Assembly: GCA_002189035.1 (NCBI GenBank)
Contig: NEEC01000008.1
Location: 372,001-436,000 of the forward strand
DNA length: 64,000 nt
Direction: 5' to 3'
From: Utricularia gibba
Taxonomy: Eukaryota; Streptophyta; Magnoliopsida; Lamiales; Lentibulariaceae
Below the pieces are notes generated by a model, which was given only the letters and a program-made list of their open reading frames with translations, had not been told where the DNA came from and ran no database searches. The translations under genes were made by a program, and so were the position numbers. The stretch's first letter is position 1, and every line of letters starts with the position of its first letter. Shown here piece by piece: positions 1 through 64,000 of the stretch.

Positions 1-899
1 AAGTACAACCACCACTCTTGGCTATCACTCCGTCATATCCTTGGCCACCTCCTTACCCCTAGTTCATGATACCCCATGTCGCATCGAGTCAGTCTAGTAC
101 TGGGATGGGACATGCGTATTGGAGATTACCATTTCCACCATCATATAGTGGTCCACATGATGCGACATGTCCGTCATCATCACGACGATGCAGGCGTGGG
201 TGGATGTATTTTGTCATAATAAACCATGATGTAAATCATTATCGAATAAGTTACTTTTATGAAAGTAGTTTGAAAAAAATCATATAGAAAATATCAAAGA
301 TAAATAACTTTTAATAGCAATTAATCAAAGTTGTTCAAACCATAAAATATCGAATTTATCAAACTATTCTGTTGATGGTGAATTCACTCCCCAATCCATC
401 GCGTTGTGTATTCTTGTGGGATACTGTCTACCAACGATAGGATCATGGTATGGGGTCTAACCCAGGTAGGGGACATAGGTATCAGAATCAAGAGATTTGA
501 AAACCTCTTTACTCAAGAGATTTGTCGTAAAGCATGCAATATATTAAGACTAATCATGAGATTGTTGGCACTTACCTTCACCTTTTCAGCACCAGCAATA
601 GCATGAGAGCATGGAACACCATACTTAGTCCACTTTTCGGAACTACAAGTTTGATCACAAAGCATCACTTTGTATTAATAGCATCTCTCTTTCCTATGGG
701 TGACGGCTTCAATCTAAAATGATATATATTCACAGTCTCGAATTGGTGCACCTGGTGTGTCTTGGCTCGTTCTTGTGCTCTGTCCCAAAAACATTTTTTC
801 TCCTTTGAGAGAGTCCGCGTACATCGATAACAAATGTTATACACGAAGTAAAATAATAAAATATTAAAAACGCTCAATATTGTACCTGATGGTTTTCTG
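1..899. other. Intergenic, no gene seen
   Basis: AT-rich sequence with only short open frames on both strands that resemble no family I know. It may belong to the same MULE remnant that lies to its right, but no motif supports that. Confidence 0.5.
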
Positions 900-2600
900 T
901 CATTGAGGTGATCTCCTATTTATGCTCGTAGAGGATGGTAGCTAACTTGTACAACGTAGTCTCAACAATTGTATTTGAGGGAAACCGACGACAAACCTTG
1001 AAAACGATGTTCATGATCTCTATTGCATTAGAAGTTAGATTCATGTAGCGTCTGTCCAAATCATATGAGAGTGTACATCTCTCAAATGAATCATTTTCCG
1101 GCTCAAAGAACCATACATAAGCTATCGAATTTTTCTTTTGAATCCTTTCGAGGTATATCATCAACTTTCTTGGATCATAGGTTGCTTCATATTGTAAGCC
1201 ATTTGCTTAATTATTTTGCTTCCAAACTTCTTGTTGAAGTTGGAAACATAATGATGCAAACACCAAAGTGGGCTAGATGGCCTTCTTGAAATCTAACGTA
1301 ATTTCTCACAATTGCAGCATGCCTGCAACTCTGTCCTAGATTATGCTAGCCTAGCCTTGACAAAAAAAGTGCTCATATATAAACTAGAGATATGCATCTC
1401 TACAATCCTTATCGATGAATGCATAGGCTAGCGGTAGGATGTGATCACCTCAATCATTGGTAGTGGCCATGAGCAACTTGTGGTCATAACATACATATAA
1501 AAAGATGGCATCAACCATAACAACAGTCATGCAAAACTTGAATGCTCGAATAAATGGATCATAGGCCCAAAAAACATAATGTATGATTTTATGGTCCTCT
1601 CCTTCAATAGTGGGAAAACAGTCCCACGAGACCACTGTACCCAGATTGGCCTACATGATTGCCACAAATAATACAAGTACCTTTTGCACCAATGATTCCA
1701 ATGTTTCATAGACCAACTCAAAAGCAAGTTGAGTACCATATCATGTATGTTCATAAGTAATCTTCTTCTGATATTTTTCAAAAATACCTTTTCGAGCATC
1801 TGCAACCTTAATCTCTACAACAAAGAAAAATTATTAAAAATGTAAACTATGTAAAGAAATTTAAGTAAAATTTAAACTATACCAGCTTCTTTATGTACAG
1901 TATGTATAAGTTCATATCCAATGAATAAATCAGAAAAGTTGCAATGTTCCACTCCATCCATGTATACCATGCAAGTATGTGTAAAGTACAGATTGATACT
2001 TGCCAAACTCCATCACGTATGGATCACATAATTCTTATGCGTTAATAACACTTAGGATTCATGTTAGCACGAGCACATTTGCCCTACTAGAATGTGGGTT
2101 GACTAACCGAAACACTAAATTCATATCTTTATTTTATATGATAGTGGGCAACACAATATTGGGAATGAACTTTACTAACAAATGTAATTCTCTTGTTCAA
2201 CACATACACCTTCTCATCGTAGCACCTATATTTGCCACCATATTTAAATTCCTCGAATATGAAAGTGTTTACCGGAATGTTTTGGAAAGGGGGTACTCAT
2301 CCCTTACGGAACACCCCAAAGAATCGTCGAGAGCGAGATCCAGACAATTGCGTCGCACGAGATGACTCAATTCCAGTCTTTGGTGCTTCATCCTCACAAA
2401 CATTCTTTGGAGGAGCTTCAGAATCCTCACTCGAGCCGGTGTCTTCACCGTCATTATCAAGGTCGACCATATCTTCAAAAAAAAAAGTCAATGACAATAA
2501 TTTCATACATTTAGAATTAATATCATTAAAATTACCTTCTAAGGGGAATCCTTCAGTCACATTCACACTTAAATTGTTATCATGTATTAAAAATAATGGC
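900..2600 (-). mobile_element. Decayed MULE (Mutator-like) transposase
   Basis: Reading the minus strand from about 2600 down to 900, broken open segments in changing frames resemble a plant MuDR-family transposase. First comes an acidic N-terminal stretch (2602-2297, with a run of Asp/Glu/Ser near DNDGEDTGSSEDSE). Next is a segment around 1805-1450 holding the start of the DDE domain: a 'FKFC..VVMVDAIFLY..YDHKLLMATTND' pattern that corresponds to the MULE core 'GFK.C.P.i..D.tfL.GkY.g.LL.A...D'. Then 1164-916 has the 'ER..KKNSIAYVWFFEPENDSFERC' region typical of the C-terminal half. Stops and frame changes separate the pieces, so it cannot make a full protein. No terminal inverted repeats were identified, so the element's ends are unknown. 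The family call is from recall of MULE proteins; a domesticated FAR1/MUG gene is unlikely given the breaks. Confidence 0.75.
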
Positions 2601-3490
2601 AATATTAATTCTAATGATACACTTACAATTTAAATGTGAACGTTCACACTGAAAAGATACACTCTATAGTTGACATCCGGCATATTGGTACAAGATCATG
2701 AAGTAGTATGCGAACTTTCACCCTCATTGTTGGGCAAATTGACATTTTCGTTGTTAAATATTATATTACTTGAATATTGACATTTCCAAAAAATTGAAAA
2801 AATCCCTAATGTATTTATCCATTTTGAAATGGTAAAACAAATTTAAATTTAAATAAAAATAATTTATTGATAATAATAGCAATGTAATCAACAGTTTTAT
2901 GATTATAACAAAGTATCAAAAATTTAAATAAAAAAAATTATAAAAGAAAAAAAATGATATTACCAGATTTTTCTTCAATTTTAACTCTATTCAACTTTGA
3001 ATATGAATGAAAAATTTTGTGAAGATATGAGATATATATAGAAAAGTAAGTATGGGCTTAGCAGTAAGGTGTCATCAGTGATGGTGTGTTGCAATAAGAT
3101 GCCGTTGATGATGCCGTTTTATCTAAAGCACCATGAGTGATAATGTGAGTCATTTTCGAAACACAAAGCATCACTAATGATAACATATAATATTATTAAT
3201 ATAATATAATTATTGATTAATATTATTTAATTTAGTTTTTGGTCGTCACTGAAAGTCTCCGCCCATGATTTACGGTAATTTTTATTTTTTCGAAAGAACA
3301 CAAAAAAAATACAAAATAGAGAAAATTGATGCCAGTTGGAACGTGTTTGTAGGCTGCTTGGACCGCACATTTGATATTCTCCGGCCCAGGTGCAGCTTAA
3401 CGATGTATTTGAAGCTCGCGTTGACGTGTCGAATCACTGATGGTTTAGCACTACAAAATAAAGAGAGAACTACAAGCACACGACTTTCGT
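2601..3490. other. AT-rich intergenic DNA downstream of the peroxidase
   Basis: The stretch is low-complexity A/T-rich sequence. Around 3065-3185 there are three imperfect short repeats of the type 'gatg/catcA(C/G)TgATg', possibly the decayed end of the neighbouring MULE. The last ~200 bases should hold the 3' UTR of the minus-strand peroxidase. No gene is supported. Confidence 0.5.
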
Positions 3491-3496
3491 TTTTTT

Positions 3497-4489
3497 TCAG
3501 TTAGCCGCCGGGAGTGAATTGGGAGAATCGCATCTCCGCCGGATTTCACCGTTGTTCCCTGTCTTCACGCCGAGGACGCTGACCTTCTCCATCGCGTGAG
3601 CAAAGGCTTGGAAGAAAGCATTTTGATCCTTGGCGTACAGATCCACGAACGGCTTCGTTCTCTTATCGAACACCATAGCGTGATCGCTCGCAAGCAACGC
3701 CACGCCTCTCTGCAAATTGATGAAATAAGAGTTGTCGAATTTCCCAGGGGTCCTCGGATCGTTGAACGCAGCCATTGTAGGATCATTCTTGTGTTCCTCG
3801 CACAGTTTCCTCAAACCCTTGGCGTATTCCGGGTTCAAGGAGGGATCGACTTGAGATTTTTTGCTGAAATTGAAGATCCTGTTCGCGAATTCAGAGCAAT
3901 GTGCGAATCCGATGGTATGGGCGCCTGTAAGCGCCACCATTTCTTGTACATTGAAGCCCTTGGCGGCGAAGATGCCGATGATTTTGGTAATCGTCATGTT
4001 GGGGAGGGCGATATGGCCTTCCACATCGACGGCGTGGGAATTCAAGGAATCTTTCCGGCCGAGGTGGACGGGGTAGAACGGCCCACCGACCATAGAAACA
4101 AGATCTCGCGTCGCTTCAGATAAAATGTCGGAGCAGGATACGATTCCGGGGCAGGCGAGTTCAAGCTTTGTTTTGGCGCGGATGACGAGGTCGAAGGCAT
4201 CGCCTGGGAGAGCTTTGTTAACTTCGTGATCCCGTTCGGCTTTGTTGAAGGCGGTGGAGGATAGGAGAATAGAGGCGTCGCAGCCTCCGACTACGCAGTC
4301 GTGGAAGAAGAGGCGGAGGGCGCCAGCGGCGGTGGTGGGTATCGCCAATTGCTTCTCTAGCACCACGTCTTGGATTATTTTCGCGAAACTAGGGCAGCTC
4401 TTTCTGTAGTAGTCGACGGAAAGCTTCGACTGGGTTGGCGGCAGAATGCAGAGGAGGAACAGAAAATATATAAAAAACCTTGGCGCCAT
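3497..4489 (-). CDS. Class III secretory peroxidase (PRX41/PRX65-like), intronless
   Basis: A single open frame of 330 residues encodes a plant class III haem peroxidase, which uses H2O2 to oxidise phenolics in the cell wall or vacuole. Residues 1-21 form a signal peptide ending near PPTQS|K. The distal haem motif LRLFFHDC (distal Arg and His) lies near residue 60, followed by GGCDASILL. The proximal histidine motif LTGAHTIGFAHC is near residue 190. Eight conserved cysteines can be found, including the C-terminal RRRC. Length is normal for the family. The lack of introns is shared, from memory, with the PRX31/41/63/65 subgroup, whose FHDC-(L/V)-VGGCDAS variant it also shows. The start is the only Met giving a signal peptide. 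It lies head-to-head with the LRR gene. Pieces of its 3' end recur at 6980-7015 and 18335-18495. Confidence 0.93.
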   Translation of the reverse strand: MAPRFFIYFLFLLCILPPTQSKLSVDYYRKSCPSFAKIIQDVVLEKQLAIPTTAAGALRLFFHDCVVGGCDASILLSSTAFNKAERDHEVNKALPGDAFDLVIRAKTKLELACPGIVSCSDILSEATRDLVSMVGGPFYPVHLGRKDSLNSHAVDVEGHIALPNMTITKIIGIFAAKGFNVQEMVALTGAHTIGFAHCSEFANRIFNFSKKSQVDPSLNPEYAKGLRKLCEEHKNDPTMAAFNDPRTPGKFDNSYFINLQRGVALLASDHAMVFDKRTKPFVDLYAKDQNAFFQAFAHAMEKVSVLGVKTGNNGEIRRRCDSPNSLPAAN

Positions 4490-4853
4490 TCGTACGACGG
4501 CGGCGGCGGCGTTGTAGTGATGGAGACGTACAAGATCATCGCACTTACAAAGTACGGTAATTATGATAATTTTTTCCTAAATTTACCTGAGGTGAATAGA
4601 ATAAAACGGATAACCGTTCCCCATTTGTGGTATTTTTTTACTCTTTATTTCGAATTGGGCTCCCAATTTCATACATTTTGGGCCAAAGAAAGCAGCCAGG
4701 CCCAAAAATTTCGGGTTTTAAGCCCACTGTGTAGCTCATCGTTGCGGTCGAATCGCCCTTTGTTCCGCTTATTATAAACTCAGCTCTATCCCCATCCACT
4801 TTCCACAGTCAGTAGAATTCTCAATGCACTCTGAGCGCTGAATACGCCAACAA
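4490..4853. promoter_or_regulatory. Shared head-to-head promoter, peroxidase (-) / LRR gene (+)
   Basis: Only 364 bases separate the two start codons. On the plus side there are plant site II-type motifs (TTTTGGGCC at 4676-4684, CAGGCCCA at 4697-4704, AAGCCCAC near 4720) and a TATA-like ATTATAAA near 4769, about 85 bases before the LRR start. Site II motifs are typical of housekeeping and organelle-related plant genes, which fits the predicted chloroplast LRR protein. Direction of action is inferred from position only. Confidence 0.55.
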
Positions 4854-7800
4854 ATGTCGTCAGCAGGTGCTTTGTCTCTGTATTCTCATCCTAAGGTATG
4901 GATGAAGCCTGATATGTTGATGTTCTTTCCGCGTTTTCATTCCCAGCTTGGGTTTACGTATAAGGTTTGGTGTCATCGTATTATAGATACTGCTCGAGTT
5001 TGATGAGAAATATGGAGGACAAGTATGTAGAGTAACCTGTAGGATAAATGGGTTGATCTGCTTTACGCGGGGCGTTACTCGTGCGGTGACGACTGTCAGG
5101 ATCAGTTCCCGACGATTGCATCTAGGAAGAGTGGTTACTAAGGCTGCGGCTTCTTCAGTTTTTGAAGGCGGCGAGTCGGGGCGTGGACGTAGTTCTCGCA
5201 GGGTTTACAGGGAATCCCAAGAGGCTTCTCCTTTTGCTCCACTTAAGGAAATTGGTTCTGCCGTTCTCCCTGCGGGCGCTTTTATTGTTGTAGTTTTTGG
5301 TATGCCTTTTTTTTGGGCTGATATTCTTTTTTATTTTTTATGATCGTTATGAGATATATGGTCTAGGAATTGGGCTGAAAATTCAAGGTAGAGGTGCTGT
5401 ATTCTTGTATGACGATGTCTTCACTTTTTATCTTTTCATTTCATACTATGGATTCATAGCTTATTAGTGTAATATGATTCAAATAAAAAATTATCCTTGA
5501 AAACATACGTTTTTTAATGGGTAACTAATCTATGAGTTCCAGTTTTCAGTGCTGTGGAAATTGGTCGAAAAGATTCTTGTGCCAAAGCCTTCCAAATCTA
5601 CAGAAAAGCTAACTAACGCTGGTCACGGGGTTAAATGGTCTGTTGCTCCTGGGACAAATTTGCTCACTCAGTTTGGGGACAAGGCTTTAAGGGAATCAAA
5701 GTCAAGGCTTAATGATTTTGCCAAGGAGCTTAGGACATTTGCAAATGTTGACATGTCAGGTAATATTTAGCTTTTATTGTTATACTTGTTCATAGATCTC
5801 TGTCTGTGTTCTTCTTTACCTTGTCCTTTCTTTGTTGGATCTTGATTATGTGGACACAAATATTTGATATATGTACGTAGGTCGCAACTTTGGAGATGAT
5901 GGACTTTTTTTCCTCGCAGAGAGTTTAGCATACAATCAGGTGGAAGCTTTTTGGGAGAACCTTATTTTTATGAATACATCTCATCACGAGAGTGTCTATG
6001 TATTGTTCTGCTTGCCCTTCTTTGTTTCAGACAGTTGAAGAAGTAAGTTTTGCTGCAAATGGGATAACCGCTGAGGGGATGAAGGCATTTGATGGTATAT
6101 TACGATCAAATGTTGCTCTAAAATCTCTTGACTTGTCAGGGAATTCTATTGGAGATGAGGGTCTAATTGTGAGCACCAATCCAAGATGTACTTAATTTTG
6201 TCTAGAGTGAGGAAGACTGTTATGCGATTTTTGCTTCACTGACATTTTCTTATTTCCAAGATTTCCATCTTCATGCTATAAGAGTTTTTATCTTTTTACA
6301 GTATTTATGCAGTGCTCTGTCCGAAAATTCTGGTATTCAGAGGCTACAACTCAGTAGTTGTGCTTTTGGGGATGAGGTTACCTTACTTAGACATTTCGAT
6401 ACACATTTATATGTAAGATGGCGTGCATTTTATCCTACCAATTTTTTTTGTGTTAGGGAGCGAAAGCCATTGCTGATATGTTAAAGAAGAATTCAACCAT
6501 GCGTCTTATTGATCTCAACAACAATTTAATCGATTTCACAGTAAGAAATTTTAATTTAATATCATTGCTAATGTTTTTGTGTCCAAGGATCTTTCATCAT
6601 TCTATTGCAATGTATGTAGGGATTTTCAAGTCTTGGAGGTGCTCTTCTTGAGAATAAGAGTTTACTATCACTATACTTAAAGTAAGGTTCTACTAGATAG
6701 TGCAATTTCTTGCTGATATGTGTGTCTAATGCTGATAACTTATAATGTTATTGAAATAATGTGCTTTGCAACCGCATGTTCAATTATTTGATGTGGGTTG
6801 AGTGACGTTATGTGAATCTGAGCATCAATTTACATATTGTTGGACCAGTGGAAATTATGGTGGTCCACTAGGTGCTGCTGCTCTTGGAAAGGGATTAGAG
6901 GGAAACAAGTCGTTGAGGGTACACTCACTATTACTGTTTTTTTTTTTCTTTTTATGCTCATGATCTCTTAATTACCGAAGCATGATCGCTCGCAAGCAAT
7001 GCCACGCCTCTCTGCTTATGATCTCTTAATTACCGACTGTACATGTTCTGCAGTGTCTAGATTTTCATTGACATTAATATTATTTTTTTACCTGATTTAT
7101 TTTTTATGCATCCTTGATGCATAGGAACTGTTTTTGCAAGGAAACTCAATTGGTGATGAAGGAGTACGTGCATTGATTTCTGGGTTATCTCATCACAAGG
7201 GCAAGTCTTCTCAAGAAACCAAAAGTTTTCATTAACCATTCATGCGATATATTGTCATGTGTGTTGCTTTACAGGAAAGCTTACAGCTTTGAATCTTGCA
7301 AATAACTCAATTAGTGCCGAAGGAGCTTCTTATATTGCAGAGTACATTAGAAAGAGCAAGAGTTTGTTATGGATTAATCTTTACATGAATGATATTAAAG
7401 ATGAGGTAGAACATGCACTATTAAGATTACTATGAAATGGGCAGTTTACTCGTAAGCCATCGCTTCAGTTTTGCATATTTTCAGGGAGCTGAAAAGATAG
7501 CAGAAGCTTTGAAGCACAATCGCACAATTACAAATATTGATTTGGTAAGCAGAAAGAATGTCACCTTCCTTCTGAGTTAATTCCCCTTCTATTACACTGA
7601 CTAATGACAACCATACAGGGAGGAAATGATATACATGCTCAAGGATTTCTGAAATAGCGAGAGTTTTTAAAGATAATTCCCCCATTACCGCTGTCTGTTC
7701 CACCCGATGCTTCCTATATTTTCTTGGATTTTACAGCATGCACATAATCCTCATTTGAAATCATATTTCTCTTCTTAGTTGGAACTTGGTTATAATCCCA

Positions 7801-8584
7801 TTGGACCCGATGGTGCGAAGGTTCTATCTGAAGTTCTCAAGTTTAATGGAAATGTCAAAGATTTAATGCTAGGCTGGTGTCAGGTAAGAGCAAAATATTT
7901 GAATGCCGGACATTGCCCTGCAATTTTCCAGATTTCACATTGTGCCAATGTCGTATTACATGTGCAGATAGGTCCCACAGGTGCCGAATATATTGCAGAT
8001 ATGCTTAAGTATAATGCTACCATTTCTAGTTTGGATCTACGAGCCAATGGATTAAGAGATGAGGTTTGCATGCTTCTCTAGTGATTGACAATTAAGTTCT
8101 CGGATTGTGTCATGTTCTAGGCAACCATTAAAATTCTTGTGTTTACCTCACCACTTTTCGGATTCCATGGAATCTCATTGCACCGTTTTCAGGGTGTCAT
8201 CTGCCTTGCTCGTAGTTTGAAGGTTGTTAATGAAGCCTTGACATCATTAAACCTTGGATTCAATGAGATAAGGGTATGGATCCTCAGCAACGGGTATTTT
8301 GCATGATGCCACTGGCTTCTCATTAAATATTATACACAGGATGAAGGAGCATACGCTATAGCTCAAGCGCTCAAGTCTAACGAAGACATTGGCCTCACGT
8401 CACTGAATCTAATGAGCAACTTCATTACCAAGTTGGGGCAGGTTTGAGATTCACATTTAATGCCATTGTTCTTGGATCCCAAGTCAGTTTGATACAGTAC
8501 TTGAAATTCTCGCAGGTTGCCATCACGGATGCAACTGATCATGTGTATGAGATGAATGAAAAAGAGCTGAACGTCGTGTTCTAG
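4854..8584 (+). CDS. RNI-like leucine-rich repeat protein (EMB2004-like), frameshift in exon 13
   Basis: An 18-exon gene: 4854-4895, 4987-5299, 5550-5759, 5881-5939, 6031-6168, 6302-6376, 6457-6540, 6620-6681, 6849-6918, 7125-7200, 7275-7405, 7485-7544, 7619-7692, 7779-7883, 7968-8063, 8193-8273, 8340-8441, 8516-8584. Every intron is GT-AG except the one after 7200, which is GC-AG. All phases agree except exon 13, which is 74 bases where 75 are needed; one base is missing in 7643-7648. Restored, the product is about 615 residues: a basic Ser/Arg-rich N-terminus (likely plastid transit peptide), a hydrophobic stretch (about residues 105-120), then repeated LRR units of the ribonuclease-inhibitor type (pattern 'L.sL.L..N.ig.eGa..ia..L'). 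This matches my memory of Arabidopsis EMB2004 (At1g10510), needed for embryo development. NLRC3- or RanGAP-type annotation would reflect the same repeats. Confidence 0.85.
6980..7015 (+). other. Peroxidase-derived 36-bp filler in LRR intron 9
   Basis: These 36 bases match 34/36 bases of the peroxidase gene at 3678-3713, in the same orientation. They sit in intron 9 of the LRR gene between two direct copies of the 19-mer ATGATCTCTTAATTACCGA (6960-6978 and 7018-7036). The same peroxidase-to-intron junction occurs at 18495/18500. Confidence 0.85.
7201..7274 (+). other. GC-AG intron (LRR gene intron 10)
   Basis: The exon ends CACAAGG and the intron starts GCAAGTC. No GT donor gives the right phase. 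Splicing AAG-G to GA-AAG restores 'SSHK-G-KLTALNLANN', an uninterrupted LRR. The donor matches the strong GC-AG consensus AG|GCAAGT apart from the extra G. Confidence 0.8.
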
Positions 8585-9183
8585 ATGGAATCTCATTGAA
8601 AATGGAGAATGGGGGAGCAGGGGAGCAGGGAATTTTTGACATCGAGAGCTCAGTGAAGTGATCGAATGAATCTCTTGATTCTTTCCGTGGGAGGGAGTAC
8701 ATATGTCGAAATCTTCACATGTTATGCAGATATTCGTACATTATCATCGGATAACCCTCATCTATCCTTGAACTAGAGAAACGTGTCAGATTCCATGGCT
8801 TTTCTTGAGTCTGCAACCTTGTGTTGTGTGTAACTCTTCTGCATTTCCATGGCTGTCATCGAGAATTGAGGATAACCTTGATCACACGGCACACTAGAAG
8901 CAAGTCTTTTTGAGACTCTACTGTGCGGAATCTCATGCAGACAAATGCTAAGCTCAAAAAGGCAACTTCGACCATGCAGGCTAAGAGATAAAAGCAGTAT
9001 CTGAAAAAAGAAAAACACCAGGAGTGCATCATCAACACAAATAATCATGTCTTCTTGACTCGTGAGGGGGGGATCCAATTTTTCTGTAACAGCCTTCTCG
9101 CGCTTCAGTCTACAGAAACTCCAGGTTTTGAAAGCAAAATCATCTGGTTTACATGGTATTAGTGAAGCTTTGGACATCACTGA
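8585..9183. other. Convergent 3' UTR region between LRR and LSM12 genes
   Basis: The two genes converge here; about 600 bases separate the stop codons. Small open frames on the minus strand (9180-8773) have no family resemblance and overlap the expected 3' UTRs. No clear polyadenylation signal was singled out. Confidence 0.5.
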
Positions 9184-10128
9184 CTAATTCCTGGACTGCA
9201 ACCTCCTCTTTTCCAGTTCGAGCTGAAGAGAGAATAAAAGGCATGACATATGATAACTGATGAGCTTGTAAACTGCAACTAGAAATCAAGCTCTCGAAGG
9301 ACTTGCCACTTTTCTAACACGTTCATTGGCAGCAGGAGTTCCACCGCTAACAGATTCAGGGAGATAGGGGCTGCTAACACGCACTTCATTCATGACAACA
9401 ATGGCTGTCTTGTCCCAGCGTACTGGAAGCCTATGGAAATTAATACCCCGCATCAGTACTACAAGAGCTTCAGCTCGAGGCAAAGAAACAGCAAGAAAAC
9501 GGTGAAGAAAGACTGGAATTCCGAGAATTCAACTCCTGTTCACAACAGTTCAACTTGCGCTCCCAAAGAACAAGGAATCAAGACTAACAACATACGTTTT
9601 GGATAAGGCGTTGAAAATACTCTGTGCCTCAGCTGTGACTCCGACTCCAATTCTCTCAGCATCAATCTCTGCTTGTCTGAAATCAGCGTCAGGATCAGTA
9701 AACTAAAGCACGAGAATGGGGACGACCAGCTTTTACCTTATTGCAGCCTCTTCCCTAGCCTGCAGAGTACTGAGATCAACAAAGCACTTCTTGATATCAA
9801 GTGGATCTTCACCATGTCCTAAAAAGGTGAACTCCTTGATGAAATTAGCCTTGAGCAGCCTTATATTCCTCTTCTGTCCAGACGCAGACCCAGGTTTCAC
9901 GCCATCCTGTGATTTCTCAAGAAGAGTTAAGGGGCCCGTAAACCCTAAATCAATACAGGAAACGATAGCAATGTGGAAGACAAGAAATTCCAGAAGGATA
10001 TGAAGTATGAGCAGGTTTGATGCGCGGTCAAAGGCGATAATTTGTGCTTGAAACTCTTCTCCAAGCGTCGTCTTTATCGACAAAATGCATCCTACTGCGA
10101 ATTCTTCATCTTGCCCCTGAACCTCCAT
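9184..10128 (-). CDS. LSM12: LSM12-like protein (LSm + anticodon-binding-like AD domain)
   Basis: Five exons on the minus strand, 10128-10002, 9908-9737, 9676-9596, 9430-9307 and 9222-9184, total 543 bases and encode 180 residues with all phases consistent. The N-terminal LSm-like part begins 'EEFAVGCILSIKTTLGEEFQAQIIAFDR', followed by RRNIRLLK-type 'KRNIRLLKANFIKEFTFLG', and then the AD domain with 'LQAREEAAIRQAEIDAERIGVGVTAEAQ' and the signature 'LPVRWDKTAIVVMNEVRVSSPYLPESVSGGT'. The family is conserved from fungi to humans and is linked to RNA binding; the plant role is not established to my knowledge. Intron 1 is AT-AC (U12-type) and intron 4 is GC-AG. If either is read as an ordinary intron the protein is damaged: a short insertion after LLIL, or a truncated tail in place of 'VLELEKRRLQSRN'. 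Confidence 0.92.
9223..9306 (-). other. GC-AG intron (LSM12 intron 4)
   Basis: The exon ends AAAGTG and the intron starts GCAAGTCC; the acceptor is TCTCTTCAG. Splicing yields 'ERVRKV-LELEKRRLQ', the conserved C-terminus. Without splicing the frame ends after 'VASPSRA'. Confidence 0.8.
9909..10001 (-). other. U12-type AT-AC intron (LSM12 intron 1)
   Basis: Read on the minus strand, this 93-base intron starts ATATCCTT, which is exactly the U12 donor consensus, and ends AC. It has GCCCCTTAACTC, close to the U12 branch consensus TTCCTTAAC, with the branch A about 18 bases before the end. Splicing C|AG gives Gln, making 'NLLILQDGVKPG', the expected family sequence. The best GT donor inside would add seven residues (HILLEFL). 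Confidence 0.85.
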
Positions 10129-10618
10129 CGTTGCTGGCTTGCTGCCCTCTTCTCACCAATTAATTCCCCATGTTCTCCTCCTCCTGTTAGATATTTCCAT
10201 GAATGTAAACCCTAACCAACGGATGATTCAACTACCAACTTGAGTACATTCTGATGAGATTTCGTACGTTTGGGGCTGCACCCGGGAGAGATTCGTTCAA
10301 CAGTCCTGGGCCGAGCCCATTGGTAGTGCTCTGATCTCATGGACTGGACCCAATATTGGGCCAGCCCATCCCGCCCCACCCCACCATACCTGTTGCCATT
10401 GAGACGCGCCGGGGCTGGTTCTTGCAGTCGATCGTGCAAGGTGTTTCTCCAAATGGCAACGAGTAGCCTTGTTGTGGTTTGCCGCTCTCCAACTGGAACC
10501 CAAGGAGAAGAATCGGTGGTGTCGTAGCGGCGTGTGTTTTGTGTCCCTTAGGCTAAACTCTCGCCAAAACACTTGGAAATGGGGGCGTAAGCGTGTATTA
10601 TTTTACAATATATGAGTG
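10129..10618. promoter_or_regulatory. Shared head-to-head promoter, LSM12 (-) / ENT (+)
   Basis: 490 bases separate the two start codons. The middle (10305-10385) is dense in site II-type motifs: GGGCCGAGCCCA, TGGACCCAATATTGGGCCAGCCCA and a C-rich tract CCCGCCCCACCCCACC. Near LSM12 an AACCCTAA-type telo-box-like element is present at about 10207. This is a typical housekeeping bidirectional promoter by content; no TATA box stands out. Confidence 0.55.
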
Positions 10619-12102
10619 ATGACGACAACAGAACCTCCCATCCACGATTCGTCGCCTGTAGCGCTAATTGGAAAGAAGCCTCCGCTGCAAGGACCGATGG
10701 GTTTACCGACAGTTGCTACCGCCGCCGAATCAGTCGATAACGATGCTGAATCTGCGCTCCTGATCTCCCGCACAGCGGGCCCGCGAAAGATCCCACAAGA
10801 TTCCTTCAACTTTGCGTACATCATATACTTTACGCTGGGGACAGGGTACCTACTTCCCTGGAACGCGTTCATCACTGCCGTCGATTACTTTGCATACCTC
10901 TATCCCGATGCCTCCGTCGATCGCGTAATCGGCGTAGTTTATATGCTTGTGGGTCTGGCCTCTGTGACGCTGATAATTGGGTATGCTCACAAATCCAATG
11001 CCTTTTGGAGGATTAATGTGGGTTATGCGCTGTTTCTTGTAGCCCTATTAGGAGTGCCCTTGGTGGACTTGTTCTACGTCAAGGGTCAGGTTGGGGTGTA
11101 CGGTGGGTATTACCTGACGGTTGCTTTAGTGGATTGTGTGGTGTCGCTGATGGTTTGGTGCAGGGAGGTGTTGTGGGGAGTGCTGGGGAATTGCCCGTGA
11201 GATATATGCAAGCTGTGGTTGCTGGAACGGCTGCTTCAGGTAATAACATTCTTTCTTTGTTGATTAGTTTTAGGTTAACAATTATTGCAAGCTGATCAGG
11301 TTAAACAGTTTGGATGTGTCTATGCTGTTGCATAAGAAGGGGTTTCCAATAGTCTCCCTTAATGTGTCCAGGTGTACTCGTGTCAGCACTCAGAGTTATA
11401 ACAAAGGCTGTATATCCTCATGATTCCCGTGGATTGAGACAAAGTGCAAACCTTTATTTCATCGTCAGTATTGTCATGATGGTATTGAACATAGTTTTTT
11501 ACAATGCGGCGCATAAACTTCCTGTCATCAAGTATTACAGTGATCTGAAATCTGAGGCTGTAAGTTGCGAGAAAGAACAGAAAGGTGAAATTACTGGAAG
11601 AGTTTGGAGAGCAACCTTGTGGGAAATTGTGAGGGCTGTAAAATGGTATGGGCTTAGCATCCTGATAATATATGTGGTGACATTGGCTATCTTTCCTGGA
11701 TCACTTACAGAAGATGTGCATTCTGATTATCTTGGGGACTGGTATCCGATCATTATAATTTCAGCATACAACGTGTTTGATCTGGTTGGGAAGTCTTTGA
11801 CTCCAGTTTACCTTGTACAGAATTCCAAAGTTGCCATTGTTTCCTCTTTTGCAAGGTTGCTGTTTTTCCCTCTCTTCTATCTTTGCTTGCATGGTCCAGA
11901 GTTCCTTGGAACAGAGGTCCCGGTTGTGCTGTTGTCTTGTCTTCTAGGCCTCACCAATGGTTACCTTTCTAGCGTGTTGTTTATTTTGACCCCCAAATCG
12001 GTTCCATTGCAACATGCTGAGACTGCAGGAATCGTGCTCGTTCTGTACATGCTTGTTGGCCTAGCAGCTGGTTCGGTGATTTCCTGGTTCTGGGTCCTGT
12101 AG
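10619..12102 (+). CDS. Equilibrative nucleoside transporter (ENT1-like), frameshift in exon 1
   Basis: Two exons, 10619-11239 and 11372-12102. The protein is a multi-pass membrane transporter of the SLC29/ENT family that moves nucleosides (in plants often proton-coupled) across the plasma or vacuolar membrane. Exon 1 starts MTTTEPP, then 'AYIIYFTLGTGYLLPWNAFITAVDYF', the ENT signature PWN in TM1. Exon 2 has 'YNAAHKLPVIKYY', 'GDWYPIIIISAYNVFDLVGKSL' and the C-terminal 'AGIVLVLYMLVGLAAGSVISWFWVL'. Around 11144-11148 one base is missing: upstream reads in one frame up to 'VDCVVS', downstream 'DGLVQGGVVGSAGELPVRYMQAVVAGTAAS' is in another. With that base the gene gives 450 residues, the length I recall for Arabidopsis ENT1. 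The start at 10619 is chosen because the MTTT N-terminus matches that protein. Confidence 0.9.
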
Positions 12103-12473
12103 ATACTAATGTTCTCTACCCAAGGCCAATGCTCCTTCCTATCTCTCGCTATGCACGTGGCTTGTCAATTCAATCAACCGCGGGTTGTATAATGTTGAAT
12201 TGTTATGTAACATTTGGCGATGAGATATTCTTTCTGTTATCTGAATCCTCATTGTAATTCTTGAGATGGGATGCAATGCATCCTTGAACTTGCCATGCTA
12301 TTTCAGTTACCATTAAGCCTGTTTTTTTTTCATCTGCATATTGGCGGCTGCATCTGCTATTGGAAGCAGTGCAGGGGTGATCATGCCAACTTGATTTTAG
12401 TTCTTTGTATGGTTGAAAAATCAACCGCAAAATTATGATCAAGATTTTTTTTAAGTCAAGACATGCAAGAGAA
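12103..12473. other. ENT 3' UTR and spacer
   Basis: The ENT 3' untranslated region, followed by AT-rich spacer up to the point where similarity to the RlmN gene begins. Nothing else is recognisable. Confidence 0.5.
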
Positions 12474-13439
12474 CAGTGTATGGTTATGTTTGAAAACTGA
12501 GTGCTTCTTGAAACTTGGGATGCACTTTAAGTAGAGGAAGCCTGATCATCACCTCGGCTGAGTCGAAGGAAAACAATGCATCCGGATTCTGGTAGCATGT
12601 TGCGGAATTCAATCATTTTATCATACGGGGTGTGGGCTTGAAGCGTGATCCACAATGAGGGTTGAAGGAGATGAGTGTTATGAATCTCCTGTGAACTAGA
12701 GCTCTGAGCTCGTGTAACAGGTCGGTTGCATATGAAATCCTCCACTCCTCCACGATTAGTTTTCTGAACGCAGTTTTCTTCAGATTATCTATCGTAGAAT
12801 AAGTACTAGAAGATTACAATACTCAAACAGGCACTTTCAAGGATTGTCCTGACTGAAACATGCAAAAGCTTTTGTAGAGAGAGGTGGAGGCGTGCACATA
12901 TAACCATTCACACAGCATACAAAAAGATGGGGACCCCATGACTATAGGCCCATAACCAGCCTAAAACTTCATCATTACAAGACAACTTAATGCGCATCCA
13001 ACAATTCCCAGCTCATGTTGATCTCAATTTCTTTGCCGGTAACAGATAGCTTCCTTGTTCGACGGTGAGTTCCTCATAATATGTTTGATCTTGCAGGGAA
13101 TGCCTTGGACAAGATCCATCAGCCTTTTGGCATCTTCGACGCTGCGAAAACCATGAAACAAGTGCTGTATGAAACCCTATCATTGACTCCGGCAAGCATC
13201 ACGTACTCGAAAAGGACCTTGTAATTGCGTTTTGCGCGAAGTTCCTCTCGGAGTGTGTTGAGAAGGAGCTCAAGGTTGTATTTCCGATTGATGGGCATGA
13301 TCCATTTCGGAACCTGCAAAGCAGGAACTTCAAGAAGAGTAATGACAGGAGAAAGCAGCAGAAACGAGCACCTCATCGCTTGTAGCGTTTAGACCAACGG
13401 CCAAAGGCGCAGCTAGATTCCTTGAGGAATCTTATCATC
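12474..13439 (-). pseudogene. Partial, broken duplicate of the RlmN-like gene
   Basis: This block matches 18706-19383, the last exons and introns of the intact RlmN-like gene, in the same orientation. Introns are retained, so it is a DNA duplicate rather than a retrocopy. It covers only the C-terminal third: '[42 protein letters not shown]' (13376-13119) and '[24 protein letters not shown]' (about 12620-12540). It is damaged: about 40 bases encoding 'MAACGQLG...' are missing near 12540, about 75 bases are lost from the intron near 13160, and a ~407-base unrelated stretch (12676-13082) interrupts the last exon. Similarity stops abruptly at 13439 in the middle of what is an exon in the parent. 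The CxxxCxxC cluster exon is absent, so no active enzyme can be made. Confidence 0.88.
12676..13082. other. ~407-bp insertion in the RlmN pseudogene
   Basis: Absent from the parent gene, where the flanks (GGAGATGAG and GTTGATCTTGC) are contiguous. The insert codes for nothing recognisable and shows neither clear terminal inverted repeats nor a convincing target duplication. Origin unknown. Confidence 0.6.
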
Positions 13440-13900
13440 CACTTGTCAAAAAGAGCATGTTTATGAATTATGAAAAATGTAACATTTGGAATGATCTATA
13501 CCTATTGAATTTTAAAATAACATGCGGAACATTTGTAAGTGTTTTATTAATTGAGTTTTACACATACACAGAGGAAAATTTCTATTTGGTAGAATTTTGA
13601 TAAAATCTATTTTTTTCAAAATATTTAAAAGAATCTAAATAATGAATTTATTGTGTAGCTGATCTTTATTTATTAGTTAAATAATTTATATGTACTTGTG
13701 GAATTATCACTCAATTTGATTATGTTTTTATGAATTTTTTTAATAAATATTTTAATAAAATAGAAGCTGATTTTTTAATTCTTTTTTAAAATAAAAATCA
13801 TTTTTAATCTATGTTCTTTATTTGTATTTAATAATAAAAAATAATAATGATTTCAAATAGATTCTGATTATTATTTGATTTTCCCGTTTTTTGATTGTCT
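13440..13900. other. AT-rich low-complexity spacer
   Basis: Strongly A/T-rich sequence with runs of T and A and no open frame of note. No gene or element recognised. Confidence 0.6.
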
Positions 13901-13904
13901 TGCA

Positions 13905-14170
13905 GGGCGGCCCAAACGAACCACTAGCACGCGCACATGGGCTTCGATTCCAACGATTGTCATTAACACTATGAAACCCAGTTATAATACTGGCTATAAA
14001 TACTCCTCCTATCGCGCTGTTGTCTTTCCAGATGAGCCCTAGCGGCTGAGAGGTTCACCTCCCGTTCGATTTCGATCGCCCGGCCTCGCGGTGGCGGATT
14101 GCCTGGCGTCTCCTCTTCGACGCTCGTAAAATTTGACAATGTGACATTTTATTCTTCACCAAAGGCGCCT
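13905..14170 (+). promoter_or_regulatory. Promoter-like block without a recognised gene
   Basis: GC content rises sharply. Motifs in order: GCGGCCCAAAC (site II-like, 13911), CATGGGCTTCG (13936), and CTATAAATACTCC (about 13994-14006), a good plant TATA box. A GC-rich stretch follows (14040-14130, GATCGCCCGGCCTCGCGG) and then AT-rich DNA. No open frame with family resemblance follows on the plus strand before the minus-strand NT-C2 gene ends at 14604. It may be a relic promoter with 5' UTR, or drive an RNA I cannot identify. Confidence 0.4.
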
Positions 14171-14441
14171 CTTTTTATTTTGTGTTTCGCAAGTTGTGTA
14201 TCTGAAGCTAACCTGATGAAAAAAGCAGAGATCCATCGCCATCTGTGGATGGACCTCTCGTATACCTCAGGGAGATAAACTCGTGCATTGTTGTTGGGTG
14301 AACCATCGGAGCTACTGCGTTGAACGATGGTTCAGTAAACGATGCAACATTGCTTCCGTTTGGCGTCTTTGTGATGCGAATTTGAGACCCTAACCGCCCG
14401 TTGCCACAGTGACACACGGCGCGTAAAACTAGGGCTTTCTG

Positions 14442-14549
14442 ATTGGGCTTCGAGCCACATCACCAATGAAAATGAGACGAGTGTCATTTTAACTCTTATT
14501 GGGCTTCGAACCACAGTACTAAAGCAAATGAGACGCGTGTTATTTTAAC
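14442..14549. repeat. Two-copy tandem repeat (~52 bp units)
   Basis: ATTGGGCTTCGA(G/A)CCACA ... AATGAGACG(A/C)GTGT(C/T)ATTTTAAC occurs at 14442-14493 and again at 14498-14549, head-to-tail, with a few substitutions. It lies in the presumed 3' flank of the minus-strand NT-C2 gene. Confidence 0.8.
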
Positions 14550-14603
14550 AAGTACCTGGTAGTTGCTAAATAATTAAAGCACGCATGTCGTCATCGTCAA
14601 CCC

Positions 14604-17600
14604 TCAGTCTTCCTCGTCATCTTTCCATACCTGTCGAAGTAGCGTATACCTAAGAATGCTTCTGCCGTGTTTCTCCTGAGGTATCAGGCTGAGCTTTTCT
14701 AGGCTGGACGTGTTCCCGTAGCTATCGGGGATGATGGAGGTTAACGGCGAATTGAGCTCATCCAGTTCGTCGTCGCTGTTGTGGGATTTCTTGAGAGTTG
14801 GAATTCTGCACGTTTTGAGCCCCTGGCCTCCTGCTTCGCCATCGCATGTCATCAAGACTGCTGCAGGAGGTGAGTATGTTGTGGGGCTTGCGTAGCATGG
14901 TATGCTTGTGATTGTGCTTCTCCCCGCAGGCTCCGGAGTTTCCTGAGTGAAGCCAAACAGCGGATCATTCACTTCGGGAAATGGCGTCATGAAGTGCTGG
15001 AGAAATGTACCTCTGAATCAAGTGCGGCGATCATGGATCTGGGGATGGGCTTGGGGAAGAAATCATCAGGGACGAAATTCTTCATGACCCGTTTTATGAC
15101 TTGAGGGCCTAAAAGTGGGCATACCTTTGCCAAGGAACAAAAGACAGTAATGGAGGACGTGTACATAGAGGCAATGTTCAAATGAGACTAACTAACCTCT
15201 TTGCGGGCGGAGGCATCTGCAAGCATATCAAAAGGTAGCATCATGAGATCGCTGAGTGCATGGAGGAGACGAAATGCCTTGAAAGATGACTTGGGCTCTA
15301 CCCCGTCTCCATTTACCATGCCATCCTCAGATGGCCCGTCTTCCAAGCCAAACAAGTGAGAGAGCCATCTGGACCAGTTCCCTATCTGCAACACAGTGAT
15401 GGAAATGGAGTGTAAACATGGAAGCCCTCGAGGTGGAGGAACCCTGCTTGATTGACACTCACCACATTTTTCAACTGTGCGCCGGCAGTGAAGCTGGATT
15501 TCCCGGATGGAATTGGGAGGACATGGGGATCACTGATTGGATCAGAAACAGGATCAGTTGGCATCTCTTCGTCCGATTCACGGAGAATAGCATTGAACAT
15601 TGCTACATCAAGCCTGTCAACTAGCTGTTCCATAACCTGAAAAAGGGCATCAGTTCTCTGTTATTTTTCATCTTCATATACTCTCAAGTGATCATGACAC
15701 TCGCACTTACTAGCGCAACTAGTGAGGCCAAACATCCGCATTCATGTCCACTTGCCCGAACAGGACAAAGCCTTTCACATGAATCTTTGAAAGCTTTTTT
15801 CCACAACTCAATTGAGAAATTTCCTAGATCATAACAACCTGAACTACTATGTCTCCTTATACGAGTTTTCCTTGCTGCAGTGTCCATGGCCAAAGGGTTC
15901 AGCTTTACAACCATGGGCTGCATGTGCGGTGTGAATGTCTACAAGAAAAATAAACATCAATGAACAAATGAGCGCAATGATGTGAAAGAACCTTCATGAG
16001 TAGCAAACGAATGCACAACAAACCTGCCACCAAATGGACTCCACTACTCGAGAAAACAGCCAAGATTCAACATTTTCTAGTGCAATAATGAAGGTCGAGG
16101 TGGCCTCCCAGTCATCAGGTTCCGCAAGAGATTCAGAGTTCTTTGCTTGTGCTGCATTTTGGCTTATGAGAGCCCTCAGCATAATTGCATTTGATAGCCA
16201 GAATGTCAACCTGCAAAAAGTATATTAATTAAAAACTGGTTCCTGACTCGAAAAATGAAATGAATCTTGCAATGAGTGACAATGTAGGCATATACCTAGG
16301 GACATCATTTCCGCAGGCCCTGGAGACAAGAATCAAACCAGATACAGCAGCTCTTGCTGCGCTTGCTCGTTTAGCTTGAGACCCTTCGCCGTGAAAACTA
16401 TTGTAAAATCTACACAGCCTTCTAGCAGGGGAATGAACCTTATTTCCAGAGCTTGAATGCTCTGAAACTGTAGAATACAATGCCAACTCAATTGCGGCAG
16501 CTTCTCTCAACTCTTCCTCCAGCATCTTGGCCCTCGCCTTCCATTCGTTTGGTTCTTTCCATTCATTGACATTCGTTTCCGAGCTATTCACCATGTCAAT
16601 GTGTATTGCTTCTATCCCGCTGTGAATATCCGCTGCGTTCTCGATTGCATCATCAATTCGGACAGACATTCCATGCGTTAGCTGAGCTTTTTCACTGCCA
16701 CTGACTGATGAAATCCCAGGTACTTTATTCGAGGAGACGGGAGAATCTGCCGTTTTCTTTTCAAAGCCCCCCCTTCGTAAATCAGGCAAAGGGATTGACT
16801 TGGAGTTAATAGCATCTTTAACACCTAGAATGGCATCAAACTTTGTTAAGGCTTTTTCTTCTGCAGTCTGTCGAGTATCTTCATGATATTCATGCTTGTT
16901 AGATATCATGTTTTGAGCAGTAGTTTTCCGCATAGATCTTGGCATAAAGCAGCTAAGTTTCCCATCAATATCCCGGAAGCTCATTGATGAGAAAGATCTG
17001 GGTGAGGAAGCAGGAGTTTTCCGATGGACGAACGACATGCTTCGTTCAGACAAGTTAGATGAAGAAACATGGCTACTCGATGCCTCCACCCCTGTACCAT
17101 CTGATGCATTAGCCACCGAAGATATTATTTTCTCGTTTAGCTCATCAGCAAAAGAATCTGCTCTAGCGTCCCCACCAACATTCTGCATCACAGTTGCCAA
17201 TTACTACACCGGAAACGGCATTCACAGGGGAGGGAAAATGGAACTTCAAGAAAAAATAAAATAAAATCTCGCACTATGGATCATCGAAATGCACATGCAG
17301 CATCCCTTCACGTACCTTCTCGCTGAGGGGGATGAACCCAGTGGGTACTCGATCGTCGATGACCTCGTTGATGAATGAGAAGATGCATCTTCATCTGTAC
17401 AGGAGGCAAATTCAGTATCCTCATTGTCCAAAGAGGCTTCTTTTGATAAGCTACCGCTGGTTGAAGGCTTACATCCATCTCCCACAACAGGCTCTAGACT
17501 AATGGACAGAGCAGGTTGCAGTGAACCATTAGATTTCTTCTTCAACTTTATGGGAGCACTTACAGTGACCGTCTCATCCATCGACACATGATCCGCAAGA

Positions 17601-17935
17601 TTTATTACAAATGCTCCCAAGAGTTGTCCTTCAGCCTTGTCCTTACGAGGCTCAAACAAGCTAAACTCCAAATAGTTCTTCCGGAACCTATTATTCTTCT
17701 CTCGCTTGAGAGACAAAGGCAGCATGAACGACTCATTAAACCCAATACTGTCATCACCAACAACGGACTGAAAGGACCCTGAGTTTTGAGGACCATTTTT
17801 CCATTGCAACAAAACCGTTTGCTCTGATCTCAAGGAATCAGATGGTGGCCATGGCCTAATCTCTCGTACGTGGACAATGTAATCAAGTTTAACAGTAGCG
17901 CCCCTTTTGTGCTTCAACTTCATCCCAAGAACCAT
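14604..17935 (-). CDS. NT-C2 (EEIG1/EHBP1 N-terminal) domain protein, At3g01810-like
   Basis: Exons on the minus strand: 17935-17316, 17182-16296, 16210-16024, 15938-15711, 15636-15463, 15385-15197, 15124-15011, 14996-14604. Residues 1-150 form the NT-C2 domain ('VHVREIRPWPPSDSLRSEQTVLLQWKNG' ... 'FNESFMLPLSL' ... 'LLGAFVINLADH'), a lipid- or membrane-contacting C2-like fold. A long Ser-rich linker follows, then a helical C-terminal half ('LTFWLSNAIMLRALISQ', 'WQ', 'FSIELWKKAFKDSCERLCPVRASGHECGCLASL', 'VIKRVMKNFVPDDFFPKPIP') that in plant relatives is described as dilute/EEIG-like. Exons 2-8 are in perfect phase, but exon 1 ends in phase 2 (donor AG|GTACGTG) while exon 2 starts in phase 0, so one base or a microexon is missing near the junction. 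The molecular role is unknown; related plant proteins have been linked to plastid or nuclear positioning. Confidence 0.8.
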
Positions 17936-18334
17936 TGGTTAACTAAAAATAGTATCCAAGAACTGGGAAACATCCCAAAGCATCAGACAGGATACTCTAG
18001 ACACGGCTGGATACAAAAAAAAAATCTGAAACAGGAAGCACAACTGAAAAATGCAAAGATCAACACCACGAAATAGGAAAAGAAGAAGCATGTAGTCTGA
18101 TTGGCCTGGAAGAAACCAGAAAACTGGGACTGCAATTCAAGAAAAGGTGACAGCCTTTTCTTTTATACATACAGACGAGTGTGAATAGAGATTCTTTCAA
18201 TCCCATCTGCATTGATATGATAGCTGCCTCTTTCTCGCCAACTATCATGGACCAGAATTAACGAAATCACGAAGCGCGGTGGGGCTGAGGAGGTTGATGC
18301 CTAGGAAGCACCCATCCACTTCCACATCGCAAAT

Positions 18335-18691
18335 TGTTCCCTGTCTTCATGCCGAGGACACTGACCTTCTCCATCGCGTGAGCAAATGCTTGGAAGAAAG
18401 CAATTTGATCCTTGGCGTACAGATCCACGAACGGCTTCGTTCTCTCATCGAACACCATAGCGTGATCGCTCGCAAGCAACGCCACGCCTCTCTGCATAAG
18501 ATCTCTTAATTACCGATTGTACATGTTCTGCAGTGTCTAGATTTTCATTGATATTAATATTATTCATTTTTTTTTACCTGATTCTTTTATGCATAGGAAC
18601 TGTTTTTGCAAGGAAACTCAATTGATGATGGAGTGCGTGCATTGATTTCTGGGTTATCTCATCACAAGGGCAAGTCTTCTGAAGAAACCAA
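18335..18691. pseudogene. Mosaic patch: peroxidase 3' piece joined to LRR-gene intron 9/exon 10
   Basis: 18335-18495 matches the peroxidase gene at about 3552-3713 (mid-90s percent by eye; same + orientation), so on the minus strand it reads 'MQRGVALLASDHAMVFDERTKPFVDLYAKDQ'-type peroxidase sequence without a stop. It joins directly to 18497-18691, which matches LRR-gene positions 7017-7222: end of intron 9, exon 10 (with a few bases lost, so out of frame) and the GC donor of intron 10. 15 bases later begins the 3' flank of the intact RlmN-like gene. Neither piece can function. The peroxidase part runs out of similarity below 18335. Confidence 0.88.
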
Positions 18692-18715
18692 TTGCACATG
18701 TTTTACAGTGTATGA

Positions 18716-20808
18716 TCATGTTTGAAAACTGAGTGCTTCTTGAAACTTGTGAGGCACTTTAAGAAGAGGCGCCTGAAAATCCCCAGGGCTACCGAGCTGG
18801 CCACATGCGGCCATCTGATCATCACCTCGGCTGAGGCGAAGGAACACAATGCATCCGGATTCCGCTAGCGTGTTGCGGAATTCGATCATTTTCTCATCTG
18901 GAGTGGGCTTGAAGCGTGATCCACAATGAGGGTTGAAGGAGATGAGGTTGATCTTGCAGGGAATGCCTTGGACAAGATCGATCAGCCTTTTGGCGTCTTC
19001 GAGGCTGCGAAAACGATGAAACAAGTGCTGAAAGCAGTATGAAACCCTGTTGACTCGACAGGGGTTTGGGTTAAGGGGCTACTTGAGTGGCGCAAACAGA
19101 TGGTGCATACCTGTCATTGACTCCGGCAAGCATCACGTACTCGAAAAGGACCTTGTAATTGCGTTTTGTGCAAAGTTCCTCTCTGAGTGTGCCGAGAAGG
19201 AGCTCAAGGTTGTATTTCCGATTAATGGGCATGATCCAGTTCCGAACCTGCAAACCAGGGGAGGGGACTTCAAGAAGAGCAATGACGTGACAGCAGAAGG
19301 CAGCAGAAACGAGCACCTCATCGTTTGTAGCGTTTAGACTAACGGCCAAAGCGCAGGTTGATTCCTTGAGGAATCTTATCATCTGTGGAACAAGCCCACT
19401 CGTCGAAACCGTGACTTTTCGAGGACTAAACTGAAGCCCCTGCTCGTCCACCATGATATCGGCAGCTCTTAGAACATTCTCGATGTTTTGAAGTGGCTCG
19501 CCCATCCCCTACAACCAGGTTTTCTAATGGCCAAGTTTCGAAAAACCACCAGCCTGTGGAAAAAGAAGTCGTTTTTACCATAAAGACCACATTGGTCATG
19601 GAGCCTATCTCATGTGAAAGCAAGCGTCTTGCACACACAGCCTGCTCTACTATCTCTGCAGCAGACAAGCTCCTTCTCAGTCCCATTCTGTGCAACGGAA
19701 CAAACATGTTAACAACAAGATGATTTCTCGAAGAAAAAAAGTTGCCCTGCGTTCATACAACGGTCTACTTGCCTTCCGGTATAGCAAAACTGACAGTTCA
19801 TCGCACAGCCTACTTGACTAGAAACGCAGATCGTATTCCGGCCCATCCGGCAGGGGATGATGACAGTCTCTATAACCAGTCCATCTTCCAGTGTGAATAA
19901 CATCTGTTGCCTCCTGTGACTCACAAATGAATGTGACGGTTCCCAGTAGAGCACACAAGTAAGCCATCCAAACTCTTCACTCGTAAAAAAACATCCCTTT
20001 TTTGAAATCTGTAGAATCTCAAAAGGAGGAAGGCTGTCACCTTTCTGGTTCCATCAGATGATGTAGTAATGTCCTTCAAACGCAACGCCTTGAATTCAGC
20101 ACTCTCAGCCAGCATCACCTTAAAGTCCTTGTTCAGACCTGCCCACCGCGCGAGTGAACACAAGATCAGATTTCACTGCATAGATGAAGAGCTATGTCAC
20201 CTTGCAATTCTTCATGTGAATCAGCCCAGATATCATTCCCATATAGGCGCTTCCATAACATCAAAGCCTGCCCAGGCCTGAAACCACGAGAACGAACCCA
20301 TTCCTGCCCAACATCTCAGGCGTAAGCATTAAGACTCCAAAGATTGGTTAGGGATGGAATAAGAAAAAGGGGATGATGATTACCTCCAATTCATGGTATC
20401 GCATACCCTTCAAGACAACTTTACGACCTAAAACCCAGGTAAACGAAAAAAAAAAAAAAAAGAAAATGAAACGAAAGAGGTAGATCCAAACTGAAAACAC
20501 AAATCCACAAGCAGCAGGGGAAATTGTTACTTACCCGACGACAGAGGAGGAGCCGAGGAACATCGCCGGATGGTGGAGGGAAAAGGGCGACAGCGAGTGG
20601 AGATACTCGAGACCATGGACAAATTCAGGGTTGAAAACGAATCGACGAGACGAAGAGAGGAAGAGAAAACATCGAGTTTGTGGTTTAAGCGTCGAAAGGA
20701 AGAAAATTCCAGCTGTTGTTGCCTCCTCATCAATCGACGGAGGCTCAACTTCATCTCCATTGCGGCGGCGCACGTTCCCAGTCCACACCCCGTCGGAATA
20801 CCTGCCAT
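18716..20808 (-). CDS. RlmN-like radical SAM enzyme (23S rRNA/tRNA A2-methyltransferase family), probably plastid
   Basis: Nine exons on the minus strand, 20808-20535, 20427-20384, 20303-20201, 20138-20041, 19903-19773, 19687-19579, 19508-19317, 19247-19111 and 19004-18716, sum to 1377 bases (458 residues) with all phases consistent. The N-terminal ~90 residues are basic and Ser-rich, a probable plastid or mitochondrial targeting peptide; an internal Met in the same frame could also start it. Then come '[17 protein letters not shown]', '[33 protein letters not shown]' with the CxxxCxxC that binds the 4Fe-4S cluster, '[15 protein letters not shown]', '[16 protein letters not shown]', '[13 protein letters not shown]', and the C-terminal 'CGSRFKPT' and '[22 protein letters not shown]' with the second catalytic Cys. 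By family it methylates C2 of adenosine in rRNA or tRNA. Intron 5 is GC-AG. A broken partial copy lies at 12474-13439. Confidence 0.92.
19688..19772 (-). other. GC-AG intron (RlmN-like gene intron 5)
   Basis: The exon ends CCGGAAG, the intron starts GCAAGTAG and ends TTGCACAG. Splicing gives '[12 protein letters not shown]', the conserved stretch just after the FeS motif. No GT donor gives this. Confidence 0.85.
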
Positions 20809-22816
20809 CCTCTCCAGTATTCAAGTACCAACACAAAATGTCGTCAATTTATTTATCCGCCCTCAATGTTCATAATTTTACATGAAATTTCACTTTTTCT
20901 GTACTTGTGTTTGTGCACAACAATTTGAGAACTCTTCAGAGTTATAGATTCCAATTACCAAAACTCAAGTTTTTTCCCTTTCTATTACAAAATGGTAAAT
21001 AAAGAGAGAGTTTTATGAAAACTTTCATTATGCAAGAAGTGATTATACATAGAAAGTACCACAACTACAACAACTGTTTCCTAAATTGTTTCATCGGAAG
21101 GTGATAAAAACAAAAAAAAATTTCTTTTCGTAACTAGCAATATCTCATATCATCAATAGCATCGAAACTAAAATACCTCTACATTGTTCACACAAGCTAG
21201 AAATCATTCTAACTAGATTAAAACTAATAAATTTATTACATATATTTTGCTCAAAATATGTTTAAACGATCTAATGATGCTAATATATCAAGACTTGATT
21301 CAACTCTTGAATCAATATGTTGGGAAAAATGCTAATATCTCATATTAGTATTGATTCTCGATTCAACTCTTGAATCAAGATGTTAGGAAAACACAGTAAA
21401 ACCAATGATAATATCTCATATTGACATTGTCTTCTAAGTAAACTGAAGAAACATAGAGAATAAATGAAGAATGTTACCGAACTTGAAACCAGAGTCGAGT
21501 TATATTCTTGTATTGCTATTCACTAACCTTCTTTCTTTTCTAACATTCTTGATAGCTTTTCCTCTTTGGAGACAGAGCACTTCTTCCCACAAGAATTCTC
21601 AAAAAAAGTTCAGAAAAAACTATACTTGTTATGCAAGGTCACATATTTATAACTAATCATTGGCATGCATTTTAATGCAATATGCTTTTCAATGCGGGCT
21701 TATAAATACATGCTTGAGCTTTAAGAATATGGTTTTGAGCCTTTCGGCCCAAATTATTAGCCCATATCATTTTGGGCCTCAATAACCAATATGGGCCTAA
21801 ACCCATATCACCAATTCTTTAACCTACTTATGATTCAAGTTTAAAGACATATTAGAGTCTACCAAAAATCTGAAACACAAGCGTCTTGGACAATTTCTAA
21901 CTCTTAGTGTGTGTGTCTTACTACGTTTATTTTTAATCGACAATGAGAAACGAGAAATCTCATTTCTCTAACAACGATATTGTTCAAACATATCGTGTTT
22001 CTCATAAAATACAAGGGATACCTAGCATAGCATATTGTATTTATCTGATTAAATTTGAATATGATATTCAACGATGAACCTTGATTGCTATACTTATGAA
22101 TATCCCCTCATTAGAGATATAGATCTAGAATGGAATCATTGATAGTCAAATTCCATTTCATCTAGATCATCAACATTATCTTGAACACCTGTTTCGACGG
22201 CAAAATGAGAACCTAGAATCTCATTCCAATCAGGAAATCTGAAGTCTCATCTCCATTTACCCGGAGTAATAAATCCTATCTTGGTTATTCAGAGATCTTC
22301 ATACACTATCGACTTAAACCATTGCTATCGCCGACTTGTATATTTCAACATGCCTAAATAGCAACAAATCTAATACAATAATATATAAAACACAATAAAA
22401 CCTCAAGTCAAAGGATTTTTATAAAGCAACTTGAGTAACACTATATTGACATATGTAAAATACCATGCATATGTTATTCGGCGTCGCATGTTTAGTTAGG
22501 TCATCTCATGAGCCCCCACATATTTATTCTAACATCTCATGTCAAATAGCATTCGACCCATTGCCTACTGTATCTTGATAAACACTTTATCAATACATTA
22601 AAATAAACAGAGGTTATAGTTAAACCAACAATGATGCCCAATCAAAGTATTCAAACTGCGAACCATTCGAATATACATGTTATAGGAGAATCTGTCAAAT
22701 ATCTTTAACAACTTAAAAATACATTCTCCAAACATGTAATTCTGGACATTGCCGTAAAAGAGAGAACAACAATCATGTGATGCTAGATTACATGGCTTTT
22801 GAGCATACTTCCAACA
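20809..22816 (-). repeat. Probable 3' LTR region of the copia element
   Basis: On the minus strand the copia coding part is followed by AGTGGGAGA (22826-22818), a typical polypurine tract, and then TGTTGG (22816-22811), the typical start of a copia LTR. Sequence from there down is non-coding, as expected of an LTR. The other LTR end was not located, so the lower limit is uncertain and the last part before 20809 may be RlmN promoter (RlmN starts at 20808). Internal ~70-base imperfect tandem repeats lie at 21290-21430. Confidence 0.5.
21285..21435. repeat. Imperfect tandem repeat, ~70-bp units
   Basis: The phrase GATTCAACTCTTGAATCAA, then a TGTT(G/A)GGAAAA segment and AATATCTCATATT, is repeated at about 21290-21350 and 21355-21425. 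Each contains the palindrome-like TTGATTCAA/TTGAATCAA. Tandem repeats like this are common in plant LTR enhancer regions. Confidence 0.65.
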
Positions 22817-24444
22817 ATCTCCCACTTACGCTAAAGCCATTCACTAGAGTATCTCAATACCATCTTCTCAAGATGACGATCCAACTGCTGTTGATTCATA
22901 GGCTTAGTAAGTGGATTGGCAACATTTTCTTCCGACGCTATTTTCTACATTATCACATCTCCCATTGCTACAATTGCTCATAGGATGTCATATCACCTTT
23001 CTATATGTTTGGAGTTCTTATGGGATCTTGGTTCCTTTGCTTGGGCAATGGCACCATTGTTGTTACAATTAAGGGGAATTGGTGACTCAATGGTAGGAAC
23101 TACTCCCAACTCAAGAATAAATTTCTTGATCCAAGCAGCCTCTGCAGCTTCCAAAGTTGCAATATACTCGGCCTCTGTGGTGAAATCTACAATCGTTTCC
23201 TATTTGAAACTCTTCCAATCGACTACTCCGCTATTACACGTAAAAATGTATCCAAAAGTTGATTTTCTATCATCGACATTTGGCTGAAAATTTGAATCTA
23301 TATATCTAGTGCTTTTCAAGTCATCTGCTCCATATGTCAAGAATATATCCATAGTCCTTCTCAAGTACTTTAGGACATTCTTGACTGCTGTCCAATGCTC
23401 AAGGCTCAAATTGGACTGATATCTACTTACCAAACTGACACCAAATGCTATATCTGGCCTTGTATGAAGCATTGCATACATGAGACTGCCTATTGCCAAA
23501 GCGTATGGAACTCTAGCCATGAATTCTCTCTCCTTTAGAGTTTTGGGACTCATTTGCTTGGAGAGATGAATACCATGTCTAATTGGCAAAAGTCCTCTCT
23601 TAGAATCAAGAATGTCCTTTGAGATAAGCCCAATATTCTTTTCGTTCTATCTTTATAGGGTTAAATGCCAAGAATATAGATAGCTTCTCCCAAATCTTTC
23701 ATACAGAAAGTATTGGACATCTAGAATTTGATAGATATCAACAATCCTACATTGTTTCCCATTAGCAGAATGTCATCGACATAGAGAATAAGAAATAATA
23801 TAGAGCTACCATGAACCAACTTATGCACACACGATTCATCAAGATTTTTAATGAAACCAAAACCTGTTATAGCTTCATCAAACCGCTGATTCCAACTCCT
23901 AGATACTTGTTTCAATCCATAAATAGATATTTGTAGCTTGCACACTTTGGCACTATTCGTGGATACAAAACCCTTTGGTTGTTCCATAAAGATTTCCTCT
24001 TTTAGGAACCCATTCAAAAAGGTGATTTTGATATCCATATGTCAAATCTCATAATTGAGATGTGCAACAATAGACAAGAGATATCTGATGGACTTAAGCA
24101 TAGCTACAAGAGAAAAGGCTTTCTCATAATCGATCTCCCCTCTCTAACTATAACCCTTAGCCACAAGCCTAGCTTTATAGGTTTGCACCTTTCCATCAGG
24201 TTCTCATTTTTTCTTAAAGATCCATTTACACCCAATAGGTACAATACCCTCAGGTGGATCAACAAGCACCCACACTTGATTGCTATATAGAGAATCCATT
24301 TTGGAATCCATAGCATCCTTCCACTTAGATGAATCAGTTCGGCAAATTTGGAACCATGGAACCATGGAACCGACGGTTCCGACCTGTGTATGAACCGTAC
24401 TGTTTACGGTTCCGAATTGAAACCGTCGGTTTGGAACCAAAAAA

Positions 24445-24600
24445 ATTTTAAAAAAACATAAAAAAAATTAAAAAATTAAAAAATTAAAAAATTAAAAAAT
24501 TAAAAAATTAAAAAATTAAAAAAATTAAAAAAAATTAAAAAAATTTAAAAAATTTAAAAAATTAAAAAAATAAGCAAATTAAAAAAATTAAAAAATAAAT
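24445..24600. repeat. AAAAATT-type low-complexity tract
   Basis: About 150 bases of A-runs alternating with TT, approximating a 7- to 10-base unit (AAAAATT) repeated more than 12 times. Confidence 0.9.
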
Positions 24601-24609
24601 AAATGTATA

Positions 24610-24840
24610 TGATTTCAGACACACATACGACGGAAGTGGGTGCCTGGAAAATCTTCTGAAACACCTCTATCTAGACACACTGACGATAGATGTGGGTGCC
24701 TGGAAAATGATTTTAGGCGCCCTCATGACACTCTTACATGAGGCATGAGTAAATGCGGGTGGCCAGGGAATGATCTCTGTCTTTCAGATGTTCTTCCCGA
24801 ACACTCACAAGCTAATGTGGGTGTCTGAAAAAATGTAATT
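24610..24840. repeat. Four imperfect palindromic units with GTGGGTGCCTGGAA
   Basis: Units of roughly 50-60 bases, each opening with a TTCAGACAC/CAGACAC-like left arm and closing with (A/T)GTGGGTG(C/T)CTG(G/A)AAAA. They occur near 24616-24655, 24668-24702, 24715-24765 and 24783-24832; a diverged relative, CACCCACA..TGGGTGCTTGGAAAA, lies at 25876-25912. The arms of a unit can pair (e.g. TTCAGATGTTC with its partner GTGTCTGAA). Confidence 0.65.
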
Positions 24841-26585
24841 TTATTGTATATGTTTTCAATTACTGATAATTTTATCAATTTAATAATTTATTTCATTTAT
24901 TTATATACTATAAATTATAAAATTAGAGTGAAATTAATAAATATAAAATGTATAACCTCAATAGAAAAATACTAAATTACTCAAATTTATTGAATAATTT
25001 CGATAATTCAACCAAATAAATATTTTAACATTTCATTACCTACATATTTTTCTCAATAACTAGTTATGCGTTGCCAAGATCTCTAATTTATCCATATTGG
25101 TAGCACAATGCATATTTAAACATAAGTATATATTTAAAATACCCATGTGAAGACTGCCGTGACAGTATCATATTTAAAATATATTTTTTATGTATATATT
25201 AATCTCAACGACTAGTACATGCATTTGTGAATGTGCATACTGTGGAGTTGCACATGGTTTTGAAAGTATCCGTTGCTATTAATTTAATAAAAAAATTTAT
25301 CTACATATATGATATGGTTGTCTTATATTTTTCCATTACTTTCTTTTATTGTCTCATCATTCATTACTAGAAATAATTCTATTTCAACTTCTACATACAA
25401 CTTGTGATTTGAGATACTCTGAAGTTAATCTTTCTAATATTTTGTTTCCAAAATATATGAAATAGATTATGTTTTTATTTTAATTTGAAAAATATATAAT
25501 ACTTACAAAAGATTATATAAAACAACTATATAAACATCTTCATTTTAAAAAAATAAATATATAAATAATAAATCTATTCATTTTATATGATTTGTAATCT
25601 TGTTGTATTTGTTTTAAAAAATTTAATTTTATCAAATATATACTCAAATGTTAATAATTTAATTATTTATTTCATTTATTTAAGTCACAAATTATATTGA
25701 TTTTAATTATATTTTATTGAGATAGTTTATCAAGTAATTTAAGTTATAGTTTTTTTATAAATTAATATAGTATATTACATAATATATCTAGTTAAATACA
25801 AAAATTAATTTTATTAAATATATTGTTTGATAATATTTAAATATAAAAAAATAATTATTACAAATGTCACTGCTAGTCACCCACAATGATTCATATGGGT
25901 GCTTGGAAAACACCTACAATCAGTAATCGATCGGTTCCGGTTACGGTTAGGTTCGCGAATCTCGGTTCCGATTTCGAACCGAAATTGTCCGTACGGTTCC
26001 GTTTCGGTTCAGTTCAAGGTTTCGTCCGTACGGTTCCGAACCGAAACTGGAACTGTTGTCTACAGTGAACCGCGGTTTCTCCCTCGTCAATGGCATAACA
26101 AACACATCTGATGAAAATCTTGCAAGGCGCTGCACATCTCCATTACTAGCAACCTCTGGTTTTGCATGAGCATGGGATACTTTTGGCATCATAATCTTCA
26201 ATTTCACCTCCTCCATTTTCTGGCATCATCACAAGAGGTATCACTCGAACATCTGTTGAGTCTTCATTACTCCAAGGTACATCATTCCTAGGTTTCACAA
26301 TGTCTTGGATGGTTTCTTCCTCAACAAAGACAACATCTCGGCCCCTAATAAGCTTCTTGGAGATAGGATCATAGAATTGAAACTCAAATTGATCTTGTCC
26401 ATAACCAATAAACACACATTGGCATGTCTTGGAATCCAACTTTGATCGTTCATCCTTTGTGATATGAATGAATATCTTGCAACCGAACACCTACAAGTGA
26501 TCATAGGAGACCTCTTTTCCAGACCAAACCTTCTTTGGCACTTCTAGTACACAATTGATTCCATACAATAAATTTGACCAAAAAA

Positions 26586-28674
26586 ATCAAGAAAAATAGA
26601 CACCAAGATTTAATGTAGTTCACTTCAAAATAAGGGTTATGTCTACACCCAGCTCCGAGAAAAATTCACTATTTATCACAGTGAATACAAAAAGAATTAT
26701 CCTGATAGACTATTGGGTTTTACCCTCTCTCTCTACCTTCTCCCTGAAAACTCTACCAGACGAGAAACATGAAAAGAAGATAATACTATTTTTCTTCTTT
26801 TCCTATTCTACCCTTGGAAACCGAGTTCCTACCAAACTCACTCAAAAACAACACCTAATCGACTATCTATCTCTCATGTTGTGTGTGAGATGTTGGGGTG
26901 TTATAAACCTATGGGAAGTGTTCCCCTCTACCAACCCTCTCCAGCTAGCGTCACCAATCCTCACTAGCCAATGGCACCAACCTTGTGCCTTTTTTTTATT
27001 TTGGTGGGTTTCACATGGCGGGACCCATCATGAAGAGTGAAGCTCTTTGTTAATCCCTAAGTAAAAAAAAATGGAACACATTAACTTCATATTGCATTAA
27101 CTCGAGTTTAGTTTATTTAGATTTAGATAAATATTTTATGGGTTTAGAAGATTATTCGTGTTTCTTTGATATGTTTAATTTATTTGGATTTAAGATGAAA
27201 AAATGATTGATATGTAGGTACAAAATTAGATATATGATGAATATATATATGAAATTATCAATATAGCCTCACAAGTGAGCTTGTGTCGTTGAAAAAAATA
27301 TTCTTTCATTACTCTCAAGTATTGATTTTACTTACCTTAAACTAGCCTTTCTCCTTATTTTCAATAGATTTTATATCTTTCATACTACTTTAATCTTTTT
27401 GAAGAAAAAGTATATTTTTTATGGATTAGGACACTTTTGGATCAATTTGAAAAAAAATCAAAGACCCATCAAATTATGGACTTCATGGGCCACGAATCCC
27501 AGCCCAAGACTTGGTCAAACGATGAAAATTTAGTCCAAAATTCGTGGATAAGATAAATATTTGAAGATGATCTTGGAATATTTAGATAAAAGATTTGGAT
27601 AAAAGATCTCATCCAAACCCATCAAACAAGCCCAATACGAAGACTTAGATATGCTCTTCTATAAATATCCCACTTTTTCAACCAGATGTCTTTAACCACT
27701 TTTCCCTTGTATTTTTTGGTTATTTTCGTGTTTATTTTCATGTTAGAATCAAGTCTGCGTGTGTAGGTGCTTGTGGATAAAGATCTATGATGAACCCTTG
27801 CTTGTATAAATCTTGCGTGTGTGACTGTTTTACTATGTCTTTGGACATTTAATTTGATGTTTGATTCTGTTTTCGCAACATTTTCTTGACCAACATGCTC
27901 TTTAGTATCACATAACCCAAAGGGAGTGTGATAAAATCAAAGGTTAGCCTCAAGCACTTGAGGAGAAGGACTCAATCGAAGATCATTGGTAAGACACATT
28001 CTGTCTAATCTATCTACGAGATGAGAAGTGTAAGGGTTAGATTTGAGTGTAGGGAAAACATATGTTATCACAAAAGTCAAAATGACTCTAGTGGCGTGGT
28101 TGATTCTACAATCCTGCTAAATGAAGGACGGTACTATAACGGTTATTGAGTAGTACTATTTTAGAATAACACCTCTTATTTTTAAAATCAAATCTTAGAT
28201 CCAAGGCCACTTTGTTTATTATTTTTAAAGTTAAATCTTTCTTTTGTTTTCAGTTTTTTTAAGTCTTTTTTTTAAAAAGAAAATTCCAATAACAATATCC
28301 GATGGATATGATCTTAATTTATTACTTCGACGATTTTTGTGCGCTTGCAGAATTACTATCATACCCTCTAGTTAATGAAAATTTATTGTCACATATTTTA
28401 GTTTCTTATATCATTTCAAAGGTTCAATCACAAAGTGCATAGCATAAATCATGATGTTTAGTTGAAACTGTATTTTGTAACAAGTACTGTATGATTAAAT
28501 GAGTGTTTGGTACAAAATTATTTTTATAATTTTGAGTATTTTTTAAGATAATATATAAATTTTAATAAACATAATTTTTTAAGATTAAAAAAATATAACT
28601 TCATACATCATCATCCAAAGTTTTAAAAATAATAAAACTAATGAATCTCTTCCACGATATGCATTCCAAAATTG
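26586..28674. other. Intergenic, unclassified repeats
   Basis: No supported gene. 26600-26790 resembles transposon-type flanking sequence frequent in plant genomes (AAGATTTAATGTAGTTCACTT), but I cannot assign a family. The remainder is AT-rich. The open frame at 26639-27040 has no family resemblance. Confidence 0.45.
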
Positions 28675-29900
28675 ATTTCAAATTATATCATTAATATTTT
28701 CTATTGAAGTTGTTTGTGGTGTTGCTTCATTGTCTTCAATTGGATTATCATACATTTCAGACAATGGATGTTGATAATTGCATTCAATCAAATCATGTCC
28801 ATCATCTTCTACATTAACTTGTTGAAGAAAATTATGAATAACCATGGTTGTAGCTACCAAACGCACTTGATGCTACAACTTGATGTTGCAAGGCATATCA
28901 TTCACAAAATGAAAATGTTTTTTTTCAATACACCAAAAGTTCTTTCAATAATTGAGCGTAGTGGCGAATGTTATTGGTTGAACAACTCTTCAAGATGAGT
29001 GTATCCATGCCTTACGCATTGAAATTCAGGTAGGTGAGAGCACATTCTACGATATGGTGCCATATAACTTGCCATGTTGATAAATCTAACATCAACCAAA
29101 TAATATATTAAGAGGTTGATATGTAAAATTATATTCATCATTTCACAAACACTCTATTGACATCCTACTATTATGTATGATTCCCTCATAACTTATTGTA
29201 ACAAAGATGAACAGCATATTGAAATGACATACAACGAGAATATTTTGAGTTGGCACTCCTTTACGTCCAATGCAATATACTTTATCTTTAGCAGGAATAC
29301 ATGCTTTTATATGAGTCTGATCAATGTCTTTTACGACACCCTGAAAAGTGGGTTAAAATGACACTTGTTACTAATACATGAGGTAATCTATGTAAAATCC
29401 ATTTTTGGTAATATCCAAATAGAGGCCATTCAACAACCTGCTTTTAAGACATTATGAAATGAAGTGCTAATTGTGTCATCTCCTCTATGAAAGAATTCCT
29501 CCTCTACTGTAATATGCCACCTCTTCTTTAGGCCAAATTTTTCAACTAGTAAGGAACAAAAATGAAGAAATATTGGAGGTTTTATATGAAAATCTTGATA
29601 TGCTCTAATATCAGGACCATGTAACATATTCAACAATAAAGCCTATCCTAGACAATCATGAATTATATATTTTTTTTTCCAAATACTAGTTATGATATTC
29701 ATGAATCATATTGAAGAAGGCGATTCCTCCTCCCAAAAAGGTTATTTGCTCTTGGATTTTTTTTCTTGTTCTACATCACTATTATCTTCATTTGTTTCTT
29801 CCTCTACTACATGACCCGCATCATGATCACTATCTTCATCAATTGTTCCAAATGGATTAGAAGAGAAAGCCATCATAAATCAATATTAGGAGATGGGGAT
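28675..29900 (-). mobile_element. PIF/Harbinger transposase remnant
   Basis: Minus-strand pieces in order match the plant PIF/Harbinger (HARBI1/ALP1-like) transposase: 29636-29430 'MLNMLHGPDIRAYQDFHIKPPIFLHFCSLL' and 'VEEEFFHRGDDTISTSFHNVLKA'; about 29360-29170 'KDIDQTHIKACIPAKDKVYCIGRKG' and 'FVTISYEGIIHNSR', the DDE part with its first Asp; 28866-28678 'ATTMVIHNFLQQ', the C-terminal helix usually reading 'ACCALHNF', followed by 'YQHPLSEMYDN'. The second DDE segment between them is badly decayed. An acidic tail on the same strand at 29895-29750 may be an upstream exon. The Myb-like second ORF usual in this superfamily was not found. Inactive. Confidence 0.75.
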
Positions 29901-32540
29901 GATGCTTGATTAGATAGAAAGGGTCCTTTTTATAAAAATAAATGAACCAAACAATCAAATTATTACCATAAAAATTGGATCTACCATAAAAATCTACAAA
30001 TCAAGTACACTTGGTTGAATAATTTATAATTACAAAATATAGATCATAACTAAAATAATTAGTCACACCCAAGTCTATATAAATTATAAACAAGAAGACC
30101 ACACATCACCATACAATGATATAAAAAAATTGATCAAGTTGAACTCCTTCATCTATTTGATTTGACTGGCCAATAGTTGATGATGCACAAGAAGTAATAA
30201 CATCCATCTTGGAAGAAGCATGCAGAATCCATCAATAACGTGCATCCTTATTCTCGATGATCATGAAAATTTTTCTATTGCTAGATCAATGAATTAAATC
30301 TAAAGCTTGAAGCCACACATCACTTCATTCGACAATCCTTGTAGTACTCTTCAACACCTTCATACAATTTGATATTGAAAATTCTACTCTTATCGTAGCT
30401 GCAGAATTCACCTCCAATGCATTTGCAAAATGCTCTGAAGATATAACTATGCGATCACTATTCTTATGATGAACCTTGACCCCAGCTCCAATGAATCACC
30501 TCTAATGTTGCTGTTGAGGGCTGAGAGGTATCATTGGATCTATCATATGTAATCTATTCAATTGTCTGAAAGTCATTCAATGAAGTAGCAATTACAACGA
30601 TGTGTCTATTGAATCCTCGCTTATCTCCTCATCAACCTAGCATAAACTTGCATTGACCATATATCGTTCTAGTGCATATCCAACAAGTTTTTGCATCAAC
30701 TCAAATAGAAATAGTGGTCTATCCTTGAACACACCAACTTTTACATTTTCCTATACAATAAAGCAATTGAAATGTCAAATATAAATCAAAAGAGATCTAT
30801 ATAAAATATTAATTCACTACTAAATCACCTCAAAGTAATTATATCATCATTCCTCATTCAATTTGATTGTTGTTATGTTGTTGGATTTTTGAATGGGTTA
30901 CTGGCCGAGATGAATAAGAAAGAGGTGGGAATTCATGTAGAGTATCTAGGATGGGAGGTGAAGTTACAAGCTTCTTCTTCCTACCTATGTTGAAGAAGAA
31001 AATAAGTTTGCGATTTTCTAAAAACTACTATTAGCATTCGAATGCCTCCATATTTATCATCCCTTCAAAAGGTAACTTTAGACCCGACAACTAGGTTGGT
31101 TGTTGCTTCTTTCTTCTAGTTTAGACCTTATCTTGTAGGCAGCCTTGATTGCTTATTTTGTCTACTTCCTCAAGTGCTGTCAACTTTGTTGGGCTACACC
31201 CGTTGCCTCTCTTATTTCCTGTGCATGGTCCCTACTGTTACTGGTGTGGTCTCTTCTATTCCTGGTTGGGGTCATAGTGATGTGGGTACCATCGTGCCCA
31301 CTAGTATTCATTACAATTGCCCATTCATCCTCATATCACACTATGCTAGTACTCTTACGCAACCTCTTATGTAAACTCTAATAATCTTGAAGGCTATTCC
31401 ATCTATTCTAGAGTTTATTCATGTCAAATGTATAGGTTTGTGCATTGTTGATTTTGTTTAATAGATTATCTCATTTTTTCTCGGTGAGGATAAGTTTCAA
31501 AAATTTCCTTTGTTTATCTAATCCATGGCAACTCTAAGGTAGACTTATGTGGTGGGTAAATCCAATTGATTGTTTTTGTTTCATGTTTTCTTGGTTTTGT
31601 GTTAGCTCATGCATCACCGCTCTTTTTCTCTTTGAACTTTGTTGGCTCCATAAAACTTCCTAGAATGATATAAATACACATCAATATTTTTTACTAAACT
31701 TCTTTAATAGACAATATAGTAAATTAGGAGAAATGTAAAAGCATTGTATATAAGATAGGGTGACAAAGTTCAAAACATTTAAAATTCCAAAAAAAGCAAT
31801 GATTGCAAAAAACAATCAAGACATTCTCGACCATAGAGCCTATTTGATCCCTAGTAATTCAAATGTTGAGGCGATTTTGTCCACATTTTTTATGTGGTAC
31901 CAATTTAATCCTCATTGAGTGAATGTGGGTTCATGGGAATCCTTCAATGTTAAGTGTTGTCTGGCTCCTTCAGAGGTACATTTCCTGATTTTCTTTCATG
32001 TCATTCGTGTCTATGCCAATTGCAATTGGGAAAGGTGATAAACATCTTTGTGGTCATATAGGTAAGCATTTGTGATAATTGCAATTCCATAGTCGCCGAT
32101 ATTAAGTGATTTGATTTACATTGGGCATTCTGATTTTGTAAAAGTCGTTTGTGGGCAATGTTGCGAAAAGGGGTGGAAGATGGTGTTCTTGCGTCACAAT
32201 GGGTTAATGGAATATGATAGATCTCAAAACTACTGGGGAACAGGTCTGGAAGCTCCGTCTGATGCCAAGGGTTTTTGAGTGAAGTATACTGAATGGAGGA
32301 ATACAATTTGGAAGAAAATATATTGAAACTGATTGTGAGAAACTTTGAAGGAAGTTTATGAGATGTGCTAGTATTTGTATTTTTTTGAAGTATTTTAACC
32401 ATAATGTAATTGAAGAGGGTTTGGATAGTAGATCTTACGAGCTTGAACATGATAATGATACTAGTATCCAAGGTATACTTTTGATGATGGGATTAAAAGG
32501 AGAGTAACGAGATAGCTCTTGAGGATGACTATTAGATGTA
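29901..32540. other. Intergenic, no gene seen
   Basis: AT-rich DNA with short chance open frames on both strands (e.g. 31145-31381, 32471-32001) that look like no protein family. Some of it may be flanking DNA of the adjacent Harbinger or MULE elements. Confidence 0.45.
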
Positions 32541-32543
32541 AAC

Positions 32544-34480
32544 GTGGATGATGGTGACGAGGATATTCAAGAAAGTAGCTACAAACCAGTGTACAATCCT
32601 AAGCATGGATTTCAATATGTAGAACTTAACGAGAGATTTCATTTTTTTAGAAAAGCACATGCTCGAGAAGCTATTATTAAGCATGCAATTGAGAATGGAA
32701 AGGAGCTTCAATGGAAAAAAAATGATTCGATTTGTTTGAGGGTATGTAACTTTACATTGCTTTATTTTCCTTTTTGTTGTCACATTGGATAACATTTTAT
32801 TCCATTTAGACTGAGTGTGCAACACTAGATTGTGGTTGGATGGTCTATGCTAGTAAGCTAAAGGATGTTAATGGATGGGTAGTTAAAAAGTTGGTTAATC
32901 TCAACCATGCATATTATTGCGGGAAGGTATTATCTAATGGTACATGTATAGGTTTCGTGAAAATCCAACCCTTCACATAGATAGTTTCAGGAATGAGATA
33001 AATAGGAAATTGCAAGTGTGCATAGGCTAGGCAAATGGTTCATGATTGTGTTGAAGTAAGATATGAGATGCAATTTAACAAGATAATGGGTTATTATCAA
33101 TAATTGGAAGCCACTAACCCAGGTTCAACAGTTAAACTAGATTTGGTTAATGATTCTATTGAACTAGGCCGCAAACGGTTCCGAAGGCTTTACATTTGCT
33201 TGGGTTCTCGTGAAAATGGTTTTAGGCTTGGTTGTAGAAAAAATTTTGATGTAGATGGATGTTCTCTTATTGAAAATGTAGAGGACAAGCTGCTTACTGC
33301 AGTGGGTCTTGATGTAAATAATAAAGTTTACCCAAGAGTATATACACTTGTCAAAGGAGAAAATAAGGAGGTTTGGAGCTGGTTTCTATCTATTTTCCAA
33401 GAGGATATCAACATTATAAATGGTAATATGTAAGAGTATGTAATTATGTCTGATTGAGATAAAAGATTGGAGTATGCTATCACGAATATTCTTCCCAATA
33501 TCCAGATTCTCATTTTCTACTTTGCTATGTTTTTTTCATTTTCTGTCATATTCTTCTCAAAATTTCTAAGACAATGGCTATGGGGTTGTGCGATTCAAAG
33601 CATTGTATGGAGTGCTGCTCGAGCATTAACTAAATTCGAACTCTATTTTTTTGAACTTGAGAAAGTTAGTGAAGTTACTTATGCTTGCATGTGTAATATA
33701 CCACAACATTTTTAGGCTAGGTATACATTTTTAGAGAGCATCACTTGTGATATTTTGCTAAATAACATGTCCTAAAACTTCAATTCAATGATTCCACCTA
33801 TAAGAAAGCTACCTTTAGTGCCAATGTTAGAGGGGATTAGAAAGAAACTCATGGAATGCTTTGCGAAAAATCTCTATGTCTACCTAAGATGGAAGAATTC
33901 AATTTGTTCTCAAATATGGAAAATTATCCGATTGAATGAGAAAAAACAAAGCACTGGAAGAGTTATTCCATATGATGGATGGAATTAGAAATGGACGGAT
34001 GGTGAAGATCAACACGGTGTGGATCTTGCAAGGAAAACATACACCTACCGTCGATTTCAATTAATAGGTATTAATATTAATAATTGTAGCACATAGTTTC
34101 TTTTTCTAATGTATTTTTTTCTAGGCTACCTTGTAAACATACACTATTAGTACTGAAGTCAAAGAAAGAAGTCATCTACAATTTCATAAGTCCTCACAAT
34201 AGTGTGAGTGCCTATGAAATCTACTACGTCACACCTATCCCACCCATGTCTGGAAACTTGTATTGGCCATTATATGAGGGGGATCTGCCTTTGCCATAGT
34301 TGGTTCCTGTTAGGCAAAATGGTAGATCAAAACAAAATCGCCATCAAAGAAAAGATGAACCGTGCAAAAGGTACACAAGCATGAGTGCCTACGGATCCTC
34401 CATTTGCAAGGCCAAGGGGCATAACAAGAAGTTCTGTCCCTAAAAAGACACATCGATTCACAATCGTAGCGAAATGGCAT
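32544..34480 (+). mobile_element. MULE (MuDR-family) transposase remnant
   Basis: On the plus strand, pieces match plant MuDR transposases in the right order. 32544-32750: 'YNPKHGFQYVELNERFHFFRKAHAREAIIKHAIENGKELQWKKNDS', the N-terminal MuDR domain. 32812-32960: 'CATLDCGWMVYASKLKDVNGWVVKKLVNLNHAYYCGKV', the WRKY/GCM1-like zinc finger. 33104-33433: 'NPGSTVKLD', then 'DGC..IEN' and 'DVNNKVYPRVYTLVKGENKEVWSWFLSIFQEDI', the DDE core. 33440-33490: 'KRLEYAITNILPN'. 34315-34440: a basic stretch and 'CKAKGHNKKFCP', the C-terminal zinc knuckle. Introns and stops break it; it lies opposite in strand to the first MULE at 0.9-2.6 kb. Terminal repeats not found. Confidence 0.85.
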
Positions 34481-37260
34481 TAAAAGAAAGAGATGAAAGA
34501 AGAAGACACCAAAAGGATATGCATTTATTAAGGTGTATGTATTAATGCTGCTAGCTTTTGAAAGTGTTAATGCCAAGCGAATCTTTTGTAATGCAAAGTT
34601 GTCTTGAATTTTTGTGCTATTGCCTTGTTAATGCATTGTTAATGCAATAGAAATGTGCATTTTAATGAAAGCAAGTCTACTAAAAACTAACAAATGTGTT
34701 CTTTAAAAACACATTACTTGTACAACATAAATAAACCACTTCAACAAGAAAATGAACACTAGTTCAACAAAGAACCATCTTCAATATAATCTACATTTCT
34801 TCCAATGCTAATCAATTTTTTCAGCCAATCAACGTTTTCCACATGCTGCTGCAAACTAGCACGATACTAAAACAATTTCAGGAAATAGTATGCATTTTAC
34901 AAATCATAAATCATTAAATTTTAAGAAATAATAACATTCAATCTCAAATATGTCAAGACATACCTACCTCCTCAACACGCATTTATGCTTCATAGATTTT
35001 CTCTACAAGATCCATATTAGCCTCCTCTAATGTTCAGATCTTCAATTAAAAATGTGTGATTTGTCATCACTTTTGGGAATCAATATGAACATCAATTTTA
35101 TCCTAAAAAAACCAAACCTGCTGCGCCACTTTAGAGGGAGTTGATGAAATATTTTTTTACCTCGTCAGACGACTCCAAACTCAACTCTTCCTTCAACTTC
35201 TTTACTATCAATACGAGCTGATTGATAGTTTCATTGATAGTCCTATCGACATTGGTTGCGGATGCCCTCTTCGCCTGCTGCCATAGCTTTTCTCCACCAA
35301 CATGAGAAACATCTTCCACTGCCTTTGTCTTTTTAGACTTCTCATTGGATGCTACACCACATTGAGACCGACTGCTTGCCATGTGCAATTCTTTGATTAG
35401 GGTTCACCAATATGAGGGCCGTTATAATTGCATAGGAACCTTAGAACAAATATAATTCTCTGAGTCAGGTTTGTTAAAATGGTTGGGTCGATTTGTTAAA
35501 ATCCATGGGTTTGTAATGGAGAGGACTAAAGTAGCGCAAGAATAGGAGAAAAATGATTCAATTGACTCTACATTAAAAAGAGGGACTAAATAAAATCTCT
35601 TCCTAAAAATTGAGAAATAATTTAATGATTTTACCGGACAATCTTGTAGTTGCAATAGCAATGAGGTTTAATAGAAGCAAATTTTAGATGGAAACTATAG
35701 AAGGCATTGCACAAATGTATTAAAATATTCAACCAATAAATCATGGAGTCAATACTATCAAGAAAATAAGAGAGATGATATCAAAATCAGAAAATAGAAC
35801 CTCCTTTCTCCAATCTACTATCTTCACCATGATTGGGAAAATGAATTAGAGAAGAGGAAATGAGAGAAATGCTACTAAAAATACTTTTGGAAAATTTAGT
35901 TAAAAAGTAGAAATAAATTGGAAAAGTATCTTATTATTTACTTTTCAAAAAACAATTTTTGTAGTATAATTTCAAAATTATTTTTGATAGTAGTACTTTT
36001 GAAATTGTTAATATTCTAAAATAACTATTTTTATTTTTTAAAAAATATAAATAGATTCTAAAAATTTTTCCAACAGATATTTTAATAAAAACGGTCAAAC
36101 TAAACCCCTCTAAATGGTTCAAGTGTGCCTATCCTAATCGACAAACATCATTGAAGGTGAGAAATTAGAAAGGCATGTGATGTGGTGTAGGCCTAATAAG
36201 AGCATCTCCAACCCACTCCGTTCTTTCAAACATGACAATTTAATTATCTCTCCATTCCACATACAAACAGTCAGTCCAATGTTACAAAATTTGTTCTCTT
36301 TCCTCCACTGTTTCATTTGTGAATATACTTTGTCCACAGGAAACTCCACCTATTTTTTATTGTTTCACCACAAAAGGTTTCATTTTTTTGACATGCCATA
36401 CCACATTAAAGAATATGTCTAAAAACTCAAGGTGAAAGTATCTTTCATTTGGGTTGAAAAACTATTTTCGAAGAATCAATAACATGAGGGATATGTTATT
36501 ACTCCACCTATAGTTGAAATTCAATTGATCAACTGAGAGCTGAAGAACCAATATTCCATGTCAATGTTGAGCTCAAGATGAATTCCTTTCTTGCTCAAGC
36601 AACTCAATCTCAAAATTATGTTCTTTATCTTTAATTGAAGAGCGATTTGATGGATCATATTTAGACTAAGTTTGGCTAGGAACAATGAAGTTTGTAAAAT
36701 TCAAATTGTTGTTGCTTGTGATATTTCATTTGTTAACTATCTATTCAAGTAGTTTGTCGCTTTTTATTTCAATTTTATAAGATTTCAGTTGGCTGGTCGA
36801 ATATAAATGTTAATATCCTACATGTAATAATATATTTCATAAAATAATTAGTTGTAAATTACTTTACTAAATGTACGGATGGAATGGGTTAGAGATGTTC
36901 CATTGGCGATGAGGATAAGGACTCGGGCAGGACAGTGGGCCCATCTTCTCGACCGGAATGAACCCGACGATCGGCGGCGGCGACGTACGTCGAGTTTTGC
37001 CGTAAAAAAGGGCTCTGATGTTTTGCAAAAGCTTCTTCTCTTGATATCGCCTTATGATTCTATTATAGCACACATTTTCTGGTCATTTGAGGTGAGAGGA
37101 ACATGCAAACGTTAAAGCAGAAATTTTTGAACTATTGTAGCACACAATTCTGGTCGTTTGACATAGCTAATCCCAGAAAAATGTATTGTCATGCCGATGA
37201 TAACTTTATTTAGAGAAGCCTTGTGAAGTGCAGTTTACCCAAGAGGTGTTTGAGGAGATG
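34481..37260. other. Intergenic, one unexplained open frame
   Basis: Mostly AT-rich. The minus-strand frame 35388-35131 (85 residues, starting MHMASSRSQ, with a coiled-coil-like 'INETINQLVLIVKKLKEELSL') could be a transposon accessory protein fragment; no family recognised. 36890-36990 has a short GC-rich patch resembling transposon sequence. No other signal. Confidence 0.4.
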
Positions 37261-37265
37261 CGTGT

Positions 37266-39667
37266 CTACATCCTTGAATAGCCATGGCCATCTTCATACT
37301 GTTCCATGAACTCGTCGTTGAATTTCTTGAAGCTAGCCATGATTTCAGGCATGTCTTCCTCGGCAGGTAAGATGGTGGTTCTCAAGTGGAAGACACTACA
37401 AGTTATGTGAATGGAAATGCAACTTGAATTATTGAACAGAGGAAGTTCCAGTGTGAGAGTCCTAAGCAAAAGTGCGTACCCTTCCTTCTGGCCGAAACCG
37501 GAACCAGGGACGGTTGAAATGCCAGTAGCCTCAAGAAGCTTGAGGCAGTAAAAGACATCAGGCACCTTCCCAGCTCTTTTTGCAGCCTCTATTGCTCTTG
37601 GAGGTAATCGTATTTGTGGGAAGGAGTACATAGCACCTGAAAAGATAGAAATGCATTGGTTGCTTTGAGGCACGGAAGTTGATCAAGAGGAATAGTTTGG
37701 AGGATGCCTTCTGTAAAATTGCAGATGACGTTTCTGCAACTGTTGAAACCATCTGTCATTATGTTTGCTCTCCTTCGCAAAGACTCGAGAATTCCTTTGC
37801 TGTGTTGGAATCACATTACCGCGTTATGGGGAAAAAAAACATACTTTTCAGTACAGAAACTCTGCTCGCGGAATACCTCTCGCTGATAAATCGGTCATAT
37901 GATATATCTCCTGGTTTGGGAGGGTTAACCATGAGCCCCATCTGTGAATCATGCGGGATGACATTCCTATAGGGAACCAGAGGAATAGCAGCAGCATATG
38001 CGCACAAGCATGACAACAACACTTACAAATATTTGTGCTGGGACATTCGGACAGAGTGCTATGGAGGCCACCTTGTAGATCTCATCAACCGTCTGCAGCA
38101 AACTAAACAGTTAGAATCTAGATTCAGCATTTCATGGAATGCATAAATATCATTTTGAAGGCAACTGACCCTTGGAGGAATGTTAGTCATCTCAAAGTAT
38201 CCGCCACGCTGCCCACATTCTCCCCAATAGCCTTTTGAGACTGTGTGAAATGAAACCAACTGGAGTTCTTTGCTGATTGGAGGCCCCATATCCATCAAAA
38301 CCTTTTGATGGCTCGAAAGCACGAAGGGATCATCATGAAAAGGGTTCAGACAAACTTGCAGCATCATATCATAGCATCCATACCTTTTTGGCACTGATGA
38401 ATGGGCGCTCGTCTTGATAAATATTTTGCTGATACACTTCATCACCAAGTAACACCAGATCGTTTTGGTAACAGAAGTTTATTACTTCTCTGAGATTCGC
38501 TTCACTGAGACACTGGCCAGTAGGATTTCCAGGGTTTATAATCACCATGGCTCTGACCTGAACACAAATGCTCTCGTATTAGAATGAGATCATCTCTTTG
38601 GCTTCTGCACACCCAATGTAAGGGTGCTTACCGCTGTCCCTTGTGAGCGTGCCTGAGCAACTGAGTGTCGAAGGGCTGCAATATCGAGACCCCAGTTTGC
38701 ATCTTCATTGAGGTAATATGGAACAAGGCTACCACCCAACAATGCAATGGTTGCTGAGTAAAGAGGATATTGTGGTACAGGGACTAATATCTGGATACAG
38801 AAAGAAGCAATTAGCAGTAGAAAAGGACATGGAAGAATAAGTCAATTGAACATCGTTGAGCATACCCCATCCCTTTCATTACGAATGACTGCATTTAGGA
38901 TCTGCTGTACTCCTTTGCTAGCACCATCTGTGAAGAATATGAGCTCTGGATCACTGCAATGGAAATAAGAATCAAGATGAAGTTGGTCGAAAAGGAGAAT
39001 CAATCTGAGCATCTCTATAACCTTGGATGTCCATCACGTCTTTGAATGAATTCAGCAACTTCTTTCCTGATTCCAGGAATACCACGTGAATCACTGTAAG
39101 CACCTGAGGTTAAACAAGTGATGACTCAAGCTTTGTATTCTTCTTAACCCGAAATTTACGGCCAATTGAGATATTGTTCTGTTAAATTTGTTCTACCTAG
39201 ACCCCCTGAAGTAATAGAAATATAATGTTTCGCTCTAGCAATTGCATCTGCAGGAAACAGTAGCCCTACTTTTGGATCATCCAGCAAGAATGGAGCTTGG
39301 CACAGAGCAACCACCTGAAACATTTGTACTCAGAAGCTGCAACAGTAAAATGTAGTTTTCAACAGGATCAGTTGCTGATTATAACCTGCCGAGGGAAAGT
39401 CAGAGGCTTCTGTCCCAGAGCATGCGGATTGCCAACATTGGTGAAGATGATCTGCAACAACCAGCGGGTTATGAATGCTTCTAGGAATCTACGGCACATC
39501 ATCTGTTTAAACCCCGAATGTTGTGATGGCAACATCAGCAAGAAATCTACCTTCTTTCCTTCTTTCTGAAGTTCAGAAGCTCGAAGATACAGCTCTCCTC
39601 GGACAGCATACTGGCATTTCTTTACATTTTCGTTCAAGTTTTCATAATCCAGTGGCTTTAATGCCAT
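37266..39667 (-). CDS. GGT1: Peroxisomal glutamate:glyoxylate aminotransferase (GGAT/AlaAT-like)
   Basis: Thirteen exons on the minus strand: 39667-39551, 39451-39386, 39314-39197, 39103-39022, 38953-38866, 38790-38632, 38557-38384, 38301-38170, 38092-38027, 37941-37877, 37799-37708, 37636-37480, 37395-37266. They sum to 1446 bases, 481 residues, the length I recall for Arabidopsis GGAT1 (At1g23310). The start 'MALKPLDYENLNENVKKCQYAVRGELYLRASELQKEGKK' is family-typical. 'INPGNPTGQ' and 'FHTVSKGYWGECGQRGGY' (with the PLP-binding Lys) mark a class I/II aminotransferase. The C-terminus ends SRM, a non-canonical peroxisomal targeting signal 1. The enzyme transfers an amino group from glutamate (or alanine) to glyoxylate to give glycine in photorespiration. 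The frame is intact. Intron 11 starts with GC. Confidence 0.95.
37637..37707 (-). other. Non-canonical GC-AG intron (GGAT intron 11)
   Basis: The exon ends ACAGAAG and the intron starts GCATCCTCC, ending CTTTTCAG. Splicing gives 'NFTE-G-AMYSFPQ', the family sequence, and keeps the 481-residue frame. Unlike the other GC introns here, the donor lacks the strong GCAAGT; its +3 to +7 bases are ATCCT, as in U12 donors, but no U12 branch site is present near the acceptor. Confidence 0.75.
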
Positions 39668-41340
39668 AGTGATGTTGCTTATAGACTCTGATCAGCTGTC
39701 CAAGTTTTAAGTGCACATCAGAACTCAATTCATCTAAATCCAGAAGTCCACTTTACAGAAACAGAAGACACACACACATCTTTTAACCAGAAATCAAATA
39801 AAGTGGTTCCTAGGCCATGGACACGGGTTGGCACGCGAGTCGACAACCAAGAGTAGCCGCTTATTCCCACAATAAAATATTTTCGGCTGGATTTATCTAG
39901 TGAAAAAGGTTTAGCTCTATACAATTAGGTTACTTCTCACAGCCGCCATCTTGAAAAGAGACGACGGCTAAGCTATTGATAAAGTGTTCAAAGAGACTAA
40001 CTGGGTTTGACTCATGATCATGGACCATTCATTCAACATAATCTCAAACTCCCCCAGAGGAAATACAATGAATTAGTAAAAGGATGGCATCAAAATTCCA
40101 GAAAAGACACACCACAGCAGCAGATACGAAACCACCTGGGCGATTCTTGTAGCCTCTGCGCCAATGGACTCCTCAATGAGCTTAAAAGTGTTCTTGTCTC
40201 TCAGTCTCCACACATTCTTCCATAAAAATGGAGTCTTTTTCACAATTTCATAAAAAATGTATGACACAGAGTCACGCACAGATTTCATTTTTATTTTTCT
40301 TAAAGAAACATTAAAGGGCCACCACAGATACTGATGTGGGGTGGATAAAAACTCGGAGCCTTGTTCATAGATTAGGATAATGTTTGCAATAGAAGAGTGG
40401 CTCTGCTTCAACATCGGTCCTGGTGTCCGGGACATGGCCTTTTGCAGCATCCCATCCCTCGGCAGCAGCAATTGTGAAGTAGAGAAAACAAGTGTCGGTT
40501 TCCTGTTCGCATGAATACACGCTACGGTTGATCACTTAAACCGTAATAAAGTAATAATATCACACAGAAAAAAAAGATTTGGGCCTATAAAAAGGTAATA
40601 CCCCTTCGTGTTAGGGTCAAGTGAACTCATACAAATGGGTCGCTCTGAGCCCATATTAGATCCAGGGGCTTTTATTTTCCAAAATGCATGAAATATTGTG
40701 TCTGTCGGATGATCAGTGGATCGAAAGGTGAATGAAATGGAGATGAAACTTCTCTACGCCTCAGAGACTGTCGGGTGATCAGTGAATCGTATCCATTTCC
40801 AGCTGCTTCAACCTTATTTCTGTAGTCTCGGAATCCAACTGCCGTAAAACAAATTGATTGAACCAGAAAGGCGGATAATCATGGAAAAGCGAGCAAGTAG
40901 CTTCCGCTTCTGATATGGAGATACCCCGGAAACTTCACCGCGCAGAAGACGAGCGCTTCTTCGGTAAACTCCTCTAGCTTATATACACGCATCTGTTATG
41001 GTGCTTTAGCTTCTATGCAGTGATGATCGGGGAGGTTGAGCCGGGCCAAATCGGATGATGGGATTCTGCATCTCCAGTATGCAGTTTCAGTGGATTCTCG
41101 TCTGAAACAGCAGAACCGAGCCGGAATTTAGGGAGGTAGAAGAGATTCTGATTCTTCGGAATGTCTGAGCCACGACAGAATGATGGTGTTCAAAGAAGTT
41201 GTGCATCTCATACGGCTGCAGTTCTTGGCAGCTGAGATATATTTCCTGCAGGATTTTGACCCATCATATTGCAGCGGACTGTAGATGTGCCCGAAAATGG
41301 ACGACATGACTAAGAAAGTACGAAAACGAAGGCACTTACG
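39668..41340. other. GGAT upstream region; possible gene remnant
   Basis: Contains the promoter and 5' UTR of GGAT. It is more GC-rich than the deserts on either side. A minus-strand open frame at 40471-40073 (up to 132 codons, ending 'WCVFSGILMPSFY') has no ATG-supported family resemblance; its Ile/Val-rich end could be chance. No domain is recognisable in the six frames by eye. I record it as unannotated. Confidence 0.35.
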
Positions 41341-44280
41341 CTGCAGCCTCTATCTTGAATACCTTTATTTTTTTATTTCTTTGTTAAATACCTATTTTTG
41401 TTATTTTTAAGTATTTTTATTTTATCAATACATTAAAATATATACTGATATATAAACATTCTCAATTAGTGTATAAAAAATATATAAGAAAATTATTTAA
41501 AAATTAATATAATCTATAAATATTGAGTTATTTCGAAAAATATATTATATATAAAAATTATTTGATATTTATGTATTATATACGAAAAAAAACTAATAAT
41601 TAATTTATTAAAAAATGAATTCCTAATTCTAATTTTAAACTTAACTTTAATTTCAAATAATTATAATATTTCTTAAAATATAATTTTTCAAAATTTATAT
41701 TAATAGATTTCAACTTAGTTTATGTAAATCAAGTCGATGCCAACATTCAATAAAAAAATAATTGTTGAAAGTTTTAAATGATTATTTTATTATTTAATAA
41801 AAGAAATAATCATTATAACTTTCAATTATTTTATTATTTTAATAAATATATATTTTTAAAATTTTTTATAAATACCATATATTATACATAAATTTTTACT
41901 TCATTTTCACATATTTATTTTGTTTTTTTTCATATAATTTCATATTATCTATATAAACATTCATTTTCATTTTTACATTTACATTCTCATTCATTTTACA
42001 AGTACACTGATTGTTTTATTCATAAAGGTACACGTATTTTATTATGACAACAATTTCAATGATTTCACTATGCACATTATATTCGACGAAGCATCATATG
42101 AATATCCTCAACTTAAAAAAGGGATCAACTTCGAAGGTGAGCGATGACTTACTCTTACGACCATTATAAATGTATGTAAAATAATAAAAAAAATATAATT
42201 GTAGGATACATTTGAAAAAGTAAAAGAATACTTTAAAAATCATGTTTGATTCAGCTCGAAGAATAATTGTAAAAAGAATAAAATAGACAAAGAAAGCTAT
42301 TTAAATTAAGAGCGAAAAAGCTTAATGGTCCTATGATCGATAAAATCAATAGAAAAATCATTATTGGTTCTATAGTATAGATAGTTCCAACGCGAAGGAC
42401 ACTTTATATAGTTGATATTTCATATAGAACATGTATTTGTAGATTTTGATAGATTTTTAAAGTTCTTTACAACTATACATAATGAATATGTTTGGTACAT
42501 GAATAAATTATAATAGGGATAAAATGTGGTATATAAACAGGGGGTATATAACAGTATAATTTTATCCCAACCTCTTTTTTCTTATTATTTTATCTCATAT
42601 TCATGATATAATTTATCCTGAGCATAATTGATTATACTACTTACCAAACATCCTATTTTTATTTTTCCATTTAACTATCCCCCTTTATCTTCTCTACCAA
42701 ACACACCCAATAGGTAATTTATCAAAAAATATTTTTTAATAAATTATAAATTATTTAGATAAATAATCTCATATTCCTATAAAAATATCATAGTTTCAAC
42801 ATTCAACCTAAAAAATTCATTGACAAGTTATATTTTATAAAAATGTTAGTTGCACTACATATAAGGTGAATTTCAACCTCTTTGAGATGAAATTCATTGT
42901 GATCTATTATTATTTGTATTAAAGCTAGACTTTACAAGACTACATGAACGATGTCGAGGGGTAATAGATAATAACTAACAGATAAAGACCAATCAAATAG
43001 GCTACTGTGAATTCAAACTTCAAAAGAGCTTTTATTTATTTGACTCGTGTAGAATGAGGATCCATTTATTTATTTGTTGCGACATTCCTCGTATGATGTT
43101 GTTATCATTATTTGGATCAAGTTTTTTCACAAAATCAAGCATCATAATCTCTAAGATGATCAAAGTTTTTCAATTTACCATCTGTGATATTGGATTAAAT
43201 TATTCCTTACTCCTATGATTGGTTATTCGAAATAAACTTGAAAGTTGAGACAATGAGAGATAAAGAAGAAAATATACATATTCTTTTTCTCAAGAACAAA
43301 TCCTTTTAATCAAGATCTATAATTTACGTTTCATTTTATATTTCAATATTTTAAACATTTATTACAAACATATTACAATTCGTAATTGGTTAGTATAAAA
43401 CACTTTTCATAAAACTCAACTCTATATGATTGATACGCGTATTATGTTCAATTGTGTTTTATATTTTTATAATTAAAATTTATCACGTAATAAGTGGCCT
43501 TCTACATTCATGGCCATGACAATGAGTAACTTGTAGTTATACCTAACATATATGTGTGTTCCATCTTCTCTATAGATGTTTCTCTTCCTTCTACAAACAT
43601 TTTTCAATATAACAATAATGTCTACATTTATCCCTTGCACTTTAATAAGATTTCTAAATTGCATAGTTGTGGATTACTCTGACGTACCAAACCTGCTCAT
43701 ATGCTCGTATGAGAATAATATCTAGACTATGTCTTCTAATACAATATCTTGAACTTGAATTGTATTTTGATGAATAATATAAATATAAATAATCAATTAT
43801 TTTCTACGTACATAAGTATAAATAGTATAGATATAAATAATATATGTGTGAATAATTTAGATCTAAATAATCAATGCAAATAATATCAATGTAAATAATC
43901 AATTATTTTCTATAATATATAAATATAAATAATTAGTATAAAAGTTCACACATATGTGGTTTATATATAAACAACATTTATGTGTAGTGAAACACAACTA
44001 TATTAACATAGGTTATCCATAAGCCATATCCATGTGTGGTGAAAAATATGTATACGAGCATGAATTATACATAGCCACACCCATGTGACTTTTCTTAAAG
44101 TGAAGTTGCGAGTTTAGGATCACACAAGCATAGTTTGTTTGTAAGCGACGTTTTAAGATTACGCACATTTATAGTGGAATTTTCAAGTAAAATAACTTTG
44201 ATTCTTGGCTTTTTTATATTCTTGATAAACGAAAAAATTTTGCATATCATTATATGCAAACTCTTAGATCAAATAAATTT
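41341..44280. other. AT-rich desert
   Basis: Extremely A/T-rich, with no open frame above 65 codons and no recognisable element. The minus-strand frame 43664-43473 contains 'YREDGTHIYVRYNYKLLIVMAMNVEGH', which weakly resembles the MULE transposase core and may be a small MULE fragment. Confidence 0.5.
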
Positions 44281-44299
44281 ATAATCTAATACACATTCA

Positions 44300-45395
44300 A
44301 GCATAAAACAATTATGAGTATAGTGATTAGGGTCGAACACGAAGAACAGGTGCTTGTCATATGATTAATCAATGTATGTATTCAATGTACGTTGGTAAAT
44401 TGCTCTTAACTAGGACTAACACAGAATTACAACGGAATACAGTAAAGAAAAGTAATAAGTTTTGGAGTTCGGTTGTTTGTATAATGAAATGAGTGATGCC
44501 TTGGGACTCCTAAGAGATGTATGCTTATTACTAAACAAGCTCACACAAACCATAAATCATACAACTAACATACAAAAATCTAAGTCTACCCGGATTCTTG
44601 TTTTCCCCCTAATCTTTTGTCTATCTCTAATTAGGGTTGTTAAGCTGGGTTTCACTACTTCCCCCTCTTGGATCTATCCTGGTTTATTAAGGAAGTAGCG
44701 TGACTTATGGCTGATTACGTCTAAAGATTGATTAGCATGTTTCTCCCTCTTTCACCCCAAGGCACCCCCTAAGTGCTTAACCACTCATGCTTAAGGTAAA
44801 CGAAAATACGAAAGAAAACATTATTCACAGTGTACTTATTTCACAGTCGAATACCAGAAAGCAAACAAGCAAGTAATGTAAAATGTCAACGGAAAACTAG
44901 AAACATCGCTAGCTACTCTTAGCTAAAAGTAATATTCTTCGAAAACAGAAAATAATCTTGAAACTTTAGCTTCGTTCCTGTTTGTCTTCCTCCTTCTTTC
45001 TTCCCAGAAAAACCTTCTCCAGAAAAAATGTCGTGAGTCTCCAATGGAGAGATCTGCCTTCTCTTTCCATTTTTTCCCTCTTTTTGTCCAAAACTCCCCT
45101 TTTTCCTCTTCCTTGAATTTTGTGTGTACTCCTTTTCAGAATTCTATTTCATCATCTGCCACCACACTGTTCATATTCGACTCCTTGGGATTTGTGTTGC
45201 GAACTGCACTGCATTGCTCGAATAAAACTATTAGAAGGTTGAGACTAAATCATAATTTAGTCCAAACTAAGACTAAAATAACACAATTACGGTACTTATG
45301 AGCAAAAATATAAAACTAGACAGTAAAATTTAATTTTTGTAGCACAATATGAATCTTTTCCATGTACTTAATTATCAAAAATATGTGTTATCAAT
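44300..45395 (+). repeat. Unclassified ~1.1 kb dispersed repeat, copy 1
   Basis: Aligns by eye over its whole length with 50140-51212 in the same orientation. Shared landmarks: GGTCGAACAC(A/G)A near the start, GTGATGCCTTGG(G/A)A, CATGCTTATTACTAAA, TTTATTAAGGAAGTAG, AAAGATTGATTAG, ACTCATGCT(T/C)AAG and AAAAATATGTGTTATCAAT at the end. Non-coding in all copies; possibly an LTR or LARD-type retrotransposon part. Confidence 0.75.
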
Positions 45396-46496
45396 TCTAC
45401 ATATGTGTTGGCGTATCATTATGTTCCTAAGACAATCCAATTCGAAAATTTACACCCATATGAGATGTAACATCAAATAAGAAGATATTTATTTCAACAC
45501 ATGTAAGTCATTATGAACTCTAAACTACTGAAATTTTAAATTTATTATGTTTTTCTTATTTTTAACAAAAAAAACATGTTTTTAATGCTCTTAATAACCA
45601 TGTAGAGAAGCATTAGAGTTTTGAAATATTCTTTTCTCTAAAAATATCACAAAGGCATTTTTTAAGTGTAAACCATGCCCATGTGTATGGAAGAATTCCA
45701 AAGATGATATTAGTATAAGTTGTATTATTATAATAAATTATTATAATAGTGATTGAGAGAATATTAAAGTTTATTTGAATATATAAAATTATCAATAATA
45801 TTATTTATTTTACATTTTATTATGATTTTCGATATTTATAAAAATTCTTTTATAAAAATATAATTTTAAATAAATAAAAACTATATTGTATACGTAAATA
45901 CAATTATTATGCATTACAAGAAATACACAGCAATAAAAATAACTAATTAAAAAAGAGCACTATTTAACTAATGTTTATCAAATAGGATTATTCTACAAAT
46001 AAAAATTTACAAAAGACTATTTCACTAATTAAGCTATTAAACACTTCATCCATGGAGGTATCAGTCTCATTTTCGCACAGATAAAAAAGGATAACAGTTC
46101 CAACTCTTATGTTGGAGCTCGGAGGAGAAGGTAGAAATAGTATTGTCACGTGTGCTCCCAAAATTCAAATTCGAATTAAATTGGGGTTTAAATTTTTGTT
46201 TTGTTTTGTTTTATTTGGTCCTTTCGTGGCTCCATGCGAGTGGTGCGACATCTCCGTAGTCGTGGTAGGCCGATGTGCTGGAGGTGTGGCTATTCAGTTA
46301 GCTTCTTTCTGTGCCTTCACCGATTTGCAACGCTGTCAAGCTAACAGTAGTCGCTCTTCTGAGCATTGAAGAAGCTTCTTCGCGAGCACCCGATTGATTT
46401 AAAGGCCCTTTATCTCCCCATTCCTTTTCCAGAAAAGCCATCTACCTCAACTTCCAGTATAGCTTGCCTTCATCCATCACCGTTGGCTCGGAAAAA
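45396..46496. other. AT-rich spacer and promoter of the DUF1645-like gene
   Basis: Up to about 46080 very AT-rich with nothing recognised. From 46100 the composition becomes genic; this is the presumed promoter and 5' UTR of the plus-strand gene starting at 46497. Confidence 0.45.
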
Positions 46497-47051
46497 ATGT
46501 GCGATCTTTGCTCCGAGGGGAAGATACCGCAAATTGGCGAAGAGCCGGAGGAGTTTTCGTTTACGTGTGGAGGAGGCGATGCGCCGACCATAACAGCGGA
46601 GGATGCGTTCCTCGACGGCAAATTGAAGCCGATGTTACCGATCACCTGTCCTTTTGAGAAATTGCCGATCAGGCCGCCTGTGAAGAAGGTTTTCGTGGAA
46701 ATCGGAGAGGCGAGCGCTTCGTGGGATGCCGCCGATGGGCCGTCCTGCGACTTATCGAGCAGACAGGCGGTGGCGGTGGGTGTCGATGCCTGCAAAAAGA
46801 GCAATTCGACGGGGTTTTCGAAGATGAGGCGAATCAAGGATCTGGTGGAGAGGTCTAACAGCGACGGGAGGGACACGTTTGTTTTCCTCGGAAGGAAGCC
46901 TCCGTCCACCGCGACGGTGAAAGTAGAAGAAGCGGAAAGAGGAAAACCACTGAGAAAAGTTAGCAGAAGGGCGCTGTACGAGTCTTACTTGAGGGCAAGG
47001 CGAAGGAGGAAGAGCGGCGGCGCACGTACCTCCCTTACCGGATCGGGCTAA
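46497..47051 (+). CDS. Small DUF1645-like plant protein
   Basis: An intronless frame of 184 residues starting MCDLCSEGKIPQIGEE. I chose the ATG at 46497; the frame extends upstream without another ATG. Features: 'EEFSFTCGGGDAPTITAEDAFLDGKLKPMLPI', resembling the conserved 'F.F......sAdELF.gG.IrPl.p' core of plant DUF1645 proteins; 'KMRRIKDLVERSNSDGRDTFVFLGRK' in the middle; and a very basic end 'SRRALYESYLRARRRRKSGG' that could be a nuclear localisation signal. Function unknown; some DUF1645 relatives affect organ size or stress response. GC content is well above the flanking DNA, typical of a short intronless plant gene. A membrane-associated kinase regulator-like protein is an alternative. 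Confidence 0.6.
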   Translation: MCDLCSEGKIPQIGEEPEEFSFTCGGGDAPTITAEDAFLDGKLKPMLPITCPFEKLPIRPPVKKVFVEIGEASASWDAADGPSCDLSSRQAVAVGVDACKKSNSTGFSKMRRIKDLVERSNSDGRDTFVFLGRKPPSTATVKVEEAERGKPLRKVSRRALYESYLRARRRRKSGGARTSLTGSG

Positions 47052-47450
47052 TAGGAGTCTTCATCAACTTCAACGGTGGCTTGTCAAGGAACATACATCC
47101 TTTCTGAGCTCATCTAATACACACTGAAGTGCATCCAAATATTGTGGTATCTTAAAGGAATTTGGAAAGATTGTAAAAAACAAAGGGCAAGGGATCCAAT
47201 ATGGATGATGATGAACGGTATTGTCTTTCACAATGAAAGCGAAGCACATGTTCGACGAATGAAGCGCCACCAGGTTCGTGTAACAAAAAGAAGACCGTAA
47301 AATTTAAAGGAATCGCAATACCACTAGGTAAAGAAGCAGAAGCGACCGCCCCGAATCACTTCAGATTCATGCCTGCAGTGAGTAAAAGAAGTATATTATG
47401 TAAAACACCGTTGTGCTAATCAGTTGAGATTTTAGGGAAACGAAGCTGCG
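47052..47450. other. 3' flanks between DUF1645-like gene and ARF1
   Basis: The two genes converge here; both 3' UTRs should lie in this stretch. Nothing else is seen. Confidence 0.5.
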
Positions 47451-49300
<1,850 letters not shown>

Positions 49301-50139
49301 AAATAGCATTTTAAGTTAATTTATTTACAAGAAAATGAACTATGGTATAATTATGCTCTTTTCTCCATATATTATATTATTTTTTAACAGTAATAACAAT
49401 AATCATAATAATTTTATAATAATTATTTTCAATAACAAGATTTAAATTTTAAATAATATATGCAAAATGTATACGATAGGGTAAAATAATATAGAAGTAG
49501 AGATTATGAAAATGTGTGATGGTGAAAGTTTCTTTGAAAGTCAAAGATGGTTGGATTAATTACTCATTTAGATGTACTTACATTCCTTTTCATTTATTAT
49601 ATATCTAATAGAATAATGTAATTGACTTTTACAATTGATTTTATAGAAGTTTTATGAAAAATGTTTATGTTAAGTGTCAATTTTCACTATCCTTTAGGTT
49701 TTTTTATGTCTAAATATGATTAGAGTTGTTTAGTTAGGAGTTTATAATATAAAATTTAGGTTTTTATCTAGTTTAGGGTAATTTTTCTAAATCTTGTATT
49801 TTATCTAATGTTTTATCTAGTTTTCTTCAAGTTTTTCTAGAGGTGTACACATGACAGGAAATAAGAAAAAGAAGGCTACAGATGACGACAAAATGGATCT
49901 TCCCGAACTGACATCTCCTTAATTTATGAAAGACTGCAGACACCTAATGATGAGCCTTGATGTGCGATACACGAAAGTCTCTGATAGATGAAATCATTAG
50001 TTTACTAGTGTCAGAACATACGTTTTTTTGCAAGTCACTTCAGTGCAGTAGAACCACAAAAACTCAGACAAAGTAGTTCAATTTAGTTAAGTTCGGATAG
50101 TATATTTCTAATTCACCACAAATCATATAATAGATAAGT
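49301..50139. other. AT-rich spacer
   Basis: No open frame or element recognised. Confidence 0.55.
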
Positions 50140-51212
50140 GTATAATAGATTATGGTCGAACACAAAAAGCAAATGCTTGTCATGTAATTATCAATAAATG
50201 CAATTAGTTTCATGATTTGTAGATTTAGTCCAAGTTAGGATTAAGTCAATTTGACGGTAATATGCAGAAATGCAGTAAATGGGTAAAGATAGATGTTATC
50301 TAAAATGGAACAAGGTGATGCCTTGGAACTCTAAGGGAAATGCATGCTTATTACTAAATCAGCCTCACTCTACTTATAAATCATGCATCTAACAACAAAG
50401 TTTAGATCTATTTGAACGTTTGTCTTCTCCTAATTTTTGATCTACCTCTGATTAGAGTTGTAAGATGAATGTCACTTCTTACTCTTCTTAAATCTATCTT
50501 AATTTATTAAGGAAGTAGTATGATTTATGGTTAACTAAGTAAAAAGATTGATTAGTACATTACCTCCTTTTTTGCCCCAAGTCACTCCTAAGTGTTTAAC
50601 TACTCATGCTCAAGATAAATGAAATTAGAACGTAAAGTATCATCCACATTGTACTCATATCACAGTTCGATAACTAGAAAAAAAACAAGTACGGAATGTA
50701 AAAAGTTCAAGTAGAAAGTTAAAGCTATCGTAGGCTATTCCTAGCTAGGAGTAATATACTTCACAATCAAAAAAGAATCTTCAAACATGAGCTTCATTCC
50801 TGAGTTTTCTTCTTCGTTGTTCTTCTTGGTTCTTCCCCCAATCTCCTCCTTTTCAAGAATTGTGTGATCTTGAGTGAGGGATATCTTTTTCTCCCTCTAA
50901 TCATCACCAAAATCCATCTTTTACTTTCCTTGGGATTTGATTGTACTTCATCCAGCTTTTTATTCATACTTTCTACAACTTTACTATTCTTCTTAGGTTT
51001 CTTGAGATTTGAGTTGGCCGACAATTGCTGCATTGCTCCAGGAAACAATTAAAAATAAAGTTGGGGCTAAATTATAAATTTAGTACCAACTGGGAATAAA
51101 AGATGCAAATGTGGTATTAATCGTAAAAATATCAAAATACATATAAACTTGAGTTTTTGTAGCATAATATAAGTCATTTTTCTATCTTTAGATGCTCAAA
51201 AATATGTGTTAT
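50140..51212 (+). repeat. Unclassified ~1.1 kb dispersed repeat, copy 2
   Basis: Matches 44300-45395 along its length in the same orientation, with many substitutions and small indels. Short open frames inside (e.g. 51048-50794 minus) are not conserved between copies and so are not genes. Confidence 0.75.
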
Positions 51213-51479
51213 CAATATCTTTACCACCTAGAATAACATATCATAGACTTTTGAGAGGGAGATCTGGAAAAAGAACTTACAAGAAGAACGGAGAAGACGA
51301 ACTAGGAATCAAACCCTCTTTTGAAGACTTCTTTTGCTGATAAAAAACAATACTCTTAACTCAAAATAGTTTTATTTATTTCACACAATTGTTTATGATT
51401 CCAATTACTGTTTATTTTTTGTTTCTTTTCTTTTTGTTATGTTATGGAACGAATATGGTTTTCATTTTATGTTATGATA

Positions 51480-52010
51480 GTGTTCTCCTTTCTCTTATAA
51501 TGAGTAGCTAAGTAACTAGGGATAGCTTGGGGCAAAAAGGGTTAATATGTTTGTTGTTCATTAGACCACACTACCACTTAATCAATTTAATTTTTAACAA
51601 ATCAAGATAGATCTAAGAAAGGGAGATAATAGTTTTTATCTTAAACATCTTTAATTAGAGGTAGATAAAAAATTAAAAAAAAAACAAAGGTTTGTGTAGA
51701 TTTAAGTTTTTGCTTATTAGGTGAATGATTTTAAATTTGAATGGGATAGTTATTGTAATTAACATATTACCTATGAGTATCCTAAGACATCAACTTATTT
51801 TATATTAGATAAAGATCTAACTTTTTTCGTTATTACTTTTTTACATATTATTGTAAAACTCCTATTTTTAATTTAGACTAAATTTACAATCATGACAAAA
51901 ACAACATGCATTAATCCTCACACTATAAACATATAGCTCCTTATGTTTAACTCTCATTCACTATACTCATATTTTTTATATGATTGGTTGTGAATTAGAT
52001 TTATAAATTT
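51480..52010 (-). repeat. Dispersed repeat, copy 3 (inverted, partial)
   Basis: Its reverse complement matches the first half of copies 1 and 2: TTTTTGCCCCAAG, a TTAGATCTATCTTGATTTGTTAA stretch, ATCTACCTCTAATTA, and the GTAAATTTAGTCTAAATTA part near the start. Diverged more than the other two. Confidence 0.6.
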
Positions 52011-52667
52011 TATTTGATACGTGAATTTGCATTCTTAATGACGTGCATAATTTTTTATTTATCAATACTTTCAATATGATAGGAAGAAAGGTAGATAGTT
52101 TTATCTTATTTAAATTAATCACTACTTATTTATCAATGAAAATTGAAGTTTGATTATAATGTTAATAAAATGCCCCAATCCTATTGTATCCAATACTAAA
52201 CTAGTTCACATTTTCTTTGTCAAAAACATGTCCATTAATACATTTTCGATATTATCCTAAATAATGACATAGATTGGGGAAAATAGATTCTTTCAATACA
52301 TGTAAAAGAACATCACCAATCTTTAACCATACTCATCCATCTTTCAATACAATTGTCTCCATCCAAGATTGATTCCACCGAAATCTCTCAAGCAGTCAAT
52401 ATTATTATAAGTCGATTAATACTTAGATATTATTCTTTTGGTGTAAAATATAAATCTGGAATTATCCTTTTGTAGGTGGACAGGAGATGGGCTGAAATAT
52501 GGGTTCGGTGTTGGACATCCGGCAGAGCTCCGGCTTCGGTGTTGCGGCAGCGATTTAAATGAAATTAAGGGATAAAACGTTTGGAATTTCCAATATGGGG
52601 TTCCTTCAATTCACTGCACCCCAAGGACTACGAAGGGGGGTAGCGCCGTCATCAAGTAAAAGCAGAC
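52011..52667. other. AT-rich spacer and proteasome 3' flank
   Basis: Spacer with the presumed 3' UTR of the proteasome gene at its right end. A small GC-richer patch at 52480-52560 has no recognised content. Confidence 0.45.
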
Positions 52668-54380
52668 TCACTCCTCCATGGCATCTCCGGTTTCAATCAC
52701 TTCCACCGATTCCCTCAAGGGGTGATCTTTGTGAACAACACCTCTGGGGAGAGGAAAAGAACGCACACTATCAGCATGTGTCGTATTTATGAAGGCCCCG
52801 ACTGACCAATAATGAATACTACTGACCAGTCTTCTTGGCAAACGAGTAACCCTTCTCATTCACGTAAGTACGAGGGTTGGGCAGCATATGATTCCTCAGG
52901 TACTCTTGCCTTCCCTGAAACGTATGTCAAGAAGCCCATCTCATTTGCAGGCTTTTTGTCGATCCATAAAAAAAGAAGCTGCACAAATACTAGGCCAAGG
53001 ACCCAGATCTGACCTTTGTGATGACACAGATGTCAACGTTGCTTCCACTTCCCAAGTCATTGAATATTCCAGAGCAGATTGCTTCAGCAACTAATTTGAT
53101 ACCTTCATCCTTCTGCAAGGGCTCCCACGCAAACAAATGAAAATAATGCTAGCAGTATGCGCTTAGACACAGGGTGAAGATAGCGAACTCACAGTCAGCC
53201 CTTCACGATATTTTGACTCAAAAACAGCCATTGCTGCAAGGGAGCCAGAACCCATTGTTGCAAATGGCAGTGTGTCGGTAGAGCCATGTGGATATATCTA
53301 TCATTGCAATTAACTATGATGATACCATGAAGATACATAATAGCTCAAATCTAACTGGGAAGCTAACTCACAGTGTGCAAATGAGGACCTGTGACATCGA
53401 CTCCACCAAGTACCAGAGCGGCGGACACGTAGCCTTGATAACTGAAACATCAACAAAGGCATCCTAGCTTGTTATCCAAATCCAGTAGAGTTTCTGGTTT
53501 TCATATGATAAACGAAGATTGTAATTTGGCTTCAGAACTTCATAAAGCTAATAGTACATGACGGCACCTAAAAAGATGAGACTTCAAAAGTGTTAAAGCA
53601 GTCACAACCCTGGACTCACGACCAGTATGAAAACGGTGCAGCTTCAGCTGGGAGCTAACCATGTCTACAAAAATCATTGCAGAATCAACAATTTAGTTAT
53701 GCGCCAATAAACAAGACACTAGGTCAGCAAAAATTAATGCAATCCCGTTATTCAAGGAATAAAACCTGTAACAGCTTCTGTATCAGCAGCAGTACCAGCT
53801 CCACAGCAATATATATTGGGAGCCATGTAGTGAATCTTTTCACAGTTCTTATCTGCAACAATGGGGCCTTCAGTGGCCCGTGTATCCGCTCCGAGTATCA
53901 CACCATCCTAAAAGGACATACACTCACCAATATAAAGATTTTACAACAAACTATTCAGAAGATATCCTGATCATCATATCTACAAGACACTTTACGCTCC
54001 ATCAAAAGAAAAATCCGCCGAGAAGGTAACGCCAGCGTATCAATCAAGTAAGGAGATCAGCACAAAACGTGCAATCCAAGACTATCACCAAAAAATAGTA
54101 AAGCCCACATAAAGGTAAAATTAATTCTTATGAATCAAATACAGATCTAAACCAATCTAAACGCCACCATCTACTGGATGAAAATCTCACGAACAATCTG
54201 AAAACAATGAAAAAAAAATTAAAGTAAAAAAAAGGGCAAAATGTACCTCGAAAATCAATCCGACAATTGTTGTTCCGGTTTTGAGAAATGAGGGCTGCTT
54301 CAAGCCCTTTTTTTCTAACATCGTGTTTCTCTTGCAGAGATCGAACGAGAAGCCACCTTGGGCGGCAGCGTATCGGCCAT
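52668..54380 (-). CDS. PBB1: 20S proteasome subunit beta type-7 (beta-2, PBB), two single-base deletions
   Basis: Eight exons on the minus strand: 54380-54247, 53907-53766, 53664-53568, 53441-53372, 53297-53193, 53112-53014, 52914-52827, 52743-52668. The product is the trypsin-like catalytic subunit of the 20S proteasome. A short propeptide ends at KTG|TTIVG, exposing the catalytic Thr. Then come '[47 protein letters not shown]', '[20 protein letters not shown]' and the C-terminal '[12 protein letters not shown]'. One base is missing near 54354-54360 (AAGGT where AAGGGT is needed for '[11 protein letters not shown]') and one near 52716 (CCTTGAGG where CCTTTGAGG is needed for 'KITPLRESVE'). 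With both restored the exons total 813 bases, 270 residues. All other phases are correct and every catalytic feature is intact. Confidence 0.94.
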
Positions 54381-55021
54381 TTGCAAACCAAACTTGATTC
54401 TTAGCGAAACAAATTACGTGTGTAGAGAATACCAGAGAAAAAGAGACGAACTCGAACTCCCGAGGTAGCTTTTTCTTCTGGAAAACCGATCGATCACCTT
54501 GCGGGTGAAGAAAAGAGAAGTACGGGTTTAGGGCTTTTGTTTAGGATTGGCTTTCCCAATTACAGCCCATTGGGCCCTCAGTGAGCCTTCCATCCTGGTT
54601 CTCTTTTATTAATCATTTTTTGCGCATATAAAAACAACCTTCAAATTAATTAATTAAAAAACATTTTTTTGAGCTACTTCAATTTTTTTTATTCATAGCC
54701 TCATTATTGAATGGAGTGGGGCCCACTGGCCCGATGCCAACCATATGTTATTAAATACTACAGTTTCCACTTTTGTCAGCTTATTCCCATGTATATGAAT
54801 TTGTATAATGTCGAGGACCACATCCTTTCGAGAAGGGAAAAGCCGCCATTTCACTGATTGATTTGGGAAATAGTAGAGCTAATTCAAGGGATGGCATCAA
54901 CAATGGGTTGAAGGGTGACTGAACTCGTAGCTTCTATGGCTGGGAGGCATTCGGTGTTTTCAACAGTTGTTTTTCCAGGGTGTCTTCAAGTTTTTCAGGT
55001 GTGGGCAACACCAGGAATGCG
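54381..55021. promoter_or_regulatory. Proteasome promoter and ORP 3' flank
   Basis: Upstream of the proteasome start the sequence has a site II pair TACAGCCCATTGGGCCCTC near 54561-54579, as expected for a housekeeping gene. 54590-54800 is AT-rich spacer. 54800-55021 is the presumed 3' UTR of the minus-strand ORP gene. Confidence 0.5.
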
Positions 55022-58000
55022 CTAACGAGCAGCAGCAGCAGCAGCAGTTGTCTCTTCTGCTGTAACTGCTGGGAATTCGCAGGGTTGCCTGAAGATGTCG
55101 GGGATGCCATCCCAGTCACCCTTCTCCCTTGCTTCCCAGTATCCCCCGATGTAGCGGTAGCAGCCATCCTCGTCCTTCTGGAACCATCTCGGTTTCCAGC
55201 CTCTGTCTTGCAGCTTCCTTGCCTGCAAACCAGTGATTCTAAGGAATGCGCAGGGCAGGTGGAGAAATGATCCACTTTGAGCGCGGCGCCCCGCAAAAAC
55301 TACGCAAAGGAAATAGGCAGAAAATGTGTAGAAATGCAGTTAGAGCAACCTCACCTGTCTTTGCAGCTGTTCAAGCCTGAGCTTCTCTGCGTTTGACAGC
55401 TCGTACTCTCCGTTCTCCAAGTGTCTTTGGTCGGGTCTCAACCTGGAATCTGTTGGTGGGAGCTTCTCCCGTAGACCAGGTGTTAACTCGTTTAAAGATA
55501 TCGCAAACGGTGTTAAATTATATCTCGTTTTTGTAACTGACTTGTCCCTTTCCCACAGCAGCACAGCCTCTGTCATGGGATCATATCCTTTGGGTTTGCT
55601 GAGTGGATCTCCCAAGACATAATACATTGCTTCATCCCACTTTCCAAGCAGAAACGCTACCTTTTCTCCAGTCCTGTTGTCTTGCACAAATCCCTGAACC
55701 TGCGAGCAGCGGCGGACAACACCGGCGAGAGAAAAGAGAAGTGTAACAAGACCACCAGAGGAGGAGGAGGAACAACAGTGTAGGCATGAAAGCAACACAG
55801 CTGATACCTGATGTGGATTTCTATCTATGATGGATTGCTCCTTGAATTTGAGCTTGCAAGAATAGTTGCCACTTCCCTTTATGCGCATGGTGCCGTAATG
55901 ATCGCAGTACAGCTTACCAATTATAATGTTGTATATAGAAGTTGTGACCTTGCTCCATTGGAATGTTTCGCCATCTTCGAACTGAAGAGTGAGAATCCCA
56001 ACAGGATCAAGCTGGATGGATCGACCCCAGAACTTGCCCTTGAGGTTAGAATCTGCCCAAAACTTCCACCCTTTTCCCTCGCAATGGCATGCAACAATCA
56101 TGGGATGATGACTTACCTGAAAGCCGGTGGCATTATATATTAAACGCTTGATCACTGAGGAGAGAAATCAAAGCAGATGGCACAAGAATATCTCATACCT
56201 TCTCAGAGAAGAACCTTAAACCCTTGTCTGGGTAGTCAGCTTCAAAAGTTTCTCCAAGAAGGGGATTGAAAGGTTTGCATTGCCGACCCTCTGTTGATGC
56301 GTAGCCAGACACTGCAAACGCTGCTACATTTAGAATCCTCATCAAATCATTCCCCTGCAGAATCAAGGGGCTAATTTTTGTTTGAAACGTCGAAATGATA
56401 TATATTACTGAAAAAGAAAAAAAATCAAACCAGCAGATTTTGGATATGTAGAGTTAAATGAAACCTGTCTTCCTAATTCCAGAGCTCGGTCGACAAGAAA
56501 TGAGTACTCCAAGTCTTCAAAGCATTTTTGGAGGGATGACAGTGGCTCATTAAAGTAAACAGGAAGACAAACACCAGACAAGTCCTTCCCAATATTGTCC
56601 TTTATAATTGACCATAGCCCAACTGGCTTATCTTTATCCTTTGGCTCCGGCAAACTATCCCTGCGTTTGATATATGGGTATTCATTTTCTTTGTTCACTG
56701 TTCCAGTTCTTCTTAAATGTCCAGAAAATGAGCATTCTTTGTCACAAGGCCAGGGGTTGTAAGCAAAGGCTGGATTTTCTCTACTTCTATAGGAAGCACT
56801 TCTCAGAGACTCAGCTGAAAGATAGTCATTGGTGTCAAAAAAGATACAATCCTCCTCATCTGTTTCAGCATCCACTCCGCAGTGTCTTCTATTTTCAGCA
56901 TCCGAATCACTCGCACTGTAATCAGACAAGACTGAGTGGAAATCTGCAAGAACACTTGATAAATTACATTCTCTATGGATTTCATATATCAAAATGTACA
57001 TTTTTATTAGTGAAAACCAGGTGGAAATCAGTGCTTACCGCTGATCCTTTCATTCCCTTGGCCACAGCACGAATCTCTTCCCCTTGTTTCATCAACAACA
57101 GTTGCTTCCAACTCTAGCTTCTCGCTCTGCAGAAACAAACAGCCTGTGGACTCAATGATATAGGGAAACATGTCGACAAATAAAGGCTGGCAGATGTAAA
57201 CCCATAATCAACATATCCAGCTGCAATAGTTGTCTTCCGCATTTAGGAATGATAATTTCTATCTAAACTGCTGACAGTAGACAGCAAAAGTAATCGAACC
57301 TCCAATCTCCTCAGTGTATCAAGCAGCAAGATGTGCTTGAGTTGAAGATTTTTTAACTGTTTCTGCATCTCACCAAGTTCGCCACGCATGATGGACTCAC
57401 AATCCTTCACCACAGCGTCATCGATCCCCTCCTTCAATAACTGTGACCTTAACTTCTCAGTTGACACAACAAATTCTCCAAACGAAGGGGCCAAGTCATG
57501 GCTAGTCAACAATCTCGAGAAATTTTCCTTGGCAGTCAAAAGTGCTTCAACCCATGAAGTTCTATCCTCCTTTGACTGACAACGTAGGTGCAGGTTTCTC
57601 GTCCCTGTGAATATGGAGAGCCTCTTATCATCAGACTTGCTGGCCCGAACCGAAGATACCTGATAAAGAAGTCATTGAGCACTACCGGCGATTAGATTGT
57701 GAGCGATTAGGAAAAAACTGACCTTCAAGTGAATCTCGCCACACGGCTTCCATTGCGGGGCGGACCCAGCTACATCAAGATCATGGCCATTGGAGCTTCC
57801 GCTTCCTAAGCTGCCCTTTCGTATATACCTCCAGCTTTCTTCTCCGATCACCCTTACTCCCTTCTCTTTATGGGAACTGATGATGATTTTATTCGGACCG
57901 TGCACCTTGTAATAAGACAAAACCCCATCTTCCAAAACGAACCACCTTTCTCTCCAACCCTTTCCAAAATTCACCCACTTGTACAAAATCCCAGCTACAC

Positions 58001-58187
58001 CTGTCGCTTCATCGATCTCCCCCCCACATTTGTCACCAAAACTAACCGGTCTCTGATTCTCGTTACCCCTAACCCTCTCATAACAGCACTCGCCATCGAA
58101 CACAAGTTCCTGGCTTAGGGTTTGCGCCTTCAACACCGCCCGATCCTTGTCGATGGAGACCGGAGCAATGCAGCAGAGGGGATTCAT
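55022..58187 (-). CDS. Oxysterol-binding protein-related protein, ORP1 type (PH + ORD)
   Basis: Eight exons on the minus strand: 58187-57723, 57659-57300, 57126-57039, 56943-56465, 56354-56199, 56116-55808, 55699-55355, 55222-55022. They sum to 2403 bases, 800 residues, all phases consistent. The start [15 protein letters not shown] is typical of plant ORP1 proteins. A PH domain follows ('[32 protein letters not shown]' ... '[12 protein letters not shown]'), then a coiled region, an acidic linker, and the OSBP lipid-transfer domain with '[18 protein letters not shown]', '[11 protein letters not shown]' and the family signature EKVSHHP. The C-terminus has '[25 protein letters not shown]' and ends in a poly-Ala run coded by a (GCA/GCT)n repeat. 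The family moves sterols or phosphoinositides between membranes at contact sites; the ligand here is unknown. Confidence 0.94.
55028..55049. repeat. (AGC)n microsatellite in ORP last exon
   Basis: Seven AGC triplets on the plus strand, coding for alanines at the very C-terminus of the minus-strand ORP protein. Length may vary among individuals. Confidence 0.9.
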
Positions 58188-59230
58188 AATACCTGGAGAA
58201 GAAACAACCCCGATCTAGATTTGGGGTGAAAAAGAAAGAAAAACGCCAGCTTGAGATCGAGATCAGAGGTAAAGGAAGGAGTGCGCAATTGGGTAGTCGG
58301 GAAAAGTGACATAAGAGAGGAGATGGGTCGAGGAGCAGTGAAAGAGACAAGAGGAGGAACGATAATGGCGTTCGGAGGGGGTGGTGGAAGTAGTAATGTC
58401 GTGGGTCTCTATTGCTCTCTCGGGCTGAGGCTGAGGAGTGAGGAAGAGGCAGAGGCAGCAGCAAGCAGCGAAGAAAGAGGAAAAGTAAAGGGAGTCCGTA
58501 CTGAGTACAATCGACAGCAGAAAGGAAGTGGAGCAGAGCAGATCCCAATCAATGAGAGGGTGTCAGCGAAAGGGTGAACAAATGGAGGAGCCATGTAAAT
58601 AAATGCATGGGGGGGGGGGGGTGGAGAGGAGAGGAGAAGAAGAAGAGCAACAAGGCTGAGGGAGGGAGAGCTACTCCTACTGCTTCACTTCACCCCAGTG
58701 TAATCATTGCTGGTGCGGGTACGGCTGACACCTCCCCGCTCCCCCGCTCTTCCACACCATGGCCACCCCACTCAATCATCAAATAACATGACGAAATTAC
58801 GTTTCTGCCCTTCCCAAGGAAATTACTTTTCTAACCGACGACGCAACACATTTCCTTTTCTTGGAAACAAATTAAACAGCCGCGGGTGGGTGGTCCCGCC
58901 TGATGCCTTCAATTTGCACTCAGGAAATGACATAAGTGGGTCTGCCGATGGGGGACATCCTCTCGCTTTCACTTCTCCAGATGTCAGGGGCATTTTGGAC
59001 AATTCACCTACTCCTACAATGGGCCCGGGGAGCGTTCGTACATGTCGACCATGTTCAAGGGGCCCGAGAAATGTAGGTGGATAATGTTGTATTTTCTCTT
59101 CTTTTTTTCCCAGAAAAAAAAAGATTCATTTTTAGGGAAGATTTTAGACTATAAAAAGGTAATGTAAGATTCCATTTTTGGCAATTCGCCCTCTTCACCG
59201 GTCTAAGCTGAAACCAAACGCACCTTCTTA
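58188..59230. promoter_or_regulatory. ORP 5' UTR/promoter and CPBP 3' flank
   Basis: 58190-58620 is purine-rich on the plus strand (GA/GGA repeats, so CT-rich on the coding strand, common in plant 5' UTRs) and may be the ORP leader. A G-run sits at about 58610-58621. The open frames here (e.g. 58251-58577 plus) have repetitive composition and are not credible genes. From about 58780 the DNA turns into ordinary spacer; the CPBP 3' UTR lies just right of 59100. Confidence 0.45.
58609..58622. repeat. Poly-G run
   Basis: About a dozen uninterrupted G residues in the ORP upstream region. Exact length is unreliable given the homopolymer errors seen elsewhere in the window. Confidence 0.85.
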
Positions 59231-61085
59231 TCATGAACGGTCGGGGAGGTAGCGCCAGAGCATGGCTCCGATCAAGTTATTCAGCGCGTGAGAGGCCATG
59301 GGAACAGCAACGCTGCCGGACCATGCTGTTGAATAGCCGTAGACGAGGCCAACAAAAGTTGCCCTGCGCAAAGGAAAGATACCCCGTTTGAAGCAGTGGA
59401 TGAAGAAGCCTGCCATGCATCGATCACTAGAGTACCATATTGCAAAGGAGTAGTTGCGCCCACTTCCAATGTGCAGCACACCGAACAAGGCAGCGACCAT
59501 GAAGATGCCTGTCCAGTTGGTGCCCAGAAGCGGCAACAGCGCTCCACGGAAGGCAAGTTCCTGATCACAGATATCACTGGTGAGAATGGAACGTATAATC
59601 TCTCTTCAGGTCTTCAACTTTGTACACAACTAAAGAGGGTGTGTTTCTATTAAATCTACTTTAGTTCTTCTCTTCACAGGCTTTCCCTTTTCACTAATGA
59701 ATACTCGGTGATGTGAGAAAAGAATTACCAACCGTGTGTAAAAGAAACAAATGAATCATCACTCGTGTATTTCCAGTGCAGGACACATACTCACCTCAGA
59801 GATTCCAGGCAAAAAAGCTACAATTAAATAATCCAGAGGTTCCAGTGAAGTCAGGACCTGGTGTTCAGCATGTAAAATCGATAGTGAACCATTGCTGTAA
59901 AGACCAAAAACGCTAACTCATTCAGAATTGGCATAAGAAGAGCAGATGTCATGAGACGAAGTGGATGAAAAAGTTTCACATCCAAAGAAATACCGTATCT
60001 GCATATCTACCTTATCATCTTTTCTTTTGTTGGCGACTATGGTGGTAATTAAGTTTATAATACAAACACTAGAAAAGTGGTTTTATCAAGAAATGTGCCA
60101 AAGATGGAGGGGAATACCTGCTCATTGGCAGCACTGCTAGACTTGGCGAAATCTGGCCATGTTTTCAGCAGCAATAGACGAGAGGATGTAACAAGAATAA
60201 CTGATCCAGCTACCAGCCCCAGATGCCATGGTTCAAAACCAACTGAGATTTTCAAAGATCGAGTGAAGCCTCAAGAAAAAAGAAATCTTCAATTTCATCA
60301 TCAACAGCTCTCATATTTACATGTTATATCTTCTGAACAAGTGATTACCGACCATCCTTGTAATGGTGCACCATGGCAAATCTACATATCCAGCAAGAAA
60401 AACATGCTTTTCCGTTACACAGGAGTTTCAAATAAAGAAGGTTGGCAATGGCAATGTATTTGAAATTCACGCGCACATATGCAATGGAATAAGCGTATGT
60501 TCTGAGAACTTTCAGGAATTCAAGGAACAAAATTTACCTGCCTGATTAGAATTCCTAACAAAGCTATTGTTCCGGAAGTAACCGTACACGCTTGAAGCAC
60601 AGCTTTTCTTGATGGAATGGTAACTGAACTCTTAGGATCCACATAACCATTAGAAAGTATCTCATCACCATTCTCAAATTCAACAACACTTCCGGGTGAA
60701 TCCTCAAGTAGATCATTTAGAGGCAAATTGGCGTTCTTTTTCCTAATTTTCACTTGTTTCCTCGACTTCTTGGTCTGGTTCTTGCATGCTAAGGCCTTCA
60801 CATAAATTCGATGTTCATTTCGGGGAGAAAACAGATGATGAGCGAGTGAGCAGCCAAGAAAATCAATAAAACTGAGAAAAAATTGAACACTTACCCACGT
60901 CAACTTGCGCGCGTTTTGCGATCTAGAGATGGCACCATCATGCCCTGGGTATCATTTTGCAAAACGTCTAGAAGAAAATGTCCAGAAATTCTACATACAA
61001 AGCAGATGAATGTTGAGAAAAAGATGAAGGCGATACATGATAGCCGCAGTGTACGCTGTAGATGTCCGAAGCTTAGCAAATCCAT
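59231..61085 (-). CDS. CPBP-family (CAAX/Rce1-like) intramembrane protease, probably plastid
   Basis: Minus-strand exons: 61085-61037, 60944-60895, 60795-60538, 60242-60118, 59857-59795, 59560-59436, 59363-59231. The first two exons are inferred from splice signals and phase. The N-terminus 'MDLLSFGHLQRTLRLS' and basic 'SRSQNARKLTW' look like a plastid transit peptide. After a linker there are several membrane segments. The protease signature is 'LPGISE|ELAFRGALLPLLGTNW', with the paired Glu (EE) followed by Phe-Arg, then 'FGVLHIGSGRNYSFAIW' and 'SHALNNLIGAMLWRY' with the further catalytic residues. Plant relatives are predicted glutamic-type intramembrane proteases such as At5g60750; substrates are unknown. 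The join between 60538 and 60242 is out of phase by one base; a GGG donor context (CAGG|GT) instead of CAG|GT, or an extra small exon, would repair it to 'ILIRQ-VGFEPWHLG'. Confidence 0.82.
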
Positions 61086-61473
61086 CTATCTGGATCCCAG
61101 CCCAAGAATGATGTGAACGAAGTTCCAACCTCTCGTATAGTCACGTAGATAGAGATGCTCAATGAAATGCCCGAAACAACATTACCAATGGTTGTTGAAT
61201 GGTGAAATAAAATTGGGCCACAGCAACTGAATTGACCTTTCTCAGAATGGGCCGATCGCCCAGACAGATTTTCGGGCTTGGGCTGAACTGTAACAACCAA
61301 ATTTACATTTTGTATTCCTTAGTACAGTACATCCGACAAGCCAACTTTATTGTGCGAGTCCCTGGGTATGCAGACAGTTGATTCCAGGGAATGAATTCCA
61401 AGAGGAAAAAGAAAGAAATATTCTACACGCATTTTACAAAAGCTAAACCAAATCGTATATGTATGTTCTTGCC
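61086..61473. promoter_or_regulatory. CPBP promoter / TNO1 3' flank
   Basis: 388 bases between the CPBP start and the TNO1-like stop on the same strand. AATTGGGCCACAG near 61211 and ATGGGCCGAT near 61247 (plus strand) are site II-like and probably belong to the CPBP promoter. The right half should be the TNO1-like 3' UTR. Confidence 0.5.
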
Positions 61474-64000
61474 TCAGAGTAGGGTGCCCAGTAACCAAAG
61501 ATGCACTGCGAGCATATAAGTAATGAGTCCCAGTCTCCCCCTGGGATGATTCATCAAAGCCCGACTTCCAGAGACCCTGTATTAGCAGATCAATCTAAGG
61601 TAGGCTAGAAAAGTGAGAGGAAAGGAAGAAGACAGGAGCAGCTTCATACCAGATTCCATCAATTCTATCTGCAACTACTCTTCCCTGTCTGGGAATCATG
61701 CCAGAGGTATTGAGGGATTTAAACACATGACCTGTAAAATAAGGTGGCGCATATCTGGTCAATGGACTCGATTTCTTGACCTCATCAGGATTTCATATCT
61801 CATTAAAAATAGGAATGTGGATGTGGGATGTGCATCTTGTTCAGATGAAGTTTCTTTGGCTGATGCATTATACCTTTGTCTTCATCAGAGTCCTTATCAT
61901 TTATCAGCGGTTGACCATCAGAATCAATATTGATAGCAAGGTGATCACTAGAGCCCTTCCTTAATGTACGTGCATGGGCGGCAGATGGGACGTGAGGGAT
62001 GCTAGTGACTTTGCCAGCAGCTCCCTGCAGTTTAAAAAAATCATTCATTTCTTCAATATGACAGTGAGCTAGTGAGCTTGCACTTGTATTCTTGCCAAGT
62101 ATGATCCAACACATTTCCGTTTCAATGACTGAGCATGTGAAGGAAGAAGAAGAAGAAGAAGAAGAATAAACGAGGAAGCTGGAGTACTAACCATTCCTTG
62201 CAATTCCGATATCTCAGACTGAGGAGGTAATGAAGCTACAGAGTTTTCCCTTTCATGCATTTTTTCTAAACCCCTCGCTGGGTTGGAGTTTTCATATGAT
62301 TTGGCCTTGTTTGACAAATCAGCCATATCCTTGGGGCACCAAGTTCTTCATTCTTTGATCGTAGTATCTCAGATTTGAGTGTAATAGCCATAACCAGTTG
62401 ATCAAGCATCGACAAAAGCTGTACTGAATCATGCATTTTCTTTTCATCCAGCAAGTCCGTTCCTCCTAACCTCTTAATCAGTCTTATTAGATCTGATTCA
62501 ATTTCCAATAGCTTGTTCATTTCTTCTGAGTCTGACATGTTTTCTGCTTTTCCCTTAACTTGTTTTCTCAGTGATACAATTTCTGGAATCTGTTGATCAA
62601 CCAATGACTTCAGCTCCTCGTTTTCTTTTAAAAGAAAGTTCACCTTGTGAAGATACTCATTGAAACTGTCTATAATGTAACACAGTTTCCGAAGATCTAT
62701 TGAGTCGTGAGCATCTCCACCCGAATTAGCAGACTCCATGGGGACTGTGATGCCATTCAATTTTTTAAAAATGGCATTCAACTGAGATTCTGGGAAGAGA
62801 GGGTCCATTTCTGCAAGAAAAAAAACGAAGCCAGCTGTTGCTAAGTACATTGTAATGAAAAATACCAGAGAGCAAGCATAAGAAGAGCATCAAACTCTTC
62901 ATCGAATTAGAATCCACATACCCTGAAATTTTGACAATGAAGCAGACAGGTCGGCTTCTCTCTTCCTCAGTTCATCCATTTTTTCTTTATAGTCATCTAT
63001 TTGAATAGAGTACAAGTTCTTTTGGGCCTCCAAATTATCCTCCAGTTTCCAGATCTGCTTTTTGTAAGATTCGCTTTCTTTGGAAGCTTTATCGAAATTA
63101 ATCTGCGTTACTTCCAATCTGTCCTGCAAATCTCCTGTCATCTCTGACATCTTATGGAATGAATCCTTTAACTGTTGGATGAGATCACAAATGTGTCTTG
63201 TCGCAATTAAAAGTTTCTCAGAGGCCTCGATATGGTTGGTGACAAGTGCTGTGGGAGTCTGCTGCTCGACTGTTTGGAAATCTACAGCCATATTACCTTC
63301 AAGCTTAATCAGTTCACTGATAGATCCCAATACAGGAAAACTATTACTCAACATTTCAGTGGCATCAGCGCAAGCGGAGGATAAAAATCTGTTATCACTC
63401 TCAATTGATGCAATAATTTCCTCTTGTTTTTGCTTATCAAGATCCAACTCCATAATATTTTGCTTGAGAACTTTTGTGTAATTTATTATACTTCTTATTC
63501 TATCTCTTGTAACATGCAATCTTCTCAACAGACTAACATATGATTCGTCGATGCAACCTGATAAATTGCCAAATTTATCAGCCAGCATCTTTCCTTTCTG
63601 ACACAATCTTTCATTTGCCTTCTCAATCTGAAGTGATAGGTCACCAACGTCAACCACATCAATTTCATTTTCAAAACTTTCCGAATTCCAAGAACTAACC
63701 GGGCTACTTGAATAACTAGTTGATACGGGATCCTACATATTGCAAAGAAGAGAAGCAGAGTTAATTAGACAAAACAAGAGATTCGCATAACCCAATGTAG
63801 ACTTCATTGCTCAAGTGATGTTATTTTTTTTGAATGAATAAGATATTTAACAAAAAAAAAATTACCTCCACATCAAAACGGATTTCTAAATCAGGCTCCA
63901 TTTCAGTAAAACAATCTCTGATATCTTTAAATAAAGAATCAATATTCTTCAAACTCTCGATGTGTCTTTCAGAGTAATGTGCAATCAAGGATGGAAGTGT
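61474..64000 (-). CDS. TNO1-like (SYP41-interacting) TGN coiled-coil protein, C-terminal part
   Basis: The gene continues past the right edge; only the 3' exons are present. On the minus strand: an exon from beyond 63998 to about 63867 ('YSERHIESLKNIDSLFKDIRDCFTEMEPDLEIRFDVE'), a large exon of about 63733-62920 ('DPVSTSYSSSPVSSWNSE' then a long coiled coil), about 62815-62190, 62030-61880 ('AAHARTLRKGSSDHLAINID'), about 61735-61630 ('GHVFKSLNTSGMIPRQGRVVADRIDGIW') and about 61590-61474, ending in 'RLGLITYMLAVHLWLLGTLL', a C-terminal membrane anchor. This layout fits my memory of Arabidopsis TNO1 (At1g24460), a trans-Golgi-network tether for the syntaxin SYP41 needed for vacuolar transport. 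Near 62331 one T is missing (plus strand), shifting 'NEELGAPKDMADLSNKAKSYENS' out of frame. Confidence 0.85.
62142..62166. repeat. (GAA)n microsatellite in a TNO1-like intron
   Basis: About eight GAA triplets on the plus strand, within an intron of the minus-strand gene. Confidence 0.9.

Follow-up and report, generated by a model that had tools for sequence, protein, structure and literature searches.

The window, the whole 64,000-nucleotide stretch of Utricularia gibba DNA that was analysed, carries a five-exon gene on its minus strand, between positions 10128 and 9184, with a product of 180 amino acids. When this protein was searched against Pfam profiles, two domains scored above the curated cut-offs: an LSM12_LSM domain (PF21166, 51.8 bits), followed by an AD domain (PF09793, 90.7 bits). 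With these two domains predicted from its sequence, the gene is LSM12. The profile PF06372 was also considered as a model for LSM12, but was rejected as representing the wrong family. A search for relatives of the protein in plasmid, viral and prokaryote collections yielded none, as expected for a eukaryotic gene, and no sequence match was found among solved structures. The Arabidopsis orthologue is presumably At1g24050.

Coding exon 1 (10002–10128, minus strand) starts with an ATG at 10128, is supported by the LSM12_LSM match and ends in ...NLLIL plus a C, leaving the reading frame in phase 1. It is followed on the same strand by coding exon 2 (9737–9908), exons 3 (9596–9676) and 4 (9307–9430), which encode the AD domain, and exon 5 (9184–9222), which includes the stop codon. 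Intron 4 (9306–9223, minus strand) has GC-AG ends, reading GCAAGTCC...CTCTTCAG; counting intron 1, described below, the gene has two introns that do not start with GT. A multi-exon gene resembling a membrane transporter (MTTTEPPIHDSSPVALIGKK...) lies on the plus strand at 10619–12102, arranged head-to-head with LSM12 across a gap of ≈490 bp.

Splice signals of LSM12 intron 1

Exons 1 and 2 are separated by 93 nt (9909–10001, minus strand, phase 1), which the preliminary description had identified as a U12-type AT-AC intron. Read from 10001 to 9909, its ends are ATATCCTTCTGG...GGGCCCCTTAACTCTTCTTGAGAAATCAC (start and finish also ATATCCTTCT...CCCCTTAACTCTTCTTGAGAAATCAC), and its layout is ATATCCTTCT...CCCCTTAAC-N17-AC. 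The 5' splice site, ATATCCTT (9994–10001), is a perfect U12 AT-type donor, matching RTATCCTT exactly at the exon border. A U12-type branch element, CCCCTTAAC (consensus TTCCTTRAC), is found at 9926–9934, and the second A of the element, at 9927, is the likely branch point. Compared with TTCCTTRAY, seven of the nine positions match: the CCTTAAC core is intact, while the 5' end has CC where the consensus has TT, corresponding to two T-to-C changes.

The distance from the presumptive branch A to the last base of the intron is 18 nt. This is inside the wider range of ≈10–20 nt, but long beside many comparable motif pairs in the same genome, which have the acceptor at 10–14 nt; the distance given in the literature is 10–15 nt (PMC2426677). 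Among the AC and AG sites located 8–25 nt from the branch, the AC at 9909–9910 is the only one that is in frame with the ATATCCTT donor. Two AGs, one 11 nt and the other 20 nt from the branch, are potential competitors, but both shift the frame when combined with this donor. The T content of the intron is 41%, compared to 24% in exon 1. The intron comprises 31 codons with no stop in frame, and its retention would add 31 residues within the LSM domain without causing a frameshift.

The donor motif by itself carries no statistical weight, as RTATCCTT was found six times in the 64 kb, against 5.97 expected, which is not significant. In combination with a YYCCTTRAC branch element and a nearby AC or AG, however, it occurred once in the window, compared to a mean of 0.015 in 200 dinucleotide shuffles, and both motifs fell at the sites required by the protein alignment in only 4 per 100,000 local shuffles (4e-5). 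Genome-wide, there were 17 strict U12 motif pairs, against one for a reversed control pattern. A looser pattern, the one to which LSM12 intron 1 conforms, gave only 14 against 5 in the control, and the U12 motifs alone would therefore not prove the intron. Two U12-like motif pairs, one with a GT and one with an AT donor, were located on the same strand 2.5 kb apart (L009 and L010, contig C3, 3383775–3386390), and may belong to one gene with two minor introns.

Predicted splice products

In-frame introns of 50–199 nt with GT-AG, GC-AG, AT-AC or AT-AG ends were enumerated in the region, and the LSM12_LSM profile was used to score the AT-AC product and nine rivals, including full retention. Splicing of 10001–9909 would yield ...NLLILQDGVKPG... 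in the LSM12 protein, with CAG as the codon across the junction. This product scored 54.0 bits, compared to 34.2–45.8 bits for the tested GT-AG and GC-AG products and full retention, and 44.0 bits for another AT-AC acceptor. The full-length scores were 51.8 for the AT-AC product versus 43.1 and 42.6 for alternatives. The earlier suggestion that AT-AC splicing restores the family sequence thus agrees with the best LSM12_LSM score.

Between 10040 and 9909 there are only four GT dinucleotides (at 9981, 9963, 9956 and 9943), and just the one at 9981 allows an in-frame GT-AG intron of at least 60 nt, ending at the AG at 9916 or 9907. When GT 9981 is joined to AG 9907, HILLEFL replaces Q in the protein, as expected from the preliminary description, which had stated that the sole usable GT donor adds odd residues. 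Pairing of the intron GTs with U1 was poor: the best, GT 9943, gave −3.5 kcal/mol and lacks an acceptor in frame within the intron, and GT 9981 gave +0.7 kcal/mol. With the snRNAs of this genome, the ATATCCTT donor gave −5.3 kcal/mol with U11 and −7.6 kcal/mol with U6atac, and the branch element gave −9.1 kcal/mol with U12, the same value as a consensus branch element.

Splicing machinery and a decayed paralogue

Genes for the U12, U11 and U6atac snRNAs were found above the Rfam cut-offs, with the recognition segments GUAAGGAA, AAAAGGG and GAAAGGAGAGA intact. The search for U4atac gave no match to its model in the genome, a result that does not show its absence. The CENATAC (CCDC84) gene is present; in human cells, CENATAC favours AT-AN minor introns (PMC8280824). 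As a positive control we used CBP20; in one study, each of the ten land plants included had a U12-type AT-AC intron as the fourth intron of this gene (PMC5932401). CBP20 in this genome keeps an AT-AC U12 intron after exon 4, reading ATATCCTTTC...ATACCTTAATATGTCCAAC.

With this machinery, the ATATCCTT donor of LSM12 intron 1 would be paired by U11 and later by U6atac, while U12 would pair with CCCCTTAAC, from which the A at 9927 would bulge out to serve as the nucleophile. The minor spliceosome would ligate the end of exon 1, ...CTTC, to the start of exon 2, AGGATGGC..., with the AC as acceptor, and the expected product is a normal LSM12 protein.

The genome also contains an LSM12 pseudogene (L007) on the minus strand of contig C3, at ≈4193450–4194320. 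It has frameshifts, but its introns are still present, showing that it is not a processed copy. A deletion has removed the end of exon 1 together with the 5' part of intron 1, including the donor half, leaving TTTAACTC...AAATCAC followed directly by AAGATGGC. The alignment between pseudogene and functional gene extends from TTAACTC to ATCAC and on across the junction into A(A/G)GATGGC, and the flanking exons are shared. This alignment places the stretch from the branch to the AC at the same position in both LSM12 copies. After the AC, the pseudogene has AA where the functional copy has AG; with an exon that had kept its terminal C, the AA would likewise have made a glutamine codon (CAA).

Interpretation and comparison with known minor introns

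The most serious rival to AT-AC splicing is retention: the main product would keep all 93 nt, with 31 additional codons (HILLEFLVFHIAIVSCIDLGFTGPLTLLEKS) in the LSM domain, or retention would be frequent and give a regulated isoform. This alternative fits the length, which is a multiple of three and free of in-frame stops, and the imperfect branch element, far from the acceptor. It is also in line with the high basal retention that human cells show for AT-AN minor introns (PMC8280824). A stop-free stretch of 93 nt is, however, expected by chance in about one case in five, (61/64)^31, and the T-rich composition is that of an intron, with a perfect ATATCCTT exactly at the break. With the 31 codons included, the LSM12_LSM score was only 44.9 bits, against 54.0 without them, and the match ended at the insert. 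This result speaks against a main product that keeps the intron, and we consider this alternative improbable. It was missed in the preliminary description, in which the open reading frame through the intron was overlooked.

The other alternatives are less probable still. A major-class GT-AG intron, from GT 9981 to the AG at 9907 or 9916, would be in frame and could use the AG at 9908–9907, leaving HILLEFL in the protein. We regard it as very unlikely: the pairing of its donor, CTT/GTCTTC, with U1 is unfavourable, and its products scored 45.8 and 45.7 bits against 54.0. In addition, the pseudogene has CACAAG rather than CACAG, so that the AG is displaced there, although this is a weak argument, coming from a pseudogene. 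An AT-AG intron two bases downstream (9999–9907, ATCCTT...CACAG) would give NLLILHDGVKPG, a product with a score of 51.9 bits, close to 54.0, but ATCCTT is not among the recognised donor sequences. Alternatively, the U12 donor could be joined to the AG at 9917–9916 or at 9908–9907, and one of these, 11 nt from the branch, has the spacing usual for U12 introns; with either AG, however, the frame is broken, and no LSM12 protein would be made. Both of these AG-ending options appear extremely remote.

By far the most probable reading of the sequence at 10001–9909 on the minus strand is that it is a spliceosomal intron of the minor (U12-type) class, with AT-AC ends, located in the LSM domain of LSM12. 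This reading is based on the motifs, the reading frame, the profile preference, the presence of the machinery's RNAs and a paralogue in which the 3' end of the intron is the same, and the CBP20 control adds to the support for what the preliminary description had proposed. Its remark that the AT-AC subtype is rarer is justified, although the point should not be pressed too far, since such introns made up 13–26% of the U12 introns of four plants in one survey (PMC7367187), or 4.8% in another count (PMC5932401).

LSM12 intron 1 resembles intron 4 of plant CBP20 in its ATATCCTT donor, CCTTAAY-type branch element and AC end. It differs in that the branch element begins with CC rather than TT or TA and, at 18 nt, is more distant from the intron end than its CBP20 counterpart. 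Compared with plant U12 AT-AC introns such as that of CBP20, it is also short and open in frame. Major-class AT-AC introns have the AT-AC ends in common with LSM12 intron 1; they are very rare, and lack the ATATCCTT donor and the CCTTAAC branch, both of which are present here.

A minor intron is also known from LSM12 in animals. The fly gene (CG15735) has a U12 intron as the first of four, with a human U12 orthologue (PMC2831892), and its splicing needs the minor spliceosome factor Miso (PMC12084885). The gene family, the first position among four introns and the minor class are thus the same as in the plant gene, whereas the animal introns are of the GT-AG subtype and the plant intron is AT-AC. 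A search of the literature, covering the text of papers, found no report of a U12 intron in plant LSM12. It is possible, though we hold it only tentatively, that the plant and animal introns lie at the same codon; they would then descend from one minor intron of the common ancestor of animals and plants, in which the ends were switched between GT-AG and AT-AC while the class was kept.

LSM12 intron 1 does not represent a new kind of intron, but is a good and well-supported member of one already known, and motif, reading frame, protein profile and paralogue agree on one non-canonical splice junction. That automatic GT-AG gene callers get the LSM12 protein wrong, as the preliminary description had warned, is plausible; the likeliest wrong gene model is one in which the open intron is read as exon, rather than one that uses the poor GT at 9981. 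Being open in frame, the intron can be read through silently, which makes it usable as a test for gene callers. If its position does match that of the animal LSM12 intron, it would join the ancient minor introns that have switched subtype, and its interest would rise.
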